A stretch of DNA of 64,000 bases from Gemmatimonas aurantiaca T-27 (GTDB taxonomy: Bacteria; Gemmatimonadota; Gemmatimonadetes; Gemmatimonadales; Gemmatimonadaceae), in the NCBI RefSeq assembly GCF_000010305.1, contig NC_012489.1, positions 2,859,646 through 2,923,645 of the forward strand, written 5' to 3'. The notes under the pieces are model-generated. The model saw nothing but the letters and a program-made list of their open reading frames with translations, was not told where the DNA came from and did not search any database. Position numbers and translations under genes: made by a program. Of the stretch, positions 1-64,000 are shown piece by piece; the first letter of the stretch is position 1, and every line of letters begins with the position of its first letter.

Positions 1-1479
1 CAACGGGCCGATACCCAGGCTCGCCCACTTGGCGTCCACGGCGCGCTTGGTCGCGTCATCCATCTCGATCACCTTGGGCCAGGCCCGGGTGAATCCCTCT
101 TCGGGCCATTTGCGCGTGGCATCGATGCCCATCTTGCTGCCGTACGTGAACGCGCGGCTCGCGTGATCGAGCACGTCCACCGGCCCCATCGTGAACCGAA
201 CATCACGCTGTGGGTCCATGTTGTTGAGTGCCACCCACCAGGCTTCCACGGGATTGCGCACGTTCACCTCCTTGTCCACCACCACCAACACCTTTGCAAG
301 CGACATGAGCCCCTGCCCCCACAACGCGTGCATCACCTTGTCGGCATGGCCGGGATACTTCTTGTCGATGCTCACGAACACGAGGTTGTGAAACCCGCCC
401 TCGGCCGGCATGTGATAGTCCACCACTTCCGGTGTGGTGAGCTTGAGCAGCGGCAGGAAGATGCGCTCGGTGGCATGCCCGAGATAGAAGTCTTCCATCG
501 GCGGACGCCCCACGATCGTGGTGGAGTACACCGCATTCTTGCGCATCGTCACCGCGGTGACATGCACGCGCGGATAGAGGTCCGCTTCCGAATAGAATCC
601 CGTGTGATCGCCAAACGGCCCTTCCACCACCAGGGCTTCGGCAGGGTCGATGTACCCTTCGATCACGATTTCCGAATCGGCCGGCACTTCGAGGTCGTTG
701 GTGACGGCCTTGGTGAGGCGCACCGGATCCCGACGGAGAAAGCCGGCAAACAGGAATTCGTCGATGTTCGGCGGCAACGGTGCACTGGCGGCGTACATGC
801 TGGCCGGATCCGATCCGATGATGATGCACACTGGCATCTTTTCACCACGTTCGGCCATCTGTCGCATGTGTTCGGCGCCTGTCTTGTGCCGCTGCCAGTG
901 CATGGCCACATGACGCTTCCCGAGCTGCTGCACGCGGTACATGCCCACATTGCGGATGCCACGCGCCGGATCCTTGCTCACCACGGCCGTCATGGTGAGG
1001 AACGGGCCACCGTCTTCCGGCCAGCAGTGCAGCACAGGGAGCTTGTCGAGATCGATCTCGTCGCCCTGCCACACGACGTCCTGACATGACGGGGTACCAC
1101 CCCTCACGCGCGGGGGGAACTTGGACACCTCGAGCAAGCGTGGCAGCAGCGACAATTTGCCGAGCAGGCCATCGGGCACTTTCATGTCCATCAGTTGGGT
1201 GATGCGCGCCCCGATCTCGTCGAGGGAATCGACACCCAGTGCGATCGACATGCGCCGCATGGACCCGAACAGATTGATCGCGACCGGATAGGCCGAAAGC
1301 GTACCATCGCGCAGAATCGGCTTCTCGAAGAGCAGCGCCTTGCCGCCCCCGTGCATCTTCGAAACCCGATCGGTGATTTCGGTAATCTCGAGATGCACAT
1401 TCGTCGGCGTGCTGATGCGATGCAACTCGCCGGCACGATCAATGGCGTCGAGGAACTGCGCGAGGGTATCGAGTGACAT
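1..1479 (-). CDS. ubiD: UbiD-family decarboxylase (3' end outside window)
   Basis: The reverse-strand frame stays open from the ATG at 1479 to base 1 (493 codons), so the stop lies outside the window. UbiD proteins are about 490-500 residues, so little is missing. The protein opens MSLDTLAQFLDAIDRAGELH and carries the family segment RNVGMYRVQQLGKRHVAMHW followed by HKTGAEHMRQMAERGEKMPV. The family decarboxylates prenylated aromatic acids using prenylated FMN made by UbiX. Its place 20 bases downstream of ubiE suggests a quinone pathway role, by inference a menaquinone step, since other UbiD homologues act on different aromatic acids. The family call is secure; the substrate is not. Confidence 0.9.
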   Translation of the reverse strand, partial: MSLDTLAQFLDAIDRAGELHRISTPTNVHLEITEITDRVSKMHGGGKALLFEKPILRDGTLSAYPVAINLFGSMRRMSIALGVDSLDEIGARITQLMDMKVPDGLLGKLSLLPRLLEVSKFPPRVRGGTPSCQDVVWQGDEIDLDKLPVLHCWPEDGGPFLTMTAVVSKDPARGIRNVGMYRVQQLGKRHVAMHWQRHKTGAEHMRQMAERGEKMPVCIIIGSDPASMYAASAPLPPNIDEFLFAGFLRRDPVRLTKAVTNDLEVPADSEIVIEGYIDPAEALVVEGPFGDHTGFYSEADLYPRVHVTAVTMRKNAVYSTTIVGRPPMEDFYLGHATERIFLPLLKLTTPEVVDYHMPAEGGFHNLVFVSIDKKYPGHADKVMHALWGQGLMSLAKVLVVVDKEVNVRNPVEAWWVALNNMDPQRDVRFTMGPVDVLDHASRAFTYGSKMGIDATRKWPEEGFTRAWPKVIEMDDATKRAVDAKWASLGIGPL

Positions 1480-1499
1480 GAACCGGTGAGCGGACGGAG

Positions 1500-2276
1500 T
1501 CAGACGGTGCCGGTGTGGATCGCCGCGATGCCGAGGCTAAGGCGCTCCCACTGTACGGCGTTGTAGCCAGCGGCCCGCATGCGATCGGCCAGTGCGGTTT
1601 CCGTCGGGAAGTGGGCGACCGACAGCGGCAGATACGTGTACGCCGATCCATGCCCACTCACGAGACGGCCGATGAGCGGCAGGATGCGGTGGAAATAGAA
1701 CTGGTACGCCATCCGCACGACCGCGATACGCGGCGTGGAGAATTCGAGGATCACAAAGCGCGCGCCCGGCGTGAGCACCCGGCGCACCTCTTTCAGACAG
1801 GCATCGAGATCGGCCACGTTGCGGATGCCAAATGCCACCACGGCCCCGTCGAACGTGTCATCGGCAAATGGGAGCTGCAGCGCATCGGCGCCCACGGGTG
1901 CCAGTCGATCGGCCGGTGCTTTGCCGATACCGTGCCGCAGCATTGGCACGGCGAAATCCGCACCGATGACCCGTCCGTCGAAGCCATCCTGACGCGTGAG
2001 CATGGCACCGACATCGAGCGTGCCGGCACAGAGATCGAGGTATGTGCCCTGCGGCCGTCCAGTCCACCCGAGCAACGCGAGCGCCCGGCGGCGCCACCGT
2101 CGATCGATGTTGAGGGAGAGGACGTGATTGAGCAGGTCATAGCGTGGCGCGATGTCCGAGAACATCTGCTGTACATAGTCCCGCTTCCCCTCGCCCTGAG
2201 CGGCGGAGGCCGCGGCGGAGTGTGGCGTGCCGAGCATCCCGAAACATCGAATCACGACAGAGGGCGAGCAAGGCAT
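1500..2276 (-). CDS. ubiE: Demethylmenaquinone/ubiquinone C-methyltransferase UbiE/MenG
   Basis: Class I SAM methyltransferase for the last C-methylation of menaquinone. UbiE hallmarks are visible: YDLLNHVLSLNIDRRWRR near the N-terminus, FGIRNVADLDACLKEVRRVL in the middle, and the closing LSLGIAAIHTGTV. The SAM loop reads LDLCAGTLDVG, with Leu where most UbiE proteins have the second Gly of GTGD. ATG at 2276 is chosen (258 residues); ATG at 2237 would also give a full domain, while the longer frame has no clear ribosome site. ubiD follows after 20 bases, probably as one operon. The 5' end faces the divergent sigma factor gene, whose promoter may overlap this leader. Confidence 0.9.
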   Translation of the reverse strand: MPCSPSVVIRCFGMLGTPHSAAASAAQGEGKRDYVQQMFSDIAPRYDLLNHVLSLNIDRRWRRRALALLGWTGRPQGTYLDLCAGTLDVGAMLTRQDGFDGRVIGADFAVPMLRHGIGKAPADRLAPVGADALQLPFADDTFDGAVVAFGIRNVADLDACLKEVRRVLTPGARFVILEFSTPRIAVVRMAYQFYFHRILPLIGRLVSGHGSAYTYLPLSVAHFPTETALADRMRAAGYNAVQWERLSLGIAAIHTGTV

Positions 2277-2312
2277 GGCGGCGGTTTGCTGCGATGGATG
2301 CGGCGGCCCCGC

Positions 2313-2341
2313 TGGTCGCACCGCCCTCGTGGGACTAGCTT
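2313..2341 (+). promoter_or_regulatory. Candidate promoter of the ECF sigma gene
   Basis: TGGTCG (2313-2318), 17-base spacer, TAGCTT (2336-2341). The start codon at 2353 lies 11 bases after the -10 box with no Shine-Dalgarno sequence, so the mRNA would be leaderless or nearly so. The same TAGCTT box at the same spacing occurs before etfD, etfB and the atp genes. Confidence 0.45.
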
Positions 2342-2352
2342 TGCCCGAGCGC

Positions 2353-2955
2353 ATGCCGATCCTTGACGAGCTGGGAACACTTCCTGATGCCGATGTGGTC
2401 CGTCTCGCCCAGCAGGGGCGTGAGCTCGCTTTTCGCGAGCTCGTGCGCCGCTACGAGCGGCCCGTATTCTCGCTTGTCTATCGCATGGTGCGTGATCGCG
2501 AGACGGCCGAGGACCTGGCACAGGACTCGTTCATCAAGGTGCTGAACCACATCGACCGGTACAGCCCCGAGTTCAAGTTCTCGAGCTGGCTGTTCAAGAT
2601 CGCGAACAACGTGGCCATCGATCATCTCCGGCGCCGGCGGGTCGAGACGATCAGTATGGACGGCAGCCCGCACGCGGCCACGGCGTCCGAGGTCGAGGCG
2701 ACGTCTCTGGAGCTGCAGTCGGAGCAGGAAAGTGCCTTGGACGAGATCGAAGCCAAGGAGCTGGGGTCGGCCATCGAGCGAGCCATCGCCAGTCTCCGGC
2801 CGGAATACCGGGCCTGCATCATGCTGCGGCATGTGGAAGGGCGCTCGTACGAAGAGATTGCGACCACCCTCGACCTGCCCCTGGGCACCGTGAAGACCTA
2901 CATCCACCGCGCTCGGCACGAACTCCGCCGGGCGCTCGAGCCCACCCGGGAGTGA
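2353..2955 (+). CDS. ECF (sigma-70 family) RNA polymerase sigma factor
   Basis: 200 residues from the ATG at 2353. Region 2 spans about residues 25-95: FRELVRRYERPVFSLVYRMV, then AEDLAQDSFIKVLNHIDRY and WLFKIANNVAIDHLRRRR, which contact the -10 element and core polymerase. Region 4 spans about 140-195 with a helix-turn-helix in YEEIATTLDLPLGTVKTYIH that reads the -35 element. A zinc-type anti-sigma gene follows after 85 bases, the usual arrangement for RpoE-like factors released under envelope or oxidative stress. An upstream ATG at 2227 would add 42 residues unlike the family, so it is rejected. The inducing signal cannot be read from the sequence. Confidence 0.93.
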   Translation: MPILDELGTLPDADVVRLAQQGRELAFRELVRRYERPVFSLVYRMVRDRETAEDLAQDSFIKVLNHIDRYSPEFKFSSWLFKIANNVAIDHLRRRRVETISMDGSPHAATASEVEATSLELQSEQESALDEIEAKELGSAIERAIASLRPEYRACIMLRHVEGRSYEEIATTLDLPLGTVKTYIHRARHELRRALEPTRE

Positions 2956-3040
2956 CCGGTTTCGTGCCGAAGTCACCATCCGTGGACCGGGTTGAAACCT
3001 GCCACATGCCGTGCGCGTATACCGGTCATGGAGGCTAACG

Positions 3041-3628
3041 ATGCCCGATAGACACCTCAGACCCGACGAAATTGAGCTCCTCCTCGATGGCGAGGAAGGA
3101 TTTGGCGTGGCGCCTTTGCGGGCTCACGTCCGTTCGTGTTTGGCGTGCCAATCCGAGCTCGAACAGGCCCGCGAGTTGATGGTCGCGCTCGACGCGCTCC
3201 CCGATTTTGCGCCATCGATCGGTTTTTCCGATCGGGTGATGAGCCAGGTGCAGGTATTCGAGCCGTGGCATGTTGCGGCCACCCGCTCGGTCGAACAACT
3301 GGTCCCCGTCTCACGACCTGCGCGCATTGCGGCCGGCTTTGGCGCGGCCATTACGGCCGGTCTGGCCACGGCCGGCGCCACCTGGGCGGTCGCCCGGGCC
3401 GACATGGCGGTGGTGCTGACCCAGCTCGGACTCGAGCGCTTCCGCGAGCAGGTGGTCGCGGCGGGTTCGGATGTCATTTCCACAGTGCTCGGTCAGCCTG
3501 GCCTCGAGGCCATGCGTTCGAGTTCTCCCGAGGTCATGGCGTTGGCAATGGGCGGATTCGTGGCGGCGGCCGGCATGGGTGTGGTGGGGCTCCGGGCCCT
3601 CGCATCCACAGCGCGCAGCACGCGCTGA
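3041..3628 (+). CDS. Putative zinc-binding membrane anti-sigma factor
   Basis: 195 residues; the start at 3041 has a strong GGAGG ribosome site at 3030-3034. The N-terminal cytoplasmic part holds the ZAS zinc motif H29-x3-C33-x2-C36 (AHVRSCLACQSEL), used by anti-sigma factors to clamp an ECF sigma. Two hydrophobic stretches follow, at about residues 102-125 (IAAGFGAAITAGLATAGATW) and near the C-terminus (VMALAMGGFVAAAGMGVVGL), so it is probably membrane-bound. Position just after the sigma gene supports the pairing. That release depends on thiol oxidation or proteolysis is known for relatives only and is not shown here. Confidence 0.8.
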   Translation: MPDRHLRPDEIELLLDGEEGFGVAPLRAHVRSCLACQSELEQARELMVALDALPDFAPSIGFSDRVMSQVQVFEPWHVAATRSVEQLVPVSRPARIAAGFGAAITAGLATAGATWAVARADMAVVLTQLGLERFREQVVAAGSDVISTVLGQPGLEAMRSSSPEVMALAMGGFVAAAGMGVVGLRALASTARSTR

Positions 3629-3640
3629 GTTGACGGTATC

Positions 3641-4378
3641 ATGACCGCCATCACGACCAGTCTCATGGGTGTCGCCGGTGTTTTTGGCATCGGTCTGATC
3701 ATCGGCGTGGTCGTGCTCATGACGGCCGAAGAAGCGTTGACGGCGGTGGCCAAAACCGCCGCCCGTGACGTGTCGGGCAGCTTCTGGGCCGGACTGCTGA
3801 CGCAGCTGCTGGCCGTTCCGGCGCTGCTGATCATGATCATCGCCTGCGCGATCACGATCATTGGCATTCTCGCTATCCCGATTGCGGCATTGGCCTGGGC
3901 ACTCGCACTGGCTGGTGCCGTCACGCTGGGGATACTGGGCGTGGCGATCGTGATCGGACGCGCTCTGGCCGGCAGCGGACGGGGCTCGGATCGCAGCGCC
4001 GCGGTGCGTGGTCTCACGGTGGGCCTGATCGCGCTGAGCGTGATCTGGTTCGGTGCGGCGCTCATGGCCGGCATCCCGGTGGCCGGTGCATTGGCTCGTC
4101 TGGTCGCCGTGGCCTTCACCTGGGCTGTGGCCACGGTGGGCATGGGCGCTGTCGTGAAGTCGCGTGTGGGTGTGTCGCGTCTCAGCGTGCAATTCGGACG
4201 CTTCGGAGGCGGTTCACACTGGAACGCCAAGTGGGCCCCGGCAAACACCACCAGCACGAACGAAGTGCAGGTACCGGTGAGCTGGCAAACGCCCACACCC
4301 GTGCAGGGTGTGGTGGCTGCGCGCCGGCCGGTCGAGCCCGCAACTGGACAGGGTACTGGGAGTGGCGCCGAGCTCTGA
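3641..4378 (+). CDS. Multi-pass membrane protein of unknown function
   Basis: 245 residues, starting 12 bases after the anti-sigma stop, so probably in the same transcript. Hydrophobic helices run at about residues 8-30, 48-72, 73-98 and 125-170, the second and third nearly continuous (LLIMIIACAITIIGILAIPI). The C-terminal 75 residues are polar and rich in Thr, Val and Pro, likely cytoplasmic or periplasmic and disordered. The layout recalls membrane parts of polymer-forming cytoskeletal-type proteins sometimes found beside sigma/anti-sigma pairs, but I cannot assign a family. It may be a membrane component controlled by the adjacent sigma factor, which is inference from position only. Confidence 0.65.
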   Translation: MTAITTSLMGVAGVFGIGLIIGVVVLMTAEEALTAVAKTAARDVSGSFWAGLLTQLLAVPALLIMIIACAITIIGILAIPIAALAWALALAGAVTLGILGVAIVIGRALAGSGRGSDRSAAVRGLTVGLIALSVIWFGAALMAGIPVAGALARLVAVAFTWAVATVGMGAVVKSRVGVSRLSVQFGRFGGGSHWNAKWAPANTTSTNEVQVPVSWQTPTPVQGVVAARRPVEPATGQGTGSGAEL

Positions 4379-4411
4379 GCGTCCCAGCAGATGTGTTAGA
4401 CGTTCTTGACC

Positions 4412-4440
4412 ATGCCCCGGGGAATCACCTGGGGCATTTT
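4412..4440. terminator. Terminator between convergent genes
   Basis: ATGCCCC (4412-4418) pairs with GGGGCAT (4431-4437), followed on the plus strand by TTT. It sits between the plus-strand sigma cluster and the stop of the minus-strand lipoprotein gene. Confidence 0.6.
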
Positions 4441-4880
4441 CAGTTCCCTACGACAAACACATTGCTCGTCGCCCGCCCCGCCGCATCACCCGACGGCGAC
4501 AGCTCGTCGCGAAACCGATAGTTCAGGCGGTATGAGCCCGATGGTAGTGGCGGGAGATCGATGTATGCATGCAGTGTCGCCCCGGGACCAAGCCGAGAAA
4601 GCAGCGCGTCGCATGTGACGTCGGCATCAGCACCAATCCACGAACTGCCAGTGCGCCGATCCACCGAGGTGGGACAGTGTCCGAGGAGTACGGCGGTGTT
4701 GCCCGTGTTGGTGAGAGCGACATGTAGCATGCCGCGAGTTGCGACTGGCTCGCTGTCGACCAATACCCTCACCATACCAGCAGCGCGGTCCGGTCGAAGA
4801 GCGTCGGTACATGCCGACATCCCGATGAGCACCAACACCATACCGGTACGATTGAGGCGCGGGCGTGCAAGGAGCCGCAT
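4440..4880 (-). CDS. Small predicted lipoprotein, function unknown
   Basis: 146 residues, with an AGGAG ribosome site seven bases before the ATG at 4880. The N-terminus is a lipoprotein signal: positively charged MRLLARPRLNR, a hydrophobic stretch, then the lipobox IGMSAC, giving a lipidated Cys at residue 24. The rest looks like a compact beta-sandwich (VRVLVDSEPVATRGMLHVAL, then SYRLNYRFRDELSP), with cysteines in GHCPTS and VTCDALL that could pair. It resembles small Ig-like or BsuPI-like envelope lipoproteins in outline only. No function is assigned. Confidence 0.7.
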   Translation of the reverse strand: MRLLARPRLNRTGMVLVLIGMSACTDALRPDRAAGMVRVLVDSEPVATRGMLHVALTNTGNTAVLLGHCPTSVDRRTGSSWIGADADVTCDALLSRLGPGATLHAYIDLPPLPSGSYRLNYRFRDELSPSGDAAGRATSNVFVVGN

Positions 4881-4948
4881 GGCATTCTCCTGATCAGTGA
4901 CGCCGATTCAACCTGATCGAGAGGATATCGCGCCACCATCCCGTTCGG

Positions 4949-5698
4949 TCAACCCGCCGGACGCAACACCGCATGGCCTCGCGCCAGACCACACGCGAGC
5001 GCCGCATTCCCGTCCCGCACAGCCAGCTCGACAAACCCGCTCGATCCCACCAGAGCCACCAGCTCACCGGGAGCGGCCTCGCCATACGTGCGCACCAATC
5101 GCACGGTCCGCGCTCCGGCGACCACCACCCCGCCCGGCTCCCTGACTACAAGATTGGTCATGGCGTTGCCAAACCGATCGATCGTAAGGACTTCACCATG
5201 CAACGACCCATCCGCATCACGGCGGGGCTGCGGTGTGCGCAAGCGAACGGGTGAATGGAACACCTCCCCCAGCGCATCGAGTGGTGTACCCTGCGCCAGC
5301 GCTGCGACCACGGGCGCAAACACGTCGCGTCCATGAAATGTGGGCGACGCCGAGATCGGCACCGGCACACTGACGATGCGGGCGGTGAGTGAGAACAATG
5401 CCGGCGACAACACGCCGTTGTCGGGCCCTACGAGAAACCGGCCCTCACTCTCCACTGCGATGGCTTCACGCGACGTGCCCACGCCGGGATCCACCACCAC
5501 CAGATGCACCGTGCCCGCGGGGAACCGCCGCCAATAGCGCGCCACCGTGAGGCGGGCAAAGGCCACGTCCTGCGCGGGCAGGTCATGCGAAAGATCGATG
5601 AGTACAGCGGTCGGTGCGTTCGACACCAGCACGCCCTTCAGTTCGGCCACATACCCATCGGCCGTACCAAAATCGGTGAGCAGCGTGATCACACTCAT
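4949..5698 (-). CDS. SAM hydroxide adenosyltransferase (DUF62 / chlorinase-fluorinase superfamily)
   Basis: 249 residues from the ATG at 5698 (a GTG lies 6 bases upstream). All family landmarks are present: LLTDFGTADGYVAELKGVL at the N-terminus, VVVDPGVG, GRFLVGPDNGVLSPAL, FHGRDVFAPVVAALAQG and IDRFGNAMTNL. Most members split S-adenosylmethionine with hydroxide into adenosine and methionine; true halogenases carry an extra loop and active-site changes that I do not see. The gene starts eight bases after the MATE exporter stop at 5706, so the two are probably cotranscribed. The physiological purpose of this reaction remains uncertain across the family. Confidence 0.88.
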   Translation of the reverse strand: MSVITLLTDFGTADGYVAELKGVLVSNAPTAVLIDLSHDLPAQDVAFARLTVARYWRRFPAGTVHLVVVDPGVGTSREAIAVESEGRFLVGPDNGVLSPALFSLTARIVSVPVPISASPTFHGRDVFAPVVAALAQGTPLDALGEVFHSPVRLRTPQPRRDADGSLHGEVLTIDRFGNAMTNLVVREPGGVVVAGARTVRLVRTYGEAAPGELVALVGSSGFVELAVRDGNAALACGLARGHAVLRPAG

Positions 5699-5705
5699 GG
5701 GCACC

Positions 5706-7067
5706 TCATACGCGTTGCAGTCTCCAGCGTCCCCACCCCCACAATACGGCCATCACGGCGCCTCGTGCCGCTGCGGTCAGCGCGAGTGTCCACCAGAGTC
5801 CCGTCGTGCCCCACTGCTGCGCCGCCCAGGCACCGATCGGCAAACGCAACAACGTGATCGCGGTGCTGACCAGCATCGGCACCAACGTCCACCCGGCTCC
5901 ACCCATCGCACTTTCCAGCACCACTTCAGCGCCCAGGAAACACTGACTGAACGCGGCGATGCGCAGATACAGCGCGGCCTCTCGCACGACGGCGGGGTCG
6001 GTGGAGAAGATCGACACGAACTCTTCAGCGAACAGGAAGCTCACCGTGGCCATCACGAACCCGAACGCGCTCACGATACCGGTGGCATACCAACCAGCGC
6101 GCCTGGCGCGGGCGATGTCACCGGCACCGATGCTCTGCCCCACGATGGCGGCCACGGCGGCGCCCATCCCCACACTCACCACGTACACCACACTCTCGAG
6201 ACGAAACCCGAGTCCGAGGGCGGCGAGGGCGGGTGTACCGAATTGTGTGGTGATACGGGTCAGCGCCACGTAGATCGCACTGAACGCCACGCCCGTGGCC
6301 GCTGCGGGCGCTCCCACGCGCACGATGTTCCCAATGACCTTCCATCGCGGCTGCGCCCAGCGCAGCATGGCTCGACGTTGCAACAGCACCACCCCGATCA
6401 CACACCCCAAACCACGCGGTACGAGCGTGGCCAATGCCGCACCACGCACACCCAACGCCGGCACGGGTCCCAGACCGCGAATGAGAATGGGATCGAGGAT
6501 CAAACCGAGCACGGTGGTGATGGCCAGAATCACCAGCGGCGTGCGGGTGTCGCCTTTCGCACGGAACGCCGCATCGACGGCAAAAAATCCGAACAGCAGC
6601 GGCATGCCCAGCAAATAGGTGCCGAGGTAGTGGCGACCGATGTCACTCACCGCGTCACCGGTGTGCAACGCCACGAACAACCAGTCGAGCACGAACGGTG
6701 TGGCCAGTGCAATGGCGCCGCCGAGCAACATGGCCAATACCAGCCCTTCGCTCACCGTGCGCGCCGCATCGTCGGGGCGCCGCTCACCATGCCGTCTGGC
6801 GGCGATGGCATCGAGTCCGATGCTCACCATCTCACCCATCGAGATGACGAGCCAGATCCAGAAAATCGATCCGGTGACGGCGGCGAGGGAGTCGGCACCG
6901 AGTGATCGGCCGATCCAGAACGTATCGACGTTATGAAAGGCCGTCATCAGCAGATTCGCGATGACGGCCGGCAACGCAACACGGCGAATGGTCAGTGAGA
7001 GTGGCTCACCAACCAATTCGCCGCGTGGTGCATCAGAAGGAACGGAATCAGGGATAGCGTTCGTCAA
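5706..7067 (-). CDS. MATE-family multidrug/cation exporter
   Basis: 453 residues, the usual MATE length, with about 12 hydrophobic helices in two similar halves. The first half holds NLLMTAFHNVDTFWIGRSLG, the typical MATE opening (membrane helix 1-2), and the second begins near VGAPAAATGVAFSAIYVALT. MATE proteins export cationic drugs or metabolites in exchange for protons or sodium. The start is TTG at 7067, overlapping the mrp gene by 20 bases; no closer ATG keeps helix 1 intact. Overlap with mrp and the short gap to the SAM hydrolase gene suggest a three-gene operon mrp-MATE-SAM hydrolase, whose common purpose is unclear. Confidence 0.88.
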   Translation of the reverse strand: MTNAIPDSVPSDAPRGELVGEPLSLTIRRVALPAVIANLLMTAFHNVDTFWIGRSLGADSLAAVTGSIFWIWLVISMGEMVSIGLDAIAARRHGERRPDDAARTVSEGLVLAMLLGGAIALATPFVLDWLFVALHTGDAVSDIGRHYLGTYLLGMPLLFGFFAVDAAFRAKGDTRTPLVILAITTVLGLILDPILIRGLGPVPALGVRGAALATLVPRGLGCVIGVVLLQRRAMLRWAQPRWKVIGNIVRVGAPAAATGVAFSAIYVALTRITTQFGTPALAALGLGFRLESVVYVVSVGMGAAVAAIVGQSIGAGDIARARRAGWYATGIVSAFGFVMATVSFLFAEEFVSIFSTDPAVVREAALYLRIAAFSQCFLGAEVVLESAMGGAGWTLVPMLVSTAITLLRLPIGAWAAQQWGTTGLWWTLALTAAARGAVMAVLWGWGRWRLQRV

Positions 7068-8211
7068 GCCGCTGCATCACCCGTTCGGCCACCAGATGAA
7101 TCGCCTTCGAGGCCTTGCTGTCCGGTTCGGCATCGACGATGGGGCGGCCGGTATCACCACCTTCCTGGATGCGCGGGTCGAGCGGGATCTGTCCGATGAG
7201 CGGCAGACCGCACTCCTTGGCGAGCCGTTCACCACCACCGCTGCCGAACATGGCGATGGGTTTGCCGGTCTCGGGATTTTCGAACCACGACATGTTTTCC
7301 ACCACACCCAGCACCGGCACGGCGGTACGTTCGAACATCTTCACACCACGCAGGGCATCACCCACCGACACCTGCTGCGGCGTGGTGACGATGACCGCAC
7401 CGTGCACCTGAGTGGCCTGCACCAGCGACAACTGCGCATCACCCGTGCCCGGCGGCATGTCGACCAGGAAGTAGTCGAGCTGTCCCCAGTTCACGTCGCG
7501 CAGGAACTGCGTGATGATCTTCATGACGATCGGCCCACGCCAAATCGCCGGCTGCTCCTTCTCGATGAGGAAGCCCAGCGAGATGACCTTGATGCCGAAG
7601 GCTTCGAGCGGAATGATCTTCTCGTCACGCACGGCCGGTGCGGCATCCACACCAAGCATGAGTGGCAGATTCGGCCCGTAGATATCGGCATCCATGATGC
7701 CGACCCGCTTGCCCGCCTTGGCGAGCGCGATCGCAAGATTGACGGCCACCGTGCTCTTGCCGACGCCACCCTTGCCGGACGACACCGCGATGATGCGTCC
7801 GAGATTGGGATACTGCACGGGATCAGGCACGCGAGGTGGCGCCTTCGGTGCCGACGCGGCTTCCATCACGGGCAGCGCACGGCCAGTGCCGGGCGCCTTG
7901 GGCGCCGGTGCTGTGGGATGATGCATGGCGTTGGGGGCGGGCGCGGGACGCGCCGGTGTGGGTTCACGCTGCGCAGGATCACGCACATCGACGCGCACGT
8001 CGCTCACCCCGTCGAGTTGCTCCACCGCCTGACGCACATCACGCACCAGCGTGGCGTCGTCCTCGGGGGCGAGCAACAGGGTGAAACGAACCTTTCCGTC
8101 GACCGTGGTGGCGATATCGCGCACCTGTTCGGCGGCCATGACATCGGCGCCGGTGCGCGGGTTCCGGACCAACGACAACGCGTCGGTGATCCGTTCCATA
8201 AGTGGCGGCAT
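7048..8211 (-). CDS. mrp: Mrp/NBP35-type P-loop ATPase, Fe-S carrier family
   Basis: 387 residues. Residues 1-80 form a MIP18/DUF59-like domain, a Pro/Ala-rich linker follows, then the ParA-like ATPase with the deviant Walker A motif SSGKGGVGKSTVAVNLA and the family signatures MDADIYGPNLPLMLG and DMPPGTGDAQLSL. Mrp proteins load iron-sulfur clusters onto target proteins. In most, ENMSYF is followed by a CxxC that holds the bridging cluster; here VVENMSWF is followed by ENPETGKPIAMFGSGGG with no CxxC, as in a subset of homologues. Upstream bases 8222-8254 hold three CCTAGGG copies that could be regulatory. It is the first gene of a likely operon. Confidence 0.9.
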   Translation of the reverse strand: MPPLMERITDALSLVRNPRTGADVMAAEQVRDIATTVDGKVRFTLLLAPEDDATLVRDVRQAVEQLDGVSDVRVDVRDPAQREPTPARPAPAPNAMHHPTAPAPKAPGTGRALPVMEAASAPKAPPRVPDPVQYPNLGRIIAVSSGKGGVGKSTVAVNLAIALAKAGKRVGIMDADIYGPNLPLMLGVDAAPAVRDEKIIPLEAFGIKVISLGFLIEKEQPAIWRGPIVMKIITQFLRDVNWGQLDYFLVDMPPGTGDAQLSLVQATQVHGAVIVTTPQQVSVGDALRGVKMFERTAVPVLGVVENMSWFENPETGKPIAMFGSGGGERLAKECGLPLIGQIPLDPRIQEGGDTGRPIVDAEPDSKASKAIHLVAERVMQRLDERYP

Positions 8212-8221
8212 TTCTGAGGAG

Positions 8222-8254
8222 CCTAGGGCCTAGGGTACATGGAGAAACCTAGGG
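8222..8254. repeat. Triple CCTAGGG repeat upstream of mrp
   Basis: CCTAGGG occurs at 8222-8228, 8229-8235 and 8248-8254, only 11 to 43 bases upstream of the mrp start codon; a related CTAGGG lies at 8509-8514. The core CCTAGG is itself palindromic, so each copy could be a half site or full site for a regulator of the mrp operon. No function is shown. Confidence 0.5.
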
Positions 8255-8331
8255 ACCGCACCGGGACGTCGGAATGGCCTTGCCGGAACAGGCGTGACCG
8301 ATTGGCATCTCCGGGACTGCTGGCGATGGGG

Positions 8332-8499
8332 GCCGCCTTCGGCGGCGATACCTGCAGGATCAACGGCCTGGATACCAGCAGGATCGGGACCAGCGCCAGA
8401 CGCCGGCATCAAACGGATCCAATACAAAACATAGAATGCGCCGAACCCATCCTGCTTTTATCGGCCGTTCATCCTGCTGGTATCGCGCCCGCAGGGCGC
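8332..8499. repeat. Nested inverted-repeat structure in the only long gene-free gap
   Basis: The gap 8212-8541 holds no gene. Its centre is a long imperfect inverted repeat: 8347-8384 pairs with 8449-8484. Each arm is itself a double copy of a GATAC..GCAGGAT unit; the outermost left copy differs at one base, while GATACCAGCAGGAT at 8371-8384 is the exact reverse complement of ATCCTGCTGGTATC at 8471-8484. The structure is bracketed by two short hairpins, GCCGCC-ttc-GGCGGC (8332-8346) and GCGCCC-gca-GGGCGC (8485-8499). It resembles an interspersed palindromic element (REP/MITE-like) rather than a simple terminator, since no T-run follows. Confidence 0.7.
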
Positions 8500-8541
8500 C
8501 TTTCAAAGCTAGGGATCACTCAAAAGTCAGCAGACCCGCAC

Positions 8542-9573
8542 CTACTCGCCGCGCAGGTACGCCCGTGCGTCAGCGACAACCTGCGTGCGAACCTCATCGA
8601 GCGAGCCCGCGATCATCGCCCCAGACGCCTTGGCATGACCGCCACCGCCATAACGTCGTGCAAACTGCTGCACGTCGACGTCGCCGGTGCTGCGGAAGCT
8701 GACCTTCACCTTGCCATGACCGAGGTCGCGGAAAAAGAGCGCCAGTCGTGTGCCGGTGATGCTGCGAGGATGTTCGACGATGCCATCGAGTTCTTCGCTC
8801 GTGACATGAAACCGATCCATCACGCCCGCGTCGACAGAAATGTGCGACAGTCCGAGTTCAGGCTCCACGTGCAGACTGCCCAGTGCTTCGCGCAGCAACT
8901 GCAGTCGCCCGACGCTGACCTGCGCGTAGATGCGGCGGTACATCTCTTCAGGATTCACACCGGCCACGAGCAACTGCGCCGCGATGGCATGCGCGCGTGG
9001 CGACGTGTTGCTGAAGCGGAAACTGCCGGTGTCCGTCAGAATGGCGGCGTAGAGGCTCTGCGCCACGGCCGGTGTCACGTCGAGGCCGAGCGTGACCGCG
9101 ATATCGTACACCAGTTCGCCCGTGGCACAGGCGCGGGTGTCGGCCACCGCCGTGGTACCCACCGGCTCATCACCAGCAATGTGGTGATCGATGACCAGCA
9201 CCGGTACCGAGAGCGTGCGCACCTTGTCCGCCAGTTGACCGAGGCGGCGCACGTCATTGATGTCGAGTACGACGAGCAAATCGATGTCATCGAGACCCGC
9301 CGCACCCATGGCGCTCATTTCCTGCACATCCGAGCCGAGCAGGAACTCGAACATCGACGGCCATGGCGTGGGATTGACGATGCGGCAATCAATCCCGCGC
9401 TGGGCCAGCAGACGAGCGAGCGCCGTTTCGGAGCCACACCCGTCGCCATCCGCATTGATGTGGGTGGACAATGCCACCGTCATCCCCGGACGGAAGGCGG
9501 CGAACCACGTATGGATCGCCGCCTTCCGCGCGTCCGATGCGCTCAGCAGCCCATCGGAAACGTTCACGGTCAT
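8542..9573 (-). CDS. DHH/DHHA1 phosphoesterase, bifunctional nanoRNase/pAp-phosphatase type
   Basis: 343 residues from the ATG at 9573. The N-terminal DHH domain shows metal motifs THINADGDGCGSE, VVLDINDVRRLG and VIDHHIAG; the C-terminal DHHA1 domain ends with RYGGGGHAKASGAMI, where GGGH binds nucleotide. This size and domain order match NrnA, which degrades 2-5 base RNA fragments and removes phosphate from pAp, although cyclic-di-AMP product hydrolases share the fold. The start codon overlaps the APC transporter stop by four bases (ATGA), showing translational coupling. Upstream in-frame starts would run inside the transporter gene and are rejected. Confidence 0.88.
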   Translation of the reverse strand: MTVNVSDGLLSASDARKAAIHTWFAAFRPGMTVALSTHINADGDGCGSETALARLLAQRGIDCRIVNPTPWPSMFEFLLGSDVQEMSAMGAAGLDDIDLLVVLDINDVRRLGQLADKVRTLSVPVLVIDHHIAGDEPVGTTAVADTRACATGELVYDIAVTLGLDVTPAVAQSLYAAILTDTGSFRFSNTSPRAHAIAAQLLVAGVNPEEMYRRIYAQVSVGRLQLLREALGSLHVEPELGLSHISVDAGVMDRFHVTSEELDGIVEHPRSITGTRLALFFRDLGHGKVKVSFRSTGDVDVQQFARRYGGGGHAKASGAMIAGSLDEVRTQVVADARAYLRGE

Positions 9574-11141
9574 CGACGCGACGCTTCCTGCTTGCCGATC
9601 GTCGAGTTGCGCATGCCGTAGAGGAAGTACGTGGTCATGCCGATCGCCGTCCACGCACCGAGCAACGTCCACGTGAGCTTCGGCAACTGGAACATCATGT
9701 ACAACGTGGCACCGGCGCCCAGGATCGGCACCAACGGGACCAGCGGTGTACGGAACGGACGCTCGAGCTCCGGCGAACGGGTACGGAGCACCCACACACC
9801 GATGCACACCGTCGCGAACGCGGCCAACGTACCACCGGAGACCAGCTCACCGAGCAATCCCAGCGGGAAGAATCCGGCGATGACGATGGCAATGGCACCG
9901 ACGATCCACGTGGACGCCGCCGGCGTCTGATAGACCGGGTGCACACGGCTGAAGATCTTCGGCAGCAGGCCGTCACGCGACATGGTGTAGAAAATGCGCG
10001 GCTGACCCATGAGCATCACCAGCACCACCGACGAGAGGCCCGCCGTGGCGCCGATGTTCACGAGGTACTCGAGCCACTTGAGCTGCGGCACCGCGCCAAT
10101 CGCCACCGACACCGGGTGTGGCACGCCAAGCTGCTGGTAAGGGGCCAGGCCCGTCATGACCAGCGACATCAGGATGTAGAGCACCGTGCAGATCAGCAGC
10201 GACGCGATCATGCCGATCGGCAGGTCACGCTGCGGGTTCTTCGCTTCCTGCGCCGCCGTGGAGACGGCATCGAAACCGATGTACGAGAAGAACACCACCG
10301 GCGCCGCACGCAGCACGCCCGACATGCCGTACTTCGTGGAGCCGTCCGGGTTGGTCACCATATCCGGAATGAACGGCGTCCAGTTCTCGCGGTTGATGTA
10401 CATGAAGCCGAAGCCGATCACCAGCAACACCACCGTCATCTTGATGGCCACGACGACGTTGTTGAACGTGGCCGATTCCTGCACACCACGCACCAGCAGC
10501 ATGGTGAGACCCAGAATCAGGACCACGGCCGGCAGATTGATCAGACCGTCGACCACATTGCCACCGGCGGCGGTGCAAGCTTCCCGCGCGACGTAGGCCA
10601 CATGGGTCGCGGCGTCCATGAGCGCACCGCCCGTGGCCGGGTCGACGCACGTGAATGCGCGCACCACTTGGTGCCCATTCACCACCGTCAGCGGCGCGGA
10701 TGCAAACGCGGCGGGGATGTGAATACCCACTTCGCTGAGCAGCGCGCCGAAATAACCAGACCAGCCGACGCTCACGGTCGCGGCCGCGAACAGGTACTCC
10801 AGCACCAGGTTCCAACCGATGAACCATGCCACGCCTTCACCCATGGTGGCATAGCTGTACGTGTACGCAGAACCGGCGATCGGAATCATCGACGCGAACT
10901 CGGCGTAACAAAGGCCGGCGAAAAGACACGCCAGGCCGGCGAGCACGAACGACAGCGAAACGCCGGGGCCTGCGAAATTGGCGGCAGCCGTTCCTGTCAG
11001 CACGAAGATGCCAGCGCCAATGATGGCACCGATGCCGAGCAACGTGAGATTGAGAGCCCCAAGCGTACGCTTGAGCCCTCCTTCGGAGCTGTTCGCTTCT
11101 GCACGCAGCGCCGTGATCGATTTCTTTGACCAGATTCCCAT
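9570..11141 (-). CDS. APC-family amino acid permease (cationic amino acid transporter type)
   Basis: 523 residues beginning MGIWSKKSITALRAE. The first helices carry the APC signature LTLLGIGAIIGAGIFVLTG, where the GxG bend binds the amino acid backbone, followed by FAGLCYAEFASMIPIAGSAY. About 12-14 helices follow and a short basic tail ends the protein. It is closest in layout to the YfnA/CAT group that imports amino acids by proton symport. A periplasmic loop of about 60 residues with two Cys (FTCVDPATGG and REACTAAGG) lies near residues 155-215. An earlier in-frame start exists but extends through a hairpin region. It is translationally coupled to the DHH gene. Confidence 0.9.
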   Translation of the reverse strand: MGIWSKKSITALRAEANSSEGGLKRTLGALNLTLLGIGAIIGAGIFVLTGTAAANFAGPGVSLSFVLAGLACLFAGLCYAEFASMIPIAGSAYTYSYATMGEGVAWFIGWNLVLEYLFAAATVSVGWSGYFGALLSEVGIHIPAAFASAPLTVVNGHQVVRAFTCVDPATGGALMDAATHVAYVAREACTAAGGNVVDGLINLPAVVLILGLTMLLVRGVQESATFNNVVVAIKMTVVLLVIGFGFMYINRENWTPFIPDMVTNPDGSTKYGMSGVLRAAPVVFFSYIGFDAVSTAAQEAKNPQRDLPIGMIASLLICTVLYILMSLVMTGLAPYQQLGVPHPVSVAIGAVPQLKWLEYLVNIGATAGLSSVVLVMLMGQPRIFYTMSRDGLLPKIFSRVHPVYQTPAASTWIVGAIAIVIAGFFPLGLLGELVSGGTLAAFATVCIGVWVLRTRSPELERPFRTPLVPLVPILGAGATLYMMFQLPKLTWTLLGAWTAIGMTTYFLYGMRNSTIGKQEASRR

Positions 11142-11227
11142 CAGAGCGGTGTGGTCTGGGTGGAGCGATCCGCAGGGTGGAGGACGGATCGCAAGGCAAC
11201 GACAAGGACCTGTCGGCGGGAGACAGA

Positions 11228-11260
11228 TCACCCGTGGGCGCTAATGTGCCCACGGGCGAT
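11228..11260 (-). terminator. Hairpin between guaB and the APC permease
   Basis: CCCGTGGGC (11231-11239) pairs with GCCCACGGG (11248-11256), extendable by ATC/GAT with a mismatch. It lies 33 bases after the guaB stop on the minus strand. No T-run follows, so it may be a weak terminator or processing hairpin. Confidence 0.4.
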
Positions 11261-11292
11261 GGTTTCGGACAGTGCCCCGGTGAAAGTACTGG

Positions 11293-12817
<1,525 letters not shown>

Positions 12818-12843
12818 CTCCAGTAGGCAGACCGAGACCGACG

Positions 12844-12883
12844 GACCCGGACGACGGGAGTCGCGAGGGCGGCCGTCCGGGTC
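12844..12883 (-). terminator. Terminator-like hairpin after the DUF1232 gene
   Basis: GACCCGGACG (12844-12853) pairs perfectly with CGTCCGGGTC (12874-12883) around a 20-base loop, directly downstream of the stop at 12887 and upstream of the guaB promoter. There is no T-run, so termination strength is uncertain. Confidence 0.45.
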
Positions 12884-12886
12884 TGA

Positions 12887-13441
12887 TCAGTCGCGATGCC
12901 CGGCCATTTTGCGGAGACGGCGACGCAGCCGGCTGGGCAGGAAGAACCCGGCGGCCGCCACAATACCGGCCAGATTGAGGTCTTCCAGCTCGCGGGGGTC
13001 TCCGCGCCAGTGGTCGAGCAGCGTATCGTACCCGGCCCGCTCCACCAGCCGCTGCAGGGAAAGCATGAGCAGGAACACGTCGTCCACTTCGCCCAGGAAG
13101 GGGATGACGTCGGGAATGAAATCGAGCGGTGAGATGATGTAGGCCGCCGCTGCGATCACCATGAACCGATCCACCGGTGACACCCGGCGATCGCCGAACA
13201 GACCGATCAGCAGCCGGATATACGAAGGAATCTGGCGAATGGCGTTGACGACCGAGCGCTTGAGCCCACGGCGTGGCGCGCTTCCCCGTCGAGCCCCTTC
13301 CCGCGCGCTGTCTTCTCGTGCCTCGCTCGCTTCACGGCGCGCCCGCCGCTCGCGCCGGGCAGCCGACAGACGCTGTTGACGAGCGCTGACACGCGCCTCG
13401 TCCTGAGGAGAATCCGGGTCGGGTTGCTGCCGTTCGTCCAT
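12887..13441 (-). CDS. DUF1232 (YkvA-like) membrane-associated protein
   Basis: 184 residues. The first 65 are highly charged and rich in Arg, Ala and Glu, probably disordered or coiled-coil. The DUF1232 core follows: VDRFMVIAAAAYIISPLDFI then PDVIPFLGEVDDVFLLMLSL, with the family's SPLDFIPD and DD signature. A short hydrophobic stretch (LAGIVAAAGFFLPSRL) and a basic tail close the protein. DUF1232 proteins are common but have no agreed biochemical role. It follows the 13445 gene after three bases on the same strand, so the two are likely cotranscribed. Confidence 0.8.
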   Translation of the reverse strand: MDERQQPDPDSPQDEARVSARQQRLSAARRERRARREASEAREDSAREGARRGSAPRRGLKRSVVNAIRQIPSYIRLLIGLFGDRRVSPVDRFMVIAAAAYIISPLDFIPDVIPFLGEVDDVFLLMLSLQRLVERAGYDTLLDHWRGDPRELEDLNLAGIVAAAGFFLPSRLRRRLRKMAGHRD

Positions 13442-13444
13442 GAA

Positions 13445-13924
13445 TCAGCTCGAGGTGGGACCGGGCGCCGGTGGCGGCACGGGTGGGGTAGGAGCAGCAC
13501 CAGCCTGAGGCGGGGCCGCCGGAGCAGCCGGCGATGCAGCCGCGGGCGCCGTCGGCGCAGTTCCGCTGGGTGCACCGTTCGGTGTCCCGGGAGCTCCTGG
13601 GGCTCCGATCTGGTCGGCAGCCGTCTTGGCAGCGGACACCACGTCGGTGGCCACGGTTTTGGTGGTTTGTGCGACGTTGTTCAGCACCCCGACGGCCTTG
13701 TTGAGAAACCCCATGGCCTCGGAGACAGTTCCAACCGCCAGTCCGCCGGCCCGCAGCGTGTCTTCCACGCCATCGGTGAAGCGCTGGAAGACGTTGGCCA
13801 CCGGTGCCGGCTTCTCGGCGTACTTCGACTCGAGGAACTCGACGTAGTCGAGCACCTGATAGAGACGCTCGTCGTTGAGCGTGTCGAGCTTTCGGGTGAT
13901 GCGATCGCGGACGTATGGATTCAT
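13445..13924 (-). CDS. Hypothetical protein with Ala/Pro-rich tail
   Basis: 159 residues; the ATG at 13924 has a clear GGAGGA ribosome site seven bases upstream. Residues 1-35 (MNPYVRDRITRKLDTLNDER then LYQVLDYVEFLESKYAEK) form a helical segment like the N-terminus of DUF2281-type small proteins. A second helical, slightly hydrophobic region (MGFLNKAVGVLNNVAQTTKT) follows. The last 55 residues are almost all Ala, Pro, Gly and Thr and are probably disordered. No enzymatic motif is visible. It is the first of a two-gene unit with the DUF1232 protein, so a shared envelope or scaffold role is possible but unproven. Confidence 0.65.
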   Translation of the reverse strand: MNPYVRDRITRKLDTLNDERLYQVLDYVEFLESKYAEKPAPVANVFQRFTDGVEDTLRAGGLAVGTVSEAMGFLNKAVGVLNNVAQTTKTVATDVVSAAKTAADQIGAPGAPGTPNGAPSGTAPTAPAAASPAAPAAPPQAGAAPTPPVPPPAPGPTSS

Positions 13925-13952
13925 GTGTTTCCTCCTGGCCCGCCTTACGTGA

Positions 13953-14951
13953 TCAGCCGCGCCAGCGTTTCCGTTCGCCGCGGGCGTCGATGTGGCAATA
14001 TGGCGTAGCGTAGCGCCGACTGCTGTATACCCCAAGCCCGCCGGCCAATTCCGGGTGCAGGCGCTCCACCCAGTCCACCGCCTGCTCCACCCGATACGCG
14101 TCGAAAATCGTCAGGCGACCATCACCGTCTGCGTCGATCGCCACGTCCGCGGCATCACCGTACAGGTGGCGGGAATCGCGGGCCGAGCCTTCCACGCTCG
14201 AATTGTGCAGCGGGGTGCGAAACCCGGAATGGACTTCGAGTTCGAAATCCATGCGCTCTTCGCCACGGCGACGGGCCAGTTCACGGAGCACCAGTTCGAT
14301 CTTGTCCAGCACACGCGGATCGACGGCGACATAGCGCGGCCACATCGTCTGGCGGTCGTGTGTGACAAAATCGCGCACCTTCAAATGCCGCGTGAGCGGG
14401 AGGTCGAGATGCTCTTCCCGCACTTCCGCAAAACCGTCCGGGCGCTCGCCCTGCTCGTCCCGTGACCACTCGGCGGGATAGCGCCCGATCTGATAGCCGT
14501 TCAGCGTGCTGCCCAGCTTGAGCTCAAAAGGCACCAACACCGCGAGGCGCGGCTCCGTGATGCGCTGCGTGACACCGGCACGCGTCAACGCCAGCTCGTA
14601 GAAGCCAGGCGTGAGCGGTGCCAGCAGCGTGTCGCTGTCCAACGGGCGCGCCACGTCACCCGACTGATTGCTGCCGACGGCGATCCACTGGTACGTGAAA
14701 GCCAGCGGTTCGCCATTCATGCGCAGCGGGAATGCCAGACGTTCGCCGGCCCGCACGAATCGCATGTGCACATCGCCACTGAGTCCACGGGCCTCGGGCG
14801 CCGATTCCACGCGCGGCACACGACGCGCCGCGCTCAATCCGGACGTGTCGGCCATCAGCTCACCGGGCGGCTGATACCAGATGGCCGCCGTGATGGCTGC
14901 CAATCCGCTCAGCACCAATGCGGTACGACGCCGGATCACAGCGATCCCCAC
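13953..14951 (-). CDS. M15-type (DUF882-like) peptidase with EF-hand-like loop, copy A
   Basis: 332 residues from a GTG at 14951, with a hydrophobic segment (LVLSGLAAITAAIWYQP), so exported or membrane-anchored. The C-terminal domain has the zinc motifs of D-Ala-D-Ala carboxypeptidase-like M15 enzymes: SGFRTPLHN, SRHLYGDAAD (H262, D269) and CHIDARG (H320). Between the last two lies DADGDGRLTIFD, a calcium-binding EF-hand/dockerin-like loop with Asp at 273, 275, 277 and 284. The middle part resembles a beta-rich domain. It overlaps the end of copy B by 16 bases. The likely substrate is peptidoglycan stem peptide, inferred from family and from the neighbouring L,D-transpeptidase. Confidence 0.8.
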   Translation of the reverse strand: MGIAVIRRRTALVLSGLAAITAAIWYQPPGELMADTSGLSAARRVPRVESAPEARGLSGDVHMRFVRAGERLAFPLRMNGEPLAFTYQWIAVGSNQSGDVARPLDSDTLLAPLTPGFYELALTRAGVTQRITEPRLAVLVPFELKLGSTLNGYQIGRYPAEWSRDEQGERPDGFAEVREEHLDLPLTRHLKVRDFVTHDRQTMWPRYVAVDPRVLDKIELVLRELARRRGEERMDFELEVHSGFRTPLHNSSVEGSARDSRHLYGDAADVAIDADGDGRLTIFDAYRVEQAVDWVERLHPELAGGLGVYSSRRYATPYCHIDARGERKRWRG

Positions 14952-15949
14952 CGTGCACGCTGTCCACGCACGTCGATATGCACGAACGGGCCATGCACCG
15001 AATTCGCCATGTACACGCCAATACCGCCGGCCAGCTCCGGGTGCGCCTGCTCCACCCGCTCGGCCGCCTTGGCCAAAACCCGCGCATCGCGGATGTCGAC
15101 ACGACCATCGCCGTTGAGATCACTCATCCAGTCGCGGGTGCCGTTCACGACATAGACATCGGCCGCATCACCGTACTGATGACGGCTGTCCTGCACCCGG
15201 CCACCGGCGCCCACACCCTGCTCGTTGTACTGCGGCGTCCGAAAGCCTGACATCACGCGCATTTTCTGCGCAGGAATGCCCATCGCCCGCAGCTCGCTCA
15301 ATACCAGTTCGAGCTTGTCGACCAACGTTTCCTGCAACACGAGGTACTTGGGCCACACCGTCGCCTGGTCGTGCGTCAGGAAATCACGCAACCGGAAGTG
15401 CTCCGAGATATGCGTGTCCTGATTGCTGGCGGTCACCTCGAGGAACCCCTCGGGATTGGTGTATGCCGCACTGCGCACCCCACGCCGTTCCGCAGGGAAA
15501 AAACCGATGCGGTACGTGCCGATGCGACCACGCACCTTGTCGGCAAACGGACGCATCGTGATGAAATGAAACGGTGCCGACGCGCTCACCGAATCGGGCG
15601 TGGCGTACACCCCGGGATGTGAGGCCGCCGAATCGCCAAACAACTCGCGGAGGATCGGCACACTGGCCATGCGCGTGGGCGACAGGAACCGCGCCCGCAG
15701 CTTGCGACTGCGTCCACGCAGGGAGTCGATCAACGAACCCGGTGCCGATACGCGGGTGACCGCGCTCCGATCGGCCGGACGGCGCGCGGCATGCAGCGGC
15801 ACCTCACTGGCGCGACCAGGTCGGGCAAAGGCCGCCAACGTCAGACATGCACCAACGCCGAGCGTCACCGAGAGGCGACGCACCAGGCGAGGAGAACGGG
15901 ACTGACGACGAGCGACGCGTGCAGTATCGAGAGGCTGTGGCGAATTCAC
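14936..15949 (-). CDS. M15-type (DUF882-like) peptidase with EF-hand-like loop, copy B
   Basis: Paralogue of the next gene. The C-terminal domain shares SGFRTPQYN, DSRHQYGDAADVY and FVHIDVRGQRARW, again with an EF-hand-like DLNGDGRVDIRD between the zinc motifs, and HPELAGGIGVY in both copies. A signal segment LSVTLGVGACLTLAAFARPG lies near the N-terminus. The start is uncertain: GTG 15949 is chosen because a perfect palindrome (15972-15989) and a hairpin (16019-16038) upstream look regulatory; ATG 16045 in the same frame would read through both. An unusually long in-frame extension reaches 16177. Role: probably trimming of peptidoglycan peptides outside the inner membrane. Confidence 0.75.
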   Translation of the reverse strand: MNSPQPLDTARVARRQSRSPRLVRRLSVTLGVGACLTLAAFARPGRASEVPLHAARRPADRSAVTRVSAPGSLIDSLRGRSRKLRARFLSPTRMASVPILRELFGDSAASHPGVYATPDSVSASAPFHFITMRPFADKVRGRIGTYRIGFFPAERRGVRSAAYTNPEGFLEVTASNQDTHISEHFRLRDFLTHDQATVWPKYLVLQETLVDKLELVLSELRAMGIPAQKMRVMSGFRTPQYNEQGVGAGGRVQDSRHQYGDAADVYVVNGTRDWMSDLNGDGRVDIRDARVLAKAAERVEQAHPELAGGIGVYMANSVHGPFVHIDVRGQRARWGSL

Positions 15950-15971
15950 GGAGTCGGGTATGGCGCTCGAG

Positions 15972-15989
15972 TTCTGATAGCTATCAGAA
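15972..15989. promoter_or_regulatory. Perfect 18-base palindrome, candidate operator
   Basis: TTCTGATAGCTATCAGAA is a perfect palindrome without a spacer, 22 bases upstream of the chosen start of M15 copy B. A dimeric regulator site is the simplest reading. If the gene really starts at 16045 the palindrome would lie inside coding sequence. Confidence 0.45.
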
Positions 15990-16018
15990 AGACGATCGAG
16001 CGTCAGTCGGGAAATATA

Positions 16019-16038
16019 AGTCCCCCTGTCAGGGGACT
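16019..16038 (-). terminator. Terminator after the L,D-transpeptidase gene
   Basis: AGTCCCC (16019-16025) pairs perfectly with GGGGACT (16032-16038), six-base loop. On the minus strand it is followed by TATATTT, fitting termination after the stop at 16099. Confidence 0.5.
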
Positions 16039-16098
16039 CCCGCATCACGGGGCGCAAAGCCGCCGGGAGACAGCCGGCCGCGTGTGTGGGAACGCCGG

Positions 16099-16947
16099 TC
16101 AGTAGATGTAGACCAGTGTCCCGACGGAAACCTGATTGTACAGCGCTTCGATGTCCTCGTTCCGCAGTCTGACACATCCGTGGCTCACGGCTTGGCCGAC
16201 AGACTTCGGATTGTTCGTCCCATGCAGTGCGTAGCCATCACCCAGATACAACCGCCGGGTACCCAGCACATCGGGGTACTTACGCTGGTTGGTTCCAAAA
16301 GGCGGAATGACAACCCGCCCATCAGCCACGATCTCCCGTCCGTCACTGGCAGTGAGCGGTTTGGCACTGCCATCCGACCCCACCCGAACCACGTCGTTCC
16401 CACGAACGGCAATGCTCGAACCGTCTTTCAGCTTGATCGGCGTTCCGCGAACAAGCTGAACCAGACCCATTCCTCGTTTGTTGGCCTGCTCCTGGAAGTG
16501 CCAGTCAGGTGGAATCCAGGCAGGAGCGGAGTCTCGGCGTTGCACGACCAGCCGCCCTCGGGGCGTTTCGAAGCGCATGACCTTGGTGCTGCCCTTCACC
16601 ACCATCTGTTTGCCGGAGCCGGTGGCCACGGGCGCTGTGAACAGCACGCTGTCACCCTGCTTGTACCACACCCGCCGTTCCGCGATGGACACGACCAGGT
16701 AGGGTGCATTGGCCGAGGCCGGCGGGGGCGTGCTCTCCGCCAGCTCGGCGCGGAGACTGTCCGTGCCGGCGCCAGCCTGCAGCACGGCCTGTTCGATGGC
16801 TTCCGTATTGTCGTTGAACACCATGCGGGCCACATCGCGTTCGAAGCGCAGCCGGAAGGTGCCGATGAGGAGCCAGGTGCTATATGCGGCCAACAGGGTC
16901 ACCAGGACCAACAGCCAGCGCGCTCGGGCTTGGAAGAAAGGTGCCAT
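16099..16947 (-). CDS. L,D-transpeptidase (YkuD domain)
   Basis: 282 residues with an N-terminal membrane anchor (WLLVLVTLLAAYSTWLLIG). The YkuD domain begins near residue 83 (PYLVVSIAERRVWYKQGDSV) and ends with the catalytic signature HGTNN...SHGCVRLRNEDIE, with His242, His256 and nucleophile Cys258. Such enzymes make 3-3 cross-links in peptidoglycan or attach proteins to it, working in the periplasm. The preceding gene (16950-17609) has a similar topology and C-terminus but no active site, and the two genes are only two bases apart, so they are surely cotranscribed. A terminator hairpin lies downstream at 16019-16038. Confidence 0.9.
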   Translation of the reverse strand: MAPFFQARARWLLVLVTLLAAYSTWLLIGTFRLRFERDVARMVFNDNTEAIEQAVLQAGAGTDSLRAELAESTPPPASANAPYLVVSIAERRVWYKQGDSVLFTAPVATGSGKQMVVKGSTKVMRFETPRGRLVVQRRDSAPAWIPPDWHFQEQANKRGMGLVQLVRGTPIKLKDGSSIAVRGNDVVRVGSDGSAKPLTASDGREIVADGRVVIPPFGTNQRKYPDVLGTRRLYLGDGYALHGTNNPKSVGQAVSHGCVRLRNEDIEALYNQVSVGTLVYIY

Positions 16948-16949
16948 AA

Positions 16950-17609
16950 TTAGAAGAAGTACACCTTGGTTCCGGCGGTGAGGTTTTCTCGGATCGCGAC
17001 CAGATCGGCCGCCGAGACCCGTATGGCACCGGGCATGACATAGCTGCTGTCGGCCAGGGGGCCCTGTGACGGGATGGAGTAGATGAGTACGCCGCCCGTA
17101 GTGACGATGGCCTGGGTACCGGTCCAGCCACTGTCAGCCCTGATTTCCGGCACCGGGAGTCCCCGGTCCAACCACAACCAGGCCGGCAATTCGTAGCGGT
17201 CGCCTTTGCCGAGCAGGCGCTCGACCACGCGCATACCCCGGGGGACGACGGCGTGCATGGTGTCGGGAGGTGTTCCCACGCGTCGCTCCGGGCCGATGAC
17301 CGCCGGCATGGTGCGCAGGCGAGCTGTGCCACGATCCAGGGCCACGAACGACGAATCGACGTTCACGGCGAGGTGCAGCGCCTCGTCGCCCTGGGCCTGT
17401 CGACGCAGCAGCTCGATCATGAGCGTGGCGCGGTCCGCATCGGCGGCTACGATGGCATCGGCGCGTTGCCGCTCGAGTGCCGTCATGCCGGTACGCAGCC
17501 GCGCGGTCTCCTCCCGGTAGTGTGCCCGTCGCAAGAGGAGGAAACCATCCAGTACCGCGAGGGCGACCAACACCAGGGTCAGTACGACGATCCGACGACG
17601 AACACGCAT
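16950..17609 (-). CDS. Membrane-anchored protein resembling an L,D-transpeptidase without active site
   Basis: 219 residues, MRVRRRIVVLTLVLVALAVL forming a single N-terminal membrane helix, followed by a coiled-coil-like stretch (about 35-75: REETARLRTGMTALERQRAD) and a beta-rich domain. The C-terminus, DLVAIRENLTAGTKVYFF, matches in position and pattern the end of the neighbouring L,D-transpeptidase (DIEALYNQVSVGTLVYIY). The His and SHGC catalytic motif is absent. It could be a degenerate paralogue acting as a partner or regulator of the enzyme; this is inference. The gene starts 85 bases from the divergent gpmI, leaving a shared control region. Confidence 0.65.
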   Translation of the reverse strand: MRVRRRIVVLTLVLVALAVLDGFLLLRRAHYREETARLRTGMTALERQRADAIVAADADRATLMIELLRRQAQGDEALHLAVNVDSSFVALDRGTARLRTMPAVIGPERRVGTPPDTMHAVVPRGMRVVERLLGKGDRYELPAWLWLDRGLPVPEIRADSGWTGTQAIVTTGGVLIYSIPSQGPLADSSYVMPGAIRVSAADLVAIRENLTAGTKVYFF

Positions 17610-17694
17610 GAAGATCCGGGGTTCCTCTGAATGGTTGAGCCGCGTTGCAGTAGATTCCGCCCACGACATTTCCCCAAGCTTACCCCGGAGACCG

Positions 17695-19257
17695 ATGTCT
17701 GCACGACCGACGCGAGCGGTGGCCCTGATCATCCTGGACGGATGGGGGTATCGCGAAGCGTGTGAGGCCAATGCAATCTGCCTCGCCAACACCCCAACAT
17801 GGGACCGGGTTTGGTCACATCCGTCACGTACGCTGCTCAGCGCATCGGGGCGGGCTGTGGGCCTGCCCGACGGACAGATGGGGAACAGCGAAGTCGGACA
17901 CCTGAATCTCGGTGCCGGGCGCGTGGTGATGCAGGACCTGGTGCGCATCGGGGCCTCGATCGAAGACGGCCACTTCTTTCGCGACGAGGTGCTGCTCGCG
18001 GCCTGTGCGGCAGCCAAGCGCACCGGCGGCACCCTGCACCTGCTCGGTCTGCTGGGCAACGGCGGTGTGCATGCCCACGATGAGCACATGGTGGCGATGG
18101 TCGAACTGGCGCATCGTGAGGGGGTGCCGCGTGTGGTCATCCACACGATGCTCGACGGTCGTGACACGCCGCCATCGAGTGCGTACGCGTTTCTGTCCTC
18201 GTTGCTCGAACGAACCGCCGGACGCGCGCAACTGGCGTCGGTGAGTGGTCGTTACTTCGGCATGGACCGCGACAACCGCTGGGAACGCACGGGTCTCTGG
18301 TATCAGGCCGCGGTCCAGGGTGATGCGCCGATCGAAGGCGACGCGCTCGCCGCATTGCAGCGGTCGTATGACGCCGGCACCACCGACGAATTCGTGAAAC
18401 CCTGGGTGATGGCCGGTCCTGACGGCCAGGCCCTCGCCCCGATGCGGGATGGTGATGTGCTGGTGTGCACCAACTTCCGCAGCGATCGCATGCGGCAGTC
18501 GCTGCGTGCGTTGACCCTGCCCGACTTCGCCGGCTTCGAGACCGGTGTGCGGCCGTCGTTGCACATCACCACGATGACCAACTACGACGACGCCTTCGAT
18601 TTCCCGATCGCGTTTCCGCCGCAGTCGATGCGCCATCTCGTCGGCGAGATGGTGTCCCACGCCGGTCTGACCCAACTGCGCACCGCGGAGACCGAGAAGT
18701 ATCCCCACGTCACGTTCTTTTTCAACGGAGGACGGGATGAACCGTTCCCCGGTGAAGACCGTCGCATGGTGCCAAGTCCGAAGGTGGCGACCTACGATCT
18801 GCAGCCGGAGATGAGCGCACCGGCGGTGTGCGATATCCTGTGTGACGCGCTCGCGAATCGCACACACGATTTCATGCTGTGCAACTTTGCGAACACCGAC
18901 ATGGTGGGTCACACCGGATCGATTCCGGCGGCGATTCGTGCGGTGGAAACGGTGGACGCCTGCCTGGCGCGGATCATCGACGCGGCGGCGGTGGGCGGCG
19001 CGCGGCTGATCATCACGGCCGATCACGGCAATGCCGACGTGATGGTGGACCCGATCACCGGCCAGCCGCACACAGCGCACACGACCAATCCCGTTCCGCT
19101 GGTCATTCTCGATCCCGACGAAACGGCGTCACTGCGCGATGGCGCGGCGCTGTGCGACGTCGGTCCTACAGCGCTGGCGCTGCTCGGCATCGCGCTTCCT
19201 CCTGAAATCACCGGACGCGACCTTCGCGTTCGTTCAACTGTCCAAGCCACTTCGTGA
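17695..19257 (+). CDS. gpmI: 2,3-bisphosphoglycerate-independent phosphoglycerate mutase
   Basis: 520 residues from the ATG at 17695, normal for the family. Interconverts 3- and 2-phosphoglycerate in glycolysis and gluconeogenesis using two manganese ions. Visible motifs: ALIILDGWG with metal ligand Asp15, LPDGQMGNSEVGHLN with the phosphorylated Ser65, TMLDGRDTPP, GRYFGMDRDNRWERT, YPHVTFFFNGG, NFANTDMVGHTG and ITADHGNADVM, the last two holding metal-binding Asp and His. A CGGAG sequence before the start may be the ribosome site. The stop overlaps the next start (TGATG), so the downstream outer-membrane protein is translated in coupling, an unusual pairing for a glycolytic enzyme. Confidence 0.96.
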   Translation: MSARPTRAVALIILDGWGYREACEANAICLANTPTWDRVWSHPSRTLLSASGRAVGLPDGQMGNSEVGHLNLGAGRVVMQDLVRIGASIEDGHFFRDEVLLAACAAAKRTGGTLHLLGLLGNGGVHAHDEHMVAMVELAHREGVPRVVIHTMLDGRDTPPSSAYAFLSSLLERTAGRAQLASVSGRYFGMDRDNRWERTGLWYQAAVQGDAPIEGDALAALQRSYDAGTTDEFVKPWVMAGPDGQALAPMRDGDVLVCTNFRSDRMRQSLRALTLPDFAGFETGVRPSLHITTMTNYDDAFDFPIAFPPQSMRHLVGEMVSHAGLTQLRTAETEKYPHVTFFFNGGRDEPFPGEDRRMVPSPKVATYDLQPEMSAPAVCDILCDALANRTHDFMLCNFANTDMVGHTGSIPAAIRAVETVDACLARIIDAAAVGGARLIITADHGNADVMVDPITGQPHTAHTTNPVPLVILDPDETASLRDGAALCDVGPTALALLGIALPPEITGRDLRVRSTVQATS

Positions 19258-19976
19258 TGCGCGCGTCTTCATTTCGCTTTGCCCTTTTTGCCCGTGCATC
19301 CGTGCTGGCGGCACTCTCTGCCGCTGTACCGGCGGTGGCCTCTGCGCAGGTGGGTCACCAACCCACGACCAGCCCGTACGAAGACTTCAAGATCGGGCAG
19401 ACTCTCACCATCATGGCCGGCTGGCTCGCCATCAAGCGCGACCCCGCTGACGTGGCGGTGAAATCGTCGGTGATGGGATCGCTGCGCTACGATCTGGGGA
19501 TCGGCGGACCCGTGTCACTGTATGGCCGCTACCTGATGGCACCGTCCGAGCGCAAAGTGCTCGTGCCGAACAACCCGCGGGCGACGCGCGTGCTGGGCAT
19601 GGAATCCACCACGTCACACGTGATGGACATGGGCCTCGACGTCTCGCTCACGGGTCGGAAGACGTGGCACCATCTGATGCCTTCGCTGAATGTCGGCGGC
19701 GGTCTGGTCAGCAACTTCGCGAGCGCCGATACCGGCGCATACCGGTTCGGCACCAAGTTCGCGCTCACGTATGGCGCCAGCCTCCGATACCTGCCACGGA
19801 AGGGGCCGCAGATTCGCGTGGATGTGGGACGTTTTATGTGGAAGTATCAGTACCCCGACCGCTACTTCGTGAAGGCGTCCGACACGACTTCCGTGCTGAC
19901 CGACACCAGGCAGCGCTCGGCATGGCGCACCAACTGGGGTGTGAGCGCGGGCGTCTCGGTTCCCATTTTCCGCTAG
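19257..19976 (+). CDS. Predicted outer-membrane beta-barrel protein
   Basis: 239 residues with a typical signal peptide (FARASVLAALSAAVPAVASAQ, cleaved after the last ASA). The mature part alternates polar and hydrophobic residues with many Gly and aromatic residues, for example VSLYGRYLMAPSERK, MDMGLDVSLTGRKTWH, FGTKFALTYGASLRYL, and ends WGVSAGVSVPIFR with a terminal aromatic, suitable for BamA recognition. This suggests an 8-10 strand barrel. I cannot name a family. The start overlaps the gpmI stop by one base; a GTG three bases earlier is an alternative. A strong terminator follows. Confidence 0.7.
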   Translation: MRASSFRFALFARASVLAALSAAVPAVASAQVGHQPTTSPYEDFKIGQTLTIMAGWLAIKRDPADVAVKSSVMGSLRYDLGIGGPVSLYGRYLMAPSERKVLVPNNPRATRVLGMESTTSHVMDMGLDVSLTGRKTWHHLMPSLNVGGGLVSNFASADTGAYRFGTKFALTYGASLRYLPRKGPQIRVDVGRFMWKYQYPDRYFVKASDTTSVLTDTRQRSAWRTNWGVSAGVSVPIFR

Positions 19977-20004
19977 TCACTCGCACGACTGCCTTTCGTT
20001 CTTT

Positions 20005-20045
20005 CACCAGCGCCGCCTCGTCGGCGGCGCTGGTGTGTCGTTTCC
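20005..20045 (+). terminator. Strong terminator
   Basis: CACCAGCGCCGCC (20005-20017) pairs perfectly over 13 bases with GGCGGCGCTGGTG (20023-20035), loop TCGTC, then a T-rich stretch. It ends the gpmI unit and also argues that queD starts at 20062 rather than the GTG at 20035, which is inside the stem. Confidence 0.75.
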
Positions 20046-20061
20046 CTTCCTGCGCGGCCCG

Positions 20062-20490
20062 ATGCCCCGTACATCGCTCACCCGTCGCGTGCTCTTCGCG
20101 GCCGCGCATCGCTATCGCCGTCCCGATTGGAGTGATCAGGAGAACGCCGACGTTTTTGGCGCCTGCGCGCATCCCAACTATCACGGGCACACCTACCTGT
20201 GCGACGTGACGGTGGCCGGTCCGGTGGACGAAGAAACGGGGTTTGTCGTCGACCTCGGGTTTCTGGATCGTGTGCTGCAGCGTGAAGTCCGCGAGCGCTT
20301 CGATCACCGCAACATCAATCTCGACGTGCCCGAGTTTGCAGAGGGCCGCCTGATCCCGACGGGGGAGAATCTGGCACGCTTCATCTGCGAGCGGGTGCAG
20401 GCGGCGCTGGCCCACACCACCGCCCGCGTGGTGCGGGTGCATCTGGCTGAAGACACCACGTTGAGCAGCACGTACGAGGTGGACGCATGA
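20062..20490 (+). CDS. queD: 6-carboxytetrahydropterin synthase / 6-pyruvoyltetrahydropterin synthase family
   Basis: 142 residues. Zinc ligands are visible as His16 (AAAHRY) and His41/His43 in CAHPNYHGHTY, with the catalytic Cys35 in the same motif; FDHRNIN and the Glu of HLAEDTTLSSTY complete the active site. QueD converts 7,8-dihydroneopterin triphosphate to 6-carboxytetrahydropterin, the second step towards queuosine and other 7-deazaguanines; tetrahydrobiopterin-type activity cannot be excluded. No other queuosine gene is near. The stop overlaps the dacB start by four bases (ATGA). Confidence 0.88.
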   Translation: MPRTSLTRRVLFAAAHRYRRPDWSDQENADVFGACAHPNYHGHTYLCDVTVAGPVDEETGFVVDLGFLDRVLQREVRERFDHRNINLDVPEFAEGRLIPTGENLARFICERVQAALAHTTARVVRVHLAEDTTLSSTYEVDA

Positions 20491-22124
20491 AGCGGGCACT
20501 GGTGGCAGGTGTCGTGATCGCAGCATCACTCGTTGCGGCCTGCGCGAAGTCCGCGCGCCCACCGGTGGAAGCGCCCGTCGGCCCCCATCGTCCCGAGCCG
20601 GTAGCGCCGGAGATGATTCCGGTGATGATGCCGATGGCGACGATCGCGATGCCCGGTACCCGCGACACGCTGCAGTACCTGGTCGACTCCGTGCTGGCCG
20701 CCCCGATGTGGCGCAACGCCCGGTGGGGCATTCTGCTGGTCGATGCCGAACGCAACGACACGATCCTGTCGCACGATGCCGATCGATTGTTCATGCCGGC
20801 GTCGAACCAGAAGCTGCTGACCGCCGCGATTGCGCTGCAACATCTCGGACCGGACTTCCGGTGGCGTACACCCGTTCTGCTGGATGGGACACAGCGCGGG
20901 TCGGTGTTTCATGGCGACCTGCTCGTACAGGGCAGCGGCGATCCAAGCATCAGCGATGCCCTGCGCGGCGGACGTGCCAGCAGTGCCTTTGATGCCATTC
21001 TCGATACGCTGCAGGCGCGCGGCATCAAGCGCATCACCGGGCGGGTTTTGCCATGGGGTGATGCGTTGCCGGGAGCCACCACGGGGTTTGGATGGGCGTG
21101 GGACGATTTCGACGCGGGGTACAGTGCCGCGATCGACGAGCTCACGTACAACGAAGGTGAGCTGTATCTGCATATCGTGGCGGGTTCCAAGATCGGCAGC
21201 CCGGTCACCGTGCGTCGGGCACCAACCGAGCGCTATCCCGCGGTGCGCATCGAGGCGATCACGCGCGACACCGCGACGAGTGCAGTATCCGCCATCGCGC
21301 CACGCCCGATGCCGCTCTCGGTGGTGTACGACAGCATCGGCCATCAGGTTGTCGTATCGGGCACCATGTCGCAGGGCGACAGTACACGTGTCACCCTGGC
21401 TTACCGTCATCCCAGTGATGCATTCCTCGCCGCGTTGGGCGACGCTCTCCGTGCGCGCAAGATTTCGGTGCAAGGCGGCGTCATCGCGCGTCCGGCGCCG
21501 CATGGCCCTGGCCGCGTGGCATCGCGCAGCACGAAGCGCGCGGTCGCCCATGCGATCGACACACTGGGTGTGATCGAGAGTGTGTCCTTTGCCGATGTGT
21601 TGCGCCGCATGCTGAAACCGTCGCAGAACCAGATGGCGGAACTGATCTTCCGTACATCCGGCTACGTCGCATCGGGCGATGGCTCGCTCGACAGCGCTCG
21701 CGCGGTTGGCACGCGGACGCTGGCTGGCTGGGGCATCACGGGACAGGACGTTGCCTATCGCGATGGCAGTGGCCTGTCACGCCATGACTATCTGACGCCG
21801 CGGGCGGTGGTGCGTGTGCTCGATGCGATGCACCGATCGCCGTGGTATGCCGTGTTCCGCGATGGGCTGCCCATTGCGGGCGTGGACGGCACCATCGCGA
21901 ATCGCATGAAGGACACACCGGCCCAGGGCAACGCGCGCGCCAAGACGGGCACGCTCGACAAGGCGCGGGCATTGTCCGGCTATGTCACGAGCAGCGATGG
22001 TCGCCTGCTGTTTTTCTCGCTGCTGTGCAACAACTTCTCGGTACCTACCCGGGAAGTGGAGCGCGTGCAGGATCTGCTGGTGCGCACCATGGCCGGCGGT
22101 ACCTTTCCCGCGTTGCCCCAGTGA
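20487..22124 (+). CDS. dacB: D-alanyl-D-alanine carboxypeptidase/endopeptidase, PBP4 type
   Basis: 545 residues. The N-terminus is a lipoprotein signal with lipobox LVAAC (Cys19), then a Pro-rich linker. Peptidase S13 motifs are complete: SNQK with nucleophile Ser106 and Lys109, SQN in the middle (KPSQNQMAELIFR), and KTG in AKTGTLDKARALSG. Enzymes of this class cleave D-Ala-D-Ala and D-Ala-mDAP bonds in peptidoglycan in the periplasm. Lipidation is less usual for PBP4. It overlaps both neighbours (queD by ATGA, moeA by GTGA), a tightly coupled unit despite unrelated functions. Confidence 0.93.
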   Translation: MKRALVAGVVIAASLVAACAKSARPPVEAPVGPHRPEPVAPEMIPVMMPMATIAMPGTRDTLQYLVDSVLAAPMWRNARWGILLVDAERNDTILSHDADRLFMPASNQKLLTAAIALQHLGPDFRWRTPVLLDGTQRGSVFHGDLLVQGSGDPSISDALRGGRASSAFDAILDTLQARGIKRITGRVLPWGDALPGATTGFGWAWDDFDAGYSAAIDELTYNEGELYLHIVAGSKIGSPVTVRRAPTERYPAVRIEAITRDTATSAVSAIAPRPMPLSVVYDSIGHQVVVSGTMSQGDSTRVTLAYRHPSDAFLAALGDALRARKISVQGGVIARPAPHGPGRVASRSTKRAVAHAIDTLGVIESVSFADVLRRMLKPSQNQMAELIFRTSGYVASGDGSLDSARAVGTRTLAGWGITGQDVAYRDGSGLSRHDYLTPRAVVRVLDAMHRSPWYAVFRDGLPIAGVDGTIANRMKDTPAQGNARAKTGTLDKARALSGYVTSSDGRLLFFSLLCNNFSVPTREVERVQDLLVRTMAGGTFPALPQ

Positions 22125-23428
22125 GTGGAGCGGATGCCGTGCGGCGTGGGCTGTCCTACGAGGAGGCTCTCGCCAGCATCCTCGACTCGGCGCGCGCGCG
22201 CACGACAAGCCCGATCGATGTCCCACTGACATCGGCACTTGGCCGAGCACTCGCGGAATCCGTGGTGAGCCCGGTGTCGTTGCCGCCGTGGGACAATGCC
22301 GGCATGGACGGTTTTGCGGTGCGCCGTGATGACGTGACCGGCGCATCGCCCGACGCGCCGTGCGTGCTTTCGGTGATCGGCACCAGTGTGGCGGGCAGCG
22401 ACCCGTCGACACTTCCGCGACTGCAGCCGGGCAGCGCGGTACGCATCATGACCGGCGCACCCATTCCCCCGGGTGCCGATGTGGTGATTCGTGTGGAGGA
22501 CACCACCGAACACCTGACTCCATCGCACGACGGCCATGTGCGCATCGTGAATGACCGCGATGCACAGGGGCGCGGCAATGTGCGTCCACGAGGGGAGGAC
22601 GTGACGCGTGATGCCATCCTGTTTGCCCCCGGAACATCGATTCGCGCGGCGCATCTTGGCCTGCTGGCATCGGTGGGAAAAGCCACGGTACGAGTGTACC
22701 GCGCGCCGCGTGTGACCGTGCTCTCGAGCGGCGATGAGCTGGTGCCCGTGGAGAGCTTCGATCAGGTATTGGCCGGCCAGCGGATTGTTTCGTCCAGCAG
22801 CTATGCCCTGCCCGCGCTGCTGCGCAGTGCCGGCGCCGAGGTGACAATGGCGCCCCTCGTGCCGGATTCGCTCGACGCGATGACGGCGGCTATGGATGCT
22901 GCGGTACGGGACGGATGCGATCTGCTGGTGACCACAGGTGGCGTGTCGGTGGGCGCACACGACTACACACGTGACGCCCTCATGGCACTGGGCGGTGAAC
23001 AACAGTTCTGGCGCGCCCGCATCCGCCCTGGTGGACCCATTGGCACCGGTCAGGTACGCGGTGTGCCGTGGATCGGCCTTCCCGGTAATCCCGTATCCAC
23101 GCTGGTCACGGGCATGCTCTTCGCCTGGCCATTGTTGCGTCAATTGGGCGGACATCACACCACGTGCCACGTGAAACTGCCAGTGCGCATGAGCGAATCG
23201 CTCGAGACACCGGCATCGCTCACGTATTTCCTGCGCGGCCGTCTCGTGGTGGCACACGACGGCCAACTCGAAGCGAGCAGCACTGGAGCGCAGGGTTCGA
23301 ATCTGCAACAGAGTATGGCCCATGCCGATGCCCTGATCGTCGTGCCCGAAACGATCGCGCGTGTGGAGTCCGGCATGATGCTCAGTGCGTTGCTGCTGCC
23401 AGACGCGCCTTTCCTGACAACCGCTTGA
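22121..23428 (+). CDS. moeA: Molybdopterin molybdenumtransferase MoeA
   Basis: 435 residues from GTG 22121, which overlaps the dacB stop. MoeA inserts molybdate into adenylylated molybdopterin. Landmarks: PLTSALGRALAESVVSPVSL and PPWDNAGMDGFAVRRDD at the N-terminus, RIMTGAPIPPGADVVIRVED, then the MogA-like domain with VTVLSSGDELV, TTGGVSVGAHDYTRDAL and GLPGNPVSTLVTGML. The C-terminal beta domain is present. No other molybdenum cofactor gene lies in the window. Starts upstream of 22121 would run inside dacB. Confidence 0.94.
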   Translation: MSGADAVRRGLSYEEALASILDSARARTTSPIDVPLTSALGRALAESVVSPVSLPPWDNAGMDGFAVRRDDVTGASPDAPCVLSVIGTSVAGSDPSTLPRLQPGSAVRIMTGAPIPPGADVVIRVEDTTEHLTPSHDGHVRIVNDRDAQGRGNVRPRGEDVTRDAILFAPGTSIRAAHLGLLASVGKATVRVYRAPRVTVLSSGDELVPVESFDQVLAGQRIVSSSSYALPALLRSAGAEVTMAPLVPDSLDAMTAAMDAAVRDGCDLLVTTGGVSVGAHDYTRDALMALGGEQQFWRARIRPGGPIGTGQVRGVPWIGLPGNPVSTLVTGMLFAWPLLRQLGGHHTTCHVKLPVRMSESLETPASLTYFLRGRLVVAHDGQLEASSTGAQGSNLQQSMAHADALIVVPETIARVESGMMLSALLLPDAPFLTTA

Positions 23429-23476
23429 GCGCCTTCATAGTGCGGCTCCGGTACCTCCTTACGTGAATCACGGCTC

Positions 23477-24223
23477 ATGAGTGAACCCAAGTTTTCGTCT
23501 CTCGATCCTGCGGCGCTGGCGCTGGCCGCATTGCATGGAGACGCTCTCGACGCGGCGCTGGCCCGTCGGTTCACACTGACAGAGGTGCCCATCACGGTGG
23601 GCGCAGGCGCCAGCGCACGCACTTTCCAGCTCATCAAGCCCTCCAACGCCGACCACCTCATCAGCGAAGCCGACTACGTGCATGATGAGCGACTGCCTTA
23701 CTGGGCCGATCTGTGGCCCTCGGCGCGGGCGCTGGCGGGGGCGCTCCTGGAAGAACCCAGCATGGGACGCACGTTGCTCGAGCTGGGGTGTGGACTCGGC
23801 CTGGACACCACGGCAGCCATCGCCGCCGGGTTTTCTGTGACCAGCACCGACTACTACGAGGACGCGCTGCACGTGGCGCGCAGCAATGCGCGACGGAACC
23901 TCGGCGTGGAGCCGGTCGTGCGCATGGTGAACTGGCGACTGTGGCCTGACGATATCGGCACGTTCGACGTGGTCATTGCCGCCGACGTCCTGTACGAAAA
24001 GGAGTACGCCACGCTCGTGGCAGCCTGTCTTGCCCGTGCGCTGCGCGATGACGGCGTGGCATTGGTGGCAGACCCCGGCCGCCTTGCCCTTCCGGCGTTC
24101 AAGGAACACCTCCCCCAGGTGGGCCTGTACATCGAGAGCAGTACCACCGTGCCGTTCGAAGAAGGCCCCGTGAAACAGCAGGTGCAGATCATGCGCATTC
24201 GGAAGGCTGACGGCGCAGGGTGA
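23477..24223 (+). CDS. Class I SAM-dependent methyltransferase (METTL21/23-like)
   Basis: 248 residues. The SAM site reads GRTLLELGCGLGLDTTAAIA (motif I), TSTDYYEDAL (acidic post-I) and FDVVIAADVLYEKEYATLVA. Motif LPYWADLWPSARALAGAL before motif I and DVLYE after it are typical of the METTL21/FAM86 group, whose members methylate lysines on proteins such as elongation factors or chaperones. The substrate here is unknown. The next gene's furthest start overlaps this stop, but the preferred start of that gene is at 24346. Confidence 0.82.
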   Translation: MSEPKFSSLDPAALALAALHGDALDAALARRFTLTEVPITVGAGASARTFQLIKPSNADHLISEADYVHDERLPYWADLWPSARALAGALLEEPSMGRTLLELGCGLGLDTTAAIAAGFSVTSTDYYEDALHVARSNARRNLGVEPVVRMVNWRLWPDDIGTFDVVIAADVLYEKEYATLVAACLARALRDDGVALVADPGRLALPAFKEHLPQVGLYIESSTTVPFEEGPVKQQVQIMRIRKADGAG

Positions 24224-24345
24224 CCGCTGCGGACCCGGACCGACAATTCCGGTCAGTTTCTGTCGCACGCACACCACATTTTGGGGATCTGCCGCCGTGT
24301 TTCCCTGCTGAAAGGCGTGGCATCATCCTTCCAGTAGAGACCGGC

Positions 24346-24819
24346 ATGCCTTTCTCTCCCTCCTCCAAGGCGCCGGTCTCCCTCCTCCGGGCCCCCCTGA
24401 TCGCCCTGGGCATTCTTGCCCTTGCTGCGCTTGCTCTCGCCCCACTGGCCGCATTGGGCGCACAATCGGTGAGCAACGGGCCCGCGCCCGCCGTGACGGC
24501 GGATACGTTGCCGGTACCCGTCGTGGACGGCGAGGTCAGTGACCTGCTACTCAAGGGCAAACAGCTCGAAGTGCGCTATCGCAACACCGGATCGGTGGCC
24601 ACGATGATCGTGGGTGAACTGCAGGTGCGTGACGCCAACGACGAAGTCGTGCTGGCCGTCCCGTTTGCCGATGCCCGCCGTGTGGAAGCCGGTCGCGCCG
24701 AGAAGTTCCGACTGGCCATGCCGCACCTCGCGCCGGGGCACTACACCCTGTTCGCGGTGGTGGATTTTGGCGGTGAAACCATGACCGCTGCGCAGGCGGC
24801 CCTCGAGATTCGGCCGTAA
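24346..24819 (+). CDS. Small secreted or membrane-anchored protein, unknown function
   Basis: 157 residues. The ATG at 24346 gives a signal peptide with a long hydrophobic core (LIALGILALAALALAPLAAL, then GAQSV). The mature domain (KQLEVRYRNTGSVATMIVGE to LAPGHYTLFAVVDFGGETMT) looks like a beta-sandwich; it has the same flavour as FxxF-type periplasmic Ig-like proteins. No catalytic motif is visible. An upstream GTG at 24220 would overlap the methyltransferase gene and add 42 residues without a signal, so it is not preferred. Confidence 0.62.
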   Translation: MPFSPSSKAPVSLLRAPLIALGILALAALALAPLAALGAQSVSNGPAPAVTADTLPVPVVDGEVSDLLLKGKQLEVRYRNTGSVATMIVGELQVRDANDEVVLAVPFADARRVEAGRAEKFRLAMPHLAPGHYTLFAVVDFGGETMTAAQAALEIRP

Positions 24820-24860
24820 CGCCTCGCCGTCGCGACGGACAATCGCATCACCGGTAAACA

Positions 24861-24905
24861 CAGAGGCCGCGCCCCATATCGGAGCGCGGCCTCTGCGTTT
24901 GTTGT
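24861..24905. terminator. Bidirectional terminator
   Basis: CAGAGGCCGCGC (24861-24872) pairs over 12 bases with GCGCGGCCTCTG (24884-24895), followed by GTTTGTTG on plus and TGTTTACC on minus. It separates the convergent secreted-protein gene and etfD. Confidence 0.75.
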
Positions 24906-24922
24906 AGACGAACAACCGACGA

Positions 24923-26977
24923 TCAGGCGGATCCCGCCGGCGCCGCGAGCTTCGACGCCACGATCTCCGAGATATCGAACACCGGCACTTCCTTGCCGGC
25001 ACCCGCCACACCGTCGTTGATCATCGTCATGCAGAACGGGCACGCCACGGCAATCTGATCGGCCCCCGTCTCCAGAAGTTCTTCGCTGCGCTCCACGTTG
25101 ACGCGCTTGCCGTCGTTCTCTTCCATCCACATGCGGCCACCACCGGCGCCACAGCAGAGGCCACGGCTCTTGGTGCGCTTGGGCTCCACCAGCTCCACGA
25201 TCGGCAGCGCCTTCTTCAGTGTGTTGCGCGGCGCATCGTAGATCTCGTTGTAGCGACCGAGGTAGCACGAATCATGATAGGCCACCTTGAGGCGCTGACC
25301 GTGCTCCGTTTCGAGCGGCACGCGGCCTTCGCCCAGCAGGCGCTCGATGTACTCGGTGTGGTGAATGACTTCGTAGTGTCCACCCAGATCGGGGAATTCC
25401 TTGCCCATCTGGTGGAAGCAGTGCGGGCAGAACGTGACGATCGTCTTGACCTGATAGCCGTCGAGCGTCTCGATCACGCCCTTGGCGAGCATCTGATACA
25501 GGTACTCGTTGCCCATACGACGCGCGGGGTCACCGTGACACGTCTCTTCCTGACCGAGGATGGCGAACTTCACATCAGCGGCCTGCAGGATGCGCGCGAA
25601 CGCCACGGTGATCTTCTTCGCACGGTCGTCGAAGGAGCCCATGCAGCCCACCCAGAACAGGATATCGGGCTTCTCACCGGCGGCCGCCATCTCGCCCATC
25701 GTGGGGATGTCCATGCCTTCCGCCCACTTTTCGCGGTCGGATGCGCTGAATGCCCACGGGCTGCCGTTGCGCTCGAGGCTCGTGAGCGCGGGCTGCAGCT
25801 CCTCGGGGAAGCGCGACTCCATGAGCATCAGATCGCGGCGCAGCTCGTTGATGATCTCGAGCTGATCGATGCTCACCGGGCACTCCTGCACGCAGGCGCG
25901 GCAGCTCGTGCAGGCCCACAGCTCTTCTTCCGTGATCCAGTCGTCGAGCAGGTTCTTGTCCAGCACCGCCTGCTGTTCTTCGGTGGCCGTGCCGCCGCCC
26001 GCTGCGATGGCGTCGAGCGTGCTCGCCTTTTCGGTCAGGCGTGCGCGCGTCTTCACCACGATCATGCGCGGCGAGAGCAGCTTGCCGGTGGTGTTGGCCG
26101 GGCACGCTGCGGTGCAGCGCCCACACTCGGTGCAGGAATAGCCGTCGAGCAGATTCTTCCACGACAGGTGCTCGATATCGGCGGCGCCAAACTGCTCGGC
26201 GTCTTCGGCCTCGAGATCCATCGGCTTCATGGCGCCGATCCGCCCCGGGCCGCTCGTGTTCGAGAGCCAGACGTTGATCAGCGACGACAGCACGTGGAGG
26301 TGCTTCGACTTCGGCAGGTGGTTGAGGAACCACAGGATGAGCACCGCGTGAATCCACCAGCTCACCCGCGCCATGATGTGCGCCGTTTCCGGCGACATGC
26401 CACTGAACAGTGGCAGCAACATGGACGTGATGGCGCGCCCCGCGAGGTCGGCGCCGGGCTGCTTGGCTTCGCCAACAAACACGAGCAGCAGCGTGATCAT
26501 GAGCGTGGCGATCACGCCCAGGATGAGCACCGCTTCGCCACTGTGTACGGCGTCGACCGTGAAACGGCGCGGCTTGAGCACCAACCGGCGATACAGCAGG
26601 TATCCGACGGGCATCAGCACGAAGACCGCAAAGATCTCCTGCGAGAACACGTACGGCACGTACAGCATGCGCGGCAGGATCACGCCCCAGGTGAACGGCG
26701 TGTAGAGCCCCTGAATCCAGATCTCGAGCGTGCCGAGACCGAGAACGCAGAAGCCCCAGAACACCAGGGCGTGCATGAGGCCACCGAACGGGTCGCGCAG
26801 GATCTTCGTCTGTGCGAGGCCGATCAGCAGGAAATTTTTCGTACGGATGTCGGGGTGATCGGTACGGTCTTCGGGCTTGGCGAGCTTCAGCCATCGCACG
26901 AGCCGTTGCGCCTGCTGGGCGAACATCCAGAAGCCGCCGGCGAGGATCACCGCGAACACGAGGTTGGACAGGGTCAT
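24923..26977 (-). CDS. etfD: Membrane Fe-S electron carrier from ETF to quinone, EtfD type
   Basis: 684 residues. The N-terminal third has about five membrane helices in a NarI-like pattern. Next comes a ferredoxin-like domain with two 4Fe-4S motifs, CTECGRCTAACP and CTSCRACVQECP, then two CCG domains of the heterodisulfide reductase type (FCPHCFHQMG; CCGAGGGRMW). This domain order is that of mycobacterial EtfD, which takes electrons from EtfBA during fatty-acid oxidation and passes them to menaquinone, instead of the flavoprotein ETF-QO. etfA and etfB lie just upstream, supporting the role. The ATG is only six bases after a TTGTCG-N17-TAGCTT promoter. Confidence 0.9.
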   Translation of the reverse strand: MTLSNLVFAVILAGGFWMFAQQAQRLVRWLKLAKPEDRTDHPDIRTKNFLLIGLAQTKILRDPFGGLMHALVFWGFCVLGLGTLEIWIQGLYTPFTWGVILPRMLYVPYVFSQEIFAVFVLMPVGYLLYRRLVLKPRRFTVDAVHSGEAVLILGVIATLMITLLLVFVGEAKQPGADLAGRAITSMLLPLFSGMSPETAHIMARVSWWIHAVLILWFLNHLPKSKHLHVLSSLINVWLSNTSGPGRIGAMKPMDLEAEDAEQFGAADIEHLSWKNLLDGYSCTECGRCTAACPANTTGKLLSPRMIVVKTRARLTEKASTLDAIAAGGGTATEEQQAVLDKNLLDDWITEEELWACTSCRACVQECPVSIDQLEIINELRRDLMLMESRFPEELQPALTSLERNGSPWAFSASDREKWAEGMDIPTMGEMAAAGEKPDILFWVGCMGSFDDRAKKITVAFARILQAADVKFAILGQEETCHGDPARRMGNEYLYQMLAKGVIETLDGYQVKTIVTFCPHCFHQMGKEFPDLGGHYEVIHHTEYIERLLGEGRVPLETEHGQRLKVAYHDSCYLGRYNEIYDAPRNTLKKALPIVELVEPKRTKSRGLCCGAGGGRMWMEENDGKRVNVERSEELLETGADQIAVACPFCMTMINDGVAGAGKEVPVFDISEIVASKLAAPAGSA

Positions 26978-26983
26978 GGCGCG

Positions 26984-27012
26984 AAGCTAGACCGGGAGAG
27001 GAGTCGCGACAA
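26984..27012 (-). promoter_or_regulatory. etfD promoter, probably leaderless
   Basis: Minus strand: TTGTCG (27012-27007), 17-base spacer, TAGCTT (26989-26984). The etfD ATG at 26977 follows after six bases; there is no ribosome-binding sequence. Confidence 0.55.
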
Positions 27013-27056
27013 GCGCATGGCGGCCGGAGCCGGACATGGCATTCGCGGCGAGGGGC

Positions 27057-27090
27057 AAAACAGAGCCCCACCGCCTCGCGGCGATGGGGC
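27057..27090 (-). terminator. Terminator after etfA
   Basis: GCCCCA (27065-27070) and CGCC pair with GGCG and TGGGGC (27085-27090) around a TCGC loop with one internal mismatch; the minus strand then reads CTGTTTTGCC. etfBA and etfD are therefore separate transcripts at least in part. Confidence 0.65.
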
Positions 27091-27107
27091 CTGTGTGCTG
27101 CGGAAAA

Positions 27108-28097
27108 TCAGCCCTGCGCCTTGGCGGCTTTGACCGCAGCCGTGAGCGCCGGCATCACTTCGAACACGTCACCCACGATGCCGTAGTCGGCAATCTTGAA
27201 GATGGGCGCGTCCTTGTCCTTGTTGATCGCGACGATGGTCTTCGCGGTGCGCATACCGGCAAGGTGCTGGATGGCGCCCGAGATACCCACGGCGATGTAC
27301 AGGTTGGGACTCACGTTGCGGCCCGTCTGACCGATCTGATCCGAGTGCGGACGCCAGCCTTCATCGGTCACCGCGCGCGTGGCGCCCACGGCGGCGTTGC
27401 CAAACGCGTCGGCAAGATCTTCACACAGCTTGAAGTTCTCGGCCGCCTTGAGACCACGACCACCGGCCACCACCACCGGCGCGTCGTTGAGATCGATCTT
27501 GCCCGTGTTGCCCTGCTTGAGCTCGACCACCTTCACGCGCGACGCCGACGGATCGGCCGCCGAGGTGATGGCTTCGGTGGCCAGCGGCTTGGCATTGGCG
27601 ACCGGCTGGACAGCCGCCGGGCGCACCGACAGGATGGCCGGCGAACCGGTCAACGCCAGCGTGGCGATCGTCTTGCCGTTCATGTTGAAGTGCTGACCGA
27701 ACACCTGGCCGCCTTCGACGGTGAAACCGGTGAGGTCGGGCGCGAGGCCCGCACCGAGCTTGGCCGCCACGCGGGGGGACAGATCGCGCCCCTGCGCCGT
27801 GGCGCTGAACACCGCAAAGCCGTAGCTGCCGGCACCGAGGCGCTGGGCCAGCGTCGCGGCCAGCGCTTCCGGGTTGTACTGCGCAAAACCGGCATGCTCG
27901 AGCACGAGCACACTGTCGGCACCATGCTGGGCCAGCACGTCGGCCTTGGCGCCGATACCGGCCGCACCGGCGAGCACCGCGTGCACATTGCCACCACCCG
28001 ACAGATCAGCGATCTGGCGGGCCGCCGTGACGGCTTCGAGGGCAACCTTGCGCAGGTCGCCGCTGCGGACTTCTGCAAAAACGAGAACGTTGGCCAT
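27108..28097 (-). CDS. etfA: Electron transfer flavoprotein alpha subunit
   Basis: 329 residues, usual length. The C-terminal FAD domain carries [40 protein letters not shown] and [20 protein letters not shown], then [17 protein letters not shown], the ETF alpha signature that binds FAD. The N-terminal domain starts [20 protein letters not shown]. Together with EtfB it forms a soluble heterodimer that accepts electrons from acyl-CoA dehydrogenases. The gap to etfB is two bases. It is followed by a terminator. Confidence 0.95.
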
Positions 28098-28099
28098 GG

Positions 28100-28855
28100 T
28101 CAGAGCACCTTCGCTTCAGTCTGAAGGAGATTCACCAGCTCCGGCACCGCGGCCGCGCTGTCACCCAGGATGCGGCCGGCGGCACGCTCGGGCGGGAGCA
28201 CCATCTTCTTCACCGACACGCGGGCTTCACCCAACTGCGCCGGCTTCACATCGAGCGTCTTCTTCTTGGCGGCCATGATGCCCTTGAGCGACGGCAGGCG
28301 TTCCTTGTTCAAGCCGTCGTCGATGGTCAGCAGAGCCGGCAGCGGGAATTCGACCACTTCGCTGGCGCCTTCGAGCGCCCGCTCCGCGCGACCCGTCTTG
28401 CCGCTGATCTCCAGGCGGAAGACGTTCGTGACACACGGCAGGTCGAGCAGTTCGGCGACCATCGGGCCCGTCATCTGATTCATGGAGTCGACCGCGATGC
28501 GGCCGAACAGCACGAGGTCATAGCCGCCATCCTTGAGCTCAGCGGCCAGCGCGCGTGCCACCGCCAGCCCGTCGGCTGGTGTGGAGGCCGCCTGCAACAG
28601 GATGCCGCGGTCGGCCCCCATCGCCAGCGCCTTGCGGATCTGTTCCTGCGCCGTATCCGGTCCGAGCGAGATCGCGACGACCTCACCCACGTTGTTGTTC
28701 TTTTCCTTGAGCTGCAGGCCGGCTTCGATGGCCCACAGGTCGAAGTCGTTGACGTCGTATTTGAGGCCGGCGTCGTCCACCCGGGTCCCGTCTGCCGCGA
28801 TGGCAAACTTCGTTTCCATCACGGGTACGCGCTTGATGCACACGGCGATCTTCAC
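28100..28855 (-). CDS. etfB: Electron transfer flavoprotein beta subunit
   Basis: 251 residues from a GTG at 28855, with GGAG upstream. MKIAVCIKRVPVMETKF at the N-terminus, NDFDLWAIEAGLQLKE, and the nucleotide-binding segment DGLAVARALAAELKDGGYDL then VLFGRIAVDSMNQMTGPMVA are typical; the family signature VEFPLPALLTIDDGLNKERL lies near residue 170. EtfB binds AMP and docks to the dehydrogenase partners. It is first in the etfBA unit; a TTGCCC-N17-TAGCTT promoter lies about 50 bases upstream. Likely electron donors in this window include glutaryl-CoA dehydrogenase (34837-36075). Confidence 0.95.
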   Translation of the reverse strand: MKIAVCIKRVPVMETKFAIAADGTRVDDAGLKYDVNDFDLWAIEAGLQLKEKNNNVGEVVAISLGPDTAQEQIRKALAMGADRGILLQAASTPADGLAVARALAAELKDGGYDLVLFGRIAVDSMNQMTGPMVAELLDLPCVTNVFRLEISGKTGRAERALEGASEVVEFPLPALLTIDDGLNKERLPSLKGIMAAKKKTLDVKPAQLGEARVSVKKMVLPPERAAGRILGDSAAAVPELVNLLQTEAKVL

Positions 28856-28904
28856 CGCGGTCGCTCCGTTCGAGAGTCATGGAGAAAACAACCAGTCACG
28901 AGGG

Positions 28905-28933
28905 AAGCTAGAGAGCGTCCCCCCGTCGGGCAA
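28905..28933 (-). promoter_or_regulatory. etfBA promoter
   Basis: Minus strand: TTGCCC (28933-28928), 17-base spacer, TAGCTT (28910-28905). The same -10 box precedes etfD, the atp genes and the sigma gene. Here the GTG start is about 50 bases downstream and has a ribosome site. Confidence 0.5.
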
Positions 28934-29139
28934 TGCGACGGTAGCGTCACATTTATGCTGTCCTGCCCGAGGGAATACGAGTGAGCAGGCTCTGGCGTTC
29001 GACTGGAATCTGTGGCGCAGATCACGTATGATTCATAATGTGTCGCGACCGTCATGTTTTGAGGGTCTGGCAATCATTGCTGCGCCATGCAGCCTGAGCC
29101 ATGCGGCCCGATTTCTTTTGCCCACGTGGGATACCGGAC

Positions 29140-30240
29140 ATGTCGTTGATGCGTGCTGTGTTTTCTCCTTCTCTCGGTCGCTCTGCAGCCGGCGCGACAC
29201 GCTTCGCCACGAACGGGCCGCGTACCAACACCGTGGCCAGCCGGGTGTATCGGGCGGCCACACGGGGGGCGGCGCTGCTTGGCCTGGTGCTGGCGCCGGC
29301 CGGCGCGCTCGAAGCACAGGGGCTGACGGGGTACAACGTCTTCACGTTCCACGACTTCCTGATGCAGAACACGGAAGTGAATGGCACCCTCGCGGTGGGT
29401 GGTAACGCCACCCTCTCGAGCTTCGCTGTGGCGCCCAATGTGGGCGGCCCGCGGCCTGAAGGTGTGCTGGTCGTGGGTGGCACCGCGACGCTGAGCAACG
29501 GCCAGGTCAATCATGGGCACAGCTACTTCGCGCAGGCGCCGACGGGTGGCGCGACGGTGCTCGGCTCTCAGACGGTTGGAGCTCTCCCCGTCGATTTTGC
29601 GTCGGAGTACGCGCGATTGTCGGCCTTGTCGGCCCAGTATTCGGCTCTCGACACCAACGCCACCGCCAAGGTGTCTGGCAACGGCGTGTGGTTCGGCGGT
29701 ACCAACCTGCAGGCCAATGTCTTCACCGTCGATGCGTCCGATCTGATCGGCAAGGGTCACTACAACTTCTACGCGCCGGACGACACGTCGTCGATCATCA
29801 TCAACGTGAAGGGGTTTGCCGGGACGACTCTCTTTCAGTGGGCCGGTTTCAATCTGTGCACGGTGAAGACGAACGACACGCAGTTCAGCGGATGCTCACA
29901 AGCCACGACGGACAATCCCGGCGGTCTGGCGTCCCGTGTGCTCTGGAACTTCGATGGGGTGACCGGCGATGCGGTGTCGATCTTTGGCAGCATGACCGGA
30001 GCGGTGCTCGCCCCGAATGTCGACTTCACCCTGCGTTGGGGTCAGCACAACGGCGATTTCGTGGCAGCGAACATCGACTCACAAACCGAATTCTACCGCA
30101 ACGCGTTCCAGGGCTATGTGCCCGAGAACCCGCAGCCGGGCATCGTCACACCGGAACCGGCATCGGTCGCTCTGGTGGGTTTCGGAGCGCTGACACTCGG
30201 CCTCGTACACCGTCGTCGTCGGAATCGCGCAACGGCCTGA
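29140..30240 (+). CDS. Choice-of-anchor A family protein with PEP-CTERM sorting tail
   Basis: 366 residues from the ATG at 29140; an earlier ATG at 29101 is possible. A signal segment (RGAALLGLVLAPAGALEAQ) precedes the choice-of-anchor A domain, which begins LTGYNVFTFHDFLMQNTEVN and GTLAVGGNATLSSFAV and contains FGSMTGAVLAPNVDFTLRWG and HNGDFVAANI. The C-terminus is a PEP-CTERM signal: VTPEPASVALVGFGALTLGL followed by VHRRRRN, recognised by exosortase in extracellular-polysaccharide producers. No exosortase gene is in the window. The protein is probably released or displayed on the surface. A TATGAT box at 29027-29032 may be its -10 element. Confidence 0.85.
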   Translation: MSLMRAVFSPSLGRSAAGATRFATNGPRTNTVASRVYRAATRGAALLGLVLAPAGALEAQGLTGYNVFTFHDFLMQNTEVNGTLAVGGNATLSSFAVAPNVGGPRPEGVLVVGGTATLSNGQVNHGHSYFAQAPTGGATVLGSQTVGALPVDFASEYARLSALSAQYSALDTNATAKVSGNGVWFGGTNLQANVFTVDASDLIGKGHYNFYAPDDTSSIIINVKGFAGTTLFQWAGFNLCTVKTNDTQFSGCSQATTDNPGGLASRVLWNFDGVTGDAVSIFGSMTGAVLAPNVDFTLRWGQHNGDFVAANIDSQTEFYRNAFQGYVPENPQPGIVTPEPASVALVGFGALTLGLVHRRRRNRATA

Positions 30241-30260
30241 ACGGGCTTCGAACAGAAACC

Positions 30261-30305
30261 ACAAACACCCCGCGGTCGCCTGTGACCGCGGGGTGTTTGT
30301 TTTTG
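30261..30305. terminator. Very strong bidirectional terminator
   Basis: ACAAACACCCCGCGGTC (30261-30277) pairs perfectly over 17 bases with its complement at 30284-30300, six-base loop, then TTTTTG on the plus strand. It separates the convergent PEP-CTERM gene and susD. Confidence 0.85.
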
Positions 30306-30331
30306 CCCTTCATCAGGCGACGTGCCGTTGG

Positions 30332-31573
30332 TCAGCCCCGGGCGTTCGGATTGGCCAGGACTTCAGCGTCGGGAAGCGGCCAGCAGCGCTGATCGCCATA
30401 CACACCGCCCTTGGCGTAGGCGGTACCGGTGGTCGGTACGAGCGTCGGATTGAAGCGACGCACATCGAACCACCGGTTGCCCTGCAGGAACAGCTCGCGT
30501 CGACGTTCTTCGGCCACGGCCTCGTTGAAGTTGGCCGTCTCCTGGGCCGTCAACGCCGGCAGCGCCACGCCCGTGCGAGCACGTAACGCGTTGAGAATGG
30601 CAATGCCCTCTGCCCCGCCGCGCGCCTCAGCGAGGATCAGTTGGCTCTCGATCCCCGAAGCGATGGGATAGCTCGCCGTGAGACTCGTGAACTTGTTCTG
30701 CGTCCACAACTGATTCACCTGATCCGACGCAAGCCGGTTTTGATTGGTCAACGACACGCGCGGGTCGTTCAGTGTGCGATAGGCCGTCGCGATGGTCACC
30801 GAGAACGATTGATTGTTCTGCTGGAACATGCGGTTGTTGCGCCGTCCGACCGTGGCATCCGACGTGGCGTTGTACACAAATGCCACCGGCACTCGTGCCG
30901 CATCCTCGGCCGCGCCGGGCTTGTTGGCCTTGTTGATACGTGCGCGCGCGCGTCCCGCATAGGCGAGATTGAGGATGGCGGCATCGTTGGCCGTCGTGGC
31001 CGCGGTGATCGCCTTGGTGAACCGCACTTCTGCCGAGTCGAAGAGCTGCGTTGGCGTGAGCGTGGCCCCCACGTTGATCGTACCACTGCAGAATCCTTCA
31101 CCCAACAACACGAGACTGAAGCCCGCGATCGCTGAATTGAGTGCGATCATCCGTTGCCGATTGGGCACCTGGGCATCGGACCACTCTTCCAGTTTGGTGA
31201 CAGCCTGGTCGTTGGTATACCGCGCCGTGTTGATGGGCGTGAAGACGCCGATGCCTTCGCACGTTGCCGTCGCGTACGTGGCATCCACGGCGAGGATGTT
31301 CCGGCGGTCATAGCTCCAGCGGGCGGCGGTCTGGGTGGCGTCGAACAACTCGCCGGCCGCCATGCCACTCGCCACGGCGTAGCCACCCAGTGCGCACTCA
31401 TAGTCCGCCACAGCGCTGGAGGAAATCAGCGCCGCATTGGCCGGCACGAGATACGATTCCTCGGCCAGGCGGCTGGGTGTTTGCACGCTCAGCAGGCGAT
31501 CGAATCCGCTGCAGGCGGCGGTGACGGATACGGCCAGCACCGCCGTCACGACCTTCATCGTCATGGTAGTCAT
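30332..31573 (-). CDS. SusD/RagB-family outer-membrane nutrient-binding lipoprotein
   Basis: 413 residues from the ATG at 31573. The lipobox is VSVTAACSG with Cys21. SusD features: helical TPR-like body, NAALISSSAVADYECALGGY near the start, and the C-terminal EERRRELFLQGNRWFDVRRF motif followed by YGDQRCWPLPDAEVLANP, the usual closing segment of RagB/SusD proteins. The family sits on top of a SusC-type barrel and captures sugars, peptides or other ligands for TonB-dependent import. The gene lies five bases after the susC stop. The ligand cannot be inferred, as no transport or degradative enzyme gene is adjacent. Confidence 0.88.
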   Translation of the reverse strand: MTTMTMKVVTAVLAVSVTAACSGFDRLLSVQTPSRLAEESYLVPANAALISSSAVADYECALGGYAVASGMAAGELFDATQTAARWSYDRRNILAVDATYATATCEGIGVFTPINTARYTNDQAVTKLEEWSDAQVPNRQRMIALNSAIAGFSLVLLGEGFCSGTINVGATLTPTQLFDSAEVRFTKAITAATTANDAAILNLAYAGRARARINKANKPGAAEDAARVPVAFVYNATSDATVGRRNNRMFQQNNQSFSVTIATAYRTLNDPRVSLTNQNRLASDQVNQLWTQNKFTSLTASYPIASGIESQLILAEARGGAEGIAILNALRARTGVALPALTAQETANFNEAVAEERRRELFLQGNRWFDVRRFNPTLVPTTGTAYAKGGVYGDQRCWPLPDAEVLANPNARG

Positions 31574-31578
31574 GATGA

Positions 31579-34500
31579 TCAGAAGTTGAAGTTGACGGTG
31601 GCCACGAACTGACGAAGCTGCGGCAGCACGTTCTGCTCCCATTGCCCAAAGGCTCCGCCGCGGGTGCCGCCGTTGAACGAGGCTTCGGGTTCAATGCCCG
31701 GGAAGTTCGTCCACAGCGCCAGGTTGCGGCCGGCAAGGGTCACCGTGGCTCGACTGGCGCGCACGGTGCTGGCGAACCGCGCCGGCAGCGTGTAAGTGGC
31801 CGACAGCTCACGGAGTCGCATGAAGCTCGCATCGTAAATGAGATGATGCGTGTATGCCGTGCCCGCCTGTACGGCCCCGAGCAACGCCTTGTCTTCCACC
31901 TCATCGGGGTAGTACAGCTCACGGCACAACACGAAGGCTCCGCAGCGTACGCGGTAGTTACCATCGAGCTTCTTGTACCCGCCGCGCCAATCGAGAAAGC
32001 TGTTGATGCGTAGGTTACCGAAAATCGTGAGCCCCGCCGTGAGGGATCCTTCCGATGTCGGCACAGAGTTGCCCAGGAATACACGCGGCGCACTGGCGCA
32101 GGCCACCGTGCCGCCCTTGTTATCATCACACATCAGGTTCGTGGCGCGCTTGGTAACGGGATCATATCCCGCACTCACCACACGCCGATCCCACCAGGCG
32201 CCCGGTGCATATCCCACACGATGCCCGGTGTTGCTGGTCAGCGACACGAAGTCCGTTCCGGCCCCCAGCGACGCGATGTTGTAGCTGTTCGTGGAGCCGC
32301 TCAGGGTCAGATCGAGCGCGAGCCGATCACCACGAATGGGCGTGGTCCGCAGGATCCACTCGAGGCCCGTGCGATCCACCTGGCCCGCGTTGAAAAGCTG
32401 GAACCCGGGGAACCCATTGGACGGTGGTGCCTGCCGCGACAGAATGGCGTCTTTTGTGTTGCCCTTGAAGTAGGTGAGCTCGAGGGCCACGCGGTCGTTC
32501 CACATACCTGCATCGAGACCGGCCTCGAACTCCGTGCTGCGCTCCGGGCCAAGGTCGGGGTTACCAGCCGATGATGGCGTGAGGAAACCACCCGCCGCGG
32601 TGTAGGTGCGAATGGCGTCGAAGGCGCCGGGCTGCAAACCGCTGGCCCCGTACGCCGAACGCAGTCGCAACATGTTGAACATCGACGGAATCTTCAGCGA
32701 CGGTTCATCGCTCACGACCCACGATGCACTGAGCTTCGGGTAGGTGACGGCATCAAAATTGGTACCGAACGCCGAGTTGTCGTCGGTGCGGATGGCACCG
32801 GTGAGAAACAAGCGATCGTTCCACACCACCTGTTGCTGCACGAACGCACCCACGGTGTTGTTCTGGAACAGTTCATCCGTACCCACATTGCGGATGGACG
32901 CCGATGCGATCGACGTGAGACCGGCGGCGGGGAATGTGGAACCGCTGATGCCACGGAATCGCGACTGCCGCATGTAGATCTGCCCACCGGCCGACGTCAC
33001 CGACTTGAACGCGGACGTGAGCGAGAAGTTCGCATTGGCCACGTAGTCGTACGACGTCACCGTCACGTCGCGCATGGAGGCCGCAATCGAACCCGATGTT
33101 GGCGGGCCACTGCTGGCGAACGACGCATACGTCGCGCCCAGAATGTCGTTGCGCGGTGTCCGCTCTTCGTTGTTCTCGGCGAGTCGGTCGATACCGAGGA
33201 TGAGCCGATGATTGAGCCACGACGTGGGGCGGTTCGCAAACTGGAAGCTGCCCGTGAAACGGTCCGCGTCCTGGAAGATGTCGTAGGCTTCGTAGTAGAT
33301 GTTCGGCGGGCCCGAACGGAATCCGAGCTGTGGATTGTTGATCGCGCGGGTGTTCACGCCCACGCCACCATACAAAAAGCTCGGCGACGCATAGTAGGTG
33401 GCCCACGTCGCACCACCGCCACCAGCTTCGTACGGGAGATACGTGCGGCCCGTGGTGTAGCCCAGACTCGACTGCAGGTCGATCGACGGCGAAGGGTTGG
33501 CCTGCAGATTGACACGCAGGTTGGTGCGACGCAGACGATTCACCCGCTCCGCGCCACGGTTCTCCTCATAGCCACCACCCGCGTAGTAGCGCACGGTGGG
33601 TGAACCGCCGGACAACGAGAGCTGCACGTCCTGCAATTCACCTCTCGTGAAGATGTCGTTGCCGAAGCGCGCGTTGAGCGAGTCGTTGAGCTGGCGGGTG
33701 GAAATGGTCACCGTATCCAGCGCCGTGGTACTGCCGGCGCGCGGCACCGTACCGTAGTTGTCTTCAAACCGGGTCAGCCAGTTCGGCACCCAACTCGTGC
33801 CACCACGCGCGATGAGATTCCAGACCGGCCGTCCTGCAGCGCCCTTCTTGGTGATGATCTGGATGACGCCGTTCGACGCCTCGGTGCCATAGAGCGTCGC
33901 CGCTGCGGGGCCCTTGATGACTTCGATGCTTTCGATGTCATCGGGACTGAAGTCATTCCAACGCGAGATAGACGCAGAACCAAAGGCCTGATTGGCGGGC
34001 CCCGATGCCTGTGTGTTGTCGACACGCACGCCGTCCACGTAGATCAGCGGATCATTCGACAGCGAGAGCGACGAGGCACCACGCACCCGAATGCGTGATC
34101 CGGTGCCCACCTGACCGGAACTGGCGGTGATGCTCACGCCCGACGCACGTCCGTTGAGCAACTCCTGGAAGGAATTCACCGGCTGTGTGGCCACCACCTC
34201 CGCCGCGTTCACAGTAGTCACCGCGTTGCCAATGGCGCGTTTCTCCGCGATGCCAGCCGTGCCGGTGGTGACCACCGACGTCAGCTCCATCGCGCGCTCG
34301 GTCAGCGCGACACGGACATCCGTGGCACCGATGGCAACACTCAATGTGCGTGACTGAAAACCGATCCGACGGATGGTCAACTCCACGTTGCCACTGCCTG
34401 TGACGCCAACAATCCGGAAACGTCCGGCGGCATCCGATGTGGCGCCGACATTGCGGCCTTCCACGGCAATTTGTGCATCACTGACGGGTGCACCACTGCG

Positions 34501-34677
34501 ATCATTCACCACGACTCCGGCAATCACTCCACTGGCTTGTGCTCGTAGTGGCTCCGGATCCGGCGCAAGAATCCACATGCAGGCTGCGATCATGGCAGCG
34601 AGCGTAGCGGCCGGAGAACGACGGCGTTTGGGGAGGCATGTACGGCACCTCGCCAACACTCTGACGGACTGCTCCAT
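31579..34677 (-). CDS. SusC/RagA-family TonB-dependent outer-membrane transporter
   Basis: 1032 residues from the ATG at 34677, which has a GAGGAG ribosome site. A signal sequence (AATLAAMIAACMWILAP) is followed by a carboxypeptidase-regulatory-like domain (SGVIAGVVVNDRSGAPVSDA then GRFRIVGVTGSGNVELTIRR), a plug with RIRVRGASSLSLSNDPLIYV and DDIESIEVIKGPAAATLYGT, and a 22-strand barrel ending VATVNFNF with terminal Phe. SusC-type domain order and the adjacent susD gene support the assignment. It imports a ligand captured by SusD using TonB energy. Substrate unknown; in Gemmatimonadota such pairs are numerous. Confidence 0.92.
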   Translation of the reverse strand: MEQSVRVLARCRTCLPKRRRSPAATLAAMIAACMWILAPDPEPLRAQASGVIAGVVVNDRSGAPVSDAQIAVEGRNVGATSDAAGRFRIVGVTGSGNVELTIRRIGFQSRTLSVAIGATDVRVALTERAMELTSVVTTGTAGIAEKRAIGNAVTTVNAAEVVATQPVNSFQELLNGRASGVSITASSGQVGTGSRIRVRGASSLSLSNDPLIYVDGVRVDNTQASGPANQAFGSASISRWNDFSPDDIESIEVIKGPAAATLYGTEASNGVIQIITKKGAAGRPVWNLIARGGTSWVPNWLTRFEDNYGTVPRAGSTTALDTVTISTRQLNDSLNARFGNDIFTRGELQDVQLSLSGGSPTVRYYAGGGYEENRGAERVNRLRRTNLRVNLQANPSPSIDLQSSLGYTTGRTYLPYEAGGGGATWATYYASPSFLYGGVGVNTRAINNPQLGFRSGPPNIYYEAYDIFQDADRFTGSFQFANRPTSWLNHRLILGIDRLAENNEERTPRNDILGATYASFASSGPPTSGSIAASMRDVTVTSYDYVANANFSLTSAFKSVTSAGGQIYMRQSRFRGISGSTFPAAGLTSIASASIRNVGTDELFQNNTVGAFVQQQVVWNDRLFLTGAIRTDDNSAFGTNFDAVTYPKLSASWVVSDEPSLKIPSMFNMLRLRSAYGASGLQPGAFDAIRTYTAAGGFLTPSSAGNPDLGPERSTEFEAGLDAGMWNDRVALELTYFKGNTKDAILSRQAPPSNGFPGFQLFNAGQVDRTGLEWILRTTPIRGDRLALDLTLSGSTNSYNIASLGAGTDFVSLTSNTGHRVGYAPGAWWDRRVVSAGYDPVTKRATNLMCDDNKGGTVACASAPRVFLGNSVPTSEGSLTAGLTIFGNLRINSFLDWRGGYKKLDGNYRVRCGAFVLCRELYYPDEVEDKALLGAVQAGTAYTHHLIYDASFMRLRELSATYTLPARFASTVRASRATVTLAGRNLALWTNFPGIEPEASFNGGTRGGAFGQWEQNVLPQLRQFVATVNFNF

Positions 34678-34765
34678 GCGATTGCTCCTCGACAAAAGTA
34701 GGACGGTTTTTGCAGAACCTACCTCTGGTCCAAAAGTCGGCAAGCAATCGTGTCTCATTCATCAC

Positions 34766-34800
34766 AACGCCCGCATCTCCCGGTGGGAAATGCGGGCGTT
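34766..34800. terminator. Hairpin between gcdH and susC
   Basis: AACGCCCGCAT (34766-34776) pairs perfectly with ATGCGGGCGTT (34790-34800). It follows the gcdH stop on the minus strand and precedes susC. No T-run, so it may terminate weakly or shape the susC leader. Confidence 0.5.
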
Positions 34801-34836
34801 GATGCACGCAAGCACTACAGCAGTGAGAAACTCAGC

Positions 34837-36075
34837 TCACTTGAATGCGCTCAACCCCGTCAGCGCCTGACCGAGGATCAGCGAATGCACATCGTGGGTG
34901 CCTTCGTACGTGTACACACTCTCGAGATTGGCCATGTGACGCATCGCGGAGTATTCCGCGAGAATGCCATTCGCGCCAAGCAGACGACGTGTTTCGCGTG
35001 CGATGTTGGTGGCGATATCGCAGTTGTTGCGCTTGGCGAGTGAGACCTGCACTGGCGTGAAGTTGCCAGCGTCCTTGAGGCGCCCGAGGTGCAGCGATAC
35101 CAACTGCCCCTTCACCAATTCGGTGAACATGTCGGCCAGACGCACCTGCTGAATCTGAAAACCACCAATGGGCTTGTCGAACATCACGCGGCTCTTCGAA
35201 TACGACACGGCTTCCTCGAGGCAGGCCATGGCGGCGCCCAGCACGCCCCACGAGATGCCGTAGCGCGCCTGCGTGAGACACATGAGCGGGCTCTTGAGAC
35301 CGTTCGAGTGCGGCAGGATTGCATCGGCTGGCAGGTGCACATCGGAGAGGACCAGCTCCGACGTATCGCTGGCACGCAGGGAGAGCTTGCCCTTCTGATC
35401 GCGGGCCTGGAAGCCCGGCGTGTCGGTGGGCACGATGAAGCCGCGGATGGAGCTGTCGTCGGTGCTGTCGCCGGTCTTGGCCCACACCACGGCCACATGC
35501 GCCTTCGAGCCGTTGGTGATCCACATCTTCGCGCCATTCAGGATCCAACTGCCATCGGCCTGCTGACGTGCGCGCGTGATCATGCCCGACGGATTCGATC
35601 CAAAATCCGGCTCGGTGAGTCCGAAGCAGCCGATGTATTCAGCCTTGGCCAACTTCGGCAGATAGTGACGCTTCTGCTCTTCCGAACCGAACGCAAAGAT
35701 CGGATACATCACGAGGGCGCCCTGGACCGAGGCAAACGAGCGGATGCCCGAATCACCGCGTTCGAGTTCCTGCATGATGAGACCGTAGGCGACACTCGAC
35801 AGGCCGGCGCAACCGTACTCCTCGGGGAGATTGGCGCCGAGCACGCCGAGTTCGGCCAGCTCCGGAATCAGTTCATCGGGGAAACGCCCCTCGACGTAGC
35901 AGTCACCCATGACGGGGATGAGCTTTTCGTCGACGAACTGGCGGATGGTATCGCGGATGGCGCGTTCTTCTTCGGTGAGGGCCGCGTCGATGTTGAACAG
36001 GTCAGCCGCGTGGGCTTTGAGGTCAACGGACGGCAGCGCCGGCACGGCTCGCGCGAGGAGGGGATCGGAGGCCAT
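34837..36075 (-). CDS. gcdH: Glutaryl-CoA dehydrogenase (acyl-CoA dehydrogenase family)
   Basis: 412 residues from the ATG at 36075. FAD-linked oxidation and decarboxylation of glutaryl-CoA to crotonyl-CoA in lysine and tryptophan breakdown. Evidence: GCFGLTEPDFGSNPSGMITR, KMWITNGSKAHVAVVWAKT, IRGFIVPTDTPGF, ARYGISWGVLGAAMACLEEA, and VYTYEGTHDVHSLILGQALT with the catalytic base Glu391, all closer to glutaryl-CoA dehydrogenase than to short-chain enzymes. Electrons would go to EtfBA at 27108-28855. Longer in-frame starts reach 36180 but give no family-like sequence. The gene stands alone on the minus strand, with a possible promoter at about 36125-36160. Confidence 0.9.
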   Translation of the reverse strand: MASDPLLARAVPALPSVDLKAHAADLFNIDAALTEEERAIRDTIRQFVDEKLIPVMGDCYVEGRFPDELIPELAELGVLGANLPEEYGCAGLSSVAYGLIMQELERGDSGIRSFASVQGALVMYPIFAFGSEEQKRHYLPKLAKAEYIGCFGLTEPDFGSNPSGMITRARQQADGSWILNGAKMWITNGSKAHVAVVWAKTGDSTDDSSIRGFIVPTDTPGFQARDQKGKLSLRASDTSELVLSDVHLPADAILPHSNGLKSPLMCLTQARYGISWGVLGAAMACLEEAVSYSKSRVMFDKPIGGFQIQQVRLADMFTELVKGQLVSLHLGRLKDAGNFTPVQVSLAKRNNCDIATNIARETRRLLGANGILAEYSAMRHMANLESVYTYEGTHDVHSLILGQALTGLSAFK

Positions 36076-36173
36076 AGGAAGCGGGAGGCGGACGGAAGTG
36101 GGACGGGCAGTCTTGTTGTGACGGCGAAATGTAGTGAGCCGGTATCGCGTTGGCAGGAAATTGCCGGGATTGG

Positions 36174-36202
36174 TTGACACTTTGCGGTGCAGGCGGTCGT
36201 AT
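36174..36202 (+). promoter_or_regulatory. Candidate promoter of the Ig-repeat lipoprotein
   Basis: TTGACA (36174-36179) is a consensus -35; the -10 at a 17-base spacing is TCGTAT (36197-36202), a weak match. The start codon at 36255 has an AGAGGA ribosome site. Confidence 0.4.
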
Positions 36203-36254
36203 CCGCCTTGGACAGTTTTTTCCTGTCACTATCCAAATTTCTTAGAGGACTTCG

Positions 36255-39101
36255 ATGCGTCGCTTGCAGTTGTTCAGTTTCGCTCTTCTCGCACTGGCCG
36301 GATGCTCGGGTGGTGGAGACGGCGACGGCGGGACCGTCACCCCGCCCCCCACCCCGACGATCGCCATTGCGCTCGCGCCGACGACGGCTACCGTCGCTCG
36401 TGGTGCCACGGCGACGACCACCGTCACGTTGACGCGCGGTGGCAACTATACGGGTGCAGTGACCTTGGCAGCGAGTTCGAGCAACACCGGGGTCACGGTG
36501 GCCTTCAATCCGGCCTCGCTCCCCAATGGCACCACCGCTTCCACCGCGACCATCACGGTTGGCGCCACGGCGACCACTGGTGCGACCACCCTGACCTTCA
36601 CGGCGTCCGGTGCCGGCGTCACCTCGGCGACCAGCACGCTCGCGCTGACAGTACCGGCGCCAGGCATCACGCTCGCCCCGGTATCCAACCTGTCGATCGT
36701 GCAGGGCGGCAGCGGTACCATCCCGCTCACGATCACCCGTACCAACGGCTACACGGGTGACGTCACGGTGACCGCCACCAACCTGCCGGCTGGCGTCACC
36801 GCCGCGCCGTTCACCATCGGTGCTGCGGCAACGACTGGCACGATGACGGTGAATGTGGCGGCATCAGCGGCCACCGCTGACTCCGCGCAGTTCACGCTCA
36901 CGGCTTCGGGCACGGGTGCGACATCGACACCGATTACCCCGCGCCTCACGATCACTGCGGCGACGACACCGGGGATTTCGCTGAATGCGAACCCGGCCGC
37001 GGTCAGCATCACCGCCGGTGGCGGCACCAACTCCGCTATCACGGTGACGCGCACAGGCAATTTCGCCGGTGCGGTGACCCTCGCCGTATCCAACGCTCCC
37101 GCGGGCATGACAACCACGCTCACGCCGGCGTCGCTGGCTGCCAACGTCACGACGTCCCAGCTCGCGATTGCGACCACGGCCGCAGTGGCCGCCGGCACGC
37201 ACACCCTCACCGTGACCGCCACGGGAACGGGCGTGACCACCAAGACGGAGCAAGTCGTGGTCACGGTCGCGCCGGTCCCCGCCATCAGCATCTCGGCGAG
37301 CTCTTCGGCCCTCACGGCAGCGGCCGGCGCCAGCACCAGCACCGGCATCACGCTCGTTCGTACGAACATCACGGGTGACGTGACGTTGGCCGCGACCGGC
37401 GCACCGGCCGGAGTGACGGCCACGCTGACACCGTCGACACTCTCGGGCGCGACCCTCACGTCCACGCTCAATCTGGCGGTCGCCGCCTCCGTGGCCCCGG
37501 GCACCTATCCGATCGTGGTCAATGCCAGTGGCGCCCTCACCGGCGGCGGCACGACCAGTGCCCAGGTCACGGTCAACCTCACCGTCTCCGCTGCGCAGGG
37601 CTACACGATGTCGGCCAGCGCCGCATCGCTGCAGCAGGGTGGCACGGGCACCAGCACGGTCACCATCACCCGCACGGGTGGGTTCGCCGGTACGGTGAAC
37701 CTCGCGGTGAGCAACCTGCCAAGCGGCGTCACGGCATCGTTCAATCCCGCCGCCGCAACGGCGACCACGTCGACGCTCACGTTCACGGCCTCAGCGGGCG
37801 CCACGACGGGCGCGTTCACGGCCACGATCACCGGCACCGCCACGGGCATCGCCAACGTCACCACCACAGTGGCTGGTACGGTCACCGCCAGCGGCGGTGG
37901 CGGCGGCAACGTGACGGCACGCTTCTGCGACGCCGCCGAGTATCCGCTGTGGGTTGCCTCGCGTAACGGCACGACTGGTGCCTGGACCAGAGTCACGGCC
38001 GGCGCGAACCAGACGTACAGCTTCACCATCACCGGCGTCGGTGGCGTGGCGTGGGCCAAGCCGGACGGCAACAATGGCTTCGCGGTGACCGTGTACTACG
38101 GCTCGGCGCAGGAATTGACGAGCTACGGGCTCGCCGAATGCGCCAACAACCCGGCCGGCGGGAAGTCGCTCACCGGCACGTTTGCCGGACTGAGTGGCGC
38201 ACTCCAGTCGGGTCAGGTCAGCATCGGCGGTGCATTTGCCTCGTCCACCTTTGGCCAGAGCGGTTTCAACCTGACCGGTGTCGCGATGGGCAACACGGAC
38301 CTGATCGCGTTCCGTGCAAACACCACGATCAACGGCACGTCGGTGAGCATGGTGCCCGACAAGGGCATCCTCCGCCGCAACGTGAACTACCCCAGCGGCA
38401 GTGCCATTCCCACGCTCGACTTCAATGCGAGCGAGGCGTTCACCCCGGCTTCGGCTCAGGTGACGGTGACCAATCCGTCTGGCGGTCTGTTGACCGTGAT
38501 CGCGAGCTTCCAGACCGGCAACGGCACGTTTGGCGGATTCTCGTTTGGCAACCTCACTGGTGGTGGCAGCGGTGCCAACACGGTGTACGGCCTGCCGTCG
38601 GCGCTGACACAGGCCGGTGACTTCCACCTGGTGCAGGCGACATCCACGGTAGTCGTGAACAACCTGCCGGTGTCTGCCCGCTCAGTGACGCTGTTCAATC
38701 GTGATCTCGCCAATCGCTCGGTCACGTTGGGTCCGGACCTCGCCGTGACGGGCAGTGGCCTGGTGACGATTGCCACCACGCCCTATGCGCGACTGCGTGT
38801 GAACGGCACCTGGCAGTCAGAGTACGGTGACATGCTGTTCGGCACGTTCTCACAGTCGGTGGCGAACGTGAACCGCAGTTGGGTGGTTTCGGCGACCCGC
38901 GCGTACTTCGCCGGTGCGTCCACCTTCGAAGTCGATATGCCCGACTTCAGCGGTGTGGCGGGCTTCGACACGAACTGGGGTCTCCGGGCTGGATCGTCGG
39001 TGTCGTTCGGCGCCGTTGCATACAGCGCAGGCGGCGCGACGGCGACCACCGAAGGACTCACGATTCGCTCGGCATCCGTGTACGGGACACGCACACCGTA
39101 A
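36255..39101 (+). CDS. Large surface lipoprotein with Ig-like tandem repeats
   Basis: 948 residues. The N-terminus MRRLQLFSFALLALAGC ends in a lipobox with Cys17, followed by a Gly/Asp and Pro linker. Residues about 35-555 hold roughly six imperfect repeats of 80-90 residues of bacterial Ig-like type, each with a GxVTL strand, LPAGVTA-like turn and TGTGVT-like close; they are almost devoid of charge. Residues 556-948 are a separate beta-rich domain with two Cys (RFCDAAEYPLW, YGLAECANNPAG) and many aromatic strands. The composition suggests a long surface stalk with a functional head. Adhesion or carbohydrate binding is plausible but unproven. Confidence 0.78.
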   Translation: MRRLQLFSFALLALAGCSGGGDGDGGTVTPPPTPTIAIALAPTTATVARGATATTTVTLTRGGNYTGAVTLAASSSNTGVTVAFNPASLPNGTTASTATITVGATATTGATTLTFTASGAGVTSATSTLALTVPAPGITLAPVSNLSIVQGGSGTIPLTITRTNGYTGDVTVTATNLPAGVTAAPFTIGAAATTGTMTVNVAASAATADSAQFTLTASGTGATSTPITPRLTITAATTPGISLNANPAAVSITAGGGTNSAITVTRTGNFAGAVTLAVSNAPAGMTTTLTPASLAANVTTSQLAIATTAAVAAGTHTLTVTATGTGVTTKTEQVVVTVAPVPAISISASSSALTAAAGASTSTGITLVRTNITGDVTLAATGAPAGVTATLTPSTLSGATLTSTLNLAVAASVAPGTYPIVVNASGALTGGGTTSAQVTVNLTVSAAQGYTMSASAASLQQGGTGTSTVTITRTGGFAGTVNLAVSNLPSGVTASFNPAAATATTSTLTFTASAGATTGAFTATITGTATGIANVTTTVAGTVTASGGGGGNVTARFCDAAEYPLWVASRNGTTGAWTRVTAGANQTYSFTITGVGGVAWAKPDGNNGFAVTVYYGSAQELTSYGLAECANNPAGGKSLTGTFAGLSGALQSGQVSIGGAFASSTFGQSGFNLTGVAMGNTDLIAFRANTTINGTSVSMVPDKGILRRNVNYPSGSAIPTLDFNASEAFTPASAQVTVTNPSGGLLTVIASFQTGNGTFGGFSFGNLTGGGSGANTVYGLPSALTQAGDFHLVQATSTVVVNNLPVSARSVTLFNRDLANRSVTLGPDLAVTGSGLVTIATTPYARLRVNGTWQSEYGDMLFGTFSQSVANVNRSWVVSATRAYFAGASTFEVDMPDFSGVAGFDTNWGLRAGSSVSFGAVAYSAGGATATTEGLTIRSASVYGTRTP
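36340..37905 (+). repeat. Tandem Ig-like domain repeats within the lipoprotein gene
   Basis: About six diverged copies, each roughly 250 bases, code for Thr/Ala/Gly/Val-rich beta-sandwich units. Recurring pieces include LPAGVTA, APAGMTT, APAGVTA and LPSGVTA at equivalent places. DNA identity between copies is imperfect, so they are older duplications, not recent ones. Confidence 0.65.
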
Positions 39102-39112
39102 GTGATCCCACA

Positions 39113-39192
39113 GCAGGAGGACTCCGGTCCTCCTGCCGCCGCCTCGCACGGCATAGACAGCAAAGGCCACGACATTCGTCGTGGCCTTTGTT
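39113..39192. terminator. Two hairpins between convergent genes
   Basis: GCAGGAGGAC (39113-39122) pairs with GTCCTCCTGC (39127-39136), and AAAGGCCACGAC (39162-39173) pairs perfectly with GTCGTGGCCTTT (39178-39189) before GTTCTTCC. The second is the likelier terminator; on the minus strand the first would act downstream of the SprT-like gene. Confidence 0.7.
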
Positions 39193-39214
39193 CTTCCGTC
39201 GATGCGTCGTTGGA

Positions 39215-40177
39215 TCAACCGACGCCTGATCGCTTCTTTCGCTCGAGCGGCGTCACATCGCGTCGAGCCGCAGGGGTAATGCCCACCTCGCGCGCCTTCT
39301 GCCGAAACTCCGCGCCGTGATCCACCGCGCGTCCGGTTTCATGTTGCCACTGATGTACCATTTCGTGCAGCAGCGTGTGCATCGCTTCGCGCCAGCCATG
39401 GCGGGTGATGTGGGTGCGTGACAGCACGATTTCCGGCGGCGTGTGCTTGGAACCGGGATCAAAGTGTCCGAGCCGCGTGGCCATGCGACCGGACAACCGC
39501 ACCGGGATGCCATTCAGCGCGCCGGCGAACCACTGCGCATTCAATTGTCGATGCGCTTCAGCCAGTTGCGCGAGCATCGGCAAGTCGCCGGGGCGTGCGG
39601 TTTCACGCCGCCGAGGAACCGGCGCACGTTCGACGTCATGCGCCAGAATGACATCACGCGCCGCCTGACGTTCCGTCTTGGTGCGTGCAATGGCAAAAGC
39701 CACGACCGCGCGCAAAACACGCTCCGGTGCGTCAGCGTAGCCCTCGTGTACCCGCAGTGTGCGACCAATGAGCGACACCATCACCGTGCGTGTGCGCATC
39801 AGCACCAGGGCGTCCACACCACGCAAACCGAGATCCTGCAACCGCGAGAACAGCACGGCCGTCCGCGCCCGCAACGCCGACCGGCCACGCGCAGGGCGCG
39901 GCTCCACCACCGGCGTCACATCGACCATCATGGCCCGCGGAGTGGCCTCCATGCCCAGCAACGATGGCTCCGGCAGCGCCTGGCTTCGTGGCATCGGCGT
40001 CACCGGCATCGGCGCCACCGGTAGGGGCACCACGGCAGGCACGATCGAGACCGCTGGCAACGTCACCGGCGCCAGCAGCACCATGGGCGACACCACATGC
40101 AAAGGTGTCACCTCAGGTGCGGCTACCGGCGCGGAGAAGAAGTCGAAGCCAAGCTGCGACGTACGGTCGTGGGGCAT
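39215..40177 (-). CDS. SprT-like zinc metallopeptidase-domain protein
   Basis: 320 residues from the ATG at 40177. The first 100 residues are Pro/Val/Ala-rich and probably disordered. The C-terminal SprT-like domain has HEMVHQWQHETGRAVDHGAE with zinc ligands His271 and His275 and general base Glu272, then a distal histidine in the same segment; upstream EIVLSRTHI and LNAQWFAGALNGIPVRLSGR fit the family. SprT/Spartan-type domains cut protein-DNA cross-links in eukaryotes; bacterial members are less studied. Function here is uncertain. Some upstream in-frame sequence belongs to the hydrolase gene and is not used. Confidence 0.75.
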   Translation of the reverse strand: MPHDRTSQLGFDFFSAPVAAPEVTPLHVVSPMVLLAPVTLPAVSIVPAVVPLPVAPMPVTPMPRSQALPEPSLLGMEATPRAMMVDVTPVVEPRPARGRSALRARTAVLFSRLQDLGLRGVDALVLMRTRTVMVSLIGRTLRVHEGYADAPERVLRAVVAFAIARTKTERQAARDVILAHDVERAPVPRRRETARPGDLPMLAQLAEAHRQLNAQWFAGALNGIPVRLSGRMATRLGHFDPGSKHTPPEIVLSRTHITRHGWREAMHTLLHEMVHQWQHETGRAVDHGAEFRQKAREVGITPAARRDVTPLERKKRSGVG

Positions 40178-40202
40178 CACCTTGAAGATGATACCCCACC
40201 GC

Positions 40203-40892
40203 TCACGCGGGAAGCTCCGCGCGCACGGTCTCGACCAGTGTTCGCAGCGCTTCGATCTGATCACCGACGATATCGTGGCCCACCCCCGGATAGATGCGCA
40301 GATCCGTCTGTGCCCCCAACGCGGCGAAATACTCGGCAGAACGGCGCACCAGTGCTTCGGGGATATGCGGATCGGCGTCGCCACAGGCCAGGATCACCCG
40401 CGCGTCGGCAAGTACGTTGGCCGATGCGGGATCGGCCACACGATCCAGCGCTGGATCACCAATCAGTGCACCTGCCAATGCCACCACACCCGCCACCGGT
40501 ACGCGACCCTGTTGTGCGGCGTGCGCCGCGTATTCGAGGCTCAGACAGGCGCCCTGGGAAAACCCCACAAGAATGGTGCGAGTGGCAGGAATACCTGCGG
40601 CAGCAGCCATCAACACGGCGTGTTCCACCGATGCCAACGCACTGTCCAGCCACGGCTGGTTCTCTTCCTGAGGCGCGAGAAACCGATACGGATACCAACT
40701 GTTGTCCTTCGCGCGAGGTGCGATGAGCGCCGCATCGGTGGCACGCGCCGCGCGCGCCACCGGTACCATGCCCTCTGCCGTACCCCCACGCCCATGCACC
40801 AGAATCAGCGCCATGCGTGCATCGGCCAGCGGCACACCGTCCAGGACAGGCGCCATACCCGCATGCGGTCCTGTGACCGTGATCGATGTCAT
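40203..40892 (-). CDS. Carboxylesterase/phospholipase-type hydrolase, MhqD-like
   Basis: 229 residues. Alpha/beta hydrolase with LILVHGRGGTAEGM (oxyanion region), nucleophile elbow LVGFSQGACLSLEYA (Ser112), ACGDADPHIP (Asp174) and VGHDIVGDQ (His206). This is the short carboxylesterase/YpfH/MhqD group. In Bacillus, mhqD and mhqO belong to the same quinone-inducible regulon; here the two genes overlap at TGATG, so MhqD-like function is a reasonable inference. The ATG at 40892 is chosen; GTG 40895 is possible. Confidence 0.82.
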   Translation of the reverse strand: MTSITVTGPHAGMAPVLDGVPLADARMALILVHGRGGTAEGMVPVARAARATDAALIAPRAKDNSWYPYRFLAPQEENQPWLDSALASVEHAVLMAAAAGIPATRTILVGFSQGACLSLEYAAHAAQQGRVPVAGVVALAGALIGDPALDRVADPASANVLADARVILACGDADPHIPEALVRRSAEYFAALGAQTDLRIYPGVGHDIVGDQIEALRTLVETVRAELPA

Positions 40893-42034
40893 CACGCCCC
40901 CCCGGTGTCGCCTGGAACCGGGAGACGTCCGGGGTAACCGGTCATCCCCTGCCCTGCATCATGCCCATCGTGCGGCCACGGTTCGCGATCGAGCGGTGTG
41001 AGCGCCGGAGCAATACGGTCCCGCTGTTCTTCGAGCCACGGCGGCAACCGCAGTGTCGAACCCGTGCTCGCCACCGGCTCGTCGACAAGAAACCCAGGCC
41101 CCATGGTTGCGAGTTCGACGATGTGGCCATCGGGATCACGCGTGTAGATGCTCTTGAAGTACACACGATCGAGTACGGGCGACACCTGAATACCGGCATC
41201 GAGCAAGCGATCGCGCATCTCGAGGTGCACGCTCTCGTTGGCCACGGCCAGGGCGTAGTGATGCGTCTGCCCCGTGCCCATGTGTGAGCGACGTTCGGTG
41301 GCCGGCCGTTCGAGATAGGTCACCAGGGAGCCCGGGCGGGCATCCGCCGTGCCCCAGCTCCAGTGCCGTGTACCGGGATCGTCGAAGTTCTCGGTCTTCT
41401 TCACCAGCGCCATGCCGAGGATCTGCCCGAGAAACTGATCGGTGATCTCGATGTCGGACGTCATCGCCGTGATGTGGTGCATACCACGGGTGAGCGACAT
41501 CGCCGGATCGATGGTCGGTACGGGCTCGGGCCAGGTGATGGCCGCAATCGCCGCTTCGTCACGGCCACCGGCGACCAGCTCCGCAGGGGGTATGCGCTGC
41601 GGGATCTCACCGGCGTGTTCGTTGAACAGCAGCCCCGGGCCATCCGTCGCGATCTCGATGATCACGCCGTCCGGATCACGGAAGTAGATGCTGGTGAAAT
41701 ACTGCCTGTTCCACGGCCCACGGACACGGATGCCCAGGTCGGAAAGCCGGCGCTTCCACCGCAGCAGCGCATCCTGATCGGGCACCCGCAGCGCGATATG
41801 GTGCGTGCCCCCGATGCCCGTCCGCCCCCTCGGCGCACGGGGCCACTCGAAGAACGTGATGACCGTCCCGGCCCCGCCGGTCTCGTCGGCGAAGTACAGG
41901 TGATAGCTGCCCGGATCGTCGAAGTTGACGGTGGTTTTCACGAGCCGGAGACCCAGCACGCGGGTGTAGAAGTCGACCGTGCGCTGCGCATTCGCCGCAA
42001 CGAGGGTGACGTGGTGAAGTCCGAGAATCGACAT
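40892..42034 (-). CDS. Ring-cleaving dioxygenase, MhqO-like (VOC superfamily)
   Basis: 380 residues from the ATG at 42034 with an AGGAGG ribosome site. Two tandem vicinal-oxygen-chelate halves: MSILGLHHVTLVAANAQRTV with metal His8 and RDPDGVIIEIATDGPG, then TRGMHHITAMTSDIEIT and RDPDGHIVELATMGPGF. This is the long form found in MhqO/MhqA-type enzymes, which protect against or degrade hydroquinones. It is followed directly by a MhqD-like hydrolase. The promoter -10 box is covered by a perfect palindrome, so expression is probably held off by a repressor. No regulator gene sits next to it. Confidence 0.87.
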   Translation of the reverse strand: MSILGLHHVTLVAANAQRTVDFYTRVLGLRLVKTTVNFDDPGSYHLYFADETGGAGTVITFFEWPRAPRGRTGIGGTHHIALRVPDQDALLRWKRRLSDLGIRVRGPWNRQYFTSIYFRDPDGVIIEIATDGPGLLFNEHAGEIPQRIPPAELVAGGRDEAAIAAITWPEPVPTIDPAMSLTRGMHHITAMTSDIEITDQFLGQILGMALVKKTENFDDPGTRHWSWGTADARPGSLVTYLERPATERRSHMGTGQTHHYALAVANESVHLEMRDRLLDAGIQVSPVLDRVYFKSIYTRDPDGHIVELATMGPGFLVDEPVASTGSTLRLPPWLEEQRDRIAPALTPLDREPWPHDGHDAGQGMTGYPGRLPVPGDTGGA

Positions 42035-42065
42035 GGTACCGCCTCCTGCTCCTGTGGAGCTCATT

Positions 42066-42105
42066 TATCTTAGAACTAAGATATTGCTCTCGCCTGAACT
42101 GTCAA
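42066..42105 (-). promoter_or_regulatory. mhqO promoter with palindromic operator over the -10 box
   Basis: Minus strand: TTGACA (42105-42100), 16-base spacer, TATCTT (42083-42078). Bases 42066-42083 form TATCTTAG-AA-CTAAGATA on the plus strand, a perfect palindrome with 8-base arms that covers the -10 box. This layout is that of a MarR-type (MhqR-like) repressor site; the known Bacillus MhqR operator also begins TATCT and ends AGATA, from memory. Confidence 0.7.
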
Positions 42106-42223
42106 GCGTTTCCATTGCGACGTTAAGCGGGCCGGCGGCCGCCAGACATCAACCGGTCGATCTATCTTGGACCGCTCGAGGGCGCGATGCGCGATCTCAC
42201 GGCGACGACGGGATCCGATCGAC

Positions 42224-43144
42224 CTACGTGCCGGCGTGACTTCGCGGCATGGTGGCGCGGGCGGGGCCGGCGATGAACGCGCCGTCCAGAAACGTCCACG
42301 CGGATACGGTCACGTCGGTCGCGGTGGCTTCAATGATGTTGAGGGCACTGGCTCGGCGGCCCCGCATGCGCCGGGAGAGCGTGTTGGCCGCGCTGATCAC
42401 GAACCGACCCGTGCGACGCTCCACGACTTCGACACGTTCCTCGTGATCATGGCCCGTGCACACCACATCCACATTCAGGGCCGCGATCCGGTCGAGCATC
42501 AACTGCGGGCGCTTCATGCCCCACCGTCGCGACAGGTTGCCCCGCACGACGTTGTGATGCACCACCAGCAGGCGCAGGTCGTCGGCCGGGCTTTCGGCCA
42601 ACTGCGCGGCGGCCCGGTCGAGTTGTGCGTCGGTGAGGCCTCCCTTCACCCGCCAATCGCGGGGATACCAGGTCAGCGCAGCGGACAGCATGCCCCAGGA
42701 TGAATTGAGGCCGACAATCGACAAGCCGGGCACGCGCAGCACCGGCTCGATGTCCTCGTTGATCCAGGCGCGATAGCCGGTGTGCAGCCGGCTCGCGTCA
42801 CCCACACCAAACGGCGCATGCCACCAGGCGGTATCGTGGTTGCCTGGCACCGTGAGCACCGGGGCGAATGTGCGAAGTGCGTCGAGCAGTTCACGGGCCT
42901 GACGAAATTCCCGTTCGCGAGCACGCTGCGAGAAATCGCCGGACACCACAATGGCATTCCAACCACCCGCGCGGGCGAGGGCAAGCGCCCCATCCACATG
43001 TGCCCCAACAAACGGGTGCCCGCAGTGGATATCGGAGAGGTGCAGGACGCGCACAAGCGGTGTGCCTGAGGGCGCGCCCTGTCCTCCCGAGGCAGACGGA
43101 ACCGGCTCAGCCAAGTTGCGCGACGACAGCGTCGGTGAATTCAT
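42224..43144 (-). CDS. Calcineurin-like metallophosphoesterase
   Basis: 306 residues if it starts at the ATG 43144, which overlaps the end of isocitrate dehydrogenase by 38 bases; TTG 43114 is a shorter option. Metallophosphatase motifs: VLHLSDIHCG (DxH), VVSGDFSQ (GD), VPGNHDTAW (GNHD), LLVVHHNVV and CTGHDHEERVE (GHxH). These bind two metal ions. This compact class III-like form includes phosphodiesterases of cyclic nucleotides or other phosphoesters; the substrate is unknown. It lies just downstream of icd on the same strand. Confidence 0.87.
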   Translation of the reverse strand: MNSPTLSSRNLAEPVPSASGGQGAPSGTPLVRVLHLSDIHCGHPFVGAHVDGALALARAGGWNAIVVSGDFSQRAREREFRQARELLDALRTFAPVLTVPGNHDTAWWHAPFGVGDASRLHTGYRAWINEDIEPVLRVPGLSIVGLNSSWGMLSAALTWYPRDWRVKGGLTDAQLDRAAAQLAESPADDLRLLVVHHNVVRGNLSRRWGMKRPQLMLDRIAALNVDVVCTGHDHEERVEVVERRTGRFVISAANTLSRRMRGRRASALNIIEATATDVTVSAWTFLDGAFIAGPARATMPRSHAGT

Positions 43145-44120
43145 CCGTGGTGGCGGTACCACCCAGATCACGCGTCAGTGCGATCTTCTCACGGATCGTG
43201 CGTTCGAACGCGGTACGAATGCGCTGCGCACGCGCATTGTCGCCGATGTGTTCGAGCATCATGCAGGCGGCCAGCAGCAACGCGCCCGGATTGGCGATGT
43301 TCTTGCCGGCAATGTCGGGCGCCGTGCCGTGCACGGCTTCGAAGATGGCGGCGGTCTTGCCGATGTTGGCGCCCGGTGCGAGCCCCAAGCCACCGACCAG
43401 ACCGGAGATCTCGTCCGAAAGAATGTCGCCGAAGAGGTTCGTCGTCACGATGACATCGAACTGCTCGGGACGCATGACGAGGTGCATGGCCATGGCATCG
43501 ATGATGCGCTCTTCAAACTCCACGCGCCCCGCGTACTCGGCGGCCACCATACGGCCCACGTCGAGGAACAAGCCTTGCGAGAATTTGAGGATGTTGGCCT
43601 TGTGCACCAGCGTGACCTTCTTGCGGCCATGGGCCAGCGCGTACTCGAAGGCGTAGCGCACGATGCGATCGGAGCCTTCGCGCGTGATGATGGCCACCGA
43701 CTCGGCCGCCGCCTTCGGGTCATCCCCGATACGGACATAGTGCTCGATGCCGATGTAGAGCCCTTCGGTGTTCTCACGCACCAGCACGATGTCGATATCG
43801 TCGAAACGTCCCGGCACGATGGTGTACGCCGGGCGGACGTTGGCGTACAGGTCGAATGTCTTGCGCAGGGCCACGTTGATGGAACGGAAGCCTTCACCTA
43901 CCGGCGTTTCCAGTGGTCCCTTGAGCGCGAGACGTGTGCGCTTGATCGAGTCGAGCGTGGCTTCGGGGATCGGATCGTTCCAGCGGGCCACACCGGCCAT
44001 GCCGGCGACCTGACGGTCCCATTCGATGTCGGCGCCGGCGGCGGCCAGAATACGGACGGTGGCTTCGGCAATCGACGGGCCGATGCCGTCACCGGGAATG
44101 AGCGTTACGGGAGTGGACAT
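43107..44120 (-). CDS. NAD-type isocitrate/isopropylmalate dehydrogenase family, probable isocitrate dehydrogenase
   Basis: 337 residues. Beta-decarboxylating dehydrogenase: VTLIPGDGIGPSI, RKTFDLYANVRPAYTIVPG, DIVLVRENTEGLYIGIEH, VTLVHKANILKFSQGLF, NLFGDILSDEISGLVGGLGL, and FEAVHGTAPDIAGKNIANPG. RENTEGLYIGIEH and the absence of the long NADP-type loops fit the NAD-dependent IDH3-like group that converts isocitrate to 2-oxoglutarate; isopropylmalate or homoisocitrate activity is not fully excluded. A regulatory region with inverted repeats separates it from the divergent cstA. Confidence 0.9.
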   Translation of the reverse strand: MSTPVTLIPGDGIGPSIAEATVRILAAAGADIEWDRQVAGMAGVARWNDPIPEATLDSIKRTRLALKGPLETPVGEGFRSINVALRKTFDLYANVRPAYTIVPGRFDDIDIVLVRENTEGLYIGIEHYVRIGDDPKAAAESVAIITREGSDRIVRYAFEYALAHGRKKVTLVHKANILKFSQGLFLDVGRMVAAEYAGRVEFEERIIDAMAMHLVMRPEQFDVIVTTNLFGDILSDEISGLVGGLGLAPGANIGKTAAIFEAVHGTAPDIAGKNIANPGALLLAACMMLEHIGDNARAQRIRTAFERTIREKIALTRDLGGTATTDEFTDAVVAQLG

Positions 44121-44237
44121 GAGCAGGACAGGAACGATGCAGGATCGATGACGAGCGTGGGATCAGGACTGTCGACAAGTCTAGCGACCAAACGGGTCCC
44201 ATGGTGCCCCCAACGCACACTTCCGGGTGGGCGTTCA

Positions 44238-44285
44238 TTGACAATGACAGGTCCCCGAGCGCATTAACGAATCGCGTCCTGTCAT
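44238..44285 (+). promoter_or_regulatory. Candidate cstA promoter within an inverted repeat
   Basis: TTGACA (44238-44243), 18-base spacer, CATTAA (44262-44267). An 8-base inverted repeat, ATGACAGG (44244-44251) and CCTGTCAT (44278-44285), flanks the -10 region and could bind a regulator or form a hairpin. It lies 35 bases before the cstA GTG. Confidence 0.45.
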
Positions 44286-44319
44286 CTCACCTTGCGGACC
44301 TTCCTCCCTCCCCCGCCGC

Positions 44320-46392
44320 GTGTCCCGTCTGCTGAAATACCTCCCCTGGATAGGCCTGGCCCTTCTTGGTGCTGGCGCGCTCGCCATGATCGCGCTCAAC
44401 CGAGGCGAGAAGATCAGCGCCGCCTGGCTCCTCACTGCCGCGGTCTGTGTCTATCTGATCGGCTACCGGTTCTACAGCCGCATCATCGCGAGCGACATCT
44501 TCGGCCTCGACGCCACCCGGGCAACGCCCGCTGAGCGCCTCGACGATGGTCGCGACTACGTCCCCACCAACAAGTGGGTCGTCTTCGGCCACCACTTTGC
44601 CGCCATCGCCGGCCCGGGCCCGCTGGTCGGTCCGACCCTCGCCGCGCAGTTCGGATTCCTACCGGGTGCCTTGTGGATCCTGGTCGGCGTCGTGCTGGGC
44701 GGCGCCGTGCAGGATTTCGTGATCCTCTGCGCGTCCGTACGCCGTGACGGCAAGTCGCTCGGCCAGATGGCGAAGGATGAAATCGGTCCGCTGGCTGGTA
44801 CGGTGGCGCTGGTGTCCATCCTCGGCATCATGGTCATTCTGATCGCCGTGCTGGCCCTCATCGTCGTGAACGCGCTGCGTGACAGCGCCTGGGGCACCGT
44901 GACGATCGGCCTGTCCATCCCGATCGCCATGGTCATGGGCGGCTATCTGCGCTGGGTCCGTCCCGGCGCGGTGCTCGAGGCAACCGCCGGTGGTCTGGCG
45001 CTGCTGTTCCTGTCGCTCTACATCGGCAAATGGGTATCGGAGTCCCCCGAGTGGGCGCCGGTGTTCACGCTGAGCGGCACGACGCTCTCGTTCTCGATCA
45101 TGATCTACGGCTTCTTCGCATCGGTGTTGCCGGTGTGGATGTTGCTCGCGCCGCGTGACTACCTCTCCGCGTTCGTGAAGATCGGTGTGGTGGTCGCGCT
45201 CGGTTTCGGCATCCTGTGGGTGCTGCCCGACATGGAAATGCCGCCGATCACGAAGTTCATCGACGGGACTGGTCCAGTCTTCTCCGGCAAGCTGTTCCCG
45301 TTCGTGTTCATCACGATCGCTTGCGGTGCCATCTCCGGTTTCCACGCCCTGATTTCTTCGGGCACCACGCCCAAGCTGTTGCGTCGTGAGCCGGACGCCC
45401 GCCTGATCGGCTACGGCGGCATGCTGATCGAGTCGATGGTGGCCATCATGGCTCTCATCGCGGCCTGCGTGCTGACGCCGGGCATCTACTTCGCGATCAA
45501 CTCGCCGGCGGCGGTCATCGGGACGACCGCGATCACCGCAGCGGAAACGATCAACGGATGGGGCCTGTTCGCCGCCATCTCGGCAGCGGATCTCGAACTG
45601 CTGGCCCGTCAGGTCGGTGAAAACTCCCTGCTGTCCCGTACGGGCGGCGCGCCCAGCCTCGCGGTTGGCATGGCGCACCTGTTCTCGCGTGCGCTGGGTG
45701 GTGAGAGCGCGATGGCGCTGTGGTACCACTTCGCCATCATGTTCGAAGCGCTGTTCATCCTGACCACGCTGGATGCCGGCACTCGTGTCGGTCGCTTCAT
45801 GCTGCAGGACCTGCTGGGCAACATCTACAAGCCCCTGGGTCGTGTGGCGTGGTACCCGGCCGTCGTGACCTGCTCGGCGTTGTTCGTGATGATGTGGGGC
45901 TACTTCCTGTATCAGGGTGTCACCGATCCCCTGGGCGGCATCAACTCGCTGTGGCCGCTGTTCGGCATCTCGAACCAGTTGCTGGCGACTGTGGCGCTGT
46001 GCGTGGGCACGACGGTGATCATCAAGATGGGCAAGGCCAAGTACGCGTTCGTCACCATCATCCCGCTGGTCTGGCTGGTGATCGTGACCTCCTCGGCCGG
46101 CTACATGAAGATCTTCTCCAGCGATCCCAAGCTCGGCTTCCTGTCGCATGCCCGTATGCTGAAGGAGCAGATCGCCAGCGGCACGCTGCCGGCGAACATT
46201 CCGTCGCCTGCGGCAGCCGAACGGATGATCTTCAACGATCGATTGGATGCAGCCATTGCCGCCTTCTTCCTGGCCGCCGTGGTCGTGATTCTCGTGTCGT
46301 CCATCCGCCAGTGGCTGGCGGTGACGTCGGGCAAGCAGGTGGTTGGCAGCACCGAAACGCCCTATCAGCGCACGCAGCTCACAGGCGCCTGA
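44320..46392 (+). CDS. cstA: CstA-family carbon starvation / pyruvate or peptide transporter
   Basis: 690 residues from GTG 44320, near the E. coli CstA length. About 16-18 membrane helices. Signatures: [20 protein letters not shown] followed by [20 protein letters not shown], then [60 protein letters not shown]-like text (here [20 protein letters not shown]) and [19 protein letters not shown]. CstA members import pyruvate or peptides under starvation. A YbdD-type small partner gene lies downstream (46634-46906) but after a terminator hairpin. No ribosome-binding sequence is evident before the GTG. Confidence 0.93.
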
Positions 46393-46421
46393 TCGCCCCG
46401 CCGCCAACTGAGCGGCAGAAC

Positions 46422-46455
46422 AAGGCCACGGAGCGACATGCTCCGTGGCCTTTGT
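46422..46455 (+). terminator. Terminator after cstA
   Basis: AAGGCCACGGAGC (46422-46434) pairs perfectly over 13 bases with GCTCCGTGGCCTT (46440-46452), loop GACAT, then TTGTCG. The stem resembles the hairpin at 39162-39189 (both AAGGCCACG-based). Confidence 0.75.
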
Positions 46456-46633
46456 CGTGGCACCCTCTCGCGCTTCGGCCCTCCGGACACGATCTTTCCG
46501 ATGTGTCTCAGGTGAGTCCCGCCTCCCTGCGGCGCATGTGGCAGGCCCCCCGAGGGCCTGTAGAACTGGTCCATGCCGTGATGCCGAGAGTCGTACGGTG
46601 TTCGGTTCGTCCGCTGCTCTTGCCCCCCAGGTC

Positions 46634-46906
46634 ATGTCCACTGGCCAATCCGTCGGCGCATCGCTGCCAGGCGTTTCGTCCTCCGATCACGTGAACGAAA
46701 CGTCATTGTCGGCGTTCGCCCGCGTGCGTCACGCACTCCAGCGCGTGGCCGCCGTTGTCCGTCGCATCATCGGTGTGCCGGACTACGAGACCTACCTCGA
46801 CCACATGCGTCGCCAATACCCCGAGTGCACGCCACTCGACGCCACCGCGTTCGAACGTGAGCGCATGGCGGACCGCTACACCCGCCCGGGTACTCGCTGC
46901 TGCTGA
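46634..46906 (+). CDS. YbdD/YjiX-family small protein, CstA partner
   Basis: 90 residues. The last 55 carry the DUF466 signature: RRIIGVPDYETYLDHMRRQY followed by PECTPLDATAFERERMADRY and TRPGTRCC. In E. coli the 65-residue YbdD and YjiX lie directly after cstA and btsT (yjiY) and are needed for transport. The N-terminal 35 residues (from MSTGQSVGAS) are extra; a shorter start is not obvious. A terminator (46422-46452) separates it from cstA, so its dosage may be lower or set by its own promoter. It is followed 20 bases later by the S9 peptidase gene. Confidence 0.85.
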   Translation: MSTGQSVGASLPGVSSSDHVNETSLSAFARVRHALQRVAAVVRRIIGVPDYETYLDHMRRQYPECTPLDATAFERERMADRYTRPGTRCC

Positions 46907-46926
46907 CCGTCTCACCCCTCCAGTCC

Positions 46927-49419
46927 ATGCCCGTCTCCTCCTCCACGCGATCGGCGCCCCGTGCGTCGATCGCGTCTGTCATGGTGTCCCTCGGCGTCAC
47001 GCTCGGGGGCACTGTGCCATCGCTCGTGCCGGCCACCCTCGTGGCGCAGTCCGCCCCCGCCGGTGCATTCGACTTCTCCATCGCGAACATCATGCGCGGC
47101 CCCGAGCACACGGGCCGCGAGCCGCAGGGCGCCGCCTGGAGTGCCGATGGCCAGTGGCTGTATTTCCAGTGGACGCCCGCCGGTGCGGCGTGGAACGAGC
47201 CGATGCGTCCGTACCGTGTCCGCACGGTCGCCGGCTCCAAGCCGGAGCTCGTGAGCGATGCGCACATGGACAGCGTATCAGCCGTTCTCGCGGACGGCGT
47301 ACTGAGTCGCGACCGCACGCGTCGCGCGACGTCGGTCCGTGGAGACCTGTACCTCATCACGCTGCGTACCGGCGCCGTTCGACGACTCACACAGACCGCG
47401 GTCGCCGAAACCGATCCGCGCTTCACCGCCGATGATCGCTCACTGATCTTCCAGCGCGATGGCAATGCGTACGTGTTGGATCTGACGAACGGTGACCTGC
47501 GGCAGCTCACTGATGTGCGCGGTGGTCCGGCCCCGCGGGATCCAGAACGGCCCACGGGCATGCGCGGCGAAATCGAACGCCAGCAGCGCGAGTTGTTCGA
47601 TGTGATTCGCGACCGTCAGCGCACAGACTCGCTGCAACGCGCGCAGCGGAATGCGGCACAGGCGCGCGGCCTGCCAATTGTGTATCTGCCCACCGGTGAG
47701 CGGCTCGCCTCTCTCAGTGTGTCGCCGTCATTGCGGTACGCCGTGCTCACGACGGCCTCGGGTCCTGGTGGATTCGGACCCGGCGGCGGCGGTGGTGGTT
47801 TCGTCGCGCAAGGCGGGGGTCAGGGCCAAGGCGGCGCTGCGGCAGCGGGCGGCGCCGGCCAACCGCGTAACACGATCGTGCCGAACTACGTGACCGCGAG
47901 TGGTTTCACCGAGGATATTCCGTCGCGCACCAAGGTAGGTGATGTGACGGGGCGCTCACGCGCCTATCGCCTGGATCTGGCAACGGGCCGCCTGCAACCG
48001 CTGGGCGTGATCGCGAACAATCTCGAGCGCCCGGCCTCGCAGGTGCGGGTCGCGAGCTGGAAGGCGGATGGATCCGCAGCGCTGATCACTTCGTCCACCC
48101 CCGACTTCAAGTGGCGCTACCTCACGTCGGTGGGAGACACCGGTCAGTTGCGTGTCGTGCATGCCCTGAACGACACGGCCTACGTGGGCGGGCCATGCAG
48201 CAACTGCATGGGCTTCCTGCCCAACGGCCGGGTGTGGTATGGCAGTGAAGTGAGTGGATATGCCCACCTCTACACGGCCAATGTCGATGGCTCCGACACG
48301 CAGCCGCTCACCAGCGGCAAGTGGGAAGTGGAGCGCGCGGAGTTGTCGGACGACGGCACCTGGTTCCTGCTGCACACCAGTGAAGAGTCGCCGTTCGTTC
48401 GCCATGCCTATCGCATGGCGGCCACCGGTGGCGCACGCACCAAGATCACGCGCGAGCATGGTGGGCACAGCGTCACGCTGAGTCCCGACGGCAAGCGCTT
48501 CGCCGATGTGTACTCGGCCAGCAATCTCCCGCCCGAGTTGTATGTCGTGAATGCCGACGGCAGCAACCAGACCCGCCTGACGGTGTCCACCTCGGAGGCG
48601 TTCCGTTCGCGCACGTGGCTCAAGCCCGCCATCGTGAAGATTCCGGCCAGCGATGGTATCGAAGTGCCGGCGCGGATCTATCGCCCGGAAGACATGGGCG
48701 CAAAGCCCAACGGCGGTGCGGTGATGTTCGTGCATGGTGCCGGCTACCTGCACAACGTGCACGACTTCTGGAGCACGTACACGCGTGAGTACATGTTCAA
48801 CCAGTTGCTGGCCAGCAAGGGATACATCGTCCTCGATGTGGACTACCGTGCGAGCGCTGGGTATGGACGCGATTGGCGTACGGCGATCTATCGCTGGATG
48901 GGTGGCCGAGATCTCGCAGACCATGTCGATGCATCCAAATGGCTGCAGAAGGAACATGGCATCGATCCCGAGCGCATTGGTCTGTACGGTGGCAGTTACG
49001 GCGGCTTCATGACGCTGATGGCGCTGTTCACCGCCCCCAAGTCGTTCGGCGCCGGTGCCGCGCTGCGCAGCGTGACCGACTGGGCACACTACAACCACGG
49101 CTACACCGGTGGCATCCTCAACCTGCCGCAGGGTGACACGCTGGCCTATCGCCGCTCATCGCCGATCTTCTTTGCCGAAGGCCTCGAGGATCCGCTGCTC
49201 ATGGCGCACGGCATGGTCGACACGAACGTGCACTTTCAGGACATCGTACGCCTGTCACAGCGACTGATCGAACTGGGCAAGACCGATTGGGAACTGGCCG
49301 TGTATCCCGTCGAAGATCATGGCTTTGTGCGTCCCGATTCCTGGACCGACGAGTATCGGCGAATCTTTGAACTGTTCGAGCGCACGATTGGCCCGAACGG
49401 CAGCAAGGCGAAGAAGTAA
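46927..49419 (+). CDS. Secreted S9 family (prolyl oligopeptidase/DPP-type) serine peptidase
   Basis: 830 residues with a signal sequence (SLGVTLGGTVPSLVPATLVAQ). A beta-propeller of repeated blades (e.g. GAAWSADGQWLYFQW, TAVAETDPRFTADDRSLIFQ) precedes the C-terminal alpha/beta hydrolase. The nucleophile elbow is LYGGSYGGFMTLM (Ser690), then Asp765 in HGMVDTNVHFQD and His798 in EDHGFV, the complete triad. The VDYRASAGYGRDWRTAIYRW motif is typical of S9B/C. A Gly-rich insert (residues about 277-316) interrupts a propeller blade. It cleaves peptides after proline or alanine-type residues in the periplasm; coupling with cstA hints at peptide use. Confidence 0.9.
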   Translation: MPVSSSTRSAPRASIASVMVSLGVTLGGTVPSLVPATLVAQSAPAGAFDFSIANIMRGPEHTGREPQGAAWSADGQWLYFQWTPAGAAWNEPMRPYRVRTVAGSKPELVSDAHMDSVSAVLADGVLSRDRTRRATSVRGDLYLITLRTGAVRRLTQTAVAETDPRFTADDRSLIFQRDGNAYVLDLTNGDLRQLTDVRGGPAPRDPERPTGMRGEIERQQRELFDVIRDRQRTDSLQRAQRNAAQARGLPIVYLPTGERLASLSVSPSLRYAVLTTASGPGGFGPGGGGGGFVAQGGGQGQGGAAAAGGAGQPRNTIVPNYVTASGFTEDIPSRTKVGDVTGRSRAYRLDLATGRLQPLGVIANNLERPASQVRVASWKADGSAALITSSTPDFKWRYLTSVGDTGQLRVVHALNDTAYVGGPCSNCMGFLPNGRVWYGSEVSGYAHLYTANVDGSDTQPLTSGKWEVERAELSDDGTWFLLHTSEESPFVRHAYRMAATGGARTKITREHGGHSVTLSPDGKRFADVYSASNLPPELYVVNADGSNQTRLTVSTSEAFRSRTWLKPAIVKIPASDGIEVPARIYRPEDMGAKPNGGAVMFVHGAGYLHNVHDFWSTYTREYMFNQLLASKGYIVLDVDYRASAGYGRDWRTAIYRWMGGRDLADHVDASKWLQKEHGIDPERIGLYGGSYGGFMTLMALFTAPKSFGAGAALRSVTDWAHYNHGYTGGILNLPQGDTLAYRRSSPIFFAEGLEDPLLMAHGMVDTNVHFQDIVRLSQRLIELGKTDWELAVYPVEDHGFVRPDSWTDEYRRIFELFERTIGPNGSKAKK

Positions 49420-49439
49420 CCAATCGGAGCGCACACCCG

Positions 49440-50675
49440 ATGTTCGGTGCTTCGGCGCCCGATGCATGGATTGACACTCTTGTCGACCACTGGCGTGGTC
49501 GGCAGGAGTGGATCCTGGCTCACCAAATGGACATTGCTGGTATTGCTGCACCAACGGGTGCCGAAGAACGCCGCGCCGCACATGTGGAATCACAGCTTCG
49601 TGCGATGGAAGGCATCGACACACACCGTGATCGCCATGGCAATGTCTGCGCGGTGATGGTACCGGCATCGGCTGGTGCTGGTGTTGATAGGGCCCCCCTC
49701 GTGTGTCTGGCGCATCTCGACACCGTGTTCGACCGGGAAACGCCGCTGGTCATTCACCGCGAGGGTTCGATTGTGCGGTGCCCGGGTATCGGCGACAACA
49801 GTCGTGGGTTGGCCGTATTGCTGGCGCTGGCACAGACGTTGGGTGCCGCCGACGTGCGAGGTCGCCTGGCGCGACCGGTGCACCTCATCGCCACCGTGGG
49901 TGAGGAGGGGATCGGCGATCTGCGTGGTGCGCGCGGTTGGTTCGATGATCGTTCCGCAGCTTCGCATATCGACCCTTTTGCGGTCATTGCAATCGACGGT
50001 CCGGGCGACGACACCGTGGTACATCGCGCCCCAGGATCGGTTCGGCTCCGTATCACGGTGACCGGCCCCGGCGGGCACAGTTGGACCGATGCCGACACGG
50101 TCAGTCCTGTGGCTGCCGTGGGCCACCTCATCGCCGGGATCTCGCGTCTGGCTCACGAGCGCCCCTCGGGCACCACCATCGCCGCCACCCGCGTGTCGGG
50201 CGGTGAGTCGCTCACGGCCATCCCCACCCAATGCTGGGTCGACATCGACATTCGTGGCATCAGGCAGGCCGACATCGACGGTCTGCGCGCATCCACCATG
50301 ACATTGCTGTCCCGAGCGATCCAGGAGGAGCGGTCACGCCATCCGCGCACGACCCTCGACCTGCAGGTGACGGTACTCGGCGAACGACCGGCTGGCTCCA
50401 TCAGTGAACAACATCGACTGGTGCGCGCGGCGGTGGTGGCGACAGCAGCCGTGGGACGCGACGCGCGCCCCGCCATCGCCTCCACCGACGCCAACATCCC
50501 GCTGTCGCGTGGCATTCCGGCCATCGCACTCGGAGCGGGTGGCACCGGCGGTGGCGCGCACACGCGCGACGAATGGTACGACGACCGCGATAGTCACCGG
50601 GGTGTTGAACGACTGCTTCGCCTCGTCCTCACGCTCGCGACCAGCCGACCCTCAATCGACGATCTCGAACGCTGA
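49440..50675 (+). CDS. M20-family metallopeptidase (peptidase T-like)
   Basis: 411 residues. Two-zinc peptidase motifs: LVCLAHLDTVFD (first metal His, Asp), CPGIGDNSRGLAVLLALAQT (bridging Asp), VGEEGIGDLRGARGWF (catalytic Glu, metal Glu), AIDGPGDD, the dimer-domain VTGPGGHSW, and late GAGGTGGGAHTRDEWYD with a metal His. No signal peptide, so probably cytoplasmic; it could finish peptide breakdown after import. The stop overlaps the end of the convergent GHMP kinase gene by 24 bases. Confidence 0.87.
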   Translation: MFGASAPDAWIDTLVDHWRGRQEWILAHQMDIAGIAAPTGAEERRAAHVESQLRAMEGIDTHRDRHGNVCAVMVPASAGAGVDRAPLVCLAHLDTVFDRETPLVIHREGSIVRCPGIGDNSRGLAVLLALAQTLGAADVRGRLARPVHLIATVGEEGIGDLRGARGWFDDRSAASHIDPFAVIAIDGPGDDTVVHRAPGSVRLRITVTGPGGHSWTDADTVSPVAAVGHLIAGISRLAHERPSGTTIAATRVSGGESLTAIPTQCWVDIDIRGIRQADIDGLRASTMTLLSRAIQEERSRHPRTTLDLQVTVLGERPAGSISEQHRLVRAAVVATAAVGRDARPAIASTDANIPLSRGIPAIALGAGGTGGGAHTRDEWYDDRDSHRGVERLLRLVLTLATSRPSIDDLER

Positions 50676-52028
50676 CGCGCTGGGCACCGTCGTGAAGAAC
50701 TGCGCGCGCTGGGCGGCGATGGGGTGCGCGCGCGCATACCGTTCGCGCCACCGCGCCAGGAACGGATCGGCCTGTGCGGCCGGGATCATCGCCCACACGC
50801 TGCCCCCGAACCCCGCGCCAAACGCACTCGCCGCATCGGCACCAAGGTCGCGGGCGTATCGGTGCAAATGCACCGTCTCCGCGATCTGATTCTCCAGGGC
50901 GCGTTCCGCCCCAAACTGCGACGCATCCACGAGAGAACCGAATGCCGGCAGATCGCCGCGCGCCAACGCGTCGGTGGCCTTGGGCACCAGGACGAAAGTC
51001 TCCTCGAAAAACTGCTCCAAGCGGGCACGGAGATGTCGGGCGCTGAAATCGGGCGCGTCGGCCACATCAGCGGCGATGAACAGCGCCTCCGGCACCGCTT
51101 GTGGCACCGTGCCGCCGGATGCGGACAGAAACGCATCGTGGAGCGTGCGCACGCTGTCGCCCGCATGCCGATTCCAGGCCAGTACCAGACGATGCGCGGT
51201 GCGCGCTGCCCGATTGTATCGCTCCTTGGCGGCACCGGTCTTGGCCGCCACCACACCGCTGACGGCAACCACAAACCGATGCGTCTGCGGCCACGGTACC
51301 GAACGTTCATGCGCGGCCGGGATCCACCGGAAGACATCCAACTGACCCGGAGAGCAGCACAGAATGGCCGTCTGGTCCTGCGCACCGCCCATCGTGCCCA
51401 CCCCACGCTCACCGCTCAATCCCGCAAAATCCCCACCGTTTTCGAGCGCACCGACATACCCCGCCAATGTCAGGCGATCGGTGATGGAATCGGTCCAACG
51501 CGGATCCTGATCCAACGCGGAGAGCGAGGCCATGGCTGCCGACAGTGCCACGGTGAACGCACTGGAGCTCGACACCCCGGCAGCGGGAGGCAGGTTGCTC
51601 GCCAGACTGATGTCGGCCCCTCGCACGGCACTGCCGAAGTTGTGCAGCAATCGGGCCATCACGGTGCGCGGATACACCGACCATGGCACCGATCCCCGTT
51701 GCGGATGTTCGAGAGACAGAGAAACGGTTTCACGCCGCCTGGCATCGCGAATCACCACCATGGCATCGGTACGCGGACGGGCCACGATCACCAATGCCCG
51801 CTCCACCGTGCACAGCAGCGAGCGTCCGCCCGCGTAGTCAACATGTTTGCCCAGCACCTCGATGCGTCCCGGCACGATCCACGTGCGACGGCCGCGCGCT
51901 GGCACATCGACACGATCCAGAGCCTGATGCGCGTCGCGGCACAACTGCGTAGCCGCCTTCATCGCCTCAGGCGACAAGGGCGACGCGGACAGTGCATAGG
52001 AGGACAGGAGCGTGCGGTCGGAGCTCAC
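50652..52028 (-). CDS. GHMP sugar kinase, galactokinase-like with altered sugar motif
   Basis: 458 residues from GTG 52028. Three GHMP motifs: PGRIEVLGKHVDYAGGRS, the galactokinase signature but with Glu57 for the usual Asn and Lys61 in GKH for the usual GEH; LPPAAGVSSSSAFTVALSAA, the ATP-binding loop; and FGAGFGGSVWAMIP at the C-terminus. It is about 60-70 residues longer than E. coli GalK. Changes in the sugar motif suggest a different or relaxed substrate, for example N-acetylgalactosamine or another hexose. The neighbours are two nucleotidyltransferases and a GH109-like protein. The call galactokinase family is firm; substrate is open. Confidence 0.78.
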   Translation of the reverse strand: MSSDRTLLSSYALSASPLSPEAMKAATQLCRDAHQALDRVDVPARGRRTWIVPGRIEVLGKHVDYAGGRSLLCTVERALVIVARPRTDAMVVIRDARRRETVSLSLEHPQRGSVPWSVYPRTVMARLLHNFGSAVRGADISLASNLPPAAGVSSSSAFTVALSAAMASLSALDQDPRWTDSITDRLTLAGYVGALENGGDFAGLSGERGVGTMGGAQDQTAILCCSPGQLDVFRWIPAAHERSVPWPQTHRFVVAVSGVVAAKTGAAKERYNRAARTAHRLVLAWNRHAGDSVRTLHDAFLSASGGTVPQAVPEALFIAADVADAPDFSARHLRARLEQFFEETFVLVPKATDALARGDLPAFGSLVDASQFGAERALENQIAETVHLHRYARDLGADAASAFGAGFGGSVWAMIPAAQADPFLARWRERYARAHPIAAQRAQFFTTVPSASAFEIVD

Positions 52029-52065
52029 CGGAAAGCAGAGAGACAGGCGGAGGGGCGTGGATACG

Positions 52066-52875
52066 TCAGGTCTTCGGTTCGATATGCAGCAGTCGCGCCG
52101 TGACCGATGCGATATCCCGGCGCTGCGACAGATCGAGGACCGGGGCGCTCATGCGAATGGCCCGGATATCCGCGCCCTCGTGGAGGGCGAGTGCCACCGC
52201 TTCGGGTAGCTCGAACTCGCCTCGTGCAGACTGCGGAACACGCCGGCAGGCGTCGACGATCGGCGGTGTGATCGCCCACAAATTCATACCCACCCAGCGC
52301 GCAGCTTCGCTGTCGATATCGAGGTGGTCTCCCGGCTTCTCCACGATACCTCGCAAGGTCTCATCGTCGCCGACATCCAGCACGGCATAGGCACGCACAC
52401 GATCCGCATCGATGTTGCCATCGCGCACCAACACGTCCCGATCGAATGCGACCGTGCCGGCGCGTGACTCAGCGGCGAGCGCCGCATACGCGGCCACCGG
52501 GTAATAGTTGTCGGCGTTGAGCACCAGAAACGCGGGTTCATTCACGACCGCGGCGGCACGCACGACCGCGTCAGCGGTCCCGATCGGCACCGGCTGCTCC
52601 GCGTATGCCATCGTCACACGACGCGGCGGCGATGTGGTGAAATGCGCACGAATCGGATCCGGAGCAGGGCCCACCACGAGCACGACCTGTTCGATGCCCG
52701 CGTCCGCCAACGCCGACACGAGATATTCGAGAAAGGGGCGCCGTATGGGGATAAGCCCCTTCGTTCCCGTTGATGCGGCGGCGTCCTGTTCGGAATTGAG
52801 TGCAGCCGACGCGTCGGCCCGGCGCATTCGTGTGCCGAGCCCTCGTGCCATGATCACCGCCGTGCGGATCGGCAA
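52066..52875 (-). CDS. Nucleotidyltransferase (sugar-phosphate NTP transferase)
   Basis: 269 residues. Rossmann-like nucleotidyltransferase: TAVIMARGLGTRM is the signature loop, normally AGGxGTR, here with Arg for the first Gly; GTKGLIPIRRPFLEYLV follows, then EQPVPIGTADAVVRAAAVVN, FLVLNADNYYPVAAYAALAA (metal Asp), and a late VGMNLWAITPPIVDACRRVP. Such enzymes make NDP-sugars from sugar 1-phosphates. A TTG start (52875) is used; GTG 52857 would cut the loop. Located 38 bases before galK-like and five bases after the GH109-like gene. Confidence 0.78.
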   Translation of the reverse strand: MPIRTAVIMARGLGTRMRRADASAALNSEQDAAASTGTKGLIPIRRPFLEYLVSALADAGIEQVVLVVGPAPDPIRAHFTTSPPRRVTMAYAEQPVPIGTADAVVRAAAVVNEPAFLVLNADNYYPVAAYAALAAESRAGTVAFDRDVLVRDGNIDADRVRAYAVLDVGDDETLRGIVEKPGDHLDIDSEAARWVGMNLWAITPPIVDACRRVPQSARGEFELPEAVALALHEGADIRAIRMSAPVLDLSQRRDIASVTARLLHIEPKT

Positions 52876-52880
52876 TGCGG

Positions 52881-54275
52881 TCAGGGGGCGGTACCCGGGC
52901 CCTGTGGGGCCGTCGACGTACGCCAGGCACCACGCGTGAAATCCGGGAACTTGACGGGCGCACTGCCCTTTCGCATCGACTGCTCACTGAGTGCAAACGG
53001 CACGCTCCACGCCACGGCATCGTACACATCGAAATCCGGAGCCAATCCTTCGCGCATGCACTGCACGAGACGATAGGCCATCACGAAATCCATGCCGCCA
53101 TGACCGCCCTGTCTGGCCTTCTCACCAACGGCCGTCCAGAGCGGGTGCTCATACCGCGCCTGCACGGCGGTGAGTGGTGTCCATCGCTCGCCACCTGCGG
53201 CGCCGTCGATGTAGAGGCGCGGCGGATAGTCGTTGAAGATGGCTTTCGAACCCTGCAGGTTGTTGAGCCGCGAATAGGGCCGTGGGTTCACCACATCATG
53301 CTGCAACAGAATGGTGCGTCCTTTCGCTGTGCGGATGAGCGACGAGTTCATGTCACCCGCCTTGTAACGCTCCGCCCACTTGGCGCTCCCCTTGGGCTCA
53401 TGCTGCTCGCGCCACTCGGTGAGACCTGCCTCGTTGGAGGACATCGACACCATGTAGTCGAAGCGGTCGCCGCGATGGATGCCCAGATACTGCGCGACTG
53501 GGCCAAGTCCATGGGTGGGATAGAAGTTGGCATCGCGCTGCGTGTGCGGCGCGCGGCGCCATAGCCCTTCATCCCGATCTTCGAACAGGATCTTGCGCAG
53601 GTCGTGCAGATACGCCGCTTCGGCGTGCAGCAGCGTACCAAACACACCCTCGCGAACCATGCGCAGCACCGATAGTTCGCTGTTGCCGTAGCAGCAGTTC
53701 TCCATCATCAGACAATGGCGCTTGGCCTTTTCCGATGCTTCGACCAGGCGCCAGCAGTCCTCGACGCTCATGGCAATCGGCACTTCACTGGCGCAGTGTT
53801 TACCCGCAGCAAGGGCCGCGAGCATCACCGGTGTGTGCCACTGCCAGGGCGTGGCCGTGTACACAAAGTCAATGTCGTCGCGCTGCACGAGGCGTTCGAA
53901 ATCCCGCTCACCCGCCGTGAAGAGCGCGGGTGCCTTGCGTCCGGCCTTTGTGACCATATCGGCCGCACGCTGCGCCTTCTCGGGCACGACATCCGCCAAC
54001 GCCGTGATCTCCACACCTTCCACCGCGAGCCACTCGTTCAGCACCGAGCGTCCACGGAGCCCGGTTCCCACGATCGCGATACGCACCACCGCGTGTTTTT
54101 CGAATGGCACCCCCAACATCGCGCCGTTCGTGGAGGGGACGGGAGGTGCCAGATCGACGCGCCAATCATCTGTGCTGGCCAACAATCGCATGGGCGCACC
54201 GACCATAGCCGTCGCCGCCGCGGCAGCGGCTCCGCCCAGCAATGCGCGTCTCGACACCTTCCCGTCATCGTGCAT
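52881..54275 (-). CDS. GH109-like alpha-N-acetylgalactosaminidase, Gfo/Idh/MocA fold, Tat-exported
   Basis: 464 residues. A twin-arginine signal (VSRRALLGGAAAAAATAMVG, RR at 9-10) suggests export of a folded NAD-binding protein. The Gfo/Idh/MocA domain has RIAIVGTGLRGRSVLNEWL, ATPWQWHTPVMLAALAAGKH and EVPIAMSVEDCWRLVEASEK. The catalytic segment YPTHGLGPVAQYLGIHRGDR (Tyr252, His255), the late GGHGGMDFVMAYRLVQCMRE and FDVYDAVAWSVPFALSEQSM match, as I recall, Elizabethkingia NagA of family GH109, which uses bound NAD to release terminal alpha-GalNAc. A stop/start overlap (TGATG) links it to the upstream nucleotidyltransferase gene. Confidence 0.87.
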   Translation of the reverse strand: MHDDGKVSRRALLGGAAAAAATAMVGAPMRLLASTDDWRVDLAPPVPSTNGAMLGVPFEKHAVVRIAIVGTGLRGRSVLNEWLAVEGVEITALADVVPEKAQRAADMVTKAGRKAPALFTAGERDFERLVQRDDIDFVYTATPWQWHTPVMLAALAAGKHCASEVPIAMSVEDCWRLVEASEKAKRHCLMMENCCYGNSELSVLRMVREGVFGTLLHAEAAYLHDLRKILFEDRDEGLWRRAPHTQRDANFYPTHGLGPVAQYLGIHRGDRFDYMVSMSSNEAGLTEWREQHEPKGSAKWAERYKAGDMNSSLIRTAKGRTILLQHDVVNPRPYSRLNNLQGSKAIFNDYPPRLYIDGAAGGERWTPLTAVQARYEHPLWTAVGEKARQGGHGGMDFVMAYRLVQCMREGLAPDFDVYDAVAWSVPFALSEQSMRKGSAPVKFPDFTRGAWRTSTAPQGPGTAP

Positions 54276-55264
54276 CAGCCTTCGCCTCGCAGCTCCGAGT
54301 GATCGCCCAGGGTCATGCGGCCGCTGACACCATCCACGACGACATGATCGCCGAGGAAGCAGTCGTGCAGCGTCGCATTGGAGATGTGCGCATGTTCACC
54401 AGCCACCGTGTCACGTACCGTGGCATGGCGGATCGTACTGCCAGCGCCGATGGATACGTTGGGGCCCACGGTGGCGTGTTCGATCGTGACACCGTCCTCG
54501 ATGTATACCGGCTCAACGATCGTGGCCCCTTCACCAAGTGTCCCCGGACGGCGCGCGCGGCCCTTCTCGAGCATCGTGCGATTCGTGTCGAGCAACGTCT
54601 CGAGCTGGCCGGCGTCGTACCACCCGTCCACGTCGACCACCTTGATCTTCGCACCTTTGTCGATCATGTACTGGAACGCATCGGTGAGATACCACTCGCC
54701 CTTGTTCGGGGTGGTGGTCAGCACGTGGGCGATGCCCTCGTACAACAGCTTCCAGTTGCGGATGTAGTAGAGACCGATGTTGGCGCGCTTGGAGATCGGC
54801 TCCTTGGGCTTCTCCACGATGCGCGTCATGTGGCCCTCGGCATCGGTCACCACCACACCGAAGCGCTGGTAGTCCTCGACTTCCTTCGTCCAGATGATCC
54901 CGTCGGCTTCGGTGTCTTTTGTGATGCTCAGGTCTGCATCGAAGATCGTGTCGACGAAAATGATGAGCACCGGCTGATCGACATAGTCCCGCGCCAGAGC
55001 CACGGCACCGGCCGTGCCATCCTGCACCGCCTGCTCGATGAACACGCTGGGGATGGCATAGTTGGCCTTGGTGAACGCCTCGACCTTCTCCTTGAGGTGG
55101 CCGGTGATGTACACGACCTGTTCGACATTGCCCAGGCGCATGACATCGTCCATCACATAGCTCATGACGGGACGCCCCGCGACCTTGAGCATCGGCTTCG
55201 GCACCACGTGCGTGTGCGGGCGGAGTCGCGTGCCTTTTCCGGCCAGCGGGATGATGACCTTCAT
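54275..55264 (-). CDS. RmlA-like sugar-nucleotidyltransferase with left-handed beta-helix
   Basis: 329 residues. N-terminal catalytic domain: MKVIIPLAGKGTRLRPHTHV with loop AGKGTRLRP and PKPMLKVAGRPVMSYVMDDV; DGTAGAVALARDYVDQPVLI, IFVDTIFDADL, and YLTDAFQYMIDKGAKIKVV, typical of glucose-1-phosphate thymidylyltransferases. From about residue 250 there are hexapeptide-repeat-like turns (GATIVEPVYIEDGVTIEHAT, VGPNVSIGAGSTIRHATV), a short left-handed beta-helix as in GlmU-type enzymes. Product: an NDP-sugar, probably from glucose- or galactose-type phosphates. It overlaps the GH109-like gene. Confidence 0.85.
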   Translation of the reverse strand: MKVIIPLAGKGTRLRPHTHVVPKPMLKVAGRPVMSYVMDDVMRLGNVEQVVYITGHLKEKVEAFTKANYAIPSVFIEQAVQDGTAGAVALARDYVDQPVLIIFVDTIFDADLSITKDTEADGIIWTKEVEDYQRFGVVVTDAEGHMTRIVEKPKEPISKRANIGLYYIRNWKLLYEGIAHVLTTTPNKGEWYLTDAFQYMIDKGAKIKVVDVDGWYDAGQLETLLDTNRTMLEKGRARRPGTLGEGATIVEPVYIEDGVTIEHATVGPNVSIGAGSTIRHATVRDTVAGEHAHISNATLHDCFLGDHVVVDGVSGRMTLGDHSELRGEG

Positions 55265-55327
55265 GATGTCGTCGGGCTATGGGTGAAGAGGGCGCAGCAT
55301 GGCGACGCTGTGTCCAAGATGCAGAAC

Positions 55328-55355
55328 GGCGACGTCCCCCGGGAGGGGCGTCGCC
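55328..55355 (-). terminator. Hairpin after the cupin gene
   Basis: GGCGACG and CCCC (55328-55339, one bulged T) pair with GGGG and CGTCGCC (55345-55355). It lies between the cupin stop and the nucleotidyltransferase start; the minus strand continues GTTCTGC. Possible terminator separating the atp and sugar genes. Confidence 0.5.
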
Positions 55356-55389
55356 GCCATGATTCGTCATCTTGACCGGTCCCTTGTAC

Positions 55390-55767
55390 CTAGGGAGCGC
55401 TGGTCCCTTCGCGCCCGTACCGATCCTTGAGTCGCACCACGTCATCGAGTTCCGGTGTGCTCGCCTCGAGCACGTCGCAATCGGTGACGGCTTCCATGTA
55501 GTGAATGGTGCCCGGGGTGATGCGGAAGGACTGGCCTGCGGTGAGGAGCTGATCGCGCAGTTCCGTATCACCCGGAAGCTGCACCCAGTACTTCATCTCC
55601 CCCTGCAGCAGGTACACCGTCTCGTCCTTGCGCTCGTGGTACTGCACCGACAGCGCCTGGCCGGCCGTAATGTGGAGGATCTTCCCGACGTACCGATCGG
55701 TGTGTGCCCAGATCGTTTCGTGCCCCCAAGGCTTGGGGACATGACGTACCTCCACCCGGCCACTCAC
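55390..55767 (-). CDS. Cupin protein, mannose-6-phosphate isomerase type II-like
   Basis: 125 residues from GTG 55767. The cupin metal site is GQALSVQYHERKDETVYLLQ with His43-Glu44... and a second motif in GQSFRITPGTIHYMEAVTD. KPWGHETIWAHTDRYVGKIL at the N-terminus is the signature of the C-terminal cupin of bifunctional ManC-type proteins and related sugar-phosphate isomerases; here it stands alone. The start overlaps the atpH stop by four bases (GTGA). Its role may belong with the downstream sugar genes; inference only. Confidence 0.8.
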   Translation of the reverse strand: MSGRVEVRHVPKPWGHETIWAHTDRYVGKILHITAGQALSVQYHERKDETVYLLQGEMKYWVQLPGDTELRDQLLTAGQSFRITPGTIHYMEAVTDCDVLEASTPELDDVVRLKDRYGREGTSAP

Positions 55768-56321
55768 GCGCGCGTACCACCCATGCGGCGGCGCAGCATG
55801 CCGAGCTTCCGACGGAGCGAACCGTCCATGACGGTGTCGCCCACACGAACCACGACGCCACCGAGAATGCTCGGGTCAACGGCGAAGTGCGGCACCACGG
55901 TCTTGCCGGTGGCCTTCGAGAGGCGCTCGGCAATCATCTTCGCTTCTTCGTCTCCCGTCTCGCGCGCCACCGTCACCCGGGCGTGCACAATACCCGACGC
56001 CGCGTCGCGCAGCGTTTCATACTCTGTCGCGATGGCCGGGATGAGCATCTGACGGCGATTCTTCACGAGCTGCTGCAGAAACCGCAGGAACAGATGCGGA
56101 ACCTTGTCGCCCAACGCCTTCGACAGCACCACCGACTTCTGCTCGGCCGCGATACGCGGCGACTCGAGGAAGCGCGAGAGATTCACATCGTTGTTGATGG
56201 CGTCGGCCACCTGACGCAACAATGCCCCCCACCCCTCGGCGTCGTCCGCTTTGCGGGCGAGCACCAGAAGAGCCTCGGCATAGTTGCGGGCGACGGATTC
56301 GCCCTGCACGCCGGCCGCCAT
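55764..56321 (-). CDS. atpH: ATP synthase F1 subunit delta
   Basis: 185 residues. Typical delta/OSCP: an N-terminal helical bundle (VARNYAEALLVLARKADDAE, FLESPRIAAEQKSVVLSKAL) and the family end HFAVDPSILGGVVVRVGDTV then MDGSLRRKLGMLRRRM. It links the F1 head to the b-subunit stalk. The start overlaps the atpF stop (TGATG). Normally atpA, atpG, atpD and atpC follow; here a cupin gene follows instead. Confidence 0.94.
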   Translation of the reverse strand: MAAGVQGESVARNYAEALLVLARKADDAEGWGALLRQVADAINNDVNLSRFLESPRIAAEQKSVVLSKALGDKVPHLFLRFLQQLVKNRRQMLIPAIATEYETLRDAASGIVHARVTVARETGDEEAKMIAERLSKATGKTVVPHFAVDPSILGGVVVRVGDTVMDGSLRRKLGMLRRRMGGTRA

Positions 56322-56920
56322 CAGCGCGCCGCCTTGCCGTCGAGCGACGCCAGGAAGCTCTCGACGATCTGGCGGTTGCCTGCCGAGTCGAGGTTCTGTT
56401 CGATGACGCGGGACGCACCGGCAATGGCCAGGTCGACGGCTTCGCGACGCAGCTCGGCGATGGCCGACGCCTTTTCGCCCTCGATGGCGCGGCGGGCCTG
56501 CTCGATCATCTCTTCCTGCTGGTGCTTGGTCTGCGCGAGCAGATCGGTGCGCATCTTCTCGGCCGTCGCGCGGCTTTCGGCGATGATGCCCTGCGCCTCA
56601 GTGCGGGCGGCCTCGAGCTGCGCGCGCTGCTGCGCCAACGCCGCTTCGGCCTCGGCACGATCACGCTTGGCACCTTCGATCGCGTCCTCGAGCGCCTTCT
56701 CGCGAGCCTCAACGGCGGCGAACAGCGGCTTGAATGCGAACTTCGCGAGCACGACGAAGAGCAGCGCGAAGATGATCAGCGTCCAGAACATCAAGCCAGC
56801 CTTCGGCTCGAGCAGGTTCACGGGGCCACCCTGGGCATCGGACGCCAGGGCCGGCGTGGCGATCATCAACTGCGCGACAACGGAAGCGAGCACGCCACGG
56901 CGGGCGGAAAGAGCGAACAT
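56321..56920 (-). CDS. atpF: ATP synthase F0 subunit b
   Basis: 199 residues from the ATG at 56920. An N-terminal leader (VLASVVAQLMIATPALASDA) looks cleavable, then the membrane helix LMFWTLIIFALLFVVLAKFA and a long charged coiled coil (AREKALEDAIEGAKRDRAEA onward) that forms the peripheral stalk. A cleavable leader on subunit b is unusual in E. coli but seen in several Bacteroidota and relatives. A longer start at 56983 is rejected because it adds non-family residues. Confidence 0.92.
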   Translation of the reverse strand: MFALSARRGVLASVVAQLMIATPALASDAQGGPVNLLEPKAGLMFWTLIIFALLFVVLAKFAFKPLFAAVEAREKALEDAIEGAKRDRAEAEAALAQQRAQLEAARTEAQGIIAESRATAEKMRTDLLAQTKHQQEEMIEQARRAIEGEKASAIAELRREAVDLAIAGASRVIEQNLDSAGNRQIVESFLASLDGKAAR

Positions 56921-56994
56921 GGAGAGGTCCACGAAGATGGAGGAAGCGGAGGGGCGCCCGGACGGTTGGACCGAACGCCCCACACGCAGTCAGA

Positions 56995-57273
56995 TCAGAA
57001 CGTGATCTTGCCCTGGATCTGGAAGCCGATGACGACACCGAACAGCGCGGCGCCTTCGATCAGCGCGGCAAGGATCAGTGCAGCCGTCTGGATGCGGCCA
57101 GCCGCTTCCGGCTGACGCGCCATGCCTTCAACCGCCGAACCACCGATGCGGCCGATGCCCAGGCCGGCGCCGATCACGGCACCACCGGCAGCGATACCAG
57201 CGCCGATCATGGCGAGGCCCTTCGGATCCTGCACCACCGGCGCGGCGGCCTGGAGGAGACCCATGATTTCCAT
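56995..57273 (-). CDS. atpE: ATP synthase F0 subunit c
   Basis: 92 residues, with GGAG eight bases before the ATG. Two helices: LAMIGAGIAAGGAVIGAGLG and the second with LIEGAALFGVVIGF carrying the ion-binding Glu73; loop ARQPEAAGR. The residues around Glu73 (A-L-I-E-G) lack the Gln/Ser-Thr sodium ligands, so proton use is likely. The first ten residues (MEIMGLLQAAAPVV) may be a short leader. Confidence 0.95.
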   Translation of the reverse strand: MEIMGLLQAAAPVVQDPKGLAMIGAGIAAGGAVIGAGLGIGRIGGSAVEGMARQPEAAGRIQTAALILAALIEGAALFGVVIGFQIQGKITF

Positions 57274-57369
57274 CGTATAACTCCGAGTCGTAGTCGTTGT
57301 GATCCTGCACTCCCGACGGACACTCTGGTCCGCATGCCCGTCACTGAGCGGTGAAGCTCAACGGGCTTT

Positions 57370-57387
57370 GCCGGTCGCTCGACCGGC
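57370..57387 (-). other. Hairpin in the atpB-atpE spacer
   Basis: GCCGGT (57370-57375) pairs with ACCGGC (57382-57387), extendable by CG/CG inside. It lies in the 168-base gap between atpB and atpE, which holds no gene; such stems often protect or process the highly expressed atpE message. Confidence 0.4.
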
Positions 57388-57441
57388 TACTGAACACACC
57401 GCAGGGGAGAGCCGCGGCACGTCCATTTCAAACAGGTGCGA

Positions 57442-58428
57442 CTAGTGGTGCGCTTCCCGGATCTGGCCGATGAACACGCAAGCCAGCAGCGTGAAGATGA
57501 AGGCCTGCAGGAAGCTGACGAACAGTTCGAGCATGCTGATGGCCACGGCCATGAGGACCGGCACGCCAGCCAGCGCCCAGCTCTGGAACGCGAAGATGAG
57601 GCCGATGAGTGCGAGCAACACGATGTGTCCCGCCGTCATGTTGGCGAACAGACGGATCGTGAGCGCAAACGGCTTGGAGATCTTGCCGACCATTTCCACC
57701 GGCGACATCACGAAGAACATGATCACGCGCATGGGCAGCGGCAGATCCTTGTTCCAGTAGAAGATCGTGCTGAGGTACCCGAAGCCATTGGCGCGAATAC
57801 CGGCCAATTCGACCACGATGGCAGTGATAACCGCCAGCGTGAACGTCACCGAAATGTTGCCGGTGGCGGTGGAGCCATACGGAATCATCCCGAACAGATT
57901 GCAGGTCAGGATGAAGAAGAAGAGCGTGAGCGCGAAGGGCACGAAGGCCTCGCCGTGGTGTCCCACGTTCGGCAGCACGACTTCATTGCGCATGTACAGC
58001 GCGAGCGCCTCCATGGCCCCCGCGAAGCCCTTGGAGCGGCCACTCGTGGCGTGCTGGGCCCGCGACTTGGACGCCGCCGTGATGAGCACGATGGCCACGA
58101 CCAGCGCGGCCGCAATCATGAATACCACGTGCTTGGTGGGCGACATGTCGACCGCCAGGCCACCGATGTGGATCGGCTCCCAGTGGGGCAGCTCGATTTC
58201 CTTGTAGAACGGCGCCTTCCAATACGGCAGCTCGAGATGATGGCCGTCCGTGATGTGCGGCGTGATGATATCGACCGGACCGGACGCGGCGGGCGCACCA
58301 TGTGTATCGGCGCCATGTTCCTGCGCGAATGCCGGGAGCGGCGCGACGACGAGCGTCAGCGCGACACTGGCCAAACGGGCCAATCGGGACAGCGAACGGA
58401 TCATCGACTGCATCCGGGTATGAGGCAT
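57442..58428 (-). CDS. atpB: ATP synthase F0 subunit a
   Basis: 328 residues from the ATG at 58428; the longer frame is not used. A leader (LASVALTLVVAPLPAFAQ) looks cleavable, followed by a His/Asp/Glu-rich periplasmic segment, then five helices. The essential half-channel Arg259 sits in ALTIRLFANMTAGHIVLLAL; other marks are FFFILTCNLFGMIPYGSTAT, GNISVTFTLAVITAIVVELA and LELFVSFLQAFIFTLLACVF. The start overlaps the stop of the upstream small membrane gene (TGATG). Confidence 0.94.
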   Translation of the reverse strand: MPHTRMQSMIRSLSRLARLASVALTLVVAPLPAFAQEHGADTHGAPAASGPVDIITPHITDGHHLELPYWKAPFYKEIELPHWEPIHIGGLAVDMSPTKHVVFMIAAALVVAIVLITAASKSRAQHATSGRSKGFAGAMEALALYMRNEVVLPNVGHHGEAFVPFALTLFFFILTCNLFGMIPYGSTATGNISVTFTLAVITAIVVELAGIRANGFGYLSTIFYWNKDLPLPMRVIMFFVMSPVEMVGKISKPFALTIRLFANMTAGHIVLLALIGLIFAFQSWALAGVPVLMAVAISMLELFVSFLQAFIFTLLACVFIGQIREAHH

Positions 58429-58820
58429 CAGTTCAGAAAGAGCGGCTCGACGAGTGTCGAGAGGAAGTAGAACACCACCAGTGACAGCAGCGCTGGACCA
58501 GCCACCAACCCCAGCGCCTTGATGCCGAGCAACGCCCAGAAGGCGACGGACGCAAACCGCAACAACACGCCCAGTCCCCATCCCGCGATCACCTGCTGTC
58601 GCGCCACGAGACGCGCCACGGCAAAAGTGAACGTCTGGACGATGATCGCAAGCCATGCACTTGCCCGCACGGCCCGCACCGATTCTGCATCGGTCCATAC
58701 GAAGGTCTGCATGACGTAGGCGCACACCAACACGAGTGCGACCTGTGCCACCGTAAAACGCAGCAGAGCGGTCATCATCCCCGATGTCGCGGGACGATCA
58801 GGCATCGACGGATTCGTCAT
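58428..58820 (-). CDS. Small membrane protein in the atp operon, AtpI-position
   Basis: 130 residues with four hydrophobic segments (LLRFTVAQVALVLVCAYVMQ, SAWLAIIVQTFTFAVARLVA, LGVLLRFASVAFWALLGIKA, ALLSLVVFYFLSTLVEPLFL). The position just before atpB is where AtpI or AtpR usually lies, and the topology fits, but I do not see AtpI family residues. It may assist c-ring assembly or carry another role. The stop overlaps the atpB start. Confidence 0.65.
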   Translation of the reverse strand: MTNPSMPDRPATSGMMTALLRFTVAQVALVLVCAYVMQTFVWTDAESVRAVRASAWLAIIVQTFTFAVARLVARQQVIAGWGLGVLLRFASVAFWALLGIKALGLVAGPALLSLVVFYFLSTLVEPLFLN

Positions 58821-58848
58821 GGACGTCTTCGTGATTGACGTGATCGTT

Positions 58849-59136
58849 TCACGGCTTCGGTGTCGAGTCGTCGTGATCAACGGACGAAGCGCGCGGAACG
58901 CGCTGTGTCGCCGTCAATCGACGGTAACCCGAATAGAACGCACCACCACCACCCACCAACACACCGCCGAGAAGAAACAGCGGTGCCGTGTCGAACCGGC
59001 GATCCATCCAGTTGCCGGCATACACGAACAACAGAATCGCGGCAAAGAACTGCATCCCGAGTCCGGCCAAAGCCCATGGCGACACGTCGCCAGGAGGCTT
59101 GGATTCCTGTGTGGAACGATGCGGATTTTCTGCCAT
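58849..59136 (-). CDS. atpZ: AtpZ/AtpI-type ATP synthase accessory protein
   Basis: 95 residues from the ATG at 59136. Two membrane helices: WALAGLGMQFFAAILLFVYA then GNWMDRRFDTAPLFLLGGVL and VGGGGAFYSGYRRL. The family pattern (G-x-Q-x3-A, G-x-W-x-D-x2-F, hairpin with Gly) matches F0 subunit AtpZ, which with AtpI helps cation handling or assembly. It opens the F0 operon; its start is ten bases after a TTGCGA-N17-TAGCTT promoter. Confidence 0.82.
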   Translation of the reverse strand: MAENPHRSTQESKPPGDVSPWALAGLGMQFFAAILLFVYAGNWMDRRFDTAPLFLLGGVLVGGGGAFYSGYRRLTATQRVPRASSVDHDDSTPKP

Positions 59137-59146
59137 TCGGGGGCGG

Positions 59147-59175
59147 AAGCTAGAGGCTTGTGAAATTTTTCGCAA
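59147..59175 (-). promoter_or_regulatory. atp F0 operon promoter, probably leaderless
   Basis: Minus strand: TTGCGA (59175-59170), 17-base spacer, TAGCTT (59152-59147). The atpZ ATG at 59136 follows after ten bases, so the first transcript base is at or near the start codon. Confidence 0.55.
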
Positions 59176-59269
59176 GCGATCGTTCCGGCTCAAACCGAAG
59201 AGAAGCCGAGGCGTTGGCCGAGGGCGGTAAAGATCATGTTGCATCGTCACTTAGGACGAAACTGGGCCC

Positions 59270-59298
59270 TTGACAGGCTGGGCCGGAGTTAATAACGT
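59270..59298 (+). promoter_or_regulatory. Promoter of the BsuPI lipoprotein gene
   Basis: TTGACA (59270-59275), 17-base spacer, TAACGT (59293-59298). This is among the best -35/-10 pairs in the window; the start codon at 59397 lies about 100 bases downstream. Confidence 0.55.
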
Positions 59299-59396
59299 GG
59301 CGCCGTATCGAAATGTGACGGCCGGTCGTCCAACCGCATGTAAGTTCGGCGCTTCCGCGACCTGCGTCACTTCCCGACAATCTGCCCCTCGTCCTG

Positions 59397-59846
59397 ATGC
59401 TCGCGCGCATCACCGTTCCACTGCTGGCAGCGGCCGGACTCGTCTTCGCGTGTGGACCGCGAACGCCGAGCCCGGTGGCGAACGCTCGCCCGAAAGCGGG
59501 GGCGGACATGGGGGTGGTGTCCCATGTGATGGTGGACACGGCCAATGGGACCGTCGGGTTCGCGATCGAGGTCACGAACGACTCCCCCAAGCGGGTCGAG
59601 TTGACGTTCCCCGATGGTCGGACGCATGACTTCGTGGTGCTGGACACCACCGGACGTGAAGTATGGCGCTGGAGTGCCGGCCGGTTGTTCACGCAGGCCA
59701 TGCAGAACCGGTTGCTGGACGCCCATGATTCTGCGGTGTACCGCGAAAAGTGGTCGCCGGACACGCCGGGCCAGTACACGTTGGTGGCGCAGCTCCGGAG
59801 TGAGAACTACCCCGTGCAGCAGCGGGTCGACTTTTCGCTGCGGTAG
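59397..59846 (+). CDS. BsuPI-domain lipoprotein
   Basis: 149 residues. Lipobox GLVFAC (Cys19). The mature part is a BsuPI-type Ig-like domain: ANGTVGFAIEVTNDSPKRVE followed by LTFPDGRTHDFVVLDTTGRE, WRWSAGRLFTQA and YTLVAQL, the pattern of the intracellular proteinase inhibitor of Bacillus. Whether it inhibits proteases here is unknown; many such domains in Gram-negative bacteria are uncharacterised envelope lipoproteins. Confidence 0.75.
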   Translation: MLARITVPLLAAAGLVFACGPRTPSPVANARPKAGADMGVVSHVMVDTANGTVGFAIEVTNDSPKRVELTFPDGRTHDFVVLDTTGREVWRWSAGRLFTQAMQNRLLDAHDSAVYREKWSPDTPGQYTLVAQLRSENYPVQQRVDFSLR

Positions 59847-59936
59847 TCTCCCCAAGCCGGTCGCGGCATGTGGCCGCGCTCTGTCCCCGGTGCTGTAGCG
59901 ACAGAGGTCCCTGGAAGTACATTGCGACGAGTTGGC

Positions 59937-59970
59937 AACGGACGCCCACAGGCGTCCGTTATCGTTTCCG
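59937..59970 (+). terminator. Terminator after the BsuPI lipoprotein
   Basis: AACGGACGCC (59937-59946) pairs perfectly over ten bases with GGCGTCCGTT (59951-59960), loop CACA, then ATCGTTTCC. Bases 59847-60131 hold no gene. Confidence 0.65.
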
Positions 59971-60131
59971 CCAGCTGTTGGTGCGCTGTCTCTGCTTGAA
60001 CCTGCCGCATCTGGTCCGATGGACCAGCCGCAGTGGGGTGGCGGTGGGCAGTGTGACACTGGTTCCCGTGCACGATCCTGCCTCATGGTGATGGGGATCG
60101 GATCGTCTCCCTGCCCCCCACACGATTCCTC

Positions 60132-61118
60132 GTGACTTCATCCCCGGACGCAAACGATCTCGCGTTGCTCGATCGCCTCGCGACAGCGCGGCGGGAGCTG
60201 CGGCACCAGATCGCCCAGCGCATCGTTGGTCAGGCACACGTTGTGGACGACCTCGTGACGGCCTTGCTGGCGGGCGGTCATGCGGTGCTCGTCGGTGTTC
60301 CCGGCCTGGCGAAGACGCTGCTGGTGCAGACCGTCTCGCAGGCGTTGGACCTGACGTTTTCGCGCGTGCAGTTCACGCCCGACCTGATGCCCAGCGACAT
60401 CACCGGTACCGAGCTGATGGAAGAGGAGCCCGGCACCGGCAAGCGGGCCTTTCGATTTGCTCCGGGTCCGGTGTTCGGCAACATGGTCCTGGCCGACGAA
60501 ATCAACCGAGCCCCACCGAAGACCCAGGCGGCACTGCTCCAGGCCATGCAGGAACGCACGGTGACGGTGGCCGGTCGGACGTACGATTTGCCACGTCCGT
60601 TCTTTGTGCTGGCCACGCAGAATCCGATCGAACAGGAAGGTACGTACCCGTTGCCGGAAGCCCAGCTCGACCGATTCATGTTCGAATTGACGGTTGGCTA
60701 TCCGACGCGTGAGGAGGAGGAGCAGATCGTGCTCTCCACGACCGGTGCGACGCAGGGCGAGGTGAAGCCCGTGTTGGGTGCGGAAGAGTTGCTGCAGATG
60801 CAGCGGCTGGTACGCCGCCTGCCGGCCCCGCCGAGTCTGGTGAAGTATGCGGTGCATCTGGCGCGAAGCACGCGGCCGGATGCGGCCGAAGCGACGGCAC
60901 GGGTGAAGAAGTACGTGAGCTGGGGTGCCGGTCCGCGTGCCTCGCAGTATCTCGTGTTGGGTGCGAAGGCCCGGGCGGCGATGGACGGCCGAGCGATGCC
61001 TGACCTGGATGACGTGCGCAGCGTCGCGAAGGGTGTGCTGCGGCACCGCATGGTGATGAATTTCCAGGCGGAAGCGGATGGGATTGCTACAGAGTCATTG
61101 ATCGAATTTCCGGCCTAA
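60132..61118 (+). CDS. MoxR-family AAA+ ATPase
   Basis: 328 residues from GTG 60132. Walker A is GVPGLAKT (55-62), Walker B MVLADEINRAPPKTQAAL, sensor 1 ATQNPIEQEGTYPLPEAQLD, and the late LDDVRSVAKGVLRHRMVMNF. MoxR ATPases act as chaperones that mature enzyme complexes or cell-surface structures, usually next to DUF58 and VWA-domain genes. None follows here; a terminator closes the gene 23 bases later. So the partner, if any, lies elsewhere. Confidence 0.9.
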   Translation: MTSSPDANDLALLDRLATARRELRHQIAQRIVGQAHVVDDLVTALLAGGHAVLVGVPGLAKTLLVQTVSQALDLTFSRVQFTPDLMPSDITGTELMEEEPGTGKRAFRFAPGPVFGNMVLADEINRAPPKTQAALLQAMQERTVTVAGRTYDLPRPFFVLATQNPIEQEGTYPLPEAQLDRFMFELTVGYPTREEEEQIVLSTTGATQGEVKPVLGAEELLQMQRLVRRLPAPPSLVKYAVHLARSTRPDAAEATARVKKYVSWGAGPRASQYLVLGAKARAAMDGRAMPDLDDVRSVAKGVLRHRMVMNFQAEADGIATESLIEFPA

Positions 61119-61140
61119 CTGGGACGGGAAGGATGACGCG

Positions 61141-61186
61141 GAGCGGGAGGGCGGCCTTACGAGGTTGTCCTCCCGCTCTTGTTTTG
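61141..61186 (+). terminator. Terminator after moxR
   Basis: GAGCGGGAGG (61141-61150) pairs perfectly with CCTCCCGCTC (61169-61178), 18-base loop, then TTGTTTTG. A second small stem, GCCTTCC/GGAAGGC, follows at 61186-61200. Confidence 0.7.
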
Positions 61187-61319
61187 CCTTCCGGGAAGGC
61201 AGGGTATTCCGTGTGATGTTCAACAGACTGTAAAATGACACGTCGCTGACGAATCTCGGGAGGATGCGGAAGGCGCAGGAAGTTGTAGCGCACCAGCCTC
61301 AAATGGCTCTGGAGGAGTC

Positions 61320-64000
61320 ATGGATAACGTCGCGCAATCGTTGCGAGCTGAACAACCAGATCTGCCCAGCCCGCGAAAGCCTAACCATGCGCCCAGCGCG
61401 CCACCGGATGGGCAAGCGTGGCTGCGCGTCCAGACATTTGGCGCGACTCGCATGTTGATCGGCAATCAGGTTATTAGCGCTCAATCTGAGGTCATTTTCG
61501 CGATCCTGTTGCGCTTGGTCTACTCCCCAGCGATGCGTGTTGCGCGAGATACACTGCTCAACGAGTTGTGGCCTGGCCAGCCCAATGCAAGACAGCGAGC
61601 CAACTTGCGCCAGGCACTGTATAAGCTGAGGGGCTTGCAAGTGGACATCGCACTGCGCGCAGAGAGTGTCCAGTTGAACCGTGATCAAGTGCTGCGAACA
61701 TTCTCCATCGAGCGGAGCATCGAGACCTTTGATCGCGATGTAACGCGCGGAGACGAACCCTTCGGACTGTTTGCTCCGGGTCTGGTAGGGTGCAGTGACG
61801 CGTTCGATGGTTGGTTAGAGCGAACTCGCGAATCTGTTCACGGAGACGTCCGACGGGTATTGGTTGATGTCCTGCGGCAGCGTCGAGAACGCGCCGATTG
61901 GGGAGCTGCGGAAATCCTCTCGCGATGGCTGTTGCAGTTTGATCCGCTCAATGAAGACGCGACTCTTACTCTAGCCGAGTGCACCATGATGGCTGGGGCG
62001 AAGGCAGAGGCGGTATCCATGTTGGATCGCTATTTGGTTGAGCTTGGCCCCAATGCTGGGGACATTCGCCTCCCAGCTCAGCTACTACGGAAACGCTTTA
62101 CGGAACCTTCGGTGCGTCGCCGCCCATCGCTCGCCACGACTGAGCGGCATTTCGTTGGCCGAGAGAGCGAGCTGGCGGATCTTACGATGCTTATGCGCCG
62201 TGCACGCTGGCATGACGGTAGCGCGGTATTGCTACACGGGCCTTCGGGGATTGGAAAGACGCGAATTGTCTCCGAGCTCGCAAAGGTCGCGCAGATCGAG
62301 GGCTACCGAGAGGTATCCATTGAGTGCCGGGAAACTGATCTTCAGCGCCCTTTGAGCGTCTTCCTCGATGCTTTGCCAGAACTGCTGTCCACACCGGGCG
62401 CTCTAGGTTGCTCCCCAGAAAGCATGACCGTCTTGAAGCGTCTTGTCGGAGAGCGCGACGGCTCACTCGTGGTTGATCCATCTCTTTCGGACGCGGACGA
62501 ACTCTCCGCACCTCTGCTCTCCCGTTCCGCGACACAAAGGCTTGAGGACGCACTGAAGAATGTTCGTACTCAGTCTATTCGTCACGCGATTGTAGATATC
62601 GTCGGCGCTGTCTCTGAAGAACGACCGCTCATGATCGTGCTGGAAGACGCGCACTGGATGGACGGAGATTCATGGGACGGTGTAGCCGACCTTATACAGC
62701 GCACTCCCTCGATGAGACTTTTCTTAGTTATCACTTCGAGGTCACGATCGATTCTGGCACAGCGTCCTAACCGCATTCCTCCGAGCCTCTCGATTCGCAA
62801 TGTTGGAGCATTGACATCTCAGCAAAGCCTGACGCTCGCAAGAGCCATCGGCGAGGACTATGCGGCGACAATGGATGTCAATACGGAGCGGTGGATCGTT
62901 GATGCGTGCGAGGGAAGCCCGCTGGTCCTGCGCGCTCTAGTCAACCACTGGATTGAGACAGGCGACGCCGGGGGCATACCTCCAACACTTCAAGTGCTCC
63001 TGGAGCACCGCATCGATCGCCTGCACCCGCATGCCCTTAGGGCAATGCAAGCAGTGTGTACTCTGGGGAAGTTCGCTTCCGTAGAGCGTATCGGACGTGT
63101 CCTGCAGCTTCCTAACCACGAGCTGATGACTGCACTTGAACAACTGGAGGAAGGCAGTTGTCTCTCACGTGCAGATGCTTCCCTTCTGGTTTCGCATGAA
63201 CTAGTCGGCCGAGCTGCAATTGAGAGGATTCCGAGCCTCGTCCGAGCCACAATTCATCTCGCTTCAGGGGGTGTCCTTGAAGCAGAATACGCACGGACTC
63301 CCGGAATCAATTTGTTGGTTGAGGCACTCTATCATTTCTCGAAGGCGGGTAGCGCAGAACATTGCGCTCGAGTGGCCTTGAGATACTCTGATGCCATTCT
63401 GCAAGCGGGAAGGCCTAAGACAGCCCTCTCTATCTTGCAAGATCTGGACCTCGGAGCGACAGACACGGAGACCCGCAGTCAAGTCGACCGGCTTTGCGCG
63501 CGCCTAGAGCTTGAAGTTGGAGAATATGGGAAGGCACTCCTCCACTCGCCTGGCGGCTACATCGTACCCGCAAATATTCACGAACTATCAGACGGCGAGA
63601 TAGATGAACTGCTATCTGCTATCGACTCCGCTCATCGTGTCGACATACTCGCCGATCGAGATGAGCTTGCAAGAATATGTGAATCTGTAGTCGCACTATC
63701 TGACATTGGCCCCATTGCTCGAGTCAGAGCGGGGGAAATTGGGCTTACCATCACAGCAAACACTTGTGACTCTGCAGTAGCCGCGAACTGTTTTGCAGCA
63801 GTGAAGTCGGACGGGAGCTTCACCGGCGGGAACGACGAGCGCCTTCAAAGGCTCTCATTGCTCTATCACACCATTTTCGGCGATCTTCAGACTGCGGAGA
63901 GAGCAGCAAATGAAATGGTGAGACGCCTTTCTCGCCATGAGCCTTCCAGCATTGCGGCTCAAGACATCGGTAGAGCTGCCTACGCGCTCAAAATGTGCGG
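61320..64000 (+). CDS. BTAD/AAA-domain transcriptional regulator (3' end outside window)
   Basis: The frame stays open from the ATG at 61320 (ribosome site GGAGGAG) to the last base, 893 codons. Residues about 30-115 resemble an OmpR/SARP-type DNA-binding wing (WLRVQTFGATRMLIGNQVIS, LLNELWPGQPNARQRANLRQ), followed by a helical BTAD-like region. An AAA/NACHT-like ATPase has Walker A GPSGIGKT (307-314) and Walker B LMIVLEDAHWMD (437-448), then long helical repeats. This is the layout of AfsR/MalT-like regulators that sense a signal through the C-terminal repeats. The DNA is less GC-rich than the rest of the window and uses TTA codons, suggesting transfer or relaxed composition. Confidence 0.8.
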   Translation, partial: MDNVAQSLRAEQPDLPSPRKPNHAPSAPPDGQAWLRVQTFGATRMLIGNQVISAQSEVIFAILLRLVYSPAMRVARDTLLNELWPGQPNARQRANLRQALYKLRGLQVDIALRAESVQLNRDQVLRTFSIERSIETFDRDVTRGDEPFGLFAPGLVGCSDAFDGWLERTRESVHGDVRRVLVDVLRQRRERADWGAAEILSRWLLQFDPLNEDATLTLAECTMMAGAKAEAVSMLDRYLVELGPNAGDIRLPAQLLRKRFTEPSVRRRPSLATTERHFVGRESELADLTMLMRRARWHDGSAVLLHGPSGIGKTRIVSELAKVAQIEGYREVSIECRETDLQRPLSVFLDALPELLSTPGALGCSPESMTVLKRLVGERDGSLVVDPSLSDADELSAPLLSRSATQRLEDALKNVRTQSIRHAIVDIVGAVSEERPLMIVLEDAHWMDGDSWDGVADLIQRTPSMRLFLVITSRSRSILAQRPNRIPPSLSIRNVGALTSQQSLTLARAIGEDYAATMDVNTERWIVDACEGSPLVLRALVNHWIETGDAGGIPPTLQVLLEHRIDRLHPHALRAMQAVCTLGKFASVERIGRVLQLPNHELMTALEQLEEGSCLSRADASLLVSHELVGRAAIERIPSLVRATIHLASGGVLEAEYARTPGINLLVEALYHFSKAGSAEHCARVALRYSDAILQAGRPKTALSILQDLDLGATDTETRSQVDRLCARLELEVGEYGKALLHSPGGYIVPANIHELSDGEIDELLSAIDSAHRVDILADRDELARICESVVALSDIGPIARVRAGEIGLTITANTCDSAVAANCFAAVKSDGSFTGGNDERLQRLSLLYHTIFGDLQTAERAANEMVRRLSRHEPSSIAAQDIGRAAYALKMC

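Follow-up and report, generated by a model that had tools for sequence, protein, structure and literature searches.

Does a −10-like box that ends six bases before a start codon mean that the mRNA begins at, or next to, its first codon? The question is raised by the sequence in front of an etfD-type gene of Gemmatimonas aurantiaca T-27. The gene lies in a window of 64,000 nt, that is, the whole stretch of DNA analysed (positions 2,859,646–2,923,645 of NC_012489.1; genome size 4.64 Mb). A sequence-only reading had proposed −35/−10 pairs ending 6, 10, 11 and 5 nt before the ATG codons of etfD, atpZ, an ECF sigma gene and guaB, all four without a Shine–Dalgarno sequence, as well as a comparable promoter with a longer leader and a ribosome site in front of etfB. 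Pairs and spacings were confirmed throughout (Table 1). The 5–11 nt available before the four ATG codons contain no Shine–Dalgarno-like sequence, and for etfB both the distant box and a GGAG are present.

Table 1. Genes, promoters and associated sequence features in the window.
Feature	Position	Strand	Basis and remarks
etfD-type gene for a 684-aa membrane protein, heterodisulfide-reductase-like / Fe-S oxidoreductase	24923..26977	−	ORF, translation; ATG 26977–26975
etfD promoter region, TTGTCG-N17-TAGCTT-N6-ATG	26978..27012	−	ATG from 26977
etfD −35, TTGTCG	27007..27012	−	TTGT invariant, 14 loci
etfD −10, TAGCTT, 6 nt before ATG	26984..26989	−	CTAG-TT invariant, 14 loci
Intrinsic-terminator-like hairpin between etfA and etfD	27064..27091	−	fold z −2.8
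etfB promoter, TTGCCC-N17-TAGCTT, leadered comparison case	28905..28933	−	conserved in most near relatives; 49 nt up to GTG (28933–28855)
etfB Shine–Dalgarno GGAG, 8 nt before GTG	28864..28867	−	sequence and conservation
guaB, IMP dehydrogenase, 496 aa	11293..12783	−	TIGR01302 above cut-off
guaB promoter, TTGATT-N17-TACTCT with a 5-nt gap to the ATG (12783)	12789..12817	−	conserved box; to ATG, 12817–12783
Gene for an ECF-type sigma factor (sigma-70 family), 200 aa	2353..2955	+	TIGR02937 above cut-off
ECF sigma promoter, TGGTCG-N17-TAGCTT with an 11-nt gap to the ATG (2353)	2313..2341	+	genus and genus g24 only; to ATG, 2313–2353
atpZ promoter, TTGCGA-N17-TAGCTT with a 10-nt gap to the ATG (59136)	59147..59175	−	orthologue conservation; to ATG, 59175–59136
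Palindrome TTGCGAAAAATTTCACAA, a probable Rex operator spanning the −35 and the spacer of atpZ	59158..59175	−	kept in the majority of family genomes

The motif TTGNNN-N17-TAGCTT occurs three times in the window compared to 0.04 expected from dinucleotide shuffles. With the −35 element placed at 16–18 bp, the TTG is fully present in etfD, while the other window promoters match with drift. A generic E. coli-type promoter scan detected none of the window promoters, and Rfam gave no matches within the window. In NCBIfam, EtfD showed weak matches to Fe-S oxidoreductases, all below cut-off, and EtfA and EtfB matched electron-transfer flavoprotein models under the respective cut-offs.

As the pattern had been picked after the sites were seen, we turned to DNA beyond the window for testing. 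The own-genome sample consisted of sixty 20-kb segments at even spacing (1.2 Mb, 26% of the genome). Since a first gene caller clipped signal peptides, boxes followed by a start codon were counted at each distance free of annotation, with the mean at 14–40 nt as background, and gene-based comparisons used starts without a nearby alternative. TANNTT-N6-ATG was found 28 times compared to 6.8 (sd 2.2) expected, with a sharp peak at 6 nt, and TAGNTT-N6-ATG 12 times compared to 1.3; 24 of the 28 TANNTT-N6 sites have an ATG that opens a coding ORF. In the same 1.2 Mb no peak after the TANNTT box was observed for GTG, TTG or CTG starts. GTG is also used by mycobacterial leaderless genes. When gapped patterns were ranked by their positional enrichment before likely ATG codons, TA..TT at 6 nt came first and GGAG at 5 nt next; before GTG neither of the two stood out in this ranking. 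A 300 kb control from E. coli K-12 gave 102 sites at 5–7 nt with 94 expected and no peak, so the counting method itself does not produce one. In the 1.2 Mb sample, the tabulation of box-to-start-codon distances that had been suggested as a check revealed a peak specific to ATG; whole-genome pattern searches supplemented the sample.

The general signal is TANNTT about 6 nt before ATG. The TAGCTT box, described in the sequence-only reading as the shared element, is indeed present in etfD, atpZ and the sigma gene but is one variant of this signal, and the exact form TTG-N20-TAGCTT-N3-13-ATG is rare, with five sites genome-wide, two of them inside the window. A reversed-pattern control (8 vs 5 sites) was discarded, as TTCGAT, the hexamer in reverse, is much more frequent across the Gemmatimonas genome. 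For the wider pattern TANNNT at 5–9 nt before ATG, the excess amounts to about 62 in 1.2 Mb. Scaled to the genome, and with crude gene calls, this corresponds to an estimated 240 genes or roughly 6% of the total, which we take to be some four thousand. Of 114 ATG genes that head a transcription unit and whose start is unambiguous, 20 carry TANNNT at 5–9 nt compared to about 4 expected from other distances. Judged from their N-termini, the matches likely include dnaX, hisS, aroC, alaS, smpB, hslV, apt, uvrA, lpd and queC, in accordance with a housekeeping character.

In principle, the AT-rich box could be a translation signal, for instance a site for ribosomal protein S1, located in a longer leader that is transcribed from further upstream. 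An AT-rich bias at −20 to −10 may stem from Pribnow boxes but also from S1 sites (PMC5397173), and most boxes lack an obvious −35: an exact TTG accompanies only about a tenth of the family boxes, most of which have a degenerate −35 or none. Among 61 matches in the 1.2 Mb sample none had a TTG at the fixed distance of 17 bp, and enrichment appeared only in the larger family-wide count. There, in 59 family genomes, TTG was found 16–18 bp upstream of TAGNTT-N6-ATG in 164 cases compared to 39 at the control distance of 26–28 bp. The signal is, moreover, locked to 5–7 nt and to TANNTT, it is missing before GTG, and it is depleted inside operons, with an operon-internal share of 10/60 for the matches and 329/860 for comparison (p = 0.0008). 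Matches are mainly first genes of transcription units; ten are still operon-internal by the crude gene calls. At the etf locus this box also acts for etfB, at a distance of 49 nt, and the terminator-like hairpin between etfA and etfD indicates that etfD is probably a separate transcription unit. Operon-internal depletion, the TTG at 16–18 bp and the etfB case together lead us to read the boxes as −10 elements, and a translation signal appears quite improbable.

A second alternative accepts the boxes as genuine −10 elements and places the true start codons further downstream, so that ordinary leaders would exist and the N-termini would have been misread. Start calls are uncertain in a GC-rich genome, and the N-termini of GuaB vary among orthologues. 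The alignments, however, leave little room for this explanation, which we consider very unlikely. Upstream of etfD, an alignment of 14 Gemmatimonas-type loci shows only TTGT, CTAG-TT, a G-C pair and the start region to be invariant. The distance from box to ATG is N6 in 13 of them and N7 in one, and the ATG itself is conserved in all 14 along with the box. For guaB, 26 of 27 orthologues in family genomes have TANNNT upstream of an in-frame ATG at a distance of exactly 5 nt (controls 0, 4 and 0), and despite their different N-terminal lengths the ATG stays exactly 5 nt past the box. The enrichment specific to ATG at 6 nt points in the same direction.

A chance origin of the four cases, picked from a large window, is hardly credible: although the pattern was chosen post hoc and its exact TTG plus TAGCTT form is rare, an equal excess is found outside the window and in other genomes and three of the four cases are widely conserved, so that chance is already contradicted by the out-of-window tests, with the possible exception of the sigma gene. 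Its box was found in 4 of 29 orthologues (controls 3, 2 and 1), confined to Gemmatimonas and one near genus. With conservation in close relatives only and numbers near the control counts, the sigma gene is the weaker example.

The atpZ promoter is better conserved: 20 of 29 orthologues have TANNNT upstream of an in-frame ATG at a distance of 7–11 nt (controls 1, 0 and 0). AtpZ itself gave no NCBIfam matches, and its name is derived from gene position and appearance. The operator consensus of the redox regulator Rex is of the TTGTGAA-N4-TTCACAA type. A Rex-controlled atpZ promoter is expected to overlap a palindrome of this type, and the genome to encode a Rex protein; both features were found. 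Besides the palindrome in the window (59158–59175, minus strand), sites occur at positions 2199247, 844112 and 1984718 of the genome (G000:C1; L207, L210 and L211). Only one site is perfect for the pattern on both strands, and it lies directly before the only Rex-type gene found. Imperfect matches stand in front of two genes whose products read as ATP synthase alpha and NuoA. The palindromes at rex, atpZ, ATP synthase alpha and nuoA probably represent a Rex redox regulon for respiration and ATP synthesis. Because the atpZ −35 lies inside the palindrome, its conservation may be owed in part to Rex.

The elements, their spacing, their conservation and the genome-wide enrichment are direct observations. 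Taken as promoters, the TAGCTT/TANNTT boxes are very probably housekeeping sigma-70-type −10 elements from which transcription would start at the ATG or within about 5 nt of it. RNA polymerase would recognise the hexamer as −10. At sigma-70 promoters initiation takes place about 7 nt after the −10 hexamer. From this rule and the box spacing we infer the start positions: the predicted +1 falls on or beside the A of the ATG in etfD (N6) and guaB (N5), and 4–5 nt before the ATG in atpZ (N10) and the sigma gene (N11). The mRNAs of the latter two probably carry leaders of 4–5 nt rather than none. The ribosome may then start at a 5′-terminal or near-terminal AUG without Shine–Dalgarno contact, a loading mode that is likewise inferred. 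This would constitute a standing second route for first-in-operon genes, limited to AUG, beside Shine–Dalgarno initiation as in etfB. The earlier proposal that housekeeping genes of this organism often begin transcription at the start codon is supported with qualifications. Leaderless or near-leaderless mRNAs are the best reading of the locked box, the −35, the operon and the orthologue evidence and of the large number of apparently housekeeping genes in the match set, but "often" is too strong for about 6% of the genes.

To follow the signal in relatives, TAGNTT-N6-ATG was compared with TAGNTT-N20-ATG over 121 genomes, using this one control distance instead of the 27 of the own-genome sample. 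The counts were 46 vs 8 in the own genome, 302 vs 40 in the same genus and 956 vs 149 in the rest of the family, giving 1304 vs 197 for the Gemmatimonas family in total (42 genomes). The rest of the order showed 690 vs 177 and the rest of the class 798 vs 381, and an N6 excess was present in 115 of 116 genomes of the class. In one family of another class the excess is weak (116 vs 100); five genomes were sampled there, the background is higher and a different −10 spelling is possible. On balance we lean towards AUG-only leaderless initiation being an ancestral, maintained trait of one Gemmatimonadota class, used for core genes such as guaB and the leader gene of ATP synthase. In a sister class it would be largely absent. 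At atpZ it would be joined with an overlaid Rex operator.

Several well-studied groups show related features. Similar to Gemmatimonas, leaderless genes of Deinococcus-Thermus have a −10-like motif few bp before the ATG, occur beside GGAG-led genes and often lack a clear −35, which is optional there (PMC12340547). In that phylum, however, about 30% of the ORFs are concerned, the motif is TANNNT and the genes are experimentally validated (PMC12340547), whereas in Gemmatimonas an estimated 6% with TANNTT is known from sequence alone. An in-silico survey of 953 bacteria used an equal type of signal and inference, and gives average leaderless shares of about 39% for Deinococcus-Thermus and 13.3% for Acidobacteria (PMC3160421). 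Actinobacteria resemble Gemmatimonas in their high GC content and in a TA-box right before the start without Shine–Dalgarno sequence (PMC3160421, PMC3898074, PMC4633059). They differ in the share of genes, about 19–20% in the survey (PMC3160421) compared to roughly 6%, and in Gemmatimonas the signal is found at ATG only. This restriction fits leaderless initiation, in which an AUG located at the 5′ end or close to it is recognised by the ribosome (reviewed in PMC9031893).

The mechanism as such is thus already known (PMC3160421, PMC12340547, PMC3898074) and is newly documented here in Gemmatimonas. For the phylum it seems hardly described. The main text of the 953-genome survey does not name Gemmatimonadetes, though its group of other bacteria may include one genome (PMC3160421). 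In the open-access literature nothing was found that links leaderless transcripts to Gemmatimonas, although a Gemmatimonas genome may be listed in supplementary tables of the surveys from 2011 and 2025; co-mention of leaderless and Gemmatimonadetes concerned, in one case, the anti-Shine–Dalgarno of the phylum and not leaderless genes there. The description as an under-described trait of the phylum is in line with this literature, but has to be narrowed to the one class for which the trait is shown. One more phylum is thereby added to the few in which a leaderless signal is seen at genome scale. The promoter rule, TANNTT 5–7 nt before ATG, can aid the annotation of start codons in a phylum that has few cultures and for which a promoter map was not found. 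With etfB (leadered, GTG) and etfD (leaderless, ATG), one locus offers a matched pair with nearly the same promoter that is suited for tests of leaderless translation outside Actinobacteria and Deinococcus.

Some minor observations concern individual loci. In Gemmatimonas-type genomes etfD probably forms its own unit with terminator and promoter, whereas in many other relatives it starts within a few bases of the etfA stop codon without such a promoter (loci compared: window 26978–27107, L009, L010, L014–L016, L018 and L019). The TAGCTT box of etfB is kept together with a CGGAGC ribosome site in most near relatives. Near or downstream of the etfB −10 some relatives carry a GTGAA-N-TTCAC palindrome (L013, L023, L024, L025, L029, L031 and L043) that is absent in the window. 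The gene reading as hisS is preceded by TTGCAGGTCGATCCGCTGGCTCGGTAGCTT-N6-ATG (G000:C1 2083300–2083338, minus strand, in L077), and very similar promoters occur in several other family genomes. Two contigs titled Candidatus Kuenenia (L017) and Candidatus Uhrbacteria (L033) contain Gemmatimonadota-like etf loci with 81% and 62% identity, respectively, and are probably mislabelled or misbinned.
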